From a virus, in the IMG/VR virus record IMGVR_UViG_3300044700_000293, positions 1 through 40,930 of that record: DNA of 40,930 nt; one strand, given 5' to 3'. Numbering within the stretch: the stretch's first letter is position 1; every line of letters starts with the position of its first letter. A model generated the notes under the pieces. The model ran no database searches. It worked only from the letters and a program-made list of their open reading frames with translations, and was not told the origin of the DNA. Position numbers and translations under genes: made by a program. This document shows positions 1 to 40,930 of this stretch, one piece after another.

Positions 1-304
1 CTTTGTTTTTCAAAAAATTAGAAACTTGTTCATTCATCAACATTTCGAAAAAACTTTCATTAAAGAACTTGTTCTCAAAATCATTATCAGTATCTAGAAT
101 TTTTAATACTATCTTAGAATCAGAATTATTAAAACATAAAGAATGTTCAAAGCCATAAACATATTTATTTTGCCTAGTGCTTAATAGTATAGCTTTACTT
201 TCTTCAAATTGCTGCGTAGTATCCAAATAACTAGATTCCATAATCTTGTTTATGAGATTATAATCTTGAGTAATAATTATATTTGGAACGTAAATATTTG
301 ACAT
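1..304 (-). CDS. Partial protein of the baseplate operon, function unknown
   Basis: The reverse strand is open from an ATG at 304 to the left edge, giving 101 residues; the C-terminus lies outside the window. It begins MSNIYVPNIIITQDYN and is rich in Asn, Phe and acidic residues, with no motif I recognise. Its start lies one base beyond the stop of the gp53-like gene, so the two are almost certainly translated from one message. Position at the end of a run of tail and baseplate genes suggests a virion or baseplate protein, which is inference only. Confidence 0.6.
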   Translation of the reverse strand, partial: MSNIYVPNIIITQDYNLINKIMESSYLDTTQQFEESKAILLSTRQNKYVYGFEHSLCFNNSDSKIVLKILDTDNDFENKFFNESFFEMLMNEQVSNFLKNK

Positions 305-305
305 A

Positions 306-593
306 TTATATCTTGGGTAGTAATACTCTGTCGCCTACATTGAGTTCTTGAAACGGATCTTTAATATTATTAAACATCAGTATCATCCAATCATAGGTTA
401 CTGTATTATAGAATAAATCTGATATTAAATCGGGTCTATGTTCATACCCTGCTGGGATATATCCTACATCCACTTCTTTAGTTTCTAAACTTTTTATAAA
501 TTGATCTAGTCTCGAATTTAAAGAAGTAATTAAAGTTTTCCCTCTATGAGATACAACTTTATTAGAAATTTTATAATGATTAATATAATTCAT
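306..593 (-). CDS. gp53-like baseplate wedge protein
   Basis: A 95-residue protein. Its second half, HRPDLISDLFY followed by WMILMFNNIKDPFQEL and GDRVLLP, matches the pattern of T4 gp53-type baseplate wedge proteins (arrive at a site, Y-x-RPDL-x-S, an aromatic stretch, N-x-I-x-DPF, then G-D-x-L-x-x-P). T4 gp53 is about twice as long, so this is either a compact relative or a short LysM-like baseplate protein; both would sit in the baseplate. It lies 16 nt downstream of the 355-residue tail protein and one base before the truncated gene at the left edge, in a five-gene minus-strand tail operon. Confidence 0.6.
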   Translation of the reverse strand: MNYINHYKISNKVVSHRGKTLITSLNSRLDQFIKSLETKEVDVGYIPAGYEHRPDLISDLFYNTVTYDWMILMFNNIKDPFQELNVGDRVLLPKI

Positions 594-609
594 GTTGAAG
601 TATTTTATA

Positions 610-1677
610 TCAAATTATTCCCACTGGGGTAACCCCAAAGGAATTAAGAACATTTTGAGCTGTATTAAAGATTTTAATTTCAGTGTCAGCTTGATTCTCT
701 AAAGATCTAAATAATTGATTATTTGGATCAAGCGTCCCAGGGCTACCACTCTCTACTACAGACTCCCAGCCCGCTAAATTCTCAGATTCTTTAAACCTAA
801 AAGGCACAAAATTTCTAAAATTTCCCGTCCTATTTTCTGACAGGTTTAGGTTAACCTCTATTTGTCTTGGAGTTAATGACAAAAGCTCATACCCGACAGG
901 AGTATTTATTCTTATTGAATAATTAGTGCATACACATGGGATGTTGTTATACATTGTTCCATGATTTATGTAAATAGTAGGTGGCCCAAGGTGAGTTAAA
1001 TCCGTTCTGTTTATTGTAGATGTTCTAATAACATTTATCCAAAGAATTAGATAATCAACAGCCTCCTCGGTCCCTACGTCTGGATACCCTTTCTTCATGT
1101 CAGGTTTAGACGAAAGAAAAGGATTAGTTAAGAAGTCTAACTTATTTTCAAAAAATCCAGTGATGGCTTCAACAGTTTGTGCCCAAACGGACTTCCTGTC
1201 TGTTGGTTTGAGTGATGGATTAATTAAAACTAAATCATCGTAAGCTCTTGAGTATGCTTTAAAAGTTATATCGTGAGAAGCTTGATTTTCTTTTAAATAC
1301 TTATCTCTTGATTTAGGGTCTGATAAGAATTTTTTTCTCTCTAATGCCTTAGATTGCTTAAAAGTTTTTCTAAAATTATTAGAGAACATTTCATTCAGTC
1401 CAACATTATTAATATAATCAATAATATTTGGAAGAGTAATATTAAACTTCAAGGTGAATTCCCTAGACTTAGATCCCAGATATGCATATAGGCTTCCAGA
1501 CCTACCTATTAAATCATAAGTAGCGTAATTAGGTCGCTGTGATTCAGATATCTCGATATTCTCCAGCATAGGGAGATATATCTCAGGTCCAGTTGGGTTG
1601 CCTGGATACTGATAGTATAGATATGACCTTTCCGCTAGGTAGCGTGATTTAACTATGTCTCTATATTGTTTTCCCAT
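610..1677 (-). CDS. Baseplate or tail-tube-cap structural protein
   Basis: A 355-residue protein. The N-terminal part (about residues 30-85) carries PEIYLPMLENIEISES and TYDLIGRSGSLYAYLGSKSR, then REFTLKFNITLP. A beta-rich C-terminal part contains GTMYNNIPCVCTNYSIRI and TPRQIEVNLNLSE. This layout resembles T4 gp48/gp54-type tube-cap proteins, whose C-terminus has a similar 'I-x-F-x-P...L-x-x-x-M-x-E' beta region, but the similarity is weak. The ATG overlaps the stop of the tape-measure gene by one base (TAATG), so translation is probably coupled. It is safest to call it a virion baseplate or tail protein. Confidence 0.5.
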   Translation of the reverse strand: MGKQYRDIVKSRYLAERSYLYYQYPGNPTGPEIYLPMLENIEISESQRPNYATYDLIGRSGSLYAYLGSKSREFTLKFNITLPNIIDYINNVGLNEMFSNNFRKTFKQSKALERKKFLSDPKSRDKYLKENQASHDITFKAYSRAYDDLVLINPSLKPTDRKSVWAQTVEAITGFFENKLDFLTNPFLSSKPDMKKGYPDVGTEEAVDYLILWINVIRTSTINRTDLTHLGPPTIYINHGTMYNNIPCVCTNYSIRINTPVGYELLSLTPRQIEVNLNLSENRTGNFRNFVPFRFKESENLAGWESVVESGSPGTLDPNNQLFRSLENQADTEIKIFNTAQNVLNSFGVTPVGII

Positions 1678-3296
1678 TATCTATTTGGCCTCATTGATGT
1701 GCTTGGCAATCCCTTTTGTGGGTCAGATACATCCAAAGACCTCCTTGCTAATCTTACAAGCTCTTTAGAGTTCTCTAACATTTCCCTGTCAGCAGATCCA
1801 CGATTTTGAGCTAAGGCTATGTTACTCAACTGTGAAAGTATGTATCCTGATAGCATTGAAGATTTATTCAAGTTTTCTTGTTTATGTTGATCTACTGTTT
1901 TTTCATTTAATTCTTTTGTATCCTTGGAAGTTTCACCGAGGATATCAATAGCAACTCCAAGCAGCATCGCTACCGGACCTAGGAATGCTAAGAATTTACC
2001 AAACTTTCCTCCACCACCCATTGAACTATTAAATTTAGCAAGCTGGTTACTAATTCCCATAGTAACATTTAATGCTGTTGTAATTGTCTTCACGGCCAAC
2101 AAAGCCCCGATTAGATTACCAAACCCAACTAATAATTTTGTCGGGATAATATTTAAAAGTTGTCCAAGATAAACAACAGCCATTTTAAGGGGATTTACTA
2201 AAGCATCCCCAAAAGTGCTAAAAGTATTCATCGCATCTGCTGTCTTATTCAAAGGTTCTTTTTGATCCTCTAAAGCTTTCTTTAATTGAATAAGAGCTAA
2301 AGCTTGTTTTCCCCCATAAGGAGTTAACATAGATTCTGCCATCTTAGCTGCCATCGGTCCTGTGCCTAGGTTTGATATTACATTTTCTAGCTGCCCTCCA
2401 GCCTGCATAATCATTTCCTTGACAGCTTGGGCTTGACCCTCAGGAGATGTTTGGGAAGTTATAGCATCTTCAAATCTATCCATCCCTAAATTAAGCAGCG
2501 CGGTTGTTTTGCTAGTGTCCCCCATAAATTTAGCTAATTGATCTACCAACCCACTCTTTGCAGCACCAAGAGTTGATCCAAAATTAGTTAATGCCTGAGT
2601 TAGATCTGCGCCTGTTCCTAATGCAGCTCTCGTATCCATTGATTGAGATATTGCACCAGCTAGGTTTAACATGTCATCTTGCCTAGTCCCCATAACCTTG
2701 GCAAAGTCTGCTATTTGAAATGCAAGATCCTGACCTTGTTTTTGATTCTGTAACAAGGTTGTTGAATTAACGCTAACAAACTTTATTAGTGATTGAGTGC
2801 TCTGATCAGATAACTTCATTCTACCAATCAATTTTAAAGTAGACTCGTTTAAATTATTTACGCCTTCCTCTCTGAAGGCAAGCATTTCTTCAGCTAACTG
2901 GTCAACGCTTATTCCCAGATTAACACTGGTTAAGTATTGCTTCATTGAGAGCCCTGTGTCTGCACCAGTTGCAAAGGCTCTCCTCATGAGAGGCTCCATA
3001 CTTTTCGCGGCAGATATCCACTTTGCCATAGGACCATCATCGTCCCCTCCCTTGCCGCCTTTACCCCCAGACCCACCGCCTCCTGGGCCTCCTGGCCCTC
3101 CTGGTCCTGGAGGACCACCAGGACCACCACCACCTGGAACTGGGGGGCCTGCGGTCCATTTCTTCACTGCATCTTTAAATGTTTTGGAAAAGCTTACAAA
3201 TTCTTTTAAAAAACTGCCCCCATGTTTGGACATTTTCGTAATTGAATCGTGAAAAACTTCTAATTCAGAAGTTAAGTCTCTAATTTCTTTCTTCAT
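1677..3296 (-). CDS. Probable tape-measure protein with collagen-like Gly/Pro linker
   Basis: A 539-residue protein, close to the length of T4 gp29. Residues about 45-85 form a low-complexity Gly/Pro linker followed by an acidic patch (GGDDDGP). After that come long amphipathic helices with phrases typical of tape-measure proteins (LGISVDQLAEEMLAF, LAGAISQSMDTRAALG). Two hydrophobic stretches, near residues 385-415 and 430-450, could enter the host membrane during DNA ejection. The protein should set tail length and line the tube. Its ATG overlaps the stop of the 144-residue gene by 4 nt. The Gly/Pro linker is unusual for a tape measure and creates a proline-rich shadow reading frame on the other strand. 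Confidence 0.65.
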   Translation of the reverse strand: MKKEIRDLTSELEVFHDSITKMSKHGGSFLKEFVSFSKTFKDAVKKWTAGPPVPGGGGPGGPPGPGGPGGPGGGGSGGKGGKGGDDDGPMAKWISAAKSMEPLMRRAFATGADTGLSMKQYLTSVNLGISVDQLAEEMLAFREEGVNNLNESTLKLIGRMKLSDQSTQSLIKFVSVNSTTLLQNQKQGQDLAFQIADFAKVMGTRQDDMLNLAGAISQSMDTRAALGTGADLTQALTNFGSTLGAAKSGLVDQLAKFMGDTSKTTALLNLGMDRFEDAITSQTSPEGQAQAVKEMIMQAGGQLENVISNLGTGPMAAKMAESMLTPYGGKQALALIQLKKALEDQKEPLNKTADAMNTFSTFGDALVNPLKMAVVYLGQLLNIIPTKLLVGFGNLIGALLAVKTITTALNVTMGISNQLAKFNSSMGGGGKFGKFLAFLGPVAMLLGVAIDILGETSKDTKELNEKTVDQHKQENLNKSSMLSGYILSQLSNIALAQNRGSADREMLENSKELVRLARRSLDVSDPQKGLPSTSMRPNR

Positions 3297-3727
3297 TTCT
3301 TAATTTCAACTTGTATCTTATATATATTAAACATCTCCGCTATATTAAAGGTTTTATAACTCTTTAACCCGAAAACACTCGCCATTGTCTTTTTTAAGTT
3401 ATTATATCGAATTGACCTGTTGTTGTAAAATGTAGAAAATACAGTTGTCAGTCTGGGCAAGGTTTCGTCTATGCTGTAGCTACACAATAACATGTTATCC
3501 TGAGTTGATTTAAATCTAGCGTCTGGATTTGTATTAGTTCCAACAACTAATAATCTTCTAAAGTTAAATCTACCTTTATAGCTGAAAGCAATTATATCTC
3601 CTGGGCGAAGAGTCATAGGAGATACAGCCACTAACTTAATCTTTGCTCCGTCTCCGAATGATTCTGTAACAGCCTCAGAATATTCTCCCGGCAATTGTAA
3701 TATTTGTAATATTTTGAAAAATACCAT
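3293..3727 (-). CDS. Tail-operon protein of unknown function
   Basis: A 144-residue protein that I do not recognise. The middle, RPGDIIAFSYKGRFNFRRLLVV, looks like a small beta-barrel or SH3-like segment. The C-terminal third is basic and aromatic. It is the first gene of the baseplate/tape-measure operon, and its last codons overlap the tape-measure ATG by 4 nt. In-frame upstream codons hit a stop six codons before the ATG, so the start at 3727 is the first possible one. No good ribosome-binding site sits directly before it. A virion assembly or tail-completion role is inference from position. Confidence 0.6.
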   Translation of the reverse strand: MVFFKILQILQLPGEYSEAVTESFGDGAKIKLVAVSPMTLRPGDIIAFSYKGRFNFRRLLVVGTNTNPDARFKSTQDNMLLCSYSIDETLPRLTTVFSTFYNNRSIRYNNLKKTMASVFGLKSYKTFNIAEMFNIYKIQVEIKK

Positions 3728-3807
3728 AAAATTTATGCCGAAATTAAAATCTTTCTCCTTTAATATATATTATAACTCCTGCTGATAACAGGAATAAGTA
3801 AGTGTTT

Positions 3808-4107
3808 ATGAGTAATATAGATGTAGATATAGTAGACTTTTTAGACTTAATTAACTTTACCTTAAGTGATGAATTTCTAGATAAATGGAAATATAGATTT
3901 AGCTTAAAGTTCTTAAAAGAATTCCAAGCAAAAGTAATTAAGTCACTCAAAGATAGAAAGCCACTTAAGATCGAGTCTCTGTATAAGCATCTTTCAAAGA
4001 AGTGTGGCTACTCACCAGAACAGGTTAAGAACTTCTTTGAAGCGATAGATATTAAGATCTATCACCCGTTAGTTTTAGGCAAGGTTTCTTCCTTAGCCTT
4101 GAGTTGA
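3808..4107 (+). CDS. Small helical protein, possibly a late-transcription accessory factor
   Basis: A 99-residue protein starting at ATG 3808; a GTG at 3802 is an alternative start. It is almost all helix, with an acidic N-terminus (DVDIVDFLDLINF), a basic centre and the segment KKCGYSPEQVKNFFEAIDI. That segment faintly recalls the T4 gp33 pattern 'x-x-x-G-M-S-Y-L-E-A-x-x-x-F-x-E', so a gp33-like sliding-clamp-linked coactivator is one hypothesis, but it is unproven. It is the only forward gene in this stretch. It diverges from the tail operon and its last 46 nt overlap the end of the Cas4-like gene on the other strand. Confidence 0.55.
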   Translation: MSNIDVDIVDFLDLINFTLSDEFLDKWKYRFSLKFLKEFQAKVIKSLKDRKPLKIESLYKHLSKKCGYSPEQVKNFFEAIDIKIYHPLVLGKVSSLALS

Positions 4108-4862
4108 GCCGTCTGCTCCTCGATCCTCTGCTGAATTGAGCACTGATCGTTAAATAGCGGGCACATTGGCTTATACTCACACCAGTCACAGAACTGGTTC
4201 TGCATGGCTGGGAATTCGTCCTTCTTCTTCTTACGAATCTTCCAGACCTTGGAGATCTCCTTCTCTCTCCAGGAGTTAACTGCTCCTTGCGTGAACTTAA
4301 CTGATACTAAACTATCGGTTAGAGGGTAGTAATGAGCACAGTAGATCTCACTTAGCGGGATCTTAAACTCCTGGCTAACTGCAAAAGCGTAGCCCATCAG
4401 TTGCTTATCCCTGCCAAGCTCGACTCTAGACTTCTCCCTCTTGGAAGTCTTGTAGTCGATAATTAGCATACCTCCGTTGATCCCACGCACGATACGGTCT
4501 ATAAATCCGTTGTATTTAATACCTTCCGCGAGATCCACGGAAAATTCGTGTTCGACGGCTACGGTTTCCCCCAGCCCCTTGTTAAACTTTAAAAAGTTAT
4601 CGAGGCATTGGTGGATGCGTTCTTTGTATACAAGTGGAACCTTGTAGTCTTTTTTAATGTTTTCTGCAATTTTCTCTAGCTGCGAGATATGATTCTCGGT
4701 GTAGCCTAACTCAAAGATACGGTGAATATATGTTCCGAAGTCCAAAGCGTCCTCGTTTTTTGATGGAAACCCTGGGAGCTTCCTGATATATCTATAGTCA
4801 TACTTGAGTAGACATTGGTCTATTACGTCAGATTTTGAATTACTTAGTCGGTCGATAAACAT
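4062..4862 (-). CDS. Cas4/RecB-type PD-(D/E)XK exonuclease with Fe-S cysteines
   Basis: A 266-residue nuclease of the Cas4/RecB family. In order: Cys17 near the N-terminus, GTYIH at 43-47 (metal-binding His), GFIDR at 119-123, the catalytic IIDYKTSK at 134-141 (Asp136, Lys138), QLMGYA at 154-159 (motif QxxxY), and CDWCEYKPMC at 225-234. The four cysteines (17, 225, 228, 234) match the usual iron-sulfur cluster of the family. It should trim or resect DNA ends in phage replication or recombination. Lying back to back with the primase supports a DNA-metabolism role. A GAGG sequence 7 nt upstream is a good ribosome-binding site. No Cas1, Cas2 or CRISPR array is nearby, so there is no reason to call it CRISPR-related. 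Confidence 0.85.
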   Translation of the reverse strand: MFIDRLSNSKSDVIDQCLLKYDYRYIRKLPGFPSKNEDALDFGTYIHRIFELGYTENHISQLEKIAENIKKDYKVPLVYKERIHQCLDNFLKFNKGLGETVAVEHEFSVDLAEGIKYNGFIDRIVRGINGGMLIIDYKTSKREKSRVELGRDKQLMGYAFAVSQEFKIPLSEIYCAHYYPLTDSLVSVKFTQGAVNSWREKEISKVWKIRKKKKDEFPAMQNQFCDWCEYKPMCPLFNDQCSIQQRIEEQTAQLKAKEETLPKTNG

Positions 4863-5832
4863 GATTACCTCAACTTACATTAGAGCCTACCTGCTGGAAA
4901 AGTTCAACGGTAAATACAGAATATTAAGTGGCGGACGCGAGATGGTCATCCCTTCAATATTTATGGACCGTGACCCGAAAAGGCACATGTCTATTAACTT
5001 AGACAGCGGACTTTGGCAGTGCTTTAAGTCTCAGAAGAAAGGTAATTTCATCCAGTTATACTCAGAGTTGGAGCACCTGACGTATAAACAAGCTTATTCT
5101 AAGTTTTTAATCGACGAGTTCTTCGCTGAGGAGAAAGAAGAGCCAAAGCAAGAACCAGTTAAAGTTTTAATTGAAGACGAGTTTAAGAACTTCTCTAAGG
5201 TTGACGCATTCAGCTTCGATGTGGAGCTTAACTCTTTGGCAGCGATGACACTGGTTCAAAGAGGCGTCCTCAATCAGGGGCCCTTCTATTACGCGCATAC
5301 GGGCCCCTACATGGGCCGATTGGTCATCCCCTACTTGCATGAGGGTCGCACCATTTTCTTCCAAGCACGGGCCTTATACGCCGACCAGGAGCCAAAGTAT
5401 TTGAACTTCCGTGGAGTGAAGGCATCTGCAATCCTATACCCGTTCGATTACGAGTCAGAAGAGCCGCTCTATATTTGCGAGGGTGTCTTCGATGCAATGT
5501 CACTTAAGGCTCTTGGCTACAATGCGACCACTACGATATCCTGCCATGTGTCCCGGGAGCAGATTGGACAACTGAAGTTCTACAAAGGTCCAATCGTAGT
5601 TGCTTACGACAGTGACGAAGCTGGGCTAAAGGGACTGCGTAACTTTGAGATCTTTAGACGCAGAAACCGCATGCCAAAGATTCACTACGCTCTGCCGCCA
5701 AAAAGATTCAAAGACTGGAACGAGGCTTACTGCCAGGACGTTGATGCTGTCCACTATGCTTGCAGAAACTACCAAGTCTTCAACCTCAATGAGTGGGATA
5801 TTATGACAGAGTTAAATACATCGGGTCTGTGA
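4861..5832 (+). CDS. TOPRIM (DnaG/gp61-type) primase
   Basis: The protein is 323 residues from ATG 4861; a TTG at 4804 would add 19 residues but has no support. The TOPRIM fold is clear: CEGVFDA at 206-212 carries the catalytic Glu, and AYDSDEAGLKG at 248-258 carries the two metal-binding Asp residues. It makes RNA primers for lagging-strand synthesis. The N-terminal region (about 20-75) has the shape of the primase zinc ribbon, with LWQCFKSQKKGNFIQ replacing the usual C-x-x-C-x-x-G-x pattern. Only one cysteine is left, so zinc binding is probably lost. The start codon overlaps that of the divergent Cas4-like gene within one CATG, and the last 32 nt overlap the next minus-strand gene. Confidence 0.8.
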   Translation: MITSTYIRAYLLEKFNGKYRILSGGREMVIPSIFMDRDPKRHMSINLDSGLWQCFKSQKKGNFIQLYSELEHLTYKQAYSKFLIDEFFAEEKEEPKQEPVKVLIEDEFKNFSKVDAFSFDVELNSLAAMTLVQRGVLNQGPFYYAHTGPYMGRLVIPYLHEGRTIFFQARALYADQEPKYLNFRGVKASAILYPFDYESEEPLYICEGVFDAMSLKALGYNATTTISCHVSREQIGQLKFYKGPIVVAYDSDEAGLKGLRNFEIFRRRNRMPKIHYALPPKRFKDWNEAYCQDVDAVHYACRNYQVFNLNEWDIMTELNTSGL

Positions 5833-6754
5833 TTAGCGTCTCACCAAACACCGTATACTTAGCACGGATAGCGTAGACTCCTTGGATTGATCCGAATTTA
5901 CCAGCGATTAACTGAGGGTGTGTTGGTAGCGTTGCGGTATCCCAAGAGAATATCATCACGTTGTCAGCGGACATACGAACCAATCCTGAAGTCTCTGAGT
6001 AGGATGAGACTGTTACATGTGATGGAAGATACTCGCCTTCGTTTATCTTCTCGATTTGGATCGCACCACTTGTAATGACGTTCTCGCGCAGGAGATTCTT
6101 CGTTGAATCTTCGACCACTCTATTTTCTACATGAACGTCGGTAGCAATCTTTAGATCTACCTTTGAGCCTAGTGTAACCTTGGAGTTAACTAGTCTGCTC
6201 TTAAGCTTGAGCATCAAAGGTTCAGTCAGGACTGTGAATCCACCTTTCCTGAGGTTAAATTCATTTACTACAGTCTGAGGCAGCGAACCCTCTACCCACT
6301 TGATAGTCCAGACATCAATGTAATCGCCAGTTCCCGAAGCTCTGTTTGGGATAACCTCATTCATTCCGTCCAGATTTATTACACCGGATGAATTAATGGT
6401 TCCGTCTAGGACTACAATATACTTTCCAACACCAGTTTTAAATATGCCACTGGTGGAGGCAATAGTTCCAGTGTAGTTTGAGGTATCGAATGCTGAGTTC
6501 GTGGTTCTTGCAGATGAAGCAGCAAAGTTCATTAGTATCGACCCGCTCACGTTAGCGGTATCAATAAGCTGCGTATCAACATCCAAGACTGAGCTTGGAT
6601 ATAGGTTTACAGCCCTTGAGAAGACCGTAACTGCGCTTATCTCGTAGGGGTCTGCATACTCCCCGTCTGACAGGAAGAAAGCTTGAAGCCCGACCTTGGA
6701 CAGAACCACAGGTCTGTTGTGACGATCACTAATGCTTAAGTTGTTCAATTGCAT
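5801..6754 (-). CDS. Virion structural protein, unclassified
   Basis: A 317-residue, beta-rich protein with many Ser/Thr/Val residues and no catalytic motif. It begins MQLNNLSISDRHNRPVVLSK and contains repeated beta-strand phrases such as GVGKYIVVLDGTIN. The composition fits a phage head-decoration, neck or fibre-associated protein, but I cannot assign a family. Its start overlaps the -1-frame extension of the gp26-like gene by 26 nt, so it is in the same late unit. Its 3' end runs 32 nt into the primase gene on the opposite strand, a convergent overlap. Confidence 0.55.
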   Translation of the reverse strand: MQLNNLSISDRHNRPVVLSKVGLQAFFLSDGEYADPYEISAVTVFSRAVNLYPSSVLDVDTQLIDTANVSGSILMNFAASSARTTNSAFDTSNYTGTIASTSGIFKTGVGKYIVVLDGTINSSGVINLDGMNEVIPNRASGTGDYIDVWTIKWVEGSLPQTVVNEFNLRKGGFTVLTEPLMLKLKSRLVNSKVTLGSKVDLKIATDVHVENRVVEDSTKNLLRENVITSGAIQIEKINEGEYLPSHVTVSSYSETSGLVRMSADNVMIFSWDTATLPTHPQLIAGKFGSIQGVYAIRAKYTVFGETLITDPMYLTLS

Positions 6755-6917
6755 CTTTCTCAGCCTTTAATTCGTCCGAATAAAGTTTTAAAAAGACGGC
6801 TCGTTCAAGCTTAGTCATAACCTTAACATCGGAGTAAGCAAACCTACACTTGCTTACCAGTATGTAGGCTTCCAACAAAAGGTTTTCTAAATTTAACTGT
6901 GATGTTAGGTCACTGAA
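6729..6917 (-). CDS. -1 frame extension of the gp26-like gene (possible frameshift product)
   Basis: Directly after the T8 run at 6916-6923, the -1 frame is open for 62 codons and ends at TAG 6729. Its translation reads FSDLTSQLNLENLLLEAY... and ends AEKDAIEQLKH. It looks like a real helical protein but has no ATG until codon 34 (6818), too late for most of it. A -1 slip at T TTT TTT would fuse it to residue 244 of the gp26-like protein, giving about 306 residues, as in the G/GT and E/E' tail chaperone pairs of lambda and P2. A TTG start, or a separate short gene, are the alternatives. It overlaps the next gene by 26 nt. Confidence 0.45.
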   Translation of the reverse strand, partial: FSDLTSQLNLENLLLEAYILVSKCRFAYSDVKVMTKLERAVFLKLYSDELKAEKDAIEQLKH

Positions 6918-7648
6918 AAAAAATTTTCGTTGATTGGGACCTCCATCTGGCTCTCATGCCCACAGGATCCACATTCAAAGATAAATTTAGGATTTAAACC
7001 AAGATCATTGCGCATAATATTATTTAAAATAAATTTAATGTCCATAATATGCATTCTTGGTATCGCTTTTGCAATAAAAGCTGGGTCCGACTCCTCGTTA
7101 AGCTCGGTGACGAATCTCCAAATATTATTATAAATCTGCTCTTGGCTATTTAAAAAGGCTTCGTCGGACACCCGAGGGAATCTAACCTTAGCAGTCTTCT
7201 TTAACTTAGGTAAAGTTATTAATCTAGGGTCGGTGATCTCCTGGGGGACGTAATTTATAACTAAATCGTCCAGGTCCACGTTGATCTCGGCACCAGCCCC
7301 ACAGCTAGGGCAAGTGATCCCAGCAGGATACTTTGACCCATAGGAAATTGATCTAATTTTTAATAATAAAAATAATTTATCAATTAAAAGTAAGGAATTA
7401 ATATCAATGCCCTTGATACACTTACTTAAAATTAAATTTACTGGATTAATATTATTCTTAGAGCTTGAAGCTATCTGCTTTTCATCTTCAAACTTTATTG
7501 GGCTTATGGTTACGTCAGATACCTTGTTAAGATAAAATCTTCCCTCTGACGGGAGCCTAACTACGACATCTGCCTCTAATGGCAGTTCCCCGAATAACTG
7601 ATCTAATTTTGATTCTCTTTGATCTGCAAACTTATCTAAATTTGACAT
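6905..7648 (-). CDS. gp26-like baseplate hub / tail assembly protein
   Basis: A 247-residue protein resembling the T4 gp26 baseplate family. LPSEGRFY at about 33-40 is followed by a beta region (VTISPIKFEDEKQIA), a long helical middle, and two CxxC pairs, CPSCG and CGSCG, that probably bind one zinc. It should act in the baseplate hub or as a tail assembly chaperone. The ribosome-binding site AGGA lies 8 nt before the ATG. The gene ends right after a run of eight T residues (reverse strand), where a T TTT TTT slippery heptamer is in frame. The -1 frame beyond it stays open for 62 codons (see the extension feature). A divergent promoter for UvsW shares the 30-nt upstream gap. Confidence 0.65.
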   Translation of the reverse strand: MSNLDKFADQRESKLDQLFGELPLEADVVVRLPSEGRFYLNKVSDVTISPIKFEDEKQIASSSKNNINPVNLILSKCIKGIDINSLLLIDKLFLLLKIRSISYGSKYPAGITCPSCGAGAEINVDLDDLVINYVPQEITDPRLITLPKLKKTAKVRFPRVSDEAFLNSQEQIYNNIWRFVTELNEESDPAFIAKAIPRMHIMDIKFILNNIMRNDLGLNPKFIFECGSCGHESQMEVPINENFFSVT

Positions 7649-7671
7649 AATTGTTTCCTACTAACTATTAT
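7642..7671 (+). promoter_or_regulatory. Sigma-70 promoter of uvsW, leaderless
   Basis: A perfect -35 TTGACA (7642-7647), an 18-nt spacer and a -10 TATTAT (7666-7671). Only 7 nt separate the -10 from ATG 7679, so transcription should begin at or next to the start codon. The -35 covers the first codons of the divergent gp26-like gene. Confidence 0.65.
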
Positions 7672-7672
7672 A
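7665..7672 (-). promoter_or_regulatory. Candidate late promoter motif (TATAATAG) before the gp26-like gene
   Basis: The reverse strand reads TATAATAG 16 nt before the ATG. The same WWAATAG core lies 18-25 nt before three other late genes (22052, 25466, 39723). No TTGACA-like -35 is present in this direction. The bases overlap the forward -10 element of the UvsW promoter, so both polymerase directions would compete here. Confidence 0.35.
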
Positions 7673-7678
7673 GTAGGG

Positions 7679-9052
7679 ATGAAAATTAGATCAGGCATTA
7701 TAGATTCAATAATAGAAACAGATAACCCTAATATTATAAAAGTTTTATCTGATAAGTGGGCGTTCCATGTGAATGGCTACCAATACACCCCCACCTACAA
7801 GCGGGGACACTGGGACGGAAAGAAGCGGTTCGTATCAGCGGCTGGCAAGTTCAAGACGGGAATGCTGGCAAACATTCTTAGAGATCTCAATCAAGTCGGT
7901 TGCACCCCAGAGGTTATCAAAGAACACGGAGAGGGACCCAAGCTAATTTTCAAGCGCAATATCAAAGAGTTCAAGCTCCATGATTATCAGCAGGAAGCTA
8001 TCAGTAAGGCATTGGTCGCTGAGAGAGCTATAATCAAGTCTCCTACAGGATCAGGTAAAACTTTAATTATGGCAGCAACTCTGACTGCCTTTCCGAAGTC
8101 TAAAATTACAATCCTGTTTGACGAAAGAAGCATTCTAACCCAGACGTATGAATACCTCACGCGAAAGTGTGGATTTAAGGATGTCGGAATAAACTTAGGC
8201 GGAGACTTCAAGGATGGGCGTATCATGCTCTCAACCGTGCAGAGCATTGATAAGATCCTAGACAGCCACCTAAACCAATCAGAAGTGTTGATGGTAGACG
8301 AAGTTCACAAGTTCTGCCGTGGGGAAATGACCGTTGCAGCCATCCAGAGCTTCCCCAATGCCCGCTACCGCTTCGGATTCACTGCCACCATGCCAGATGA
8401 CCGGATCGGAGAATTGACGCTTGTAGGGGCCTTTGGTGACGTTATAGAGACTAAATCAACTCAAGAGTTGATCGCTGAGGATAAACTGGCAAAGCCCATA
8501 ATACAAATGTTGGAGTATGAGGATGAGATATCAGAACAGGATTTGGACAGCGATTACGCTACTATCTACGAGAGGTTTATTATCACCTCCGAGAAGAGAA
8601 ACGGGATCATTTTCAGTTTGGCTGCAAAGATTGCTGAAGCCAATCCAGAAGCTAAAGTTTGTATTCTCGTCAAGAATCTTGAGCATCTTCAGACGCTGAG
8701 GAATGCCATACCTAACTCATTCACGTTGGAAGGCATCAATACCATTCACGAACGTAAGGAAGCTATCAAGGATTTCCTTGAATGTGATAGCGCAGCCTTC
8801 CTAATCGGAACCAAGGTATTGCAGACTGGCATCAATATTGAAGAGATTACACACCTAGTGAATGCCAGAGGTCTGAAAGATAAGATTCCAACTTTGCAGG
8901 GTCTAGGTAGAGGAATGAGAAAATCTGTTGGAAAAACCTCTGTAATGGTATATGATTTCTTTGATCACATTCCTTACTTGAGGGAGCATTCAAAAGCCAG
9001 AATTAGACACTATGAGGACGAGGGGCATGAAGTCTCTCGGATAAAACTATGA
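7679..9052 (+). CDS. uvsW: UvsW-like superfamily 2 helicase
   Basis: A 457-residue helicase. The N-terminal module has the UvsW signature GYQYTPTYKRGHWDGKKR (33-50). Then come Walker A SPTGSGKT (121-128), motif II DEVH (207-210), motif III TAT (235-237) and a C-terminal RecA domain with QGLGRGMRKS as motif VI (about 406-415). UvsW proteins unwind branched DNA and R-loops, helping replication-fork restart and the switch from origin to recombination-dependent replication. Length and order match T4 UvsW closely. The promoter 7 nt upstream implies a leaderless mRNA. The stop overlaps the next gene by 4 nt (ATGA). Confidence 0.88.
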   Translation: MKIRSGIIDSIIETDNPNIIKVLSDKWAFHVNGYQYTPTYKRGHWDGKKRFVSAAGKFKTGMLANILRDLNQVGCTPEVIKEHGEGPKLIFKRNIKEFKLHDYQQEAISKALVAERAIIKSPTGSGKTLIMAATLTAFPKSKITILFDERSILTQTYEYLTRKCGFKDVGINLGGDFKDGRIMLSTVQSIDKILDSHLNQSEVLMVDEVHKFCRGEMTVAAIQSFPNARYRFGFTATMPDDRIGELTLVGAFGDVIETKSTQELIAEDKLAKPIIQMLEYEDEISEQDLDSDYATIYERFIITSEKRNGIIFSLAAKIAEANPEAKVCILVKNLEHLQTLRNAIPNSFTLEGINTIHERKEAIKDFLECDSAAFLIGTKVLQTGINIEEITHLVNARGLKDKIPTLQGLGRGMRKSVGKTSVMVYDFFDHIPYLREHSKARIRHYEDEGHEVSRIKL

Positions 9053-9270
9053 AGAGAGCCGAAGACGTATTAGACAGCCTTTACAACTTCACTGAATCAC
9101 AGAAGATGAAGCTTGAAGCATTAGCCGCACAAATCAACAGTATTAAGAACGAAAAGATTAGCAAGGATACTTACGATACGTTAACTAACGTATTTCAAGA
9201 AGTTCACATGCTTCGGGATAATGTTACGATTAGGTTGTTGGCTAGTATGAAGCGTGGGGATATGCTCTAA
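9049..9270 (+). CDS. Small helical protein downstream of UvsW
   Basis: A 73-residue protein, entirely amphipathic helix with many Lys, Glu and Leu residues (MKRAEDVLDSLYNFTESQKM). It overlaps the UvsW stop by 4 nt, so it is translationally coupled to it. T4 also has a small gene right after uvsW (uvsW.1), but I cannot show homology. Its stop lies 3 nt from the end of the convergent late gene. Function unknown; a helicase partner is a guess from position. Confidence 0.6.
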   Translation: MKRAEDVLDSLYNFTESQKMKLEALAAQINSIKNEKISKDTYDTLTNVFQEVHMLRDNVTIRLLASMKRGDML

Positions 9271-9273
9271 CTA

Positions 9274-10464
9274 TCACCTCTCAACAATAGTAATATCCCC
9301 TGTTATTGTCGTAGCCGTAGTTGCAGATGATTTGTGCATCCAAAGCAAACAAGAATCGTTGTAAATTCTAATTCCAGGAGCTTGCTCTATTACATTTACT
9401 CCTATATTAGCCACTGGAGTTGAGAGATTTAAAACTGGTCTAGCTACGAACACAGATATAGCACCACCACCTAGGGAGGTGTTTAGAGTTATTGATTGAA
9501 CGGATTGAACACCAGAATCTCCTGCCGCTAGTTGGAAAAACACGACATTCCCAATAACTGGAGTTGCTGGGAACATATCGCCAGCAGTGTTGCTTAAGGT
9601 CGCAGTTCTAGAACCAACTCCTTTTGAGTTTGTGTAGGTGATTGTTGAGTTGCTTATGGTTCCTGCATTAGTGTTTGCTGTGGTAGTTAGAACTCCAAGC
9701 CAGCAATTCTCACCAGAAACATCACCGTTGCAATCTCTTGCAGGGAGTGGCCCAGGCATAGTTATTGTTTGAGCGGTTGTTGTAGTAACGTTTATTCCGG
9801 TATTAACCCAAAGAATATCCATTAAAGCAAAGTAATGCGGGGTCGTTGCGACTATTGCAGCTTCGGTAATGTATAAGTTCCCAGTGGTTGGAGTCCATAA
9901 AGGAATACATCCCGCATCCGTAGTTGAAGTTCCTGAGGTATTCCTACCCCCAGTTCCAGGAGTTCCAGGCGACCATGCGCCAGGGAAGCCAGTATCTTTT
10001 GAATAGCTATACCAGTATGCCGCCGCATCTGCTGCTGTTCCAACTTTATAAAAAGCTCTTGGTTTTCCTATAACTCCAGTATCTTCAGGTGAATTAACTT
10101 TTTTTCTTCCCACTGAATCAAATATATTCCAATCTGCACTGTCATTCCATATTAGGGAATCTCCCTGAGATAATGTGCAGTTGAATAATTTATAACCTGT
10201 TCCACCCACATCTTTTTGAACCGAAATAGTGTTTGCGCTAGTTGAGTTATTAAAAATATTTATTGATTTTATTCCACGATTAATACCCGTTCCGGGGGCC
10301 GCAGCTATTTCAGTTGAAGTGGCTGTAGTTATATTCCCCTGGGAATCCCCGGGGGTGAACGATGAAGATGTCACATCATTGTAAGATACAACATAATCCA
10401 CAGATCCTGCACTGCCTGTGGTTAATTTTAGAGATTTATTAGTAGAAGTTAATGCTATAGCCAT
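9274..10464 (-). CDS. Fibre-cluster virion protein
   Basis: A 396-residue protein, very rich in Thr, Ser, Gly and Asn with alternating beta patterns. It begins MAIALTSTNKSLKLTTG and ends in a beta-sandwich-like region (TTITGDITIVER). Residues about 170-200 hold a Gly/Thr-rich loop (SPGTPGTGGRNTSGTS). The composition matches phage receptor-binding or fibre-tip proteins. Its ATG directly abuts the stop of the 1557-residue fibre, so it is the last gene of the fibre operon and a candidate distal tip or collar protein. No enzymatic motif seen. Confidence 0.55.
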   Translation of the reverse strand: MAIALTSTNKSLKLTTGSAGSVDYVVSYNDVTSSSFTPGDSQGNITTATSTEIAAAPGTGINRGIKSINIFNNSTSANTISVQKDVGGTGYKLFNCTLSQGDSLIWNDSADWNIFDSVGRKKVNSPEDTGVIGKPRAFYKVGTAADAAAYWYSYSKDTGFPGAWSPGTPGTGGRNTSGTSTTDAGCIPLWTPTTGNLYITEAAIVATTPHYFALMDILWVNTGINVTTTTAQTITMPGPLPARDCNGDVSGENCWLGVLTTTANTNAGTISNSTITYTNSKGVGSRTATLSNTAGDMFPATPVIGNVVFFQLAAGDSGVQSVQSITLNTSLGGGAISVFVARPVLNLSTPVANIGVNVIEQAPGIRIYNDSCLLWMHKSSATTATTITGDITIVER

Positions 10465-13400
10465 TTAGAATCCGCCAAAACTTTGCGTTATTAATGATTT
10501 TGTCAATCCATCTGCTGGGGATGGTGCCCATGTAGTTCCATTATAGACTAAAGTATGATTCGTAGTTGGTGTAGCTGTGGATATTGATACACCTTGTAAT
10601 TTATTTGCATTCCAAGTTGCAACTCCAGATGGAAGGTTTAAGTAAGTTGTTGCTGATATAGATAGAGATGAGACGCTGCTAGTAATTAATCCGCTTGCAA
10701 CTCTTAAATTACCTATTCCTTGCTGAGTTAATACGGTATTACCAACATTTAGTGTAGTATTAACAGATACTGTAGTTGAGTTTATACTGTCTGAAGTAAC
10801 ACCGTTAGTTACTGTGATATCGTCAGTAAATAGCTGCCCCCCAGTCTCATGGTCGATATATAAACTTTTAGATGCATAATAGAATGCATCCGCAGCGTCA
10901 AACCCGTCAGATGTCCCATTAAGGAATTGAATTGCCCCTGGGACCGTTCCACCTGGGGGTGAGCCGCCTCCACCCCCTGTCTGATCTGTTGCGGGAACCC
11001 ATTTAGATCCATTCCACTTCAATACTGAGCTTAAAGCTGGGCTTGTAATTAATACATCCGATAACCCACTTAAAGCTGAAGTTGGAAGATTTCTATAAGT
11101 TGTGGCAGATAAAGTTGTTGCACTTAGAGTTCCAAAGAAGAAGGCTCCGGTAACGCTATCCCCTGAAGCATTAATATAATTATTGTTTAATGTTGTTAAA
11201 TCCCAATGGACAGCAGAAGCTAAATGTCCTGTTACAGTATTGCTAAGTTCTAGATTTGTAGAAGTTAATACAAAGTTGCTTCTTGAATAGGAAGTTACTT
11301 CAAATACGCCCGTTCCATTTAAACCTGTGACGCTTGGGAGATTCAGGTAATTTGTAGCACTAAAATTTGTTGCACTAAGGCCACCAAAGAAGAACGCTCC
11401 GGTAACACTATCCCCGGAAGCATTAATGTAATTGTTGTTTAATGTTGTTAAATCCCAGTGAACCGCTGAAGCTAAGTGGTTTGAGACTGTAGATGATATA
11501 CTTGCCGTGGAAGCTTGTAGATTGGTTACTAACGAGCTAAGATTGGTATTTACTGAAGTTAATACATAATTACTTCTTGAATACGAGGTAACTTCGAAGA
11601 CACCAGTTCCAGCTAGTGCAGATACATTTGGAAGATTTAAATAAGTTGTGGCTGATACAGATCCAAACTTACCCTGCCCGGATATGTTTATAGTTTGGAC
11701 ATTCTTAAATGTATTGCTAGAACTTTCATAAGATATCAAGTCTCCATTTACCAAGCTTGAAGCTAAGTTCATTCCAACGATATCATTTATTTCAGGAACG
11801 GTTTCAATTTTTACATAGATTGATCCATTAGGATTCTGAGCCCTTAGGACATATCCGACTGGGTGAGGCTCATATGGAGGTTGTGGTCTTACGTTGGATA
11901 GTTGGCCGTTTGAAGATACATACAGAATATCTCCTTCTGTAAATGCCGCAGTGTTTAATCCATTGCCTGCACCCCCTGTTCCGCTCAATACACCTTCAGT
12001 TATTATGTATCCAAAAGCATCATTTAGTATTTGAGATTGAGCTAATCCGAATACGTGATTAGATAATCCAATAGCTTCAGGGATATGATTATTAACTGAA
12101 GATAGAGGAGTTATTAGAGCATTGTCACCTGTTGCTCCCGTGATCGTTACTGGCGTCCCCTTGGGTATCGTCTGACCTGTGGTATTCTTTACATACTTTA
12201 CTACTGTTAATGTTTCAGTTGATCTAAATGCATTTGTTGCACTGAGAGCTGCTGACCATACTAGTGTTGAGCTTGGGAGATTTAGATAAGTTGTAGCTGA
12301 TACCGTTGAAGATTTTATGTCATCCACAAATAAATTTGTGCAAGTTATAGTTTCTGAGAAAACATCGGTAGTTGCACTTAATGTATTTAAAAGTATGCTA
12401 TCATTGAAATTGTTTACGGTAAATAGGGATGCATTGTCTGTTTCTCCTAGTGCGCCGCAAGGATCTATATATGCTAAACCATACACAGTCCCAGTGGCTG
12501 CTACAAATGTTGGCGGGTCTTCAGTTGTAGGGTCTACGGAAGGTCCAACCGCAGGATTAGCTATATATCTCCCTAATACTAAAGATGTTCCTGCTGCCCC
12601 GGTGGTCCCACTTCTAATTCCAGCAAGTGCAATTCTTTGAGTAAATAATGTAGCAGAGGGGTTGGCATCCCCAGTGATTAAAGCATTCGCACTAAACCAC
12701 AAGGAGCTTGCTACTGTCATTTGGCCCTGAGCAACTAGTGTTGGGCTACCGTAGTATATAAAATTTCTTCTTGGAGTGCTGAAGGGGAAAAATGCGTTTG
12801 TAGATACAGATAACGAGGATAATGCTGTTGATCTAAAATTTGTAGACGATAGGGTATTTGTAGAGTTAGTCCAAACGAGGCTGGGAGAACCTGAGAAAGC
12901 TCCACCATTATTAAATTGAATTTGAGTTGGGGATCCTCCTGCGGTTGCAGCAGCAGGGGCATCATAATACCAGCCATTGGTGAATCCTGGGATACCGCTT
13001 AAAAATATTAAAATATCTCCATTCTTCGGTCCAGGTTGAGTTATCCCAGATACGAGAGGATATCCTGAAAGTTGATTAGCATTCCAATATGGACTTGCAG
13101 AAGGGAGGTTTGAATAGTATTGTGCTCTAAGTGTGCTTGTTGCTAAATCATAAGTAAGCCCATCGTTACCGCTGAATACAGGAGAATCTATTCCAGGGTC
13201 ATAATTTATTTGAACATTTTTGTTTCCGCCGCCTGGAGTTCCCCCAGCTAGGCCAGTATCATCTGCTTGATTTGTCCATTTCTTTAGGCTGTTATCCCAT
13301 TTTAACGCTTGTCCACCTGTAGGGCCAGCTATTTGAACATCAAGCAAACCTGCTGACAAAGCTAAAGAACCCGACCAAGTATTGAAATTAGTTTTTGCTA

Positions 13401-15138
13401 AATAAGTTGTAGTCGCATTAGACTGGGTTAGATACTTGGAAGCTAGAGATTGTCCGCCTTCAAGCATTGTAGTAGCGCAAACTGTTGTTGAGGATACAGT
13501 AGGGGACTTTAATACAAAAGTGCTTTTATCGTAGATTAATCCAGCATCAGTATTGAATGTTCCTGTTGGATCTGCTTCAAAATATAGACCCCCAGGAGGT
13601 GGAGAGGTTATTGATCTTGTAGCTAAATTTCCTAGCTCAAGAGTTGTTCGCATTGCAGCAAAAGTTGTATCGTCTAATAAATTTCTAGCGTTAGGTGTAA
13701 GTGTAGTTGTTGTTGCTGTATTAGTCCCGGTAAAATAAATTAATTCGTTAGCTCCTGGATTTAAAGACGCTATGGACTGCAAGACTATATCACAAACTTG
13801 ATATTTATTAACTAAGGAAGTCCCACCTTCATAAATTGTCCCTTGAGCATAGACTTCACAAACATTGAATCGACCAGTCCCTGTCTCAATGTTCAACCAT
13901 GATTCGCTCCCCAACGTGGTTGAATTTATGATATATGGAATTCTTCCTGGCTGGTTAGGGAATGAATTTGTTTCTGCAACACCAGTCCAAATAAATAAGC
14001 CACCTGAATACTTTAAAAACGTATTGTTTGTCGTTGGGGCAATTATGTTTTCTAGATCCCCGCCAGAGTTACCAACTAAAATTGATTTATCAGTAATAGT
14101 TAAATTTGCTAAAGAAGTTAAATTCTCACTATATTCTTGTATATTTGTGCCAGGGACTAAACTAAGATTAGATCTTGCAGCCGCAGCGGATGAAGCTCCA
14201 GTTCCGCCATTAGTAATAGGCAATGAGCCACATACTTGATTGCTGGCTAAATTTACTTTACCTTGGGTGGATAAAGTGGTTAAGAATGCGTCTTTACCCT
14301 GATACTTATCTGATAGTAAAGTTCCACCTTCATTAAATCTAATTGCACAAACGTCACATACGTTGTTGATGGAATAAGTAGTTAGAATTTTTGTTGCGCT
14401 TGCGTAACTTAGTTCTGAATAAGTAACAAGCTGAGTTGTGCTATTAGTTATTGGGATTCTTCCTGGATCACTGGGGAAGGATGTTGAGCCTGTGCCTGTT
14501 CCGGTAACGGCACTCCAAGTAATTGACCCACCCTTGTAAACTAAATAAGTATCATTTGTCGTGGGCGCAGGGATATTATTTAATGTAGTTGGAGAGGTTA
14601 TTCCATCTAGATGAGTTAAATTTAAATTATTACCATCTATTTGATATTTACCTATTGCTGGAATACTAAGATTAGTCTTATTAAATGTAAAATCAGATGC
14701 TGTATCTAAATAAACACTATCTCCATCGTTAAACCAATGTGCTACGCCATCTGGAACTGGGGGTTCTGCATTGTTAGTTCCACCGTGATCATGGCTTAAG
14801 GGATTGGCACCATACCCAATCTGAACTGACCCGTCCCCAGCTAACCCCGGCTCAAGGAAGCTATTTGTTGGAGTCACTAAGGTTCTTATTACAGGATTGT
14901 TTGGATCAGTTAAAATTACTATTCCGGTTCCTGTGCCCGTGGATTGAACAGATAACACCCCGGTAAAAGATACGTTAGATTCAAAACCTAAATAATCAGT
15001 CGCACTTATTGAGCTTACAACTATGTTTACAGCAGAGAATGAGCCTAAGGAGCTAGCTTCAGCTAACCCTACAGGAATTAAAGTTCCATTCCTATTTTCT
15101 AACTGATAAACTAATGGATATTGCCCTTTCTCTGTCAT
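10465..15138 (-). CDS. Long tail fibre with S-A-T-x-Y-x-N-L-P repeats
   Basis: A 1557-residue fibre. The N-terminus (PLVYQLENRNGTLIPVGLAEAS) shares the pattern '...NG-x-P-x-x-LAEAS' with the 659-residue fibre, a likely attachment domain. The shaft is built from repeats of the type ISATTYLNLPS followed by ATWNA and GxxIS/T, and from N-x-YINASGDSVTGAFFFG units. Two adjacent 84-residue copies (about 11132-11640) are nearly identical. A domain of about 100 residues with TIPKGTPVTITGATGDNALI (roughly 1040-1150) resembles capped beta-domains found in phage fibres. The protein should reach the host surface. No lyase or esterase motif is visible. It starts 22 nt after the tailspike stop. Confidence 0.75.
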   Translation of the reverse strand: MTEKGQYPLVYQLENRNGTLIPVGLAEASSLGSFSAVNIVVSSISATDYLGFESNVSFTGVLSVQSTGTGTGIVILTDPNNPVIRTLVTPTNSFLEPGLAGDGSVQIGYGANPLSHDHGGTNNAEPPVPDGVAHWFNDGDSVYLDTASDFTFNKTNLSIPAIGKYQIDGNNLNLTHLDGITSPTTLNNIPAPTTNDTYLVYKGGSITWSAVTGTGTGSTSFPSDPGRIPITNSTTQLVTYSELSYASATKILTTYSINNVCDVCAIRFNEGGTLLSDKYQGKDAFLTTLSTQGKVNLASNQVCGSLPITNGGTGASSAAAARSNLSLVPGTNIQEYSENLTSLANLTITDKSILVGNSGGDLENIIAPTTNNTFLKYSGGLFIWTGVAETNSFPNQPGRIPYIINSTTLGSESWLNIETGTGRFNVCEVYAQGTIYEGGTSLVNKYQVCDIVLQSIASLNPGANELIYFTGTNTATTTTLTPNARNLLDDTTFAAMRTTLELGNLATRSITSPPPGGLYFEADPTGTFNTDAGLIYDKSTFVLKSPTVSSTTVCATTMLEGGQSLASKYLTQSNATTTYLAKTNFNTWSGSLALSAGLLDVQIAGPTGGQALKWDNSLKKWTNQADDTGLAGGTPGGGNKNVQINYDPGIDSPVFSGNDGLTYDLATSTLRAQYYSNLPSASPYWNANQLSGYPLVSGITQPGPKNGDILIFLSGIPGFTNGWYYDAPAAATAGGSPTQIQFNNGGAFSGSPSLVWTNSTNTLSSTNFRSTALSSLSVSTNAFFPFSTPRRNFIYYGSPTLVAQGQMTVASSLWFSANALITGDANPSATLFTQRIALAGIRSGTTGAAGTSLVLGRYIANPAVGPSVDPTTEDPPTFVAATGTVYGLAYIDPCGALGETDNASLFTVNNFNDSILLNTLSATTDVFSETITCTNLFVDDIKSSTVSATTYLNLPSSTLVWSAALSATNAFRSTETLTVVKYVKNTTGQTIPKGTPVTITGATGDNALITPLSSVNNHIPEAIGLSNHVFGLAQSQILNDAFGYIITEGVLSGTGGAGNGLNTAAFTEGDILYVSSNGQLSNVRPQPPYEPHPVGYVLRAQNPNGSIYVKIETVPEINDIVGMNLASSLVNGDLISYESSSNTFKNVQTINISGQGKFGSVSATTYLNLPNVSALAGTGVFEVTSYSRSNYVLTSVNTNLSSLVTNLQASTASISSTVSNHLASAVHWDLTTLNNNYINASGDSVTGAFFFGGLSATNFSATNYLNLPSVTGLNGTGVFEVTSYSRSNFVLTSTNLELSNTVTGHLASAVHWDLTTLNNNYINASGDSVTGAFFFGTLSATTLSATTYRNLPTSALSGLSDVLITSPALSSVLKWNGSKWVPATDQTGGGGGSPPGGTVPGAIQFLNGTSDGFDAADAFYYASKSLYIDHETGGQLFTDDITVTNGVTSDSINSTTVSVNTTLNVGNTVLTQQGIGNLRVASGLITSSVSSLSISATTYLNLPSGVATWNANKLQGVSISTATPTTNHTLVYNGTTWAPSPADGLTKSLITQSFGGF
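11080..11650 (-). repeat. Tandem 252-nt repeat inside the long tail fibre gene
   Basis: Two adjacent copies offset by 252 nt (84 codons); CCAAAGAAGAA begins at 11132 and again, with one change, at 11384. Each encodes VFEVTSYSRSN, HLASAVHWDLTTLNNNY and SGDSVTGAFFFG. The first copy in the protein carries an extra insertion after TNLSSLV. The high identity suggests recent duplication or conversion. Confidence 0.7.
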
Positions 15139-15160
15139 GATATTCTACTGTATATAGGGG

Positions 15161-18130
15161 CTACTGCTTCCAATCCCCGCTAATCTTAACCCCTGGATCA
15201 GCAAACTTCCATTGCCCATTAACTTTAACATAGGGGTCAGCTTGTTTCCAGGTATCATTTACTTTTATGTAAGGCGTAGTCGCAGTCTCAGAAACTCTAA
15301 ATGTTATATTTACATCTGGATTTAAATCTGGATCTGTGGTGCTGCTAGTTTGTTGTTGCAATATTTGGTAAATCTCATCAGTTATCTTAGCGTATCCTGA
15401 GAAGTTATAGTGAACTCCATCTACAAGATAAACACCGACTCCCGTTGGTGGCAAATAAGGAGTGATCCTTAGCGGAACTAATGTAGACGATAATGCGCTT
15501 GTGGTGTATAATCGTTCTTCTATACTAGAGAATGATCTCACTTTATTGTTAAATTTCTTTAAATAATCATTTAACAACTCAACATAGAATCCTTCATCTT
15601 CGTATAAAGGTAAAGCCCAAATATAATTTGTATAGCTTAGATCAACGTCTAGCCTGCTGGTGCCAAGTATTCCACCTATACCAGAGATTAAAGAGCTTAC
15701 TTCTGTATCAATTAAAGAATTAATTAAATTTAAATCTTTGTAAGGATTTACGGATGTAACCCCAAGAGTTGCAGTCACGCTATTTCGGTTATATAATCTC
15801 TCAGCAGTTTGAATTGGAACATTAGTTCCCAAGAAAATTATTACTGCTTTAAGATCAACATGCTTGTAAGCAGCACTTAAATTTAATATAGCGTCAGTTG
15901 CGAAAGTATTAAATCTAGCAAACATCTCATCTGAACTGCTAACGCTCCAATCTAAACGATTAAATCCTGCAACTGGGGGTGGCTCTCCCTGGGATTCATA
16001 TGTGGCGGATGTCCCCGAAACTGGCATAGTTCCACCATCAGCATACTTTATTATGTATACGTCTCTTTGCCCTGAATTTTGTCGCATCTTCCAGGCTAGC
16101 GTGCTCTCTAATGATGCTACCCCGGTTACGTAATAACCCCCGTAATAATTTCCTGCATGGACATTTAACCCAGGTTTTATTATTTCAAAAGTATTTGAAG
16201 ATGGAGCAAAAATATAACATCCAGTCAGTTCTGTGGGCATTGCAGAGTAATTAGTATTTACTCGGTCTGCAAATTTAGAATCATATCCTGCCGCGATTGA
16301 ATCTCCGATTATTACATAAACATCAGCAATAGAACTTCCCGCATAAGACGGAACTGTGGGTGCAAAATCTCTTGGTATAGGCTTGTTATACCAAACAAAG
16401 TAATCATCCTTATTTACATTAGTAAGAGTTTGATTGTTGATAGTTACATTAACGAAAGATACGTCATGGGGCCTATACTGTCTTTCCCTACCATTTTTTC
16501 CAAATAATTTATTATCCCTAATATAATTAAATTTACTATTTGGGTGTGAACTAACTGTAATATCTTTAAATATTATTCCTGATAACTCACCAAAAATAGG
16601 GCTGTAGTCGTAGTAAGGATATGGTCTTGGCCCAACATCAAACAATGGTAAATCAATAAGATTCTCTACTCTAATTCCAGAGAATATATGGTTTGTTACT
16701 GCTATTGAGCTGAAATCATTATAAAATGCTTTCCAAAATCTTTTTCTATCAGTAGGGGAAATTCCAAAGACAGCGTTTGTAAAACTTCCCTGTAAAGGAA
16801 CACCCATATAGTTGTAGGAGGGTGCTGAATAAATTCTGCAATCCATATCAACTGCGGAGAACCAATGATCATACTGATTACGATAATTATTATAATTATA
16901 ATCACCAAAGAAAGTTCTGAAGCAGCATCCAGCTAATGTCACAAAGTAGCATCCGCTAAGTAAGCAATCTCCTCCTCCTTGATTGCCACCGACATAAGTT
17001 GTATCGTCCGCTGTTTGCAGGAATGATCTTGTCATACTTGCATACTTATCTGCATCAGGGACACTCCAGTGATCTTTGATATGGAATCCATCCGTATTAG
17101 GCCATTGGGATATTAACTTTGTATTATCTACTAATTTAAAATTACAAGATCCAGCATACGCAATTGAGTTTACTATTGTTGGGCCGATTAATTTTATTGC
17201 GGATGGATCTACATAGGAAGCTGGCTCACTAAACCCGCTAAAAGAGTATATGGGACATCTTTTTAGCTTATCCTCATCAGTGACAGAAGGAGCTTCAAAC
17301 CCTACAGTGCCCCACCAATTATCGTAATAAGGTATGCCCGCATCTATCACTCCTGGTCCTGAGAAAGTTACATTGTATTTACCTCTTACGCTAAATGTTC
17401 CGTCCACGTAAGCTCCAGGGGCTAAGTATACAGTATAATTACTGTATGGGACATTTAATCTCCAGGTATACTCAGGACCATCAGAGAACCCTGGGCCGAG
17501 CAAAGAATCTAATGCTGTAGTTATAGCACTAAGTTCCCATATTCCTGCTGATACATAAAAATATGATGTTAAATTTCCTATATTCTGCACTGGGGGAGGG
17601 ACATCTATTGGATTTGCAAAAACATATAATGGGGTTGATAAATCATTATTTATATGAATAATTAATTTATCATATGCTTCAATTCCTGATATTTCTATAG
17701 CACTTGAATTTATAGTTGACCATTTAGCATTAAAATCTTTTCTATAAGGTCCAATATCAACTGAAGTTATATTTCCTTTTTTATACCCTACTCTTATTTT
17801 GCTTGTGCTATCTGTTCCGTAATTTAAATAATTGAATTGAGCCTCAGTTCTATCTCTCCAGAGGCTGTATGTATATTCAGGAACTCCTGTGACTCCATTA
17901 CCATAAACAGTCCATGCACTTTCAAAGGGTGCCCACGAATCAGGATCACCAGCTTTGTATACAAATGCCGCACTGTATTGAGATGCATTATCATTGTAAA
18001 CACTAACTTCAAATGCAGTAGAACTTACGTGAGAATAAGTAGAAAGTGCGGAATTTCTTATTGGGTAAGCATCAAGAAATAAAGGATTCTGGATGAAAGG
18101 ATTAGGATAAACTTGAATCATTTTCTGCAC
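15161..18130 (-). CDS. Tailspike with beta-helix glycosidase-like and SGNH esterase-like domains
   Basis: A 989-residue protein from GTG 18130 (overlapping the upstream stop as TAGTG); ATG 18121 is an alternative. Residues about 220-580 form a right-handed beta-helix like GH49/GH28 polysaccharide hydrolases. They include VYLAPGAYVDGTF (234-246), ISGxG-type turns, PNTDGFHIKD (344-353), and the acidic pair TADDTTY (373-379) before GGGDC. Residues about 600-925 look like an SGNH hydrolase: IIGDSIAAGY (nucleophile Ser611), IIFLGTN (764-770) and VDGVHYNFSGY (Asp904, His907). The end has three short KVNGxWK-type repeats. Inference: it cleaves and de-acetylates the host surface polysaccharide during adsorption. 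Confidence 0.75.
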   Translation of the reverse strand: MQKMIQVYPNPFIQNPLFLDAYPIRNSALSTYSHVSSTAFEVSVYNDNASQYSAAFVYKAGDPDSWAPFESAWTVYGNGVTGVPEYTYSLWRDRTEAQFNYLNYGTDSTSKIRVGYKKGNITSVDIGPYRKDFNAKWSTINSSAIEISGIEAYDKLIIHINNDLSTPLYVFANPIDVPPPVQNIGNLTSYFYVSAGIWELSAITTALDSLLGPGFSDGPEYTWRLNVPYSNYTVYLAPGAYVDGTFSVRGKYNVTFSGPGVIDAGIPYYDNWWGTVGFEAPSVTDEDKLKRCPIYSFSGFSEPASYVDPSAIKLIGPTIVNSIAYAGSCNFKLVDNTKLISQWPNTDGFHIKDHWSVPDADKYASMTRSFLQTADDTTYVGGNQGGGDCLLSGCYFVTLAGCCFRTFFGDYNYNNYRNQYDHWFSAVDMDCRIYSAPSYNYMGVPLQGSFTNAVFGISPTDRKRFWKAFYNDFSSIAVTNHIFSGIRVENLIDLPLFDVGPRPYPYYDYSPIFGELSGIIFKDITVSSHPNSKFNYIRDNKLFGKNGRERQYRPHDVSFVNVTINNQTLTNVNKDDYFVWYNKPIPRDFAPTVPSYAGSSIADVYVIIGDSIAAGYDSKFADRVNTNYSAMPTELTGCYIFAPSSNTFEIIKPGLNVHAGNYYGGYYVTGVASLESTLAWKMRQNSGQRDVYIIKYADGGTMPVSGTSATYESQGEPPPVAGFNRLDWSVSSSDEMFARFNTFATDAILNLSAAYKHVDLKAVIIFLGTNVPIQTAERLYNRNSVTATLGVTSVNPYKDLNLINSLIDTEVSSLISGIGGILGTSRLDVDLSYTNYIWALPLYEDEGFYVELLNDYLKKFNNKVRSFSSIEERLYTTSALSSTLVPLRITPYLPPTGVGVYLVDGVHYNFSGYAKITDEIYQILQQQTSSTTDPDLNPDVNITFRVSETATTPYIKVNDTWKQADPYVKVNGQWKFADPGVKISGDWKQ

Positions 18131-20109
18131 TACGGTATGTATCTAAAATATATGTCACCGTTACTGCCTATGCTATTATCTGGAACTCCTGTCGCCTGAT
18201 AAACTGCATATCCTGGCTTCCATTTTTGCCCTGTTGAATCATAAGTTATTGTCTGGTTATTAGAGGTTGGAGTTGGTGATCCTGCGGAACTGGTATCCTT
18301 TCCAAATATGATATAGGTCGTTGCAGATGCAGTCTGAAGGAAAGTTGTGCCAGCTAAATTAGCACCAGCCCTAGTTACTAAATAACCTAAGTTAGATACA
18401 CCTCCATCTGCCTGATAAACATTAGATACTATAAAATTTTTAAATGTTGGTTCGTAATAAATTTCAGGAACAGAACTAAATCCCCCATCAGCAGCTTTGA
18501 ATTGAAATCTAGACACTTCACCAGCGGAGTGAGCATTTTTTATGTATGGGGATAGTCCTGCCGCTGCGAGGGCGGGAGTGACGTTAGTTATGGTCCCAGC
18601 ACCGACAGCTAATATGTCAAAAGGTTGAGGATTATTGTAAGATATAGGTATGCCACTTAAAGCATTCGCATTCCAAGTGGCTGTTCCTGACGGCAAACCT
18701 TGATATGTCGTAGCTGATAACGTAGTTGCAGATAGCGCAGTTATTCTTGAATTTATTGCAGATAAGTTTGTAGCTGATAGATCTATGGAAGACAGCCCAG
18801 TCGAGGATACATTACTTACTACAGCACTAAACCCTACTATGTTTGTTCCACCTAGATTCGTAGCAGAAATTGTCCCCAATGAGATTGCGCCTGAGGGGGT
18901 CCAGACTGATCCGTTATAGATTAATACGTTATTAAGAGAGGGTGCGGTTGCAGTTACAGTGATTCCTTGAATTGCGCTCGCATTTGTTTTTGGAAGATTA
19001 GCGTGTATTGAAGGTTGAAGATCAGGGTATATCGCCCCAGCATAATCGGTTAATGTTCTTTTTTCAAAGTATCCAACTCCAGGTGCTCCGGTTTGTGTAA
19101 ATGCTAAGATATCATTCTGTATTAGAGTTCCCTTTGAAATGCTATAACCTTGAAGTTTAAGTGCATTCCAAACTGGCTCTCCTGAAGGCAGATTAAAATA
19201 GTTAGTGGAAGATATTGAAATTGAACTTAAACTAGTTGAGTTTAAGTTTGTAGATCTTAAATTTACTGAGCTTAAATTTGTTGAACTTAATTGTGTAGAT
19301 TCAATTCCATTAAAAGTTTGATTATACTTTACTGAGTCTACACCACTGAACACTCCATTATTGAACTGTATGGAGAATCCTGTCCCACCTGGAGTCCCAC
19401 CTCCTGGCCCACCCGCTACGGAAGATGGTTGCCATACTCCATCAAAATATACTAAAGATTGGTATTGTAGTGGTGCAGTAGAGGTTACAGGGATTCCTCT
19501 AATTGCGCTTGCATTCCATGTTGCAAGTGCTGATGGTAAGTTCTGATATGATGTCGCTGATATGGTTACAGAGCTTAAGTTTTGTAAATAAAAACTTCCT
19601 GTTACTGAATCACCAGAAGAATTTAAATATCTATTGTCTAAATTTTGAAAGCTTAAAGCTTCCAAGGCGGCATTGTAATTTGTAGCGCAGACAGTTACAG
19701 CAGATATTGTAGTAGAAGATAAATTAGTTATTCTTGAACTTCCCGCTGACACAGATACCGCTAAAATTTCTTCTGCTGTAACTAAATTATTAAATACAGC
19801 GTCAGTGGTCGCACTGAGATTTCCCACTACAATTTCTACAGCACCTAGTCTAGCGTTGGATTCATCGTAAGTTAGCCCACTGTCTCCACCAAATTGAGTT
19901 GAGTTTTTTCTGTATTGAATTTGCCCATCCGATCCTCCCGGTAATCCAGCACCCTCTACAGTCAACCCTTGATAATTAATTGCACTTAATGTTCCTATCA
20001 CAGCAGAGGTTACATAAATTGCACTAGCCTCGGCCAACCTTACAGGGTTTCCGTTATCGTCTACATGTAGAATTATTGGATGCGGGGTTGGGCGGGGGCC
20101 TGTTGTCAT
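18130..20109 (-). CDS. Tail fibre, paralogue of the long fibre
   Basis: A 659-residue fibre. The N-terminus ends PVRLAEASAIYV, matching the attachment-like N-terminus of the 1557-residue fibre. The shaft uses the same repeat vocabulary (ISATSYQNLPS, ATWNASAIRGIPVTS, NSSGDSVTGSFYLQ, YNGSVWTPSG). The C-terminus (GDIYFRYIP) is short and polar. It probably forms a shorter side fibre or a proximal segment that carries the tailspike encoded next. A GGAG ribosome-binding site lies 9 nt before the ATG, and the stop overlaps the tailspike GTG. A Gly-rich insertion near residue 240 (AGGPGGGTPGG) may be a hinge. Confidence 0.72.
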   Translation of the reverse strand: MTTGPRPTPHPIILHVDDNGNPVRLAEASAIYVTSAVIGTLSAINYQGLTVEGAGLPGGSDGQIQYRKNSTQFGGDSGLTYDESNARLGAVEIVVGNLSATTDAVFNNLVTAEEILAVSVSAGSSRITNLSSTTISAVTVCATNYNAALEALSFQNLDNRYLNSSGDSVTGSFYLQNLSSVTISATSYQNLPSALATWNASAIRGIPVTSTAPLQYQSLVYFDGVWQPSSVAGGPGGGTPGGTGFSIQFNNGVFSGVDSVKYNQTFNGIESTQLSSTNLSSVNLRSTNLNSTSLSSISISSTNYFNLPSGEPVWNALKLQGYSISKGTLIQNDILAFTQTGAPGVGYFEKRTLTDYAGAIYPDLQPSIHANLPKTNASAIQGITVTATAPSLNNVLIYNGSVWTPSGAISLGTISATNLGGTNIVGFSAVVSNVSSTGLSSIDLSATNLSAINSRITALSATTLSATTYQGLPSGTATWNANALSGIPISYNNPQPFDILAVGAGTITNVTPALAAAGLSPYIKNAHSAGEVSRFQFKAADGGFSSVPEIYYEPTFKNFIVSNVYQADGGVSNLGYLVTRAGANLAGTTFLQTASATTYIIFGKDTSSAGSPTPTSNNQTITYDSTGQKWKPGYAVYQATGVPDNSIGSNGDIYFRYIP

Positions 20110-20115
20110 AATTTA

Positions 20116-22032
20116 TCACTCCATTTCTGGCTTCTTGGACTTCTTCTTTGGCATTTCCTCCTCAGAATCTTCTTCCTCTTCTTCTTCCTCTCCGTTGTGT
20201 GAATCTATGTCGATGTGGACTTCATCCTCACCTTCTCCGGTGTCAATGTCTGGCATGTCTTCCTCTCCTTCCATTTCCTCTTCACCTTCCATGCCTTCCA
20301 TATCACCTTCCTCTCCCATGTCGAGATCAGACTTTAGTGTTGAGATTAGCTCCTCAAGCTCCTTGAGATTATCTATCAGTTCGTCCTTCTCAGTGAACTC
20401 AACTTCGCCTTCCTCTCCTTCCATGCCTTCCATCTCGCCGCCTTCATCTTCCATCCCTTCCATGCCACCCTCTTCGTCGCCCATCTCTTCTTCGGCGGCA
20501 ACTTCGCTTGCGGCATCTTCTGCGTCCATGGCTGGGTCCATATCTTCTTCTCCACCCTGCATTTCGCCTTCCTCGTCCTCCATGCCAGCTAACTCGCCAC
20601 CATCGGACTCATACTCACCCTCGCCTTCAGGCATCTCCTGACCCATGCCCTCGGCACCCATGCCTTCCTCACCCTCTTCGCCTCCCTGGCCCATTGCAGC
20701 GGCTAAAGCTCCAGCAGCGTCTCCGCCACCAACTCCAGCTTGAATCATCTTCAATACTTGGCCGATCTTACCAAGATCATCAGCTACCTTATCAAAGTTA
20801 AGGTAGTTGAGTAATGAAGTCTCATTCAAGCTTGAATCGTATTCGCAGAGATCAAAAACTTCACTTAAGAAATCAGAAACGTCGATTGATTCAATACCAT
20901 TCTTCTCCTTGAGCATCTGAGCAAATTCAACAAGGACTCTGTTCATATTAGAGTTTCTTGGAGCGATTTGGCTTAGACATTCAAAGATGAAAGATTGCGT
21001 CTTGATTAATGAATCGAACGTGGGGTTTGCAGTAAGAGTTTGGACGTTTACTCCATACTTCTCGTTTAGAAGATTTGTTAAGTGATTCTTCACTGGCTTC
21101 TTAAATTCGAAGATCTTAGCAACAAAACCCTTTATGTCCTTATCTGGTATTCTGTTATCGTCTACCAGGAGATCCAAGTTACCCTCGACCAATGAGGAGA
21201 TTTGCTTCTTAGTAGCCATGGCGAAGTATGGAACTTCGTTTACAATCTCGGCTACTAACTGCATTATATTATCATTCGACTCATAGATGTATGATGGTAA
21301 CTTCTGGATCTTTTCGTTTGTAATCCAAATTGTATCGAGGCTCTGCTTGCTCTCTAAAAGCTCTTTAGCAATAATCTCTTGCTTGCAGAGGTGATCGTAT
21401 ATCGTGCTATTGATAGCTGAAGGAATTGAATACTTTCTATCCTCCGCTAATTGCTCTATGCTTAGTCTTGGAAGATCAAATGACTTTGAGATCACTGAGG
21501 ACAATCTTACTGAGCTTCTGACCTCTGGGGACAGAGCAAGATCTCTATTCTCCCGAAGAACTCTGACTAGCTCATCCTTCATCTCAGCTAATCTTCCAAA
21601 TTCAGGAGTTGACAATATGTTGAATGATTCATCAAACTTCTGAACTTTATCGACTAGTCTTCTGTTAATCTTCTCAAACTGCAACTTGCTTTCCCACAAG
21701 TTTAAAACTCCATCGAAGCTGCTCTTAGCGTCCGACAAATCATTTTCGAGCAAGTCAGCCAATAAGTTTGATATTTTATTATCAACTAACTTATTATAAA
21801 CGTCCTTGTTCTCAAATATTGAAGAATCCTCTATCTCAATTTCAGTTAAAGATAGTGGTGATGACTTGTAGCTTCCACGGATAACGTATTTAGATTCCGT
21901 TAGGTAAGTTACCGCATCCCCATCAACTGAGAATAATTCTACGCTCTCTCTCAGTGATCTACCGAGATAGTCACCCAGTTTTACTAGGTTTAGGAAAGTT
22001 TTGTTACGCGACTCGAAAATGTTAGTTAACAT
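20116..22032 (-). CDS. Acidic head-associated protein, possible prohead core/scaffold
   Basis: A 638-residue protein with two very different halves. Residues 1-450 are ordinary helical sequence (MLTNIFESRNKTFLNLV...). Residues about 450-638 are an extreme low-complexity region of Glu, Gly, Met and Asp built on repeats such as EGMEGEE, ending in a basic tip (PKKKSKKPEME). T4 prohead core proteins are also strongly acidic and sit near the portal gene, so an internal scaffold or DNA-mimic role is plausible, but the gene is not recognisably homologous. It lies 40 nt after the portal gene, with AAGG 9 nt before the ATG and a TAAATAG motif 19 nt upstream. Confidence 0.6.
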   Translation of the reverse strand: MLTNIFESRNKTFLNLVKLGDYLGRSLRESVELFSVDGDAVTYLTESKYVIRGSYKSSPLSLTEIEIEDSSIFENKDVYNKLVDNKISNLLADLLENDLSDAKSSFDGVLNLWESKLQFEKINRRLVDKVQKFDESFNILSTPEFGRLAEMKDELVRVLRENRDLALSPEVRSSVRLSSVISKSFDLPRLSIEQLAEDRKYSIPSAINSTIYDHLCKQEIIAKELLESKQSLDTIWITNEKIQKLPSYIYESNDNIMQLVAEIVNEVPYFAMATKKQISSLVEGNLDLLVDDNRIPDKDIKGFVAKIFEFKKPVKNHLTNLLNEKYGVNVQTLTANPTFDSLIKTQSFIFECLSQIAPRNSNMNRVLVEFAQMLKEKNGIESIDVSDFLSEVFDLCEYDSSLNETSLLNYLNFDKVADDLGKIGQVLKMIQAGVGGGDAAGALAAAMGQGGEEGEEGMGAEGMGQEMPEGEGEYESDGGELAGMEDEEGEMQGGEEDMDPAMDAEDAASEVAAEEEMGDEEGGMEGMEDEGGEMEGMEGEEGEVEFTEKDELIDNLKELEELISTLKSDLDMGEEGDMEGMEGEEEMEGEEDMPDIDTGEGEDEVHIDIDSHNGEEEEEEEDSEEEMPKKKSKKPEME

Positions 22033-22051
22033 GAATATAACCTTATCAAAA

Positions 22052-22058
22052 CTATTTA
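22052..22058 (-). promoter_or_regulatory. Candidate late promoter motif (TAAATAG)
   Basis: The reverse strand reads CCTAAATAGTTTT 19 nt before the ATG of the acidic head protein, in the 40-nt gap after the portal gene. It shares the WWAATAG core seen before three other late genes. A weak call based on the shared motif and similar spacing. Confidence 0.35.
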
Positions 22059-22072
22059 GGTATTTTTAATAC

Positions 22073-23896
22073 TTAAATTTTATTTAATTTGCTATCTAGA
22101 GACATTTCTTCAACAATTTTAATTGCCTCTTCGCTCAACCCTTCCGAAAGCATCAATTTCTTAAGTTCGGAATAATCTACTTCTTCCATGGCTGTTGGCG
22201 GGACGTTCTCCATCCCCTCCTGGCCTCCTGCCTCCATAGGTCCTGGGCCAGCCCCTGCTGCGGGATCCATTCCTGGCATGGCTCCTGGGGCTCCTGGCAT
22301 CATCGGCTGTCCTGGGGGCATTCCAGCGGCTATGGCACCCATGACTGGATCTTGAGACTGCTCTTCAAGCTTGCTCTTAATATCCTTAATTTCATCATCA
22401 TTAAGCTGGTAGTAGTTCTTGTAAAGATATTCTAAGGGGAATATATTTAAACCTTTTACCGCTTGGACAACTCTTGCCTTCTGCTCGTCAATATCCAGTT
22501 GTCTCTTAGCCGACATATCCGAAGGCTCAGGCAACTTAATTTTAAGTTTGGAGACTGCAAAAGCCGAGAAGCCACGGATTAATAAGTGTCTCTTGGCTAT
22601 CGTCTCTAAACCAATCTGAACGCACTGCTGGACTCTTAAGATAACTCTGGCAAACTTAACATCGAGCTGGCTCAGGTTAGCCTTTCTCTCTGGGCTCTGA
22701 TCCTTCTCTACGATGTAATCCTTTGGAATCTTAAGTGTAGCTAGCAGCTTATCTCTAAAGTATTTAACGTCATCTACCTCACCAAGATTCTCAGCACCCT
22801 TAAGTGTGTCAATCTTAGTTCCGCTTCCCTTACCATTGACAGCCACGAAGAAGTCCTCGTCCTGTGCTAATGGATTAAATCTAGCGTCAATTTCGCCAGT
22901 TGTCCTATTAAAATATTTCTCTTTCTTAAACTTAGACTTCTGAGCTTCAAGATACATCTCAGCCTTCGAAGCTGGCAAGTTACCTACGTCAACGTAGAAT
23001 ATTCTTCTCTCAGGTGCGCGTGAAAGACGATAGATTAACATCGCGTCTTCCATCATCTTAAGTGATTTGTAGATGGCTCTTGCAGCAGCGGCGATGCTCT
23101 TTCCATATGGATAATAAGTTGGATCAGAGCTAAACATTCTGAAATGAACGATCTGATTCTTATCTAATGGAATAATTAACTTCTGACCAGTAGCTGTGCC
23201 TACCTTGCCGAATAAAGTGTTGTCTGTTTGTAAAGGTATTTCCTGTAAGAAGTCTGTAAGAATACCATGCTGGTTTTCGATACGGTAGATGTAGTTAGGA
23301 TCAAGAATTTTAATCTTTTGAACACCCTTCTTGATCTCGTCAATATCGACAACTAATTCAATAAAGCAATCACCGTATTTAACTGTGTTTCTGGTTATGT
23401 CCCAGATGAAGTTCTCAAGGTTGATTTCTTTAAATAAAGTCTCAACTTCCTCCTTCATCAAGGGATCGTCGGAATCAATCTGCCAGTGGGTGTCATCTAA
23501 GTTAGTTTGAGTCGAGTCATCAGCGTAGATATCAAATGCAGCGGCGACTTCTGGATAATCATCCATGTCTTCGAATTCTTGATACCTGCGCTTACGTTCA
23601 AGTTCCTCCTCGTTGACAGGAACCATCTGAGTGGTCTTGAACGGGCTGATAGACCCTAGAGGTGTATTCCTAATTAAGGTATCACCCGCTAATGGGTGTG
23701 GCTCTGGTGGGACTATCTGCTGCTGGACTGTGCCGTCCTGAGGAACTAATGGCTCATTTCTGCCACTAAGGAACTTGGCAAAAAACTTACCTGATCTGCC
23801 AATTGGATAATACCAAGACCCGAACCAGCTTGATATGCTGCCTCTGCTTGGGTTGAATTGTGTGTAACCTGTGTTTTCGTTTAACTTAGTAGCCAT
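22073..23896 (-). CDS. Portal protein (gp20-like)
   Basis: A 607-residue protein with the T4 gp20 pattern. RYQEFEDMDDYPEVAAAFDIYADDST (split across residues about 104-130) is followed by TRNTVKYGDCFIELVVD, ILDPNYIYRIE, and the conserved FRMFSSDPTYYPYGKS...LKMMEDAMLIYRLSRAPERR block. The usual KYFRDKLLATLKIPKDYI phrase follows. The portal forms the dodecameric ring at the head vertex, through which the terminase pumps DNA and the tail attaches. The C-terminus has a Pro/Gly/Met-rich tail (GMPPGQPMMPGAPG). Its ATG lies inside the terminase gene (16-nt overlap), the usual terminase-portal order. Confidence 0.9.
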   Translation of the reverse strand: MATKLNENTGYTQFNPSRGSISSWFGSWYYPIGRSGKFFAKFLSGRNEPLVPQDGTVQQQIVPPEPHPLAGDTLIRNTPLGSISPFKTTQMVPVNEEELERKRRYQEFEDMDDYPEVAAAFDIYADDSTQTNLDDTHWQIDSDDPLMKEEVETLFKEINLENFIWDITRNTVKYGDCFIELVVDIDEIKKGVQKIKILDPNYIYRIENQHGILTDFLQEIPLQTDNTLFGKVGTATGQKLIIPLDKNQIVHFRMFSSDPTYYPYGKSIAAAARAIYKSLKMMEDAMLIYRLSRAPERRIFYVDVGNLPASKAEMYLEAQKSKFKKEKYFNRTTGEIDARFNPLAQDEDFFVAVNGKGSGTKIDTLKGAENLGEVDDVKYFRDKLLATLKIPKDYIVEKDQSPERKANLSQLDVKFARVILRVQQCVQIGLETIAKRHLLIRGFSAFAVSKLKIKLPEPSDMSAKRQLDIDEQKARVVQAVKGLNIFPLEYLYKNYYQLNDDEIKDIKSKLEEQSQDPVMGAIAAGMPPGQPMMPGAPGAMPGMDPAAGAGPGPMEAGGQEGMENVPPTAMEEVDYSELKKLMLSEGLSEEAIKIVEEMSLDSKLNKI

Positions 23897-25440
23897 TTAA
23901 GATCTTCTTCTTCTATTAATCCACCGGGTGTTCTTATCATATATTTAGTCCTAGAGACAGGCAGAATAAATTTATTATCGTCATTCGGCCTATGTTGTAT
24001 CATAGGCGTATTAGCTCTTATCTCATTAAATCCAAAAACTGCCAACGCTAAACCCATAATTAAATCGTCATGGCAATTAGTGTCTGCCTTATATCTACCC
24101 ACCTCGTCGATAATAAAAGTTAAAAGTTCATCAACGGTGCGCTCAGAGTTTAATTTAATTTTATTTAATCTTATCGCCTCATCCACCGCAACCAGCATTT
24201 GCCTACGATTAGCGTCAGCCATCTGGACACCAATCTCATGCTTTTCGTCTAAAAACAAGTTATCATACTGCTCAACTTCCTTCAGTTGATAGATTAAGTT
24301 GTGCCCAATTAAATTTCGCTCTGGGATAATATAAGCAGTGTTATACTCCCTACCGATCTGAGCTAAGATGGTAGCGAACTCATTAATTGGTGTCTTATTA
24401 GATTTAAACTCAGCTACCTGCTCGCCCGTATACAAATCTATTACTTGGGCAACTGATGAGTCTAGTCCTCGTCCAATAGAAGTGTCAACACCGATAACAT
24501 AATCATGATGAGGATGAATCCCACCCCAAGCACGCATACGGTTGTTAAATTTAGTGGAATACTCATTGTTTACTTGCTCCTTTAATTGCTTTAATATTTC
24601 GCCGTCAACAAAGGTGTCACCAGTTCCCAAGAACTCAGCTTCATATTCTTGAAGCCACTCTTTATAACTGATAGCTCCCCTGGTAGTTTGCTCCCACTTA
24701 TCAATATCAATCGGAGGATCTTGCTTAAGTAGTTTCTCATACATCGGTTCATAGCCTGGATGACGGTGGTATTGAGGATGGTCTTTCCAGTTGATGTCGA
24801 TAGCTTTAAATGAGTTCTCTCCAGCCCTAGCTTCGTTATATTGTCTGTGAAACCAGTTACCAATACCATTAACGGTAGACAGTGCAATAACTGAACCACC
24901 TGTTGAAATAATTGGGAATGCAGCAGCCCAAATCGTATCTATATTTTCAATGAACGCAGCTTCGTCCAAAATTAGTAACGAACCTGCAACGGAACGTCCT
25001 GATTGTTTAGATGAAGACTTAGACCTAATTTCAGACCCATTGTTAAACTTAAGTGCGTGTGCTGAATCTTTAAGTAATGGTGGCTTCAACCAGTCTGGTA
25101 GCTCATCATAGGCGGTCTTCATCCTAGAAAGCACTTCCATTGATGCATCATCATCTTTTGAAAGAATTACAACTTTGTAGTGCGAATTAAAAATACACTT
25201 CCAAAGTGCATAAGCAGCGACTAGAGTAGTGCAACCAGCCTGTCTAAACTTTCTAAGGATCGAGAACCTGTTACTTTTAAACTGTTGTATTAAGTTTTGT
25301 TGGAAAGGATACAGATCAAAGTTAACCATACCAAAGATAGGGTGAACTACCTTAATAAAGTTAGAAATGAAGTAAACTGGATCTTCCTTGCACTTTCTGA
25401 ACTCTTTTTCGAGTTTTTTCTTAATTTTATCTTCGGTCAT
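23881..25440 (-). CDS. terL: Terminase large subunit (gp17-like)
   Basis: A 519-residue packaging motor. The ATPase domain has a Walker A-like RKFRQAGCTT (64-73), Walker B LLILDEAAF (155-163) and the coupling phrase ALSTVNGIGNWF. The nuclease domain has VIGVDTSIG (Asp319), IIPERN (Glu374) and CHDDLIMG (Asp458/459), the three acidic groups of terminase nucleases. It cuts concatemers and pumps DNA through the portal. A short start (MTEDKIKKKLEKEF) makes it compact compared with T4 gp17 (610 residues). No small terminase is recognisable in the window. The 15-nt gap to the divergent glycosyltransferase leaves promoters inside the neighbouring coding regions. Confidence 0.93.
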   Translation of the reverse strand: MTEDKIKKKLEKEFRKCKEDPVYFISNFIKVVHPIFGMVNFDLYPFQQNLIQQFKSNRFSILRKFRQAGCTTLVAAYALWKCIFNSHYKVVILSKDDDASMEVLSRMKTAYDELPDWLKPPLLKDSAHALKFNNGSEIRSKSSSKQSGRSVAGSLLILDEAAFIENIDTIWAAAFPIISTGGSVIALSTVNGIGNWFHRQYNEARAGENSFKAIDINWKDHPQYHRHPGYEPMYEKLLKQDPPIDIDKWEQTTRGAISYKEWLQEYEAEFLGTGDTFVDGEILKQLKEQVNNEYSTKFNNRMRAWGGIHPHHDYVIGVDTSIGRGLDSSVAQVIDLYTGEQVAEFKSNKTPINEFATILAQIGREYNTAYIIPERNLIGHNLIYQLKEVEQYDNLFLDEKHEIGVQMADANRRQMLVAVDEAIRLNKIKLNSERTVDELLTFIIDEVGRYKADTNCHDDLIMGLALAVFGFNEIRANTPMIQHRPNDDNKFILPVSRTKYMIRTPGGLIEEEDLKWLLS

Positions 25441-25455
25441 CTATTATCCATCTAT

Positions 25456-26136
25456 ATGATATATTCTATTATATGTAGTCGTAAAGATAAGCAACCTATT
25501 AACTTTAATAATCTACTTAAGTATTTTAAAGATAGTAATATAGAATGTAGAGTAGCTTATGATCAAGAAGGAGTGTTTCAAGGTTATGCTGAAACACTTA
25601 AGTCTTTAAATGCTCAAGATGATGACATAATTATTCTATGTCATGACGACATTCAAATCTTTAGCGACAGGGATCAGTTTGTTAAAACCTTAACCGATAG
25701 TTTAGCTTCGGACAGTGTAGGTTTTGTCGGCCCAGTAGGAACTACACTCCTGGGAACAAATGCGATGTGGTGGGATCCTCACCTTCGCCAACAAGGTTAC
25801 CATCGTGGATTCGTGTTCCAGGGCTCTGACGTTAACCGCTTAAATCCCAACTACTTCGGACACCAAGGTAACGTCGTAGTCCTTGATGGCTTGTTCCTAG
25901 CAGCTAAGAAGCGAACCATAGATAAGATTGGAGGTCTAGGTAAGCCCAAGGAGTTCCCGAACGGATGGGACTACTACGACCTTTTCTACACGATGACTGC
26001 CTACGAAAAGGGATTTACCAACAAGACCGTGCCTATAATACTAACTCACTACTCCGATGGTGTGATGCGTCCTACCTGGGATGAGAACCGCAAGGAGTTT
26101 AGAAAATTGTTTAGATTACCTACGAGGTGTGTGTGA
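25456..26136 (+). CDS. Family 2-like glycosyltransferase
   Basis: A 226-residue protein from ATG 25456; the frame extends further upstream, but that part overlaps the terminase gene and has no support. It begins IYSIICSRKDKQ, a typical GT-A opening strand, then has IIILCHDDIQIF (about residues 55-66), whose DDI acts as the DXD-like metal and nucleotide-sugar site, and a WDYYDLFYTM helix near the end. It should transfer a sugar from a nucleotide-sugar, to phage DNA, a virion protein or host surface glycan. The target is unknown. A TATTAT sits 8 nt before the ATG, so a leaderless start is possible, although the -35 is weak. Confidence 0.7.
   Translation: MIYSIICSRKDKQPINFNNLLKYFKDSNIECRVAYDQEGVFQGYAETLKSLNAQDDDIIILCHDDIQIFSDRDQFVKTLTDSLASDSVGFVGPVGTTLLGTNAMWWDPHLRQQGYHRGFVFQGSDVNRLNPNYFGHQGNVVVLDGLFLAAKKRTIDKIGGLGKPKEFPNGWDYYDLFYTMTAYEKGFTNKTVPIILTHYSDGVMRPTWDENRKEFRKLFRLPTRCV
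25466..25473 (-). promoter_or_regulatory. Candidate late promoter motif (TATAATAG) before terL
   Basis: The reverse strand carries TATAATAG 25 nt before the terminase ATG, inside the first codons of the divergent glycosyltransferase gene. A TTGCTT about 15 nt further upstream could be a weak -35, so an ordinary sigma-70 promoter is the alternative to a phage-specific late promoter. Confidence 0.35.
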
Positions 26137-26450
26137 TGGACTTAGGATTTTTATTAACTTTTATTTTAATTTGCTACGGTGGAGCTAACGGTATAGTTTA
26201 CTCAGCCTTGCTAGCCAGACCTAGAGCTTGGATTTCTTCCAAGTCGAAGTTCCTTGAAAAGTTACTATCCTGCCCACTTTGTGTAGGATTTTGGCTCGGA
26301 GTCAGTTTTTCTCTTGCAGGGATTAGCTTGATCCACTATTACACACTGCTTCCTACGAGCCTTGCCAGCTTGCTCGCTGACGGGTTTGCAGGCAGTGCAT
26401 CCGCTTGGATACTCCACCTGCTACTTTACGATAAGATGGTTGGAAAGTAG
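26136..26450 (+). CDS. DUF1360-like membrane protein
   Basis: A 104-residue protein from ATG 26136, overlapping the glycosyltransferase stop as TGATG. Three hydrophobic segments (about 5-22, 45-65 and 75-100) surround ANGIVYSALLARPRAW and the motif SCPLCVGFWLGV. That motif is the signature of the DUF1360 family of small integral membrane proteins found in bacteria and phages. No biochemical role is established for the family. Tight coupling to the glycosyltransferase hints at a joint role at the host envelope, which is inference. Confidence 0.7.
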   Translation: MDLGFLLTFILICYGGANGIVYSALLARPRAWISSKSKFLEKLLSCPLCVGFWLGVSFSLAGISLIHYYTLLPTSLASLLADGFAGSASAWILHLLLYDKMVGK

Positions 26451-26533
26451 TCAACATCCTGACGAGCAGTGAGTGACAGGACGCAAACCGAACTGTAGTT
26501 TAATTAACATAAGTAATCCTCCTACAAATATAT

Positions 26534-26728
26534 ATGTTAGAAATCATCATTTCAGCGTTAGTAACTGTATTTTTTCTAATGTCTTACGATTACTTCCGAG
26601 TCTATCGCATCACCATGAGGATGGAAGAAGAAGTGGATCGTTTAGAGGACACCATCGCACGACTTAAGTTTGAGATGGATAAGCACGTAGCTAACTTTAA
26701 ATCACAATTTAATAAGTTTACGGTATGA
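26534..26728 (+). CDS. Small single-pass membrane protein with coiled coil (copy 1)
   Basis: A 64-residue protein with an N-terminal transmembrane helix (ISALVTVFFLMSYDYF), then a charged coiled coil (MRMEEEVDRLEDTIARLKFEM). The next gene has the same architecture, so the two may be diverged duplicates. The layout recalls an inner-membrane spanin, but it is short and there is no outer-membrane lipoprotein partner. No Shine-Dalgarno precedes the ATG; the upstream sequence actually reads CCTCCT. The preceding 83 nt hold nothing beyond a weak TCCTG/CAGGA inverted repeat. Confidence 0.6.
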   Translation: MLEIIISALVTVFFLMSYDYFRVYRITMRMEEEVDRLEDTIARLKFEMDKHVANFKSQFNKFTV

Positions 26729-26919
26729 TCACTATTAACATTCTTCTTGGTGTATTAGTTCTTTTGCTTGGCTACCGTTATTATGAACTTTGCGAAGATA
26801 TACAAAAGATACGAGAAGATATTGTTAGGTTAGAGATTCTCAGATACAACGGATACGCCGAACTTAAGGACGAACTAAAAATCATTCGCAACCAATCTAA
26901 CCCACTATCTTATGACTAA
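26725..26919 (+). CDS. Small single-pass membrane protein with coiled coil (copy 2)
   Basis: A 64-residue protein beginning with a transmembrane helix (INILLGVLVLLLGYRYY), then a charged helical tail (EDIQKIREDIVRLEIL). Its ATG overlaps the stop of copy 1 by 4 nt, and its own stop overlaps the next gene by 8 nt. The pair could form a heteromeric membrane complex. No known family recognised. Confidence 0.6.
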   Translation: MITINILLGVLVLLLGYRYYELCEDIQKIREDIVRLEILRYNGYAELKDELKIIRNQSNPLSYD

Positions 26920-27082
26920 AGTTAAAGAATACGTTGAGATCGAAGGTAAGCGGATTGCCGTCACCGCTGAGAACTTAATCAAGGCTTACAAAAAGATGTG
27001 GAAGATGCAAGAAGAGCTTGATTCTCTACGGGATTCAGTCTATTATCTGGAACACCGATTCGAAAGGACCTTTTCACTTTAA
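26912..27082 (+). CDS. Small coiled-coil protein
   Basis: A 56-residue protein, MTKVKEYVEIEGKRIAVTAE..., ending HRFERTFSL. A short beta hairpin is followed by a helix (KAYKKMWKMQEELDSLRDS). Its ATG sits 8 nt inside the end of the preceding gene, and its stop lies 2 nt before the next ATG, so the whole 26.5-28.2 kb stretch reads as one tightly packed operon. Codon use and spacing support a real gene; function unknown. Confidence 0.55.
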   Translation: MTKVKEYVEIEGKRIAVTAENLIKAYKKMWKMQEELDSLRDSVYYLEHRFERTFSL

Positions 27083-27084
27083 TC

Positions 27085-27426
27085 ATGAGCGATAACTTTA
27101 ACGAATACACTGACAACGATTTCGAAGACAACGTAGAATACTCCTTCACGACCGATAACTTCGAAGTTATCATGGATCGCATGCGGGGTGTCTCGGACTT
27201 CTTTCAGGCTTGTGAAGTAGACTACCTGATCGAGATGTGGCAGAAGTTCCAGAAGCCTAACCCAGATGGAACCTACAACATGAGCGTTAACTTAATCGAG
27301 AAGTTTAGCGACTTCCTGGTTGGCGAGAACCTTAACGAATTAGTTAAGAAGGGTCTTGTAGAGTTAGCTTGGTCAGACGAACACAACGACTTCGTATTCT
27401 CAGCTAAGAACTCATCAGGAGTCTGA
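27085..27426 (+). CDS. Acidic protein of unknown function
   Basis: A 113-residue, strongly acidic protein (MSDNFNEYTDNDFEDNVEY at the start). The middle is helical (FQACEVDYLIEMWQKFQK) and the end holds a beta phrase (LVELAWSDEHNDFVFSA). No family recognised. It sits 2 nt after the previous stop in a run of small genes. Small acidic early proteins of phages often bind host proteins, but nothing here shows that. Confidence 0.6.
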   Translation: MSDNFNEYTDNDFEDNVEYSFTTDNFEVIMDRMRGVSDFFQACEVDYLIEMWQKFQKPNPDGTYNMSVNLIEKFSDFLVGENLNELVKKGLVELAWSDEHNDFVFSAKNSSGV

Positions 27427-27436
27427 GGGATTAATC

Positions 27437-27724
27437 ATGCCAGAAGTGCTTCACGACGGACTTTACCAAGGTTTGCATTATGATAAACTTCCTGAATTTG
27501 CACCCTTGGAATACAGCCTATGGGAGAGCGCATATAATAAAGTAGAAGATATTGAGCATGAGATTGAGATGTGTGAACAACAACTCGATATGCTAGAGAG
27601 AAAGCGGGATCGTCATAAAGAAATTCGTGTTCGCACTTGGAATAGACTCGCGCAGGTAGCAAATGCCGCCTTCGCAGCAAACGGATTTAAGGAGTCTGAT
27701 AATGGAAAGCATGCTGGAATTTAA
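27437..27724 (+). CDS. Coiled-coil protein of unknown function
   Basis: A 95-residue protein with a long charged coiled coil in the middle (DIEHEIEMCEQQLDMLERKR) and an alanine-rich end. A GAGGG ribosome-binding site lies 7 nt before ATG 27437. Its last 23 nt overlap the next gene in another frame. No family recognised. Confidence 0.6.
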   Translation: MPEVLHDGLYQGLHYDKLPEFAPLEYSLWESAYNKVEDIEHEIEMCEQQLDMLERKRDRHKEIRVRTWNRLAQVANAAFAANGFKESDNGKHAGI

Positions 27725-27956
27725 GTTAGAGTTCGGCTCAGGTAATAGAGCGGTATACAATGTTATTTTCAAGAAAACTAACCTGCAAATAGGCCAAGTA
27801 TTCGAAGAGGAATACGAGTGGCTATACCAACAAGGGCTTAGAATCGGAGCTTGCTACAACTCTCGGATGTTGTGTGAGATAACCGAATTCATGAAGCCAC
27901 TCCAAGAAGAGTCTGATAAGAGATTCGCTGAATCTGTAAATAACTTTAATCTATGA
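27702..27956 (+). CDS. Small protein of unknown function
   Basis: An 84-residue protein. I chose ATG 27702 because AAGGAG sits 7 nt upstream; an earlier in-frame ATG at 27663 has no such site and lies deeper in the previous gene. The start is beta-rich (MESMLEFKLEFGSG), followed by helices (EEEYEWLYQQGLRIGACY). It overlaps the following membrane-protein gene by 4 nt. No family recognised. Confidence 0.6.
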   Translation: MESMLEFKLEFGSGNRAVYNVIFKKTNLQIGQVFEEEYEWLYQQGLRIGACYNSRMLCEITEFMKPLQEESDKRFAESVNNFNL

Positions 27957-28222
27957 ATTTAAATAACGGTGAGTTCCATTGGGAGATTGCAATACTCCTC
28001 TTCTTTGGATTTATTGCATATGATTTCATTTATGCAATATATTACATATTTGTAAGCAAGAAGAAAGCATTCATGGCTTCCAACGCAGCAGTCGCACTCT
28101 ATCTGATTGGTAGCTTCTCAACCATCGCATACCTTGGGAACTACCTTTACCTAGTTCCAATTATCCTCGGATCCTACATCGGAACTTATATCGCAGTTAA
28201 GTATTTTAGTGACATTAAATAA
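27953..28222 (+). CDS. Three-helix small membrane protein
   Basis: An 89-residue protein with three hydrophobic helices (about 11-33, 42-60 and 62-82) and a short basic loop (SKKKAFMAS) between the first two. The end, GSYIGTYIAVKYF, matches a pattern I have seen in small phage membrane proteins of unknown role. A holin-like function is conceivable from size and topology, but the lysin candidate lies in a different transcription unit 700 nt away. It is the last gene before a hairpin. Confidence 0.6.
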   Translation: MNLNNGEFHWEIAILLFFGFIAYDFIYAIYYIFVSKKKAFMASNAAVALYLIGSFSTIAYLGNYLYLVPIILGSYIGTYIAVKYFSDIK

Positions 28223-28233
28223 CCGGATTCCAA

Positions 28234-28256
28234 CTAAGGGATCCCTTTAGGTTTTT
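28234..28256 (+). terminator. Possible weak terminator hairpin
   Basis: CTAAGGG and CCCTTTAG can pair around GATC (one bulged T), followed by GGTTTTTA. The T-run runs directly into ATG 28257. It may end the preceding operon partly, or sit in the leader of the zinc-ribbon gene. Two related GGGACCC elements with T-runs follow at 28491 and 28573. Confidence 0.4.
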
Positions 28257-28475
28257 ATGTATCCTTATACTTGTATTAGCTGTGGGACTCACTTCGAACT
28301 TAATAAGAGAGTTACCATAACTAAACGTCGATGCTCCTACTGCAATTTTCCTATCTATACCCAAGAAATAGATAGACAAGCTAATGAGAGACGTAAGAAG
28401 GAACAGGAGGAGACTATAATCGCATTGGTTATTTCGATCCCTCTTTTAATTTTTTATTTTATTTTTTTCCAATGA
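28257..28475 (+). CDS. Zinc-ribbon protein with C-terminal membrane anchor
   Basis: A 72-residue protein. Residues 6-32 form a rubredoxin-like zinc ribbon (CISCG ... CSYCN). A charged helix follows (ERRKKEQEET), then a C-terminal transmembrane helix (IIALVISIPLLIFYFIFF) at the very end. This is the layout of a tail-anchored membrane protein with a cytoplasmic zinc domain. Function unknown. It lies right at the border between the AT-rich operon and the GC-richer region that starts near 28.5 kb. Confidence 0.6.
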   Translation: MYPYTCISCGTHFELNKRVTITKRRCSYCNFPIYTQEIDRQANERRKKEQEETIIALVISIPLLIFYFIFFQ

Positions 28476-28610
28476 TGTTCTTGGGCGGATGGGACCCTTT
28501 AAGTTTTTTTAACTTTTGATTTGATATTATAAGATAGGTCCTTCGTATATGGGGCGAAGCCCATGCCAACATGGGACCCTACGACGCGTTTTTTTCCGGT
28601 GGGAATATGT
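28476..28610 (+). other. Non-coding boundary with repeated GGGACCC/T-run elements
   Basis: This gap holds two copies of ATGGGACCCT (starting 28489 and 28571), each followed 6-9 nt later by a run of seven T (28504-28510, 28589-28595). A GGGC-GAA-GCCC hairpin lies between them (about 28551-28561). These may be successive terminators that insulate the upstream operon. Base composition changes sharply here. Confidence 0.4.
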
Positions 28611-28639
28611 TTGCACAGACCATTGTGCCATGCTAGAAT
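28611..28639 (+). promoter_or_regulatory. Leaderless promoter, transglycosylase gene
   Basis: -35 TTGCAC (28611-28616), 17-nt spacer, -10 TAGAAT (28634-28639), then 7 nt to ATG 28647. The expected transcription start falls on or next to the A of the ATG. Confidence 0.7.
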
Positions 28640-28646
28640 GCACCCC

Positions 28647-29084
28647 ATGATCCGCACGATGCTCGCTCTCCTCCTCATCGCAGCCCATGCAATGCCCCAG
28701 GCTCTCAAGGTGGCCGATCTTGATGCCATGAGGGTTGAGCATAGGGCGTTCTTGGATGCTCTGGCCCAGGTCGAGAGCGGTGGCAAGGACGATGCGGTGG
28801 GGGACAACGGCAAGGCCATTGGACGGATGCAGATCTGGGAAATCTACCATGCCGATGCAGTCCAACATGTCCGAGCCATCGGAGGGCAATATAGCGACTG
28901 CAAGGGCAAGGCATATGCCGAGCGCATCGTTATGGCCTATCTGCACCGATACGGGAAGCAAGCTCTCAAGGACAAGGACTACGAGAAGCTCGCCCGCATC
29001 CACAATGGTGGTCCGCGTGGGCACACCAAGAGTGCGACTGTAAAATACTGGCGCAAGGTCGAAAAGGCTCTTGCATCCAAGTGA
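28647..29084 (+). CDS. Secreted SLT-type lytic transglycosylase
   Basis: A 145-residue protein from ATG 28647, chosen because the promoter ends 7 nt before it and because it gives a clear signal peptide (MIRTMLALLLIAAHAMPQA). The mature part is a small lysozyme-like (GH23) domain. ALAQVESGGKDDAV carries the catalytic Glu43, GRMQI (59-63) is the substrate-groove motif, and ARIHNGGPRGH (117-126) is the usual 'YNGG' block. It should cleave peptidoglycan after export, acting in host lysis or in early wall remodelling. No holin or spanin is adjacent. Its -10 and start are the first of the leaderless series. Confidence 0.78.
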   Translation: MIRTMLALLLIAAHAMPQALKVADLDAMRVEHRAFLDALAQVESGGKDDAVGDNGKAIGRMQIWEIYHADAVQHVRAIGGQYSDCKGKAYAERIVMAYLHRYGKQALKDKDYEKLARIHNGGPRGHTKSATVKYWRKVEKALASK

Positions 29085-29098
29085 GAACTAGCTAGAAT
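29071..29098 (+). promoter_or_regulatory. Leaderless promoter within the end of the transglycosylase gene
   Basis: -35 TTGCAT (29071-29076), inside the last codons of the upstream gene; 16-nt spacer; -10 TAGAAT (29093-29098); 7 nt to ATG 29106. Confidence 0.65.
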
Positions 29099-29105
29099 CC
29101 AAACC

Positions 29106-29357
29106 ATGGAAAACTTCAAATACCTCTCGCAACTGTTCTTCGACCGTCGAGTCCTTTTCGGTAAGGAGTTCTACGGTGCATGCTGCAACATCTCGATGGC
29201 AAAGCACGCTGCGATGGAGTTGTATTGCGTGTTGTCGCCAGAATACCGCGAGATCGAAGCAGAGTTGAACCTTGCTCGTAGGTGCCTGGATGATGCAGAA
29301 GCGATCATGGAGGCAACTTTCAACCGTATTTCCAAGAAGTTCAAGGAGAAGAAGTGA
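29106..29357 (+). CDS. Helical protein of unknown function
   Basis: An 83-residue protein that is nearly all helix (EYREIEAELNLARRCLDDAE) with a basic C-terminus (SKKFKEKK). Its own promoter lies 7 nt upstream and no Shine-Dalgarno is present, so it is read as a leaderless mRNA. The stop overlaps a GTG-started zinc-ribbon gene by 4 nt, making a two-gene unit. No family recognised. Confidence 0.65.
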   Translation: MENFKYLSQLFFDRRVLFGKEFYGACCNISMAKHAAMELYCVLSPEYREIEAELNLARRCLDDAEAIMEATFNRISKKFKEKK

Positions 29358-29512
29358 CCCCAAAAGAATACGCCAAGAAGTATTGGGTGGGCCAATCTGC
29401 GCTCGCCGGATACTTTCCCAAGATCTCAGAGGGTAGCTGCAAATGCTGCGGAGCGTATGGGCAGAGGTTTGCCAGCCTTTGCAAGCATTGCTACGAAAAG
29501 GCTACCAAGTAG
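29354..29512 (+). CDS. 52-residue zinc-ribbon microprotein
   Basis: Read from GTG 29354, which overlaps the previous stop (GTGA). An AAGGAG lies about 10 nt upstream. The protein ends in a compact zinc ribbon, CKCCGAYGQRFASLCKHC, with four well-spaced cysteines, after a short basic helix (PKEYAKKYWVGQSA). Small proteins of this kind bind nucleic acids or other proteins. Coupling to the helical gene before it suggests they work together. Confidence 0.55.
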   Translation: MTPKEYAKKYWVGQSALAGYFPKISEGSCKCCGAYGQRFASLCKHCYEKATK

Positions 29513-29578
29513 TGTAAAACTTACAAGCCCGCTGCCGCGAAGCGGCTAACTTCTTATTCTACAAGGGTTTACGTCATC
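29513..29578 (+). repeat. Intergenic module, copy A
   Basis: Hairpin TGTAA-AAC-TTACA (29513-29525), then GCCGC-GAA-GCGGC (29534-29546), then the conserved 32-nt block TAACTTCTTATTCTA + CAAGGGTTTACGTCATC (29547-29578). The block lies between the end of one transcription unit and the promoter of the next. The GC hairpin and following T-rich stretch could act as a terminator. Four more copies follow. Confidence 0.75.
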
Positions 29579-29601
29579 CAAAACTTTTCTAAGATTCACG
29601 C

Positions 29602-29629
29602 TTGAACCCGTCCGATAAGTTGCTAGAAT
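29602..29629 (+). promoter_or_regulatory. Leaderless promoter after module A
   Basis: -35 TTGAAC (29602-29607), 16-nt spacer, -10 TAGAAT (29624-29629), 7 nt to ATG 29637. Confidence 0.7.
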
Positions 29630-29636
29630 CTACACC

Positions 29637-29831
29637 ATGAACCCGACGAGCTACAAGGTTACGATTAAGTCGGCCAACGCTACGACCTTCCACTACTTCG
29701 AAACCATGCAAAAGGTTGTGGCATTCTGTTTCGACCTGTATGCTATGGCAGAGTCGATTGGCGTGAAGATCGACATCGAGCTTGAAACTGGCTGCTACGA
29801 TTCACGCGGCTACGAAGTAGGGATGAACTAA
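29637..29831 (+). CDS. Small protein of unknown function
   Basis: A 64-residue protein with a beta-alpha-beta feel: VTIKSANATTFHYF, then a helix (MQKVVAFCFDLYAMAES), then VKIDIELETG. Translated from a leaderless mRNA judged by its promoter spacing. It is followed after one base by the next ATG, so the two form a small operon. No family recognised. Confidence 0.62.
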   Translation: MNPTSYKVTIKSANATTFHYFETMQKVVAFCFDLYAMAESIGVKIDIELETGCYDSRGYEVGMN

Positions 29832-29832
29832 C

Positions 29833-30204
29833 ATGAACAACGACATTCGCGTCCAAGTCTATCGGAACATTCGGAAGAACTGCTTCTCGGTGCGGGATAA
29901 GGCCACGCGCAAGGTAATCGGGCACGTTCAAGAGATTAGCTTGAAGGATTGCACGATGCACGCCAGCCTCTCTGGTATCTCGCGCATCCGGTCGAAGCGT
30001 CGCAAGGCAGTAGTCGCTTGGATCGAGGGCACTACCTTCTCGCCAGAGAACCAGCAAGAACTTTCTTGCAAACAACACGGCATTTTCTTTAACCCTTACC
30101 AAAACGATACTTGGGTCGATCATCACGGCTACCCTATCGCCCGGGCGAATGTGGTTCAGCTTGTGATGGCTGGCCCGAGTGCCTGGGTATGGGCTAATGC
30201 CTGA
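29833..30204 (+). CDS. Basic protein of unknown function
   Basis: A 123-residue protein with a beta-rich, basic first half (DIRVQVYRNIRKNCFSVRD, then RIRSKRRKAVVAW) and an aromatic C-terminus (WVDHHGYPIARANVVQLVM). The basic patch could bind nucleic acid. It starts one base after the previous stop, with GGGATG present 10 nt upstream, and ends directly before intergenic module B. No family recognised. Confidence 0.62.
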   Translation: MNNDIRVQVYRNIRKNCFSVRDKATRKVIGHVQEISLKDCTMHASLSGISRIRSKRRKAVVAWIEGTTFSPENQQELSCKQHGIFFNPYQNDTWVDHHGYPIARANVVQLVMAGPSAWVWANA

Positions 30205-30306
30205 GCGATTGTAAAATCTACAATCGCGCTGCCGCGCAGCGGCTAAGTTCTTATTTTGCAAGGGTTTAGGTCATCTGCGCACCCAAACTTCGTGCCACAA
30301 GTTTTC
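30205..30306 (+). repeat. Intergenic module, copy B
   Basis: Hairpin GCGATTGTA-AAATC-TACAATCGC (30205-30227), then GCCGC-GCA-GCGGC (30231-30243), then the 32-nt block TAAGTTCTTATTTTG + CAAGGGTTTAGGTCATC (30244-30275). A third element follows, AAACTT-CGTGCCAC-AAGTTT (within 30281-30306), which is itself an inverted repeat and recurs in copy D. Confidence 0.75.
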
Positions 30307-30318
30307 TAGCTTTTCGGC

Positions 30319-30346
30319 TTGAATCTAGCGCGCAACTTCCTAGAAT
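30319..30346 (+). promoter_or_regulatory. Leaderless promoter of the GP88-like gene
   Basis: -35 TTGAAT (30319-30324), 16-nt spacer, -10 TAGAAT (30341-30346), 7 nt to ATG 30354. Confidence 0.7.
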
Positions 30347-30353
30347 CTACCAC

Positions 30354-31142
30354 ATGAAGCTCACCGCATCGCATCCCGCGCTGACCGAAGCCCGCACAAT
30401 CCACGTTGGCGCAATCCGTCAAGTCCTGCCCAATAGCGTATTGCTGAAGCCTGCGGCGGACAATGCAAAGCTTGGCAAGGGCCAGAGCACCATTCGCAAG
30501 GGCGCATGGCGTGGGATGCCTCTCTTCACGCTCACGCTCCCCGAGCGCAGCACCTGCCCAAGTGACTGCCTGCGGTGGGACGTTTGCTACGGTAACGGCA
30601 TGGCGTTCGCCCATCGTTGGCAGCCTAGCCCCGAGTTCGAAGCAAAGCTAGAGCAAGAGATCGCAACCCTCGCCCGCTTCTATCCTCACGGCTTCGTGAT
30701 TCGCCTCCACATCCTGGGCGACTTCTACTCGGTCCAATATGTCGGTCTGTGGTTTGCAATGCTGGCAAAGCATAGCAACCTGCACGTTTTCGGCTATACT
30801 GCTCGGCATGGCCACGATCCCATCTGGACGATGCTACACCGTGTCCGCGTGGTATATGGCGACCGCTTCTGGATTCGTCAATCTCGCAACGAGGCACACG
30901 ACCGCCAAAGCCCAGAACTAATCTACGCCAGCGAGGAAGGCACGGTTTCCAACGCCATTGCCTGCCCGGAGCAAACGGGCGCAACCGATAGCTGCCTATC
31001 ATGCGGCCTATGCTGGTCAGTTAATCGCACAATCTCATTCCAGGATCACGACAAACTCAACAAAGCACGCCGCAATGCGAAAGCCGATACAGCTCGAAAG
31101 GCTATGGTTTCCACTCCTCCTTATCTTCCTGCTCATAGCTAA
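30354..31142 (+). CDS. GP88-like cysteine-rich phage protein
   Basis: A 262-residue protein resembling the GP88 family known from mycobacteriophages and other phages. LPERSTCPSDCLRWDVCYG (62-80) has Cys68, 72 and 78. The middle, VIRLHILGDFYSVQYVGLW (115-133) and HVFGYTARHGHDPIW, has the strand-helix rhythm of a TIM-like barrel. CPEQ...CLSCGLCW has Cys204, 214, 217 and 220. The two cysteine clusters suggest metal or iron-sulfur binding, and a radical-SAM-like fold is possible though the exact CxxxCxxC spacing is not kept. No activity is established for the family. It has its own leaderless promoter, and its end overlaps a small membrane-protein frame. Confidence 0.65.
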   Translation: MKLTASHPALTEARTIHVGAIRQVLPNSVLLKPAADNAKLGKGQSTIRKGAWRGMPLFTLTLPERSTCPSDCLRWDVCYGNGMAFAHRWQPSPEFEAKLEQEIATLARFYPHGFVIRLHILGDFYSVQYVGLWFAMLAKHSNLHVFGYTARHGHDPIWTMLHRVRVVYGDRFWIRQSRNEAHDRQSPELIYASEEGTVSNAIACPEQTGATDSCLSCGLCWSVNRTISFQDHDKLNKARRNAKADTARKAMVSTPPYLPAHS

Positions 31143-31173
31143 CTTCATACTCTACAAGGACTTACTACAATGA
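31075..31173 (+). CDS. 32-residue single-pass membrane microprotein
   Basis: An overlapping frame, MRKPIQLERLWF then LLLIFLLIANFILYKDLLQ, starts 68 nt before the GP88-like stop and ends in TGA overlapping the next ATG (ATGA). It has a basic N-terminus and one transmembrane helix. The perfect stop/start coupling and sensible topology support translation, but it could be chance. Confidence 0.4.
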   Translation: MRKPIQLERLWFPLLLIFLLIANFILYKDLLQ

Positions 31174-31376
31174 AGCCATCAATCCCAATGGACACTTACC
31201 TCCACAATATCTCATTGGACCTTTGCGTCGCATTTAAATATTACTATGCGCGCAATGAAATGCAAATCGCCAATGAACTGCTGACGGCATATCGCAATAT
31301 CCGCCGCCAGATTAGCAAGGGCACTGACGGCAAGCGAGTTGGCTCGCGGCAGGCATACGAGGCCATGCAGCCGTAA
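31170..31376 (+). CDS. Small helical protein of unknown function
   Basis: A 68-residue protein with two helices (LDLCVAFKYYYARNEM and NELLTAYRNIRRQISKG). The ATG overlaps the stop of the membrane microprotein. The TAA stop is part of the first hairpin of module C, so the terminator starts inside the gene. No family recognised. Confidence 0.58.
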   Translation: MKPSIPMDTYLHNISLDLCVAFKYYYARNEMQIANELLTAYRNIRRQISKGTDGKRVGSRQAYEAMQP

Positions 31377-31456
31377 GTCCTTGAAATATAAGGACTTATG
31401 CCCGGCGGGCAGCGGCGCAGCAGCTAACTTCTTATTTTCCAAGGGTTTACGTCATC
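31374..31456 (+). repeat. Intergenic module, copy C
   Basis: Perfect hairpin TAAGTCCTT-GAAATAT-AAGGACTTA (31374-31398), then GCCC-GGC-GGGC and a degenerate GC element, then the 32-nt block TAACTTCTTATTTTC + CAAGGGTTTACGTCATC (31425-31456). The loop GAAATAT is the same as in copy E. Confidence 0.72.
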
Positions 31457-31479
31457 GACAAGTTTTCCTAGATTCCCGC

Positions 31480-31507
31480 TTGAATCTAGCGCGGAAGTTC
31501 CTAGAAT
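31480..31507 (+). promoter_or_regulatory. Leaderless promoter after module C
   Basis: -35 TTGAAT (31480-31485), 16-nt spacer, -10 TAGAAT (31502-31507), 7 nt to ATG 31515. The spacer CTAGCGCG closely matches that of the GP88-like gene's promoter. Confidence 0.7.
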
Positions 31508-31514
31508 CTACAGC

Positions 31515-31706
31515 ATGAACAAGAACGCAATCGACTCGCTGATCGTTGAAGCCTTCCTGAGCAAGATCGACCTTCCCGACGTTGAGGCGTGGGTTCGCAG
31601 GCAGGCCCAGAACGATAGCATCGTTCTCACCGAAGTCTACTGCATCCGCGTCATTCTCGACTGGATGATGGACAAGAGCCAAGAAGAGCGTGAAGCTCAA
31701 CTCTGA
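31515..31706 (+). CDS. Small protein of unknown function
   Basis: A 63-residue, acidic, helical protein (SLIVEAFLSKIDLPDVEAW, then VYCIRVILDWMMDKS). It has a leaderless promoter of its own. The next promoter's -35 begins 3 nt after its stop, so the two genes are separate units despite the short gap. No family recognised. Confidence 0.62.
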   Translation: MNKNAIDSLIVEAFLSKIDLPDVEAWVRRQAQNDSIVLTEVYCIRVILDWMMDKSQEEREAQL

Positions 31707-31708
31707 GC

Positions 31709-31736
31709 TTGCATCCGATCAAAACCTTGCTAGAAT
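31709..31736 (+). promoter_or_regulatory. Leaderless promoter with the -35 directly after a stop codon
   Basis: -35 TTGCAT (31709-31714), 16-nt spacer, -10 TAGAAT (31731-31736), 8 nt to ATG 31745. The TTG of this -35 could be mistaken for a start codon, which would add a false 12-residue N-terminus to the next gene. Confidence 0.7.
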
Positions 31737-31744
31737 CCAATCCC

Positions 31745-31978
31745 ATGGAAACCATCGCAATCGTTCGCACTTCTTCGATCTCTGGTAAGCAGAACACTAG
31801 GGAGATTCCGATCTCGGTCGAAGCCTACGCCCTAGGAATGCAAGCCTGGAAGCGTGGCGAACTGATCCAGAACGCTTTCCCCATGCTCTCGCCCGCTGAC
31901 CGCGAGTTCCTCATGTCGGGCATTACGCCTGAGGAGTGGGACGAGATGTTCAGCGACGAGGACTTCGAAGATAGCTGA
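31745..31978 (+). CDS. Small acidic protein of unknown function
   Basis: A 77-residue protein from ATG 31745, placed just after the -10. It has a beta-strand start (METIAIVRTSSISG), a helix (SVEAYALGMQAWKRGELI) and a very acidic end (EEWDEMFSDEDFEDS). The helix with DREFLMSGITPEEWDEMF is reminiscent of small phage proteins fished out by host-factor binding, but no family is recognised. It ends just before module D. Confidence 0.63.
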   Translation: METIAIVRTSSISGKQNTREIPISVEAYALGMQAWKRGELIQNAFPMLSPADREFLMSGITPEEWDEMFSDEDFEDS

Positions 31979-31981
31979 TCC

Positions 31982-32081
31982 CGTTGTAACTTTTACAACG
32001 CGGCCGCCGCGAAGCGGCTAACTTCTTATTTTCCAAGGGTTTACGTCAACTACCAACCCAAACTTCGTGCCACAAGTTTTC
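31982..32081 (+). repeat. Intergenic module, copy D
   Basis: Hairpin CGTTGTAA-CTT-TTACAACG (31982-32000), then GCCGC-GAA-GCGGC (32006-32018), then the conserved block TAACTTCTTATTTTC + CAAGGGTTTACGTCA (32019-32048). The AAACTT-CGTGCCAC-AAGTTT element of copy B is repeated exactly at 32056-32081. Confidence 0.75.
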
Positions 32082-32093
32082 TTCAGTTAGTGC

Positions 32094-32121
32094 TACAATC
32101 CATCCGACAACTTGCTAGAAT
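32094..32121 (+). promoter_or_regulatory. Leaderless promoter of the DUF932-like gene
   Basis: -10 TAGAAT (32116-32121) with 7 nt to ATG 32129. The -35 at the matching distance (32094-32099) is poor (TACAAT), so this is the weakest of the series or needs an activator. The -10 and spacer (ACTTGC) match its neighbours. Confidence 0.55.
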
Positions 32122-32128
32122 CTACCCC

Positions 32129-32899
32129 ATGAGCAACTTCTCCGATCTCCAATCCTCCGTCCCCTCTCTCTTTGCCACCACCCCGCACGAATCGCGGAGC
32201 GAGCGTTACAAGTTCGTGAGCACCAAGGAATACTTGGACGCCCTCGACGCCCGTGGTTGGCTCGTTGTGAATGCTCGGCAGGTTAATACCCGCAAGAGCA
32301 CGCCCGAGCACGCGAAGCACTTTGTGACGTTGCGTCACAAGGACCACGGCGCAACCCGTTCGGACCTGGGCACCGTAGTCCCCCAGATCTCGTTCGTCAA
32401 CTCCCACAACGGCACTAGCCGCGTGGCGTTCCTCTACGGTATGTTCCGCATGATCTGCTCCAACGGCTTGATGGCTGCGACGGGCGAGTTTATGGCGCAG
32501 ACGTTCTTGCACAATCGCTCGGCCAAGGAAGCTGCCGACATTCTCACCGAAGACTTCTTTGTGCGCTCGGAGCGTCTCGTCGAGACTGCGGATCGGTGGG
32601 CAAGCGTCACGCTCGACCAGGATCAGACCCTGGAACTTGCGACGGCTGCTCGCAATATCCGGTTCGGTGCCGATTCCCTGGTCGATCCGCTTTCGCTCAA
32701 CGTGGCCCGTCGTGCCGCAGATAACGGGAACAGCCTCTGGCTCACTTTCAACCGTATTCAGGAAAATATCACGCAGGGCGGAATCCGCTTCAACGGGATG
32801 CGTCGCATGAGCCGCGCAGTAACCAATATTGCGCACGATGTCAACTACAATACGGAACTTTGGGCCGCAGCCGAGAATCTTCATCTGCAACTCGGCTGA
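32129..32899 (+). CDS. DUF932-like protein
   Basis: A 256-residue protein from ATG 32129; an earlier in-frame start at 32090 lies upstream of the -10. It follows the DUF932 pattern: RYKFVSTKEYLDALDARGW (about 28-46), a basic strand HFVTLRHKDHG, ISFVNSHNGTSRVAFLYGMFR and ICSNGLM (about 95-125), then a helical C-terminal half. The family is widespread in phages and plasmids and has no settled function; some members sit next to defence or anti-defence genes. An open antisense frame covers the whole gene but reads as a GC-driven shadow. Confidence 0.75.
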   Translation: MSNFSDLQSSVPSLFATTPHESRSERYKFVSTKEYLDALDARGWLVVNARQVNTRKSTPEHAKHFVTLRHKDHGATRSDLGTVVPQISFVNSHNGTSRVAFLYGMFRMICSNGLMAATGEFMAQTFLHNRSAKEAADILTEDFFVRSERLVETADRWASVTLDQDQTLELATAARNIRFGADSLVDPLSLNVARRAADNGNSLWLTFNRIQENITQGGIRFNGMRRMSRAVTNIAHDVNYNTELWAAAENLHLQLG

Positions 32900-32932
32900 T
32901 CGGCTCGGCACGCCGCTTGCGTGAGAGAATGA

Positions 32933-33018
32933 CCTAACCCCTTGAAATATAAGGGTTTAGGTGCGGCGCGGCAGCCGCGAAGCGGCTAAGTTCTTATTTC
33001 ACAAGGGTTTACGTCATC
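32933..33018 (+). repeat. Intergenic module, copy E
   Basis: Hairpin CCTAACCCCTT-GAAATAT-AAGGGTTTAGG with one mismatch (32933-32961), then GCCGC-GAA-GCGGC (32974-32986), then the 32-nt block TAAGTTCTTATTTCA + CAAGGGTTTACGTCATC (32987-33018). The upstream arm can also pair with the CAAGGGTTTACGTCAT of the block, giving two alternative folds. Confidence 0.75.
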
Positions 33019-33062
33019 AGGTCACCCAAGAAGTGTGCCAAACTATTTTCTGATTTTCCCGC

Positions 33063-33090
33063 TTGCATCCTCCGTCCAACTTGCTAGAAT
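33063..33090 (+). promoter_or_regulatory. Leaderless promoter after module E
   Basis: -35 TTGCAT (33063-33068), 16-nt spacer, -10 TAGAAT (33085-33090), 7 nt to ATG 33098. Confidence 0.7.
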
Positions 33091-33097
33091 CCACCGC

Positions 33098-33307
33098 ATG
33101 AAAGCTAACCCGACCTCGGAAGTCTTCGCCCTCTTGCGCATCGTCGATACGTGTCTGATCATGTCGTCGATCTGCACCTCGGATCCGATTGCGACCTTGC
33201 AAGCGATCCGCGAAGAGTGTAAGAAGGTAGCCAAGATCGAGAATGACCTCGGCATCAAGCCGTGCGCCGTCATCCAAGACCTTTTGGAGAACCCCAATGC
33301 AATCTGA
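33098..33307 (+). CDS. Small helical protein of unknown function
   Basis: A 69-residue protein from ATG 33098 (the longer frame upstream includes the promoter). It is helical, with LLRIVDTCLIMSSICTS and a charged second helix (REECKKVAKIENDLG). It is the first gene of a three-gene unit; both junctions overlap by 11 nt. No family recognised. Confidence 0.63.
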   Translation: MKANPTSEVFALLRIVDTCLIMSSICTSDPIATLQAIREECKKVAKIENDLGIKPCAVIQDLLENPNAI

Positions 33308-33590
33308 ACCCAACGAACCCGCTCCCCGTAAGCTTTACTACGTCGAAGGCCACTTCGACCAGCGCACCTACTACACCGCTTGGATCGAAGCCGACTCCAA
33401 GTCGGAAGCCCAGGACGTTGCGGAGATGATCGACCATCACGACGCGATCAGCTTTCTGCGTGAGGTGAAGGGCTACGTCGAAACCGATGCCGAGTGCTTC
33501 TCGGCGGACCATTACCGGGCCATCGCCGTCGATTCGACCAAGGATCACTTGGTGATGCCCGACCATGCCGAGACCAACCATGCAAACTAA
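33297..33590 (+). CDS. Small protein of unknown function
   Basis: A 97-residue protein from ATG 33297, with GGAG 8 nt upstream. As the second gene of its unit it uses a normal Shine-Dalgarno, unlike first genes in this region. The central phrase YYTAWIEADSKSEAQDVAEMI is a common beta-strand-plus-helix motif in small phage proteins of unknown role. Many His and Asp residues (MIDHHDA, MPDHAETNH) could bind metal. It overlaps its neighbours by 11 nt on both sides. Confidence 0.62.
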   Translation: MQSEPNEPAPRKLYYVEGHFDQRTYYTAWIEADSKSEAQDVAEMIDHHDAISFLREVKGYVETDAECFSADHYRAIAVDSTKDHLVMPDHAETNHAN

Positions 33591-33777
33591 GTTTAAAATC
33601 CACCTAGTTTCCCCTCGGCTCGGCTTGACGTTCTGTCGGGCGCAGACCAGCAAGGGGAACACAACCCGCAAAGTTGAGAACACAACTTGCAAGAACTGCA
33701 TCCGAGCCCATCAGAAATACCAAGCTGTGATGGGTGCGATTGAGTGTTTGACTTTTCGTCCGATGACCCTATCATAG
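33580..33777 (+). CDS. Small basic cysteine-containing protein
   Basis: A 65-residue protein from ATG 33580, which overlaps the previous stop by 11 nt exactly as the pair before it does. It is basic, with LTFCRAQTSKGN and TTCKNCIRAHQ; three or four cysteines could form a small zinc site. The end of the gene holds the first TTGACTTTT element (33748) as part of its coding sequence. No family recognised. Confidence 0.55.
   Translation: MQTKFKIHLVSPRLGLTFCRAQTSKGNTTRKVENTTCKNCIRAHQKYQAVMGAIECLTFRPMTLS
33748..33775 (+). promoter_or_regulatory. Promoter for tRNA-Lys, first TTGACTTTT element
   Basis: -35 TTGACT (33748-33753), 16-nt spacer, -10 TATCAT (33770-33775), inside the end of the preceding gene. 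It would give a tRNA precursor starting near 33782, whose first bases AGTTGA can pair with TCAACT at 33807-33812. A second TTGACTTTT (33831) sits 6 nt before the tRNA but has no -10. Confidence 0.5.
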
Positions 33778-33842
33778 CCTAGTTGAGCCTGGGCACGAAC
33801 GAGCCTTCAACTCGGAGTGAAATCTTAGGCTTGACTTTTCAC

Positions 33843-33918
33843 GGGACCGTAGCTCAGTTGGTAGAGCAGTAGACTTTTAATCTATCGGTCGAAGGTTCGA
33901 TCCCTTCCGGTCCTACCA
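33843..33918 (+). tRNA. tRNA-Lys (anticodon TTT)
   Basis: Full cloverleaf: acceptor GGGACCG with CGGTCCT (one G-T pair), D-loop AGTTGGTAGA, anticodon stem GTAGA/TCTAT with loop CTTTTAA, T-arm GAAGG-TTCGATC-CCTTC, and encoded CCA. It reads AAA and AAG lysine codons, which are frequent in the AT-rich late genes. Confidence 0.95.
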
Positions 33919-33924
33919 TTAGGC

Positions 33925-33953
33925 TTGACTTTTCCTACACCATACACTAGGAT
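33925..33953 (+). promoter_or_regulatory. Leaderless promoter of TTGACTTTT type
   Basis: -35 TTGACT (33925-33930), 17-nt spacer, -10 TAGGAT (33948-33953), 6 nt to ATG 33960. It follows the tRNA-Lys 3' end after 6 nt. Confidence 0.7.
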
Positions 33954-33959
33954 ACCCTC

Positions 33960-34223
33960 ATGGAAACCAAGACCCTGCAATACGTTTCTCTCAGTGAGAT
34001 CTTCCAGGACTGCGACGAGATCCTGCAATGGTTCGGAGAGCATTCGGACCTTACCTGGGGTGGTGCTACCTTTACGCTAACCTCCCTCAATAGGATTGCG
34101 GTCGAGGTGGACTTTGCAAAGGTATACTACCTCACGCAGCCAGAAGTGCTGGATCAGGCTAACCTTGTGCTGCAAAGGTTGTCGGATCTCCCTCGGGATA
34201 CCATGGTTGACCTCGAAAGCTGA
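33960..34223 (+). CDS. Small acidic protein, tandem paralogue 1
   Basis: An 87-residue protein clearly related to the next gene. They share the order SLSEIFQDCDEILQWF, DLTWGGATFTL, a variable middle, then VLDQANLVLQRL and LP...DLES. Both are acidic and probably alpha/beta. A leaderless promoter directly precedes the ATG. No known family recognised; the pair looks like a gene duplication within the phage. Confidence 0.68.
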   Translation: METKTLQYVSLSEIFQDCDEILQWFGEHSDLTWGGATFTLTSLNRIAVEVDFAKVYYLTQPEVLDQANLVLQRLSDLPRDTMVDLES

Positions 34224-34226
34224 GGC

Positions 34227-34255
34227 TTGACTTTTCCTACACCATACACTAGGAT
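34227..34255 (+). promoter_or_regulatory. Leaderless promoter of TTGACTTTT type
   Basis: -35 TTGACT (34227-34232), 17-nt spacer, -10 TAGGAT (34250-34255), 6 nt to ATG 34262. Starts 3 nt after a stop codon; nearly identical to the preceding promoter over its whole length. Confidence 0.7.
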
Positions 34256-34261
34256 ACTCAC

Positions 34262-34519
34262 ATGAAGGTTCATGCCATCGCCTGTGTTTCCGCCAGTGAT
34301 CTCTTCTGGGGCTGCGAAGAAGCTTTCGATTGGTTTGTAGAGGCTACTGATTTCACCTTTGGTGACGCTAACTTTACACTGATCACCCCCGAAAAGATTT
34401 CCAAGCTTTGCGAAGACGCAATGAAAGTTTACCGTAATGAGATCTACGATCAAGTTAAGATTGTGATTGAAAGGTTACATAATCTTCCAACCGGGATTCT
34501 GATCGACCTCGAAAACTGA
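34262..34519 (+). CDS. Small acidic protein, tandem paralogue 2
   Basis: An 85-residue relative of the preceding gene: SASDLFWGCEEAFDWF, DFTFGDANFTL, then YDQVKIVIERL and LPTGILIDLEN. The matching promoter, matching start and matching gene show that gene and promoter were duplicated together. Function unknown. Confidence 0.68.
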   Translation: MKVHAIACVSASDLFWGCEEAFDWFVEATDFTFGDANFTLITPEKISKLCEDAMKVYRNEIYDQVKIVIERLHNLPTGILIDLEN

Positions 34520-34522
34520 GGC

Positions 34523-34551
34523 TTGACTTTTCCAACCCCCTACCCTAGAAT
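34523..34551 (+). promoter_or_regulatory. Leaderless promoter of TTGACTTTT type
   Basis: -35 TTGACT (34523-34528), 17-nt spacer, -10 TAGAAT (34546-34551), 6 nt to ATG 34558. Confidence 0.7.
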
Positions 34552-34557
34552 ACTCAC

Positions 34558-34842
34558 ATGGTCAAAGTAAACAACTCGGATAAAGTTTTCACTATGCCTC
34601 TTACTAAGGCTACGATTGCACCTATGACATGGTTCGAATACCATGGGCAACTTTACATTGCATTCGAATGGCAACACGATGCAAGTTTTAATCCCGTTAA
34701 GACTACCTTGAGGGCTGTCTGCTTCGATCCAACCTATGGTGCCATCGAATCCCTTTTCACGGAAAGCCCAGATTTCCAAGTTAGGCTCGTCTACGATAAG
34801 GATGTTTCCATCAACTATACCACTGCCAAGAACCACGTATAA
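34558..34842 (+). CDS. Small protein of unknown function
   Basis: A 94-residue beta-rich protein (MTWFEYHGQLYIAFEW, then TTLRAVCFDPTYGAIE and FQVRLVYDKDVSINY). It may form a small barrel. A leaderless promoter precedes it and the next promoter begins directly at its stop. No family recognised. Confidence 0.63.
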   Translation: MVKVNNSDKVFTMPLTKATIAPMTWFEYHGQLYIAFEWQHDASFNPVKTTLRAVCFDPTYGAIESLFTESPDFQVRLVYDKDVSINYTTAKNHV

Positions 34843-34846
34843 GGGC

Positions 34847-34874
34847 TTGACTTTTCTGGCCCCTACCCTACAAT
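34847..34874 (+). promoter_or_regulatory. Promoter of TTGACTTTT type with a short leader
   Basis: -35 TTGACT (34847-34852), 16-nt spacer, -10 TACAAT (34869-34874), then 10 nt including AGAGGA before ATG 34885. The expected leader is about 3 nt, too short for the GAGG to work as a full ribosome-binding site. Confidence 0.65.
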
Positions 34875-34884
34875 AGAGGATACC

Positions 34885-35073
34885 ATGAAGAATAAGTTTG
34901 AAACCAAGTTTAAGAAGATCAAAACTAACGACGGGGATAAGATTGTAGCCCGAGTCTGGGATACTTATTCTCAGGTGTGGCGACTGTTCTCTGATTATGA
35001 TTCTATCCCACCTAGCATTAAGGCTGCAATGATGCCTGAGGAAAGGGATCTGATTTACATCAAGCTGGCTTGA
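34885..35073 (+). CDS. Small basic protein of unknown function
   Basis: A 62-residue protein that starts very basic (MKNKFETKFKKIKTNDGDK), continues with VWDTYSQVWRLFSDYD and ends ERDLIYIKLA. The stop codon TGA lies inside the TTGACT of the next promoter. No family recognised. Confidence 0.6.
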   Translation: MKNKFETKFKKIKTNDGDKIVARVWDTYSQVWRLFSDYDSIPPSIKAAMMPEERDLIYIKLA

Positions 35074-35097
35074 CTTTTCCCACCCCTATCCTATAAT
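35070..35097 (+). promoter_or_regulatory. Promoter of the tRNA-like/tRNA-Leu unit
   Basis: -35 TTGACT (35070-35075), 16-nt spacer, perfect -10 TATAAT (35092-35097). The expected start near 35103 lies about 6 nt before the first structured RNA. This is the best match to consensus in the series, fitting a stable-RNA gene. Confidence 0.7.
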
Positions 35098-35108
35098 AGC
35101 CTAGGCAA

Positions 35109-35197
35109 TCCCGGTGTCCCCTCCAGTCGTCTTATACACGACCGACATTAAACAGGGGGGTGGTAGTCAAAGTGTTCAACTCACTCACCGGGGACCA
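35109..35197 (+). ncRNA. tRNA-like RNA without a recognisable D-arm
   Basis: An 89-nt element. The ends pair as an acceptor (TCCCGGT with ACCGGGG, one G-T) followed by A and CCA. Before the 3' strand is a T-arm, AAGTG-TTCAACT-CACTC, with the universal TTC loop and four of five pairs. Near the 5' end is a perfect hairpin GTCGT-CTTATAC-ACGAC whose loop looks like an anticodon loop (TAT, Ile). Only 10 nt separate it from the acceptor, leaving no D-arm, and 27 nt follow it. CCCCTC can also pair with GGGGGG around this hairpin. It may be a degenerate tRNA or a tRNA mimic. Confidence 0.45.
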
Positions 35198-35201
35198 ATA
35201 C

Positions 35202-35279
35202 GTGGGCGTAGTCCAACAGGCAGGAGACAAAGAACTTAAAATTCTTCCAGTGTGAGTTCGAATCTCACCGCCCATACCA
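35202..35279 (+). tRNA. tRNA with anticodon TAA (Leu), short variable loop
   Basis: Acceptor GTGGGCG with CGCCCAT, D-arm GTC-loop-GAC, anticodon stem AAGAA/TTCTT with loop CTTAAAA, T-arm GTGAG-TTCGAAT-CTCAC and encoded CCA. The anticodon UAA reads UUA. Bacterial leucine tRNAs have a long variable arm; this one has only five bases (CCAGT), so its charging identity is uncertain. It starts 4 nt after the tRNA-like RNA. Confidence 0.8.
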
Positions 35280-35280
35280 T

Positions 35281-35646
35281 TTAGTAGTCTTCGATAGGTT
35301 TAGAGTGCCTTATTATGTGGCAATTAGCGCATAATAGGACACACTTATCTAGTTCTTTGATAATCTTTTCCCAACAACGTAGCCTAAGTTTACCCCAATC
35401 TACATCCTTCTCTTCAGGATTTAAATGGTGGAACTGATAAACTTCAGGGCGATCAAATTTAACTTTGCAATCAGAGCAACAGTTACCTTTGTATTCTATA
35501 GCCTTGACTTTTACAGCTTTCCATCTTTTCATTTGAACTGAGTGCAGGCATGGCTTACAATAGCTTTGTGAGTCTTTTCTGTTCGGTCCTCTTGAATAAA
35601 ATTCAGATAAGTCTTTAGATAGGTTACACTTAGAGCATGTTTTCAT
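35281..35646 (-). CDS. HNH homing-type endonuclease between tRNA genes
   Basis: A 121-residue protein. An N-terminal zinc finger (CSKCNLSKDLSEF...YCKPC) binds DNA. The HNH nuclease follows: CSDCKVKFDRPEVYQFHHLNP carries the first metal-pairing cysteines and the catalytic His-His, and CVLLCANCHIIRHS closes the fold with the HNH His and the second CxxC. It should make a double- or single-strand cut near its insertion site. It runs antisense, fits within the 375-nt gap between tRNA-Leu (ends 35279) and tRNA-Arg (starts 35655), and has no partner gene, as expected of a free-standing mobile endonuclease. Confidence 0.85.
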   Translation of the reverse strand: MKTCSKCNLSKDLSEFYSRGPNRKDSQSYCKPCLHSVQMKRWKAVKVKAIEYKGNCCSDCKVKFDRPEVYQFHHLNPEEKDVDWGKLRLRCWEKIIKELDKCVLLCANCHIIRHSKPIEDY

Positions 35647-35654
35647 AATAATAA

Positions 35655-35730
35655 GCCCTCGTCCGTTAATTAGATAAACGAGCAGATTTCTAATCTGCCC
35701 CTATTGGTGCAAATCCAATCGAGGGTGCCA
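35655..35730 (+). tRNA. tRNA-Arg (anticodon TCT)
   Basis: Acceptor GCCCTCG with CGAGGGT (one G-T), D-stem CGTT/AACG, anticodon stem GCAGA/TCTGC with loop TTTCTAA, T-arm ATTGG-TGCAAAT-CCAAT, and CCA. It reads AGA. The D-loop AATTAGATA lacks the usual GG and the T-loop begins TG, so tertiary contacts are unusual. Confidence 0.85.
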
Positions 35731-35736
35731 ATACTT

Positions 35737-35770
35737 ATATAGGATAGAACAAAAAAATTCTATCCTATAT
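35737..35770 (+). terminator. Hairpin terminator after tRNA-Arg
   Basis: A perfect 13-bp stem, ATATAGGATAGAA with TTCTATCCTATAT, around an 8-nt A-rich loop. The downstream side is TTCACC, so the T-tract is weak. It may act as a processing or termination signal; it ends the tRNA unit. Confidence 0.6.
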
Positions 35771-35795
35771 TTCACCTTAAACCTTGACTTTTACA

Positions 35796-36038
35796 ATGAC
35801 TCAAATTAACTACGAACAGCCTTGGATTCCCTATACTGAGGACTATACCAAGGATAAACCTCTCACTCTCCCTAACGGTAAGATCTTTGAGTGCGATATT
35901 AAGATTGCACTTGGAAATTGGGCCTGGGATAAGGGCTTGACTTTTGCAGGGGTGGTATCTGAGGATGAAAGCTTTGGATTTGAAATTAATATTAAATCCA
36001 ATCCCGATAATCCTAAAGATTGGATTTACAACATCTGA
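35796..36038 (+). CDS. Small protein of unknown function
   Basis: An 80-residue protein from ATG 35796; the upstream in-frame TTG at 35784 is part of a TTGACTTTT element. It is acidic and aromatic (EQPWIPYTEDYTKDKP, LGNWAWDKGLTFAG). Another copy of the motif (35937) falls inside its coding region as G-L-T-F. No ribosome-binding site or -10 precedes the ATG, so how it is expressed is unclear. No family recognised. Confidence 0.58.
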   Translation: MTQINYEQPWIPYTEDYTKDKPLTLPNGKIFECDIKIALGNWAWDKGLTFAGVVSEDESFGFEINIKSNPDNPKDWIYNI

Positions 36039-36068
36039 TAACCTTGACTTTTCTAAGGAGTTAAAATA

Positions 36069-36260
36069 ATGGATTTGCGAGATAAGTTTGGTAAAGTTAT
36101 TGGTAGATTAGTAAATAATGGTGGTGGAGATATGAAGCTTTATGATTCAATCGGAGCTTATATCGGATCCTATAGTTCCAGTAACGATTCCACCTATAAT
36201 AAGTATGGAGCTTACTATGGTTCTGGTAATCTCCTCACATTGCTCTTAAATGAACCTTGA
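36069..36260 (+). CDS. Small glycine/tyrosine repeat protein (beta-flower-like)
   Basis: A 63-residue protein with repeated DxxGxxIG-type turns: DKFGKVIGRL, YDSIGAYIGSY and NKYGAYYGSG. This resembles the short repeated strands of the 4-fold beta-flower family, but that assignment is tentative. AAGGAG 8 nt before the ATG gives a normal translation start, unlike most genes in this region. The stop lies inside a TTGACTTTC element. Confidence 0.55.
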   Translation: MDLRDKFGKVIGRLVNNGGGDMKLYDSIGAYIGSYSSSNDSTYNKYGAYYGSGNLLTLLLNEP

Positions 36261-36268
36261 CTTTCTCA

Positions 36269-36376
36269 GGCAGGATCGTATAAAGTAATACACCCATTCG
36301 TATATCCGTCATAACAACAGCCAATACCTTAGAACTTAAATGGGAAATGAGAGTGCGAGACTCTCTCCTGCCACCA
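36269..36376 (+). ncRNA. tRNA-like RNA with a 42-nt anticodon loop
   Basis: A 108-nt element with every arm of a class I tRNA in place: acceptor GGCAGGA/TCCTGCC, D-arm GTAT-AAAGTA-ATAC, anticodon stem CCCAT/ATGGG, short variable AAAT, T-arm GAGAG-TGCGAGA-CTCTC, A and CCA. The anticodon stem closes a loop of 42 nt instead of 7. No conserved U33 is obvious at the 5' side. Options are a small intron-like insertion, a tRNA mimic, or a gene broken by insertion. Confidence 0.5.
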
Positions 36377-36399
36377 ATCTTTAACCTTGACTTTTATAG

Positions 36400-36434
36400 A
36401 CCCCTTAAGATTAAGTTCTTAGGGGGTTTTTTTT
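36400..36434 (+). terminator. Rho-independent terminator
   Basis: An 11-bp stem, ACCCCTTAAGA with TCTTAGGGGGT (one G-T pair), 6-nt loop, then eight T. It marks the end of the forward small-gene/tRNA region. Confidence 0.9.
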
Positions 36435-36592
36435 ATTTATCCAATGATAATCCGGTATCATCGTATGCTTTTTCCCGTGTGAAACATAGAAATTATATCT
36501 AACCTTGACTTTTATAAGGTTTGGATTATGATTGGATTTAAAGTTTGGGCTTAGTTGAAAGCATTGTATGAGCTTGAATGGCTTTGAATCGT
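36435..36592. other. Non-coding stretch, no gene seen
   Basis: AT-rich sequence with one more TTGACTTTT (36505). I see no credible gene on either strand up to the HNH stop at 36772; the palindromes that follow are listed separately. Confidence 0.5.
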
Positions 36593-36670
36593 TATGCACT
36601 ATAATGCATAATCATATCAAAATAAGCTTTAATTTCAATGGTTTAATGTAATTATGCATTATATTGCATA
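36593..36670. repeat. Twin 18-bp palindromes
   Basis: Two copies of TATGCAYTATAWTGCATA (36593-36610 and 36653-36670), starting exactly 60 nt apart, each an imperfect palindrome with TATGCA and TGCATA arms. They look like binding sites for a dimeric protein, either an operator pair or part of an origin. Confidence 0.55.
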
Positions 36671-36690
36671 TTATTCAAATAATGGGTAAA

Positions 36691-36761
36691 AGTGGTATTA
36701 TGTGGGATTGAGTGGAAAACTAATCCATTTCAATCCCATCCTATACATTAATTATACCACT
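36691..36761. repeat. Nested inverted repeat
   Basis: Outer arms AGTGGTAT and ATACCACT enclose an inner pair, GGGATTGA and TCAATCCC, extended by GTGGA/TCCAT with a bulge. It lies 10 nt past the HNH stop. Either a terminator-like structure for that gene (no good T-run) or a remnant of the mobile element's insertion site. Confidence 0.5.
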
Positions 36762-36771
36762 GCTCTCTACA

Positions 36772-37539
36772 TTATCCATTGATTTTGATACCTCTAGTCA
36801 TTACCCAGTCTTCGTATATAATGATACTTCCATCTGGCATATGACCATACTTAGCACTCTTAGTCAGATTATCCTGGGCAGTAAGTAACTGCAGATTGTT
36901 TATATTACCTGCCTCCATTAGTTCACTCTTTATTGTTAAATCGAACCAAGCTAATGGTATCTTATGATCTATTACTAATTTACCGTCTAGGAAGTCTTGT
37001 AGTGTATATCCTTCTGGCATAGTCTTTAGTAATCTATTGAGTGCATCTTCATACGAGCTTACGCCCAAAATTTTAAGTGTGCGTTCAGACTTTCTCTTCC
37101 TCGCCATTTTAAATAATCTTAAGGTTGCTCTTCTAAGATTTATTTTTGATTTAAAGTTTGGGTCTACTTTACGCTTGTTTTTTGCATATTCATTATGTTG
37201 TTCAATTATCTTAACTCTATTATCTCGATAATATCCCACATCACAAATCTTACATTTAGGTTGTAATCCAGATCTATCTCTAGAAGACCTATTAAACTTT
37301 TCAACAGGTAAGTTTAGTTTACATTTAAAACAAGTTTTAAACTCAAGATTTAAAGGGTTATCAATACCTTTATTACGTTCTGTGATTCGTTCATGACGCT
37401 TTTTAGCATCTTGTGAACAACAACTTTTACATCGGGGTCGTAACTTACTCTTACACCCAGAATGTTTACTAAATCTTTCAACAGATAAACTTAACTCACA
37501 CTTACTACAAACTTTTAATTGAATATTTAATTGATCCAT
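36772..37539 (-). CDS. HNH homing-type endonuclease with two zinc fingers
   Basis: A 255-residue protein from ATG 37539. A longer frame (start 37578) would begin inside the hairpin that ends the upstream operon, so it is less likely. Two N-terminal zinc modules (CSKCELS...CKSCC and CFKCKLN...CKICD) probably bind DNA. A basic linker (FKMARKRKSERT) follows, then an HNH-like nuclease end: VIDHKIPLAWFD with the catalytic Asp-His, and NINNLQLLTAQDN with the central Asn, then NLTKS. It is related in layout to the smaller HNH gene at 35281. It lies alone between non-coding sequence and late genes, as a mobile gene would. Confidence 0.82.
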   Translation of the reverse strand: MDQLNIQLKVCSKCELSLSVERFSKHSGCKSKLRPRCKSCCSQDAKKRHERITERNKGIDNPLNLEFKTCFKCKLNLPVEKFNRSSRDRSGLQPKCKICDVGYYRDNRVKIIEQHNEYAKNKRKVDPNFKSKINLRRATLRLFKMARKRKSERTLKILGVSSYEDALNRLLKTMPEGYTLQDFLDGKLVIDHKIPLAWFDLTIKSELMEAGNINNLQLLTAQDNLTKSAKYGHMPDGSIIIYEDWVMTRGIKING

Positions 37540-37549
37540 AAAATAATTA

Positions 37550-37575
37550 ATGCTCACCTGATTAGGGGTGAGCAT
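37550..37575 (-). terminator. Terminator of the internal-protein operon
   Basis: On the reverse strand, ATGCTCACC and GGTGAGCAT pair perfectly around an 8-nt loop and are followed by TTAATTATTTT. It closes the minus-strand operon that ends at 37609. Confidence 0.75.
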
Positions 37576-37608
37576 CATTATAGACTATATTGGTCTAATT
37601 ACAAGAGA

Positions 37609-38136
37609 TTATGGTAATTGTCGCTTATCCGTCTTCTGGGATCTGGCTACCTGTCTTTGAGCTTCTGGCTTATTACCACTCCTTCTTGCTTCTCCAGCCA
37701 GCTTTAGAGCGTTAGCGGATATACCCCCGTCAGAGAATCTTCCCTTTAGAAGTTTATCTACTCTGTGCCCCGAATCTTTCTTTAGTGCTTGTTGCTTTGC
37801 CTTGTTAGCCTTAGCTTGTTCGCTAGATTCATTGTAAGTATCTCCCTGACGAAGATTATCTCTACCTACTGCCAGCTTTTCTGATTTATTCGTTGGGGTT
37901 CTTGGTTTCTTCTTGGCTCCCGCTAATCTAACTGCATGATCATCCGCAGCCTCGCTCTCACGACCTGATAAGCCTCCTGGCCCAGGTGCCTCTTGGTGCC
38001 TTATCTTAGAAACAAATGCATTCTTGGCTGCTTTGTTAGCTCTAGCTTGTGGACTTCTTTCATCGAGTCGATCTTGAATAAACATATCAACTCTGGCTTC
38101 TAATAAAATGTTAAGTATTCTTTGATATACGTTCAT
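37609..38136 (-). CDS. Putative internal head protein with capsid-targeting N-terminus (1)
   Basis: A 175-residue basic protein. The N-terminus MNVYQRILNILLEARVDMF matches the shape of the T4 capsid-targeting sequence (MKTYQEFIAEA) and contains LLE-A, a fit to the prohead protease rule (L/I-x-E, then A or G). The rest is basic and disordered-looking (RSPQARANKAAK, GAKKKPRTPTNKSEK), rich in Lys, Arg, Ala and Gln, as DNA-packed internal proteins are. Inference: it enters the prohead, is cut after the LLE, and is ejected with DNA. Its ATG overlaps the preceding stop by one base (TAATG), with GAGG upstream. Confidence 0.6.
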   Translation of the reverse strand: MNVYQRILNILLEARVDMFIQDRLDERSPQARANKAAKNAFVSKIRHQEAPGPGGLSGRESEAADDHAVRLAGAKKKPRTPTNKSEKLAVGRDNLRQGDTYNESSEQAKANKAKQQALKKDSGHRVDKLLKGRFSDGGISANALKLAGEARRSGNKPEAQRQVARSQKTDKRQLP

Positions 38137-38423
38137 TATTTCTTCCTCGCTCCCATTCTTCTCATTAGCGCAAGTTTAGATGCGCCCTCTCCTGATCCTG
38201 GCTTTGAGATATCCGCTGCTCTTCTAGCTCTGTTGCTAGTTTTAGCTTCTTCTCTGCCAACTTTTTCACTTTCTGGCGGCTTGTAATCACCGGATGCCTG
38301 CCAAGCTTTTACTGCTGCCCTGTTCTTTCGGGCTTGTTCACTCTTTTCATCAAGACGATCCTGAATGAACATATCGAATCTAGCTTCTAATAGAATATTA
38401 ATTATTCTTTCGTATGTATTCAT
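38136..38423 (-). CDS. Putative internal head protein with capsid-targeting N-terminus (2)
   Basis: A 95-residue protein. Residues 1-28 (MNTYERIINILLEARFDM... with IQDRLDEKSEQAR following) are almost the same as in the next gene, including LLE-A as a likely protease site. The remainder is short, basic and low in structure (SNRARRAADISKPGSG, ending MRRMGARKK). The conserved N-terminus on different cargo is the pattern of T4 internal proteins. AAGG lies about 8 nt before the ATG. It is 9 nt after the 423-residue gene. Confidence 0.6.
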   Translation of the reverse strand: MNTYERIINILLEARFDMFIQDRLDEKSEQARKNRAAVKAWQASGDYKPPESEKVGREEAKTSNRARRAADISKPGSGEGASKLALMRRMGARKK

Positions 38424-38432
38424 GGTTTAGCC

Positions 38433-39704
38433 TTAGTCCAAATCTGCGGTTGTCCCGTCAGGATTGTGTCTGACTCTAAATTTACCTTTTGATCCACCAT
38501 AGGCCGTTTCTACGTGCCCTCTACTCCCCCTGTTTCTCCGTTTAGCTTCCCTTTCCTGTCTAGCCTTAATCATGGCATCCTTCTCTTCTGGAGTTGGATA
38601 CTTTCTAGGTTGGGCGGGTGGATCATCTGCTTCCGTCAACATGTCGAATAAAACTCCAACCATCCGATTTTTCAGGTTAGTTGATGAATCCTCTCTCTTG
38701 GATGGCTTTGGCTGTGGAGTAGTTGGGGAACCTACACCCGCCTGTATTCTATCGAATATTTTCTTAAATTCTTCCTTCCCATACTTTCTTGGTGGGTTTG
38801 AACTTGGTGGCTTCTTAGCTTTCTCCTCAGTGATTCTAGTAAATAATCTGCTAGCCATTAAAGCACTGAAGTCTGTAGAAGCATTCTCAGCCGACATTTG
38901 AGCAGGGGCAGCAGCAGCGGGATTGGCAGAAGACTTCTTCTTTGCTCTGTTTATTCCCCTTAGTATTTTTTGATTGTCAGCTTTAACTTGGTTTCTCTGC
39001 TGCATGGCGGCTAATTTGCCTGCTGCGGAAGTCCCGCGGGAGGCGGCTGCTTGTGGTGCCGCTACGGGAGCGGGAGCAGCGGCTGGTGATGGTGCTCTCA
39101 TTGAGGATATCTTTTGCTTTGCAGCATCCCACCCCTTTTTCATTAAATTAACTCCACCCTTGACAGCACCTCTAGCCAAGCCGCCAACGTGCTCGCCAGC
39201 GGACTTTCCAGCCATGAAGTTCTTGCCAAAGTCTCCAGCAAAACCTCTAACTTTATCTCCAACTGCTCGGCCTATGTTTCTGCTATTCTTGCCACTTTGA
39301 GCGGAAAACTTATTATTTCCAGCGAGTGCCCCGGCGAAACCGCCTATGTTTCTTCCGACCATTCTTGCACCGCTACCTATCGCACCGCCGATCTTTGAGC
39401 CTACATTACGAGTGACTCTACCTGCCGCAGTGCCTAGATCCTCACCTCTCTTCTGGCCTAATAGACCACCAAAGAATCCTTCAAGGAGAAGGTTATCATC
39501 AAAATTAAAATGATCTAAGTTCTCGACTAGAAGTTGTGAGTTTAAGCCGTCGAATATCCCGGCTTCTAACAGCTCTCCCACTAATTCATCTAGGGAGCTT
39601 TCACTTAATTTGCTAAAGTTTACACCTTCTGAAATTAAGAAATCTGTTACGGATAAGATATATCCTTTGTGGTAATCAATTGAATACTGAATATTTTCTG
39701 ACAT
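38433..39704 (-). CDS. Putative prohead core or internal protein with several LxE sites
   Basis: A 423-residue protein, Gly/Ala-rich and basic. The N-terminal 80 residues carry several matches to the prohead protease rule: FLISEG, LLEAG and LLLEG. Residues 90-180 are a run of GxxxG-like segments (GSKIGGAIGSGARMVGRNIG). The middle is Ala/Pro-rich (PAAAPAPVAAPQAAAS). Later come FTRITEEKAKK and FDMLTEADD, again LTE/ITE sites beside the same 'FDM' phrase seen in the two following genes. This fits a processed prohead core or DNA-associated protein. An RBS-sequestering hairpin precedes it. Confidence 0.55.
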   Translation of the reverse strand: MSENIQYSIDYHKGYILSVTDFLISEGVNFSKLSESSLDELVGELLEAGIFDGLNSQLLVENLDHFNFDDNLLLEGFFGGLLGQKRGEDLGTAAGRVTRNVGSKIGGAIGSGARMVGRNIGGFAGALAGNNKFSAQSGKNSRNIGRAVGDKVRGFAGDFGKNFMAGKSAGEHVGGLARGAVKGGVNLMKKGWDAAKQKISSMRAPSPAAAPAPVAAPQAAASRGTSAAGKLAAMQQRNQVKADNQKILRGINRAKKKSSANPAAAAPAQMSAENASTDFSALMASRLFTRITEEKAKKPPSSNPPRKYGKEEFKKIFDRIQAGVGSPTTPQPKPSKREDSSTNLKNRMVGVLFDMLTEADDPPAQPRKYPTPEEKDAMIKARQEREAKRRNRGSRGHVETAYGGSKGKFRVRHNPDGTTADLD

Positions 39705-39710
39705 TCTGTT

Positions 39711-39742
39711 CTCCTTGCATATCTATTTACCCTTGCAAGGAG
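39711..39742 (-). promoter_or_regulatory. Hairpin covering the ribosome-binding site
   Basis: On the reverse strand, CTCCTTGCA and TGCAAGGAG pair over 9 bp with a 14-nt loop. The second arm contains AAGGAG, 6 nt before ATG 39704, so read-through transcripts would hide it. The loop holds TAAATAG, a candidate late start signal. Transcription from within the loop would free the site, as in T4 e and soc. Confidence 0.6.
39723..39729 (-). promoter_or_regulatory. Candidate late promoter motif in the hairpin loop
   Basis: The reverse strand reads GGGTAAATAGATATG, 18 nt before the ATG, matching the WWAATAG core before the acidic head protein (19 nt) and the gp26-like gene (16 nt). Confidence 0.35.
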
Positions 39743-39752
39743 GCAATTTTAA

Positions 39753-39947
39753 TTATTTTTTTACATTAAAAATAATCTTTGGATTCTCGGTGTCGGTCCA
39801 AACTTCAATACACTCTTTGATATTTAATTTAACTATATCAAAGTTATAACTTAAAGCATGGATATGAGGCTGATCCTCTACCCATGCTCTGTATAGATCG
39901 TCTTCCTTTGTAATAGTTACTTTAAATGCAGGTTTAGCCTTCATCAC
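39753..39947 (-). CDS. Small protein, faintly HicB-like
   Basis: A 64-residue protein: FKVTITKEDDLYRAWVED, then helix FDIVKLNIKECIEVW. The strand-strand-helix order recalls the partial RNase H fold of HicB antitoxins, but no DNA-binding domain and no HicA toxin are nearby, so a toxin-antitoxin role is not supported. Its start overlaps the preceding gene by 14 nt. Confidence 0.5.
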   Translation of the reverse strand: MMKAKPAFKVTITKEDDLYRAWVEDQPHIHALSYNFDIVKLNIKECIEVWTDTENPKIIFNVKK

Positions 39948-40188
39948 TAGTCCCCTGAATCATCTTCTGAGTCTCTACGTAGCTGTCGAACATGATTGCC
40001 TTAGAGATCAGCATATCAAGCTCATATGCAAGCGTGTGGGTGTATAGGCTGCCCTCTGGGAGATCCTTAGTGTCATCCCCATGCTTCTGGAATCCATGCA
40101 ACCTGAAGCGATTGTAGCCGTTATCCTCAAGCTCCTGGAGATAGCGCAGGAAAATATTAACTTCCTCGTATTTCGTCATGTTGATCAT
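39934..40188 (-). CDS. Small protein of unknown function
   Basis: An 84-residue acidic protein (TKYEEVNIFLRYLQELED, then THTLAYELDMLISKAIMF). ATG 40188 or ATG 40179 could be the start; a CAGG lies about 10 nt before the first. It overlaps the next gene and sits in a minus-strand run downstream of tRNA-Gly. No family recognised. Confidence 0.58.
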   Translation of the reverse strand: MINMTKYEEVNIFLRYLQELEDNGYNRFRLHGFQKHGDDTKDLPEGSLYTHTLAYELDMLISKAIMFDSYVETQKMIQGTSDEG

Positions 40189-40219
40189 ATTGTTTAGCCT
40201 GATAAAGTTCTAATTGTGA

Positions 40220-40453
40220 TTAATCTGGCAGGAGATCGGCCAACCGATTAACGTCAATCCACACATCACGCGGCACAACTTCCACCGACTTTAATGTTGA
40301 CTCGCACACTGCCATCGTTATATCGCGTAAGGCACGGATGGCATTTCGCTCCTCGACGCTGAATCCTTCCCTCGGGCGGCATTGATTGAAGAACGATATA
40401 GCGTGTTCAATACGTGATAGCAGATCATCAGTAAGTTTTATTTGAGTAGTCAT
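40220..40453 (-). CDS. Small protein directly downstream of tRNA-Gly
   Basis: A 77-residue helical protein (LLSRIEHAISFFNQCRP, ALRDITMAVCESTL, WIDVNRLADLLPD). Its ATG lies only 7 nt after the CCA end of tRNA-Gly and has no Shine-Dalgarno. If the tRNA is processed from a shared transcript, the mRNA left behind would start 7 nt before the ATG. No family recognised. Confidence 0.58.
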   Translation of the reverse strand: MTTQIKLTDDLLSRIEHAISFFNQCRPREGFSVEERNAIRALRDITMAVCESTLKSVEVVPRDVWIDVNRLADLLPD

Positions 40454-40460
40454 AATTAAT

Positions 40461-40535
40461 TGGAGCGGACAGTGGGATTCGAACCCACGACCAACAGCTT
40501 GGAAGGCTGTGACTCTACCACTGAGTTATGCCCGC
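40461..40535 (-). tRNA. tRNA-Gly (anticodon TCC)
   Basis: Acceptor GCGGGCA with TGTCCGC (one G-T), D-loop AGTGGTAGA, anticodon stem ACAGC/GCTGT with loop CTTCCAA, T-arm GTGGG-TTCGAAT-CCCAC, discriminator T and encoded CCA. It reads GGA. Confidence 0.93.
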
Positions 40536-40540
40536 ATAAA

Positions 40541-40616
40541 TGGAGCTGAAAGCAGGACTCGAACCTGCGACCTGAGCTTTACAAAAGCACGGCTCTACCA
40601 ACTGAGCTATTTCAGC
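40541..40616 (-). tRNA. tRNA-Thr (anticodon TGT)
   Basis: Acceptor GCTGAAA with TTTCAGC, D-loop AGTTGGTAGA, anticodon arm GTGCT-TTTGTAA-AGCTC (one mismatch), T-arm GCAGG-TTCGAGT-CCTGC, T and CCA. It reads ACA. Its 5' end overlaps the stop of the upstream gene by 5 nt. Confidence 0.92.
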
Positions 40617-40833
40617 GTTCCCAGTATTCATCTTCCCCTGAGTAGGGAGTAATCATACTGTCTCTAGCAATGTTATAATAGATGCTAGCACGCTTTCTTT
40701 CCTCATCTAATTCATCACAAAGACGATGAATTGCACAGGAATAATGCCACTTATGGCATTCGCCTGAATGGGTAGTTCCTTCGTGCATCGGGGGCCACTT
40801 CTCTCTGAGAACTTTTGTGTCGATTGGGTCCAT
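40612..40833 (-). CDS. Small His/Cys-containing protein, leaderless
   Basis: A 73-residue protein from ATG 40833, which lies 6 nt after a -10. An upstream TTG at 40860 would start before the promoter and is rejected. It has HEGTTHSGECHKWHYSC (possible metal ligands) followed by a charged helix (DELDEERKRASIYYNI). Its last bases overlap tRNA-Thr. No family recognised. Confidence 0.6.
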   Translation of the reverse strand: MDPIDTKVLREKWPPMHEGTTHSGECHKWHYSCAIHRLCDELDEERKRASIYYNIARDSMITPYSGEDEYWER

Positions 40834-40839
40834 GCGGGA

Positions 40840-40867
40840 ATTATAGAGTCTGAAGTTCAAGGATCAA
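40840..40867 (-). promoter_or_regulatory. Leaderless promoter on the minus strand
   Basis: -35 TTGATC (40862-40867), 16-nt spacer, -10 TATAAT (40840-40845), then 6 nt to ATG 40833. It likely also drives tRNA-Thr and tRNA-Gly. The -35 includes the stop codon of the upstream gene. Confidence 0.65.
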
Positions 40868-40930
40868 GGATTTTTAATTATTTCCTTCATGTCGCGGTCA
40901 TTAATTCCACGACCATGAGTGTAAGAATTA
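40864..40930 (-). CDS. C-terminal end of a gene cut by the window edge
   Basis: One reverse frame is open from the right edge to TGA at 40864. It encodes 21 residues ending NDRDMKEIIKNP, preceded by SYTHGRGI. The residue mix looks coding, and its stop fits the dense packing of the region, but the piece is too short to identify. Confidence 0.4.
   Translation of the reverse strand, partial: NSYTHGRGINDRDMKEIIKNP

Follow-up and report, generated by a model that had tools for sequence, protein, structure and literature searches.

Gene array and its promoters

The DNA analysed here (the window, 40,930 nt) comes from an uncultured T4-like phage, IMG/VR record IMGVR_UViG_3300044700_000293, and carries a gene array at 28.6-35.1 kb. 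A T4-like terminase, a portal and a UvsW-like helicase, recognized by family profiles and by distant tblastn hits to T4-type terminases, assign it to the T4-like myoviruses. The features of the array and two promoters outside it are as follows, where d is the number of nucleotides between the last base of the -10 box and the ATG.

7642 to 7679, plus strand: uvsW promoter TTGACA-N18-TATTAT, ATG 7679, d7; a like layout occurs in a relative (contig of L030)
28611 to 29084, plus: destabilase/lysozyme-like gene; -35 TTGCAC 28611-28616, -10 TAGAAT 28634-28639, ATG 28647, d7
29071 to 29357, plus: 83-aa orphan gene; -35 TTGCAT 29071-29076, -10 TAGAAT 29093-29098, ATG 29106, d7
29354 to 29512, plus: second gene after 29106; GTG start, strong Shine-Dalgarno (SD) motif AAGGAG, -8.5 kcal/mol
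29505 to 29600, plus: intergenic module; AT-rich hairpin, GCCGC-GAA-GCGGC hairpin with T-rich tail, conserved block CAAGGGTTTACGTCATC
Ending at about 30318, 31479, 32093 and 33062: further copies of the intergenic module
29602 to 29831, plus: 64-aa gene; -35 TTGAAC 29602-29607, -10 TAGAAT 29624-29629, ATG 29637, d7
29833 to 30204, plus: second gene after 29637, L5 gp82-like (PF25735), SD-led
30319 to 31142, plus: GP88-like gene; -35 TTGAAT 30319-30324, -10 TAGAAT 30341-30346, ATG 30354, d7
31170 to 31376, plus: second gene after the GP88-like gene; SD AAGGA
31480 to 31706, plus: gene; -35 TTGAAT 31480-31485, -10 TAGAAT 31502-31507, ATG 31515, d7
31709 to 31978, plus: phrog_20898 gene; -35 TTGCAT 31709-31714, -10 TAGAAT 31731-31736, ATG 31745, d8
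32094 to 32899, plus: DUF932 gene; degenerate -35 TACAAT 32094-32099, -10 TAGAAT 32116-32121, ATG 32129, d7
33063 to 33307, plus: gene; -35 TTGCAT 33063-33068, -10 TAGAAT 33085-33090, ATG 33098, d7
33297 to 33590, plus: second gene after 33098; SD GGAG, -6.4 kcal/mol
33748 to 33775, plus: ATG-less promoter TTGACT-N16-TATCAT, 5' of tRNA-Lys (33843-33918)
33925 to 34223, plus: gene; -35 TTGACT 33925-33930, -10 TAGGAT 33948-33953, ATG 33960, d6
34227 to 34519, plus: gene; -35 TTGACT 34227-34232, -10 TAGGAT 34250-34255, ATG 34262, d6
34523 to 34842, plus: gene; -35 TTGACT 34523-34528, -10 TAGAAT 34546-34551, ATG 34558, d6
34847 to 35073, plus: gene; -35 TTGACT 34847-34852, -10 TACAAT 34869-34874, ATG 34885, d10, GAGG SD
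35070 to 35097, plus: ATG-less promoter TTGACT-N16-TATAAT, 5' of tRNA-Leu (35202-35279)
40840 to 40867, minus: promoter of ATG 40833; -35 TTGATC, -10 TATAAT, d6

The first-pass annotation had placed eleven -35/-10 pairs with 16-17 nt spacers before these ATGs. All twelve ATGs lie where it put them, each 6-8 nt (10 nt in one case) 3' of a TAnnnT box, in agreement with the leaderless TA-like class, for which the first T of the box is expected about 10-12 nt 5' of the start codon. The promoters are of the sigma-70 type, TTGnnn-N16/17-TAnnnT, with the exception of 32129; as this site has TACAAT at 16 nt in place of a TTG -35, eleven good pairs serve twelve ATGs. The -10 box is TAGAAT at nine of the ATGs, TAGGAT at 33960 and 34262 and TACAAT at 34885, and the string TAGAAT-N7-ATG occurs exactly seven times in the window, always within 28.6-33.1 kb. 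The annotation had extended the same rule to uvsW and 40833, and their distances do fit, although uvsW has an 18-nt spacer and a TATTAT box and 40833 lies on the minus strand. The two promoters of the same type at 33748 and 35070 lead to tRNAs, and the latter ends the reported interval.

For counting, we used a uniform rule (a -35 starting with TTG, a 15-18 nt spacer, a -10 of the form TAnn[AC]T, agreement with the consensus at 8 or more of 12 bases, and an ATG opening at least 30 codons) and took the expected number from distances 12-60 as an internal control. The window holds 12 promoter-ATG pairs at 6-8 nt, compared to 0.6 expected.

Shine-Dalgarno motifs at first and second genes

The proposal that SD motifs are missing at first genes and present at second genes such as 33297 was borne out: 11 of the 12 first genes lack one, again as in the leaderless TA-like class, while the second genes 29354, 29833, 31170 and 33297 have one. 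At two of these first genes a weak pairing (-4.0 kcal/mol) falls within the -10 box itself. The sole first gene with an SD motif is the 10-nt case, 34885 (GAGG, -5.8 kcal/mol), which therefore probably has a very short leader.

The intergenic module

The window contains the module, 110-150 nt long, in five copies that share their sequence upstream of the promoter. Their hairpins are probable terminators, and two copies were flagged as such by prediction. Apart from the invariant GC hairpin, RNAalifold found no compensatory changes in favour of a structure in the module. Two points count against the terminator role: the hairpin tails are imperfect runs of T, and conservation of the T-rich block exceeds what a terminator needs. 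Another conserved block, 30-50 nt farther upstream, could be a further promoter or an operator, which speaks against the leaderless reading set out below. Since several window promoters derive from one duplicated module, they are not mutually independent.

Conservation of the layout in related phages

A search of related phage genomes for -10 elements 6-8 nt before ATGs, which the first-pass annotation had suggested, gave 57 non-redundant sites compared to 4.4 expected (Poisson p ~2e-42, with related sites treated as independent); L004 and L005, which are single pattern matches, were left out of the relatives. In terminase relatives without the window, L001 and the L171/L173/L174 group, there were 26 sites and 2.3 expected. 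Chance pairing of AT-rich hexamers with ATGs, or an artefact of composition, is extremely unlikely to explain the pattern: single consensus matches are common in viral contigs among the matches listed in a collection-wide scan, but the internal distance controls (12 vs 0.6 and 57 vs 4.4) already refute it, the array occupies the window's GC-rich portion (0.50-0.57), and 120 fetched contigs, each chosen for one consensus match, showed little excess (44 vs 34.6).

The geometry is kept more closely than the surrounding DNA. When the window is compared with L001, the -10 boxes differ at 1 of 60 positions and the distance to the ATG is the same in 10 of 10 cases, whereas the spacers differ at 21 of 166 positions and the upstream DNA at 35 of 242. 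The leaderless layout of the GP88-like gene is kept in L001, L003, L023, L089 and L171, with the box changing from TAGAAT at d7 in the window to TATACT at d6 (L023, L089) and TACAAT at d6 (L171). Similarly, the destabilase/lysozyme-like gene keeps the layout in L001, L003, L171 and L173, its box being TAGAAT at d7 in the window, TATAAT at d7 in L171 and TATACT at d6 in L173. These findings bear on the idea that a single duplicated intergenic module spread and that the fixed place of the ATG reflects copying, with no selection on leaderless expression. The five modules, alike upstream of the promoter, speak for it; however, the -10 box and its distance are better conserved than the flanks, the 33960-34558 family and 40833 differ in sequence and still have 6-8 nt, and the same holds for the differing promoters of L018, L023, L025, L039, L044, L065, L171 and L173, so that we consider this explanation very improbable. 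Because distant relatives show the layout again although their promoters differ in sequence, it is probably genuine and under selection.

The base at -1 is C at 48 of the 57 sites and mixed in the controls, which is what an RNA start on the A of the ATG predicts. A different reading accepts the promoters but lets starts drift 5-15 nt upstream, or places the main promoters further upstream, with SD-independent translation on short leaders. The 10-nt gap and GAGG motif at 34885 would fit such drift, as would d10 at one first gene in L003 and d9 at some L173/L174 sites. Nevertheless, the distances are sharply peaked at 6-7 and the -1 position is almost invariably C; if starts drifted, the ATG would not stay in register within 1 nt, and we regard this reading as improbable. 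Coding constraint begins at these ATGs: in codons 2-17 of the GP88-like gene, pN is well under pS, down to a 57% homolog.

Comparison with known systems

The Thermus phage phiYS40, our positive control, gave 5 pairs compared to 0.7 expected in the promoter-ATG test, and the array shares its enrichment of -10 boxes 6-7 nt before phage ORFs. Both are large phages with their own, in our case predicted, leaderless transcripts. In phiYS40, it is the middle and late mRNAs that are reported to be leaderless, in a host where leaderless mRNAs are themselves in wide use, and IF2 goes up while IF3 goes down (PMC3594737). In our array, by contrast, the genes are small and their promoters of the host type, and the likeness claims no sequence relation.

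The phage resembles T4 in its terminase, portal and UvsW and in having many small genes, each with a sigma-70-type promoter. T4 genes follow the rule of leaders with SD motifs, and the array has no such SD leader between promoter and gene. At 6-8 nt, T4 had 2 pairs vs 0.7 expected, which is not a clear excess, and the first 50 kb of Thermus phage P23-45 showed none. No array was found in 12 isolates with homologous genes or terminases (Lucius, CRP-361, 45A6, RcZahn, GAP32, XbC2, P26059A, immuto, DLP6, phiXF1, Mel-JY01 and ACP17), where the promoter-ATG test was at background.

TAnnnT boxes about 6-7 nt 5' of start codons lacking an SD, with leaderless mRNAs inferred or shown, are also known from -10 motifs adjacent to ORFs in Deinococcus-Thermus (PMC12340547) and from TA-like signals in bacteria (PMC3160421). 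Those are chromosomal genes of particular phyla, whereas here a phage has good -35 boxes in a compact array. The lambda cI mRNA also starts at its AUG, but it represents one gene, not an array (PMC9031893). Neither phage mRNAs without leaders nor -10 boxes right next to ORFs are new, but a T4-like lineage with such an array, gene by gene, seems to be undescribed in the literature searched.

A proposed model of leaderless cassettes

Leaderless transcription of the array genes is well supported by the distance enrichment, the kept geometry, the C at -1, the missing SD motifs, the coding constraint and the phiYS40 control; the earlier prediction of starts at, or within a few bases of, the start codon thereby gains computational support. 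We infer the actual start sites and leaderless translation from the sequence, in which a start on the ATG and one lying 1-3 nt before it would look alike. We consider it highly probable that the array consists of autonomous terminator-promoter-ORF cassettes read by the host RNA polymerase into predicted leaderless mRNAs. Most cassettes would comprise a hairpin that follows the preceding gene and is probably a terminator, a promoter of the host sigma-70 type and an ORF starting on the transcription start. Host RNA polymerase at the -35/-10 boxes would initiate on the A of the ATG, 7-9 nt past the -10. At the preferred position, this A is usually the only purine that follows a pyrimidine. Such an mRNA would consequently begin with 5'-AUG and be translated by leaderless initiation, and second genes on the same transcript would use their SD motifs.

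Early timing of the region would be compatible with its boxes, which resemble host sigma-70 promoters and so need no phage factor. More speculatively, and with considerable doubt, this uncultured T4-like lineage may possess a module for host takeover whose transcription units are each a self-contained leaderless cassette. Its first proteins, made by leaderless (70S) initiation, would then escape competition for SD initiation, and the host may be one in which leaderless expression is not known. Leaderless translation, known mainly from Actinobacteria, Deinococcus-Thermus and archaea, had been proposed to constrain the host; a constraint remains, but a weaker one, because leaderless signals also occur in Acidobacteria, delta-Proteobacteria, Aquificae and others (survey, PMC3160421). 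Genome contigs scanned for the GP88-like protein family yielded no relative, and no exact match turned up for 57 bases of the phage tRNA-Gly. The L5 gp82-like and GP88-like genes and matches to phages of Mycobacterium, Gordonia, Rhodococcus and Streptomyces are weak leads; their hint at an actinobacterial host was set aside, as GP88-like genes also occur in alphaproteobacterial phages.

Leaderless phage expression has so far meant single genes and phiYS40. An array with almost all of its transcription units starting on their AUG, and kept across phages with ~45% identical terminases, would, if true, be a natural test bed for the viral choice of leaderless initiation. It also carries a warning, as start-site callers that rely on SD motifs will overlook small genes of this kind or give them wrong starts, and the register between -10 and ATG provides a cheap signature for sorting environmental phages.

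Promoters lie at a fixed distance from the ATGs of first genes

The 40,930-base virus record carries genes for a T4-like terminase, a portal and a UvsW-like helicase. Its 28.6-35.1 kb region holds about 17 small plus-strand genes and a tRNA-Lys, with a tRNA-Leu just past its end; the genes include destabilase/lysozyme-like, L5 gp82-like, GP88-like and DUF932 members. The GC content of 28600-34000 is 0.50-0.57 compared with about 0.40 elsewhere, which could mean that the region was acquired from elsewhere or has adapted to a GC-rich host. Higher GC was also seen upstream of the terminase in several relatives.

First genes of the transcription units in the region (ATG, plus strand)
28647, 29106, 29637, 30354, 31515, 31745
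32129, 33098, 33960, 34262, 34558, 34885

A TAnnnT box ends 6, 7 or 8 nt before each of these ATGs (10 nt at 34885), a layout in which the RNA should begin on the start codon. The first-pass annotation had described eleven -35/-10 pairs; the -10-to-ATG spacing holds at all the ATGs, and a TTG-initial -35 at 16 or 17 nt accompanies 11 of the 12, being absent at 32129. TAGAAT-N7-ATG occurs exactly seven times, always between 28.6 and 33.1 kb. Under a single fixed promoter rule, with the other promoter-ATG distances of the same window as control, 12 pairs at 6-8 nt were observed and 0.6 expected. Ten lie in the region, and the remaining two precede uvsW (7679) and 40833 (minus strand), both of which had been claimed to follow the rule. 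Two further promoters of this type, 33748 and 35070, have tRNAs downstream instead.

The distance is kept in related phages

Searches with the terminase and genes of the region gathered about 170 loci. In L001, a locus with about 88% DNA identity to the window, the -10-to-ATG distance was identical at all ten comparable promoters; changed positions numbered 1/60 in the -10, 5/60 in the -35, 4/69 in the discriminator, 21/166 in the spacer and 35/242 in upstream DNA. Among distant relatives the -10 (TATACT, TATCAT, TATAAT, TACAAT) and the -35 (TTGAAT, TTGCCC, TTCACA, TTGCAA) vary while the -10-to-ATG distance stays constant.

Sites with conserved distance in related loci
L003, 7; L018, 3; L023, 3; L025, 2; L039, 2; L044, 3; L065, 2
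L171, 12-13
L173, 5 at 6-8 nt and three more at 9 nt

The L171 phage, whose terminase and portal are 45% and 47% identical to those of the window, has its array confined to one 6.6-kb stretch, with none in the remainder of the 80 kb examined. Not every member of the family has the trait: L062, L082 and L083 showed no such sites in the 10 kb that precede the terminase. In a non-redundant count that covered the DNA upstream of the terminase and the loci L171, L173 and L174, 57 sites lay at 6-8 nt versus 4.4 expected. When the window, L001 and the L171 group were left out, 26 sites remained versus 2.3 expected. Shared ancestry of some sites inflates the significance, but the contrast is large.

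-10 box and its distance to the ATG (nt) in shared genes
GP88-like gene: TAGAAT, 7 (window); TAGAAT, 6 (L003); TATACT, 6 (L023, L089); TACAAT, 6 (L171)
Lysozyme-like gene: TAGAAT, 7 (window, L003); TATAAT, 7 (L171); TATACT, 6 (L173)

The layout was present in 14 of the 95 matches examined to either gene, and in two of these (L169 and L170) the alignment begins well downstream of the ATG. The layout is absent from the GP88-like gene of most other phages that carry one, which indicates a lineage trait rather than a property of the gene.

RNA and protein starts appear to coincide

Bacterial RNA polymerase generally prefers to start on a purine (+1) that follows a pyrimidine (-1), so that with an ATG 6-8 nt after the -10 the A of the ATG is the favoured start position. 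Of the 57 sites, 48 have C at -1 and 54 have a pyrimidine there (control ORFs: A 24, C 19, T 16, G 13). As far as sequence can argue, this base makes the strongest case that the RNA would start on the ATG and not a few bases upstream.

Shine-Dalgarno strength was taken as the pairing energy of pre-start bases with the anti-Shine-Dalgarno. First genes averaged -0.8 kcal/mol, only 34885 falling below -4.5, whereas the region's internal genes averaged -5.2 kcal/mol (5/7 below -4.5), in agreement with the proposal that second genes have the signal and first genes do not. Minus-strand genes averaged -3.5 kcal/mol (7/20 below -4.5). The phage thus uses the Shine-Dalgarno elsewhere, and first genes selectively lack it. 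In nine first genes compared between the window and L001, pN/pS was 0.50 in codons 2-15 and 0.25 further in, and purifying selection on codons 2-17 of the GP88-like gene persists down to a 57% identical homolog. Coding constraint from the first codons indicates that translation very probably begins at these ATGs.

Intergenic modules and a possible cassette organisation

Five intergenic regions, before 29637, 30354, 31515, 32129 and 33098, share a module that is also present in L001. An AT-rich hairpin is followed by a GCCGC-GAA-GCGGC hairpin whose tail is T-rich, and the conserved CAAGGGTTTACGTCATC block and the promoter come next. The hairpins would be terminators of the preceding unit; the module alignment showed no compensatory changes because the GC hairpin hardly varies. 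The block GCGGCTAAsTTCTTATT...CAAGGGTTTACGTCATC is nearly invariant in the window and L001, and its distance to the -35 falls into two classes about 20 nt apart, near two helical turns. This extra conservation downstream of the hairpins suggests a protein site as well, a candidate operator.

The region is best explained as a series of self-contained cassettes with leaderless mRNAs. A host sigma-70-type polymerase would transcribe each into an mRNA that begins on the AUG and is translated by leaderless initiation, with second genes relying on their Shine-Dalgarno. Early timing is plausible since the boxes need no phage factor. The phage may gain by saving space, by being able to shuffle single-gene units easily or by avoiding competition for Shine-Dalgarno initiation.

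Leaderless phage mRNAs are themselves already known, as for lambda cI (PMC9031893) and Thermus phage phiYS40, whose middle/late mRNAs are reported in a review (PMC3594737) to lack leaders. Like the window, phiYS40 was positive in the promoter-ATG test (5 versus 0.7 expected in its first 50 kb). Unlike the window, T4 showed no clear excess (2 versus 0.7), nor did P23-45 or twelve isolates sharing genes or terminase with the window. In 120 viral contigs picked solely for one perfect consensus site with an ATG 6-7 nt away, the remaining sites at 6-8 nt were in little excess (44 versus 34.6), so arrays of this kind appear uncommon. What appears new is the gene-by-gene leaderless array in a T4-like phage, of which we found no description in the literature searched, a set with few subscription papers. 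The constraint that leaderless use puts on the host is weaker than suggested, because TAnnnT-box leaderless genes occur in several bacterial phyla (PMC3160421, PMC12340547), too many to point to one. In the search for a host, a scan of genome contigs for the GP88-like protein family found no relative, and a 57-base piece of the phage tRNA-Gly had no exact match.

Repeats, a tRNA-like RNA and small proteins

The repeat TTGACTTTT (mostly CTTGACTTTT) has 13 plus-strand copies in 33.7-36.5 kb, often right behind a gene end.

Repeat copies and tRNA-like RNA in the window (plus strand)
33748, 33831, 33925, 34227, 34523, 34847, 35070: repeat copies
35504, 35784, 35937, 36044, 36387, 36505: repeat copies
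36269-36376: tRNA-like RNA, 108 nt

Most copies also occur in L001, and only some have a -10 downstream. The tRNA-Lys has a copy that starts 12 nt ahead of it, and a tRNA-like RNA has a variant copy about 12 nt ahead; the repeat may have a role beyond that of a -35 box.

The tRNA-like RNA, not reported by ARAGORN and matching no Rfam tRNA model, has the acceptor GGCAGGA/TCCTGCC followed by ACCA and the T arm GAGAG-TGCGAGA-CTCTC, which in L001 is GAGGG-TGCGAAA-CCCTC, a compensatory change.

Within the L171 array, a perfect promoter (TTGACA-N17-TATAAT, 10315-10343, plus strand) has no ATG behind it and would lead to a long leader or a non-coding transcript. A common tail, D-E/N-G-Y/F-DPYxNxYTDDC, ends otherwise dissimilar small proteins of L003, L018, L025 and L039, whose small genes are mostly leaderless by layout.
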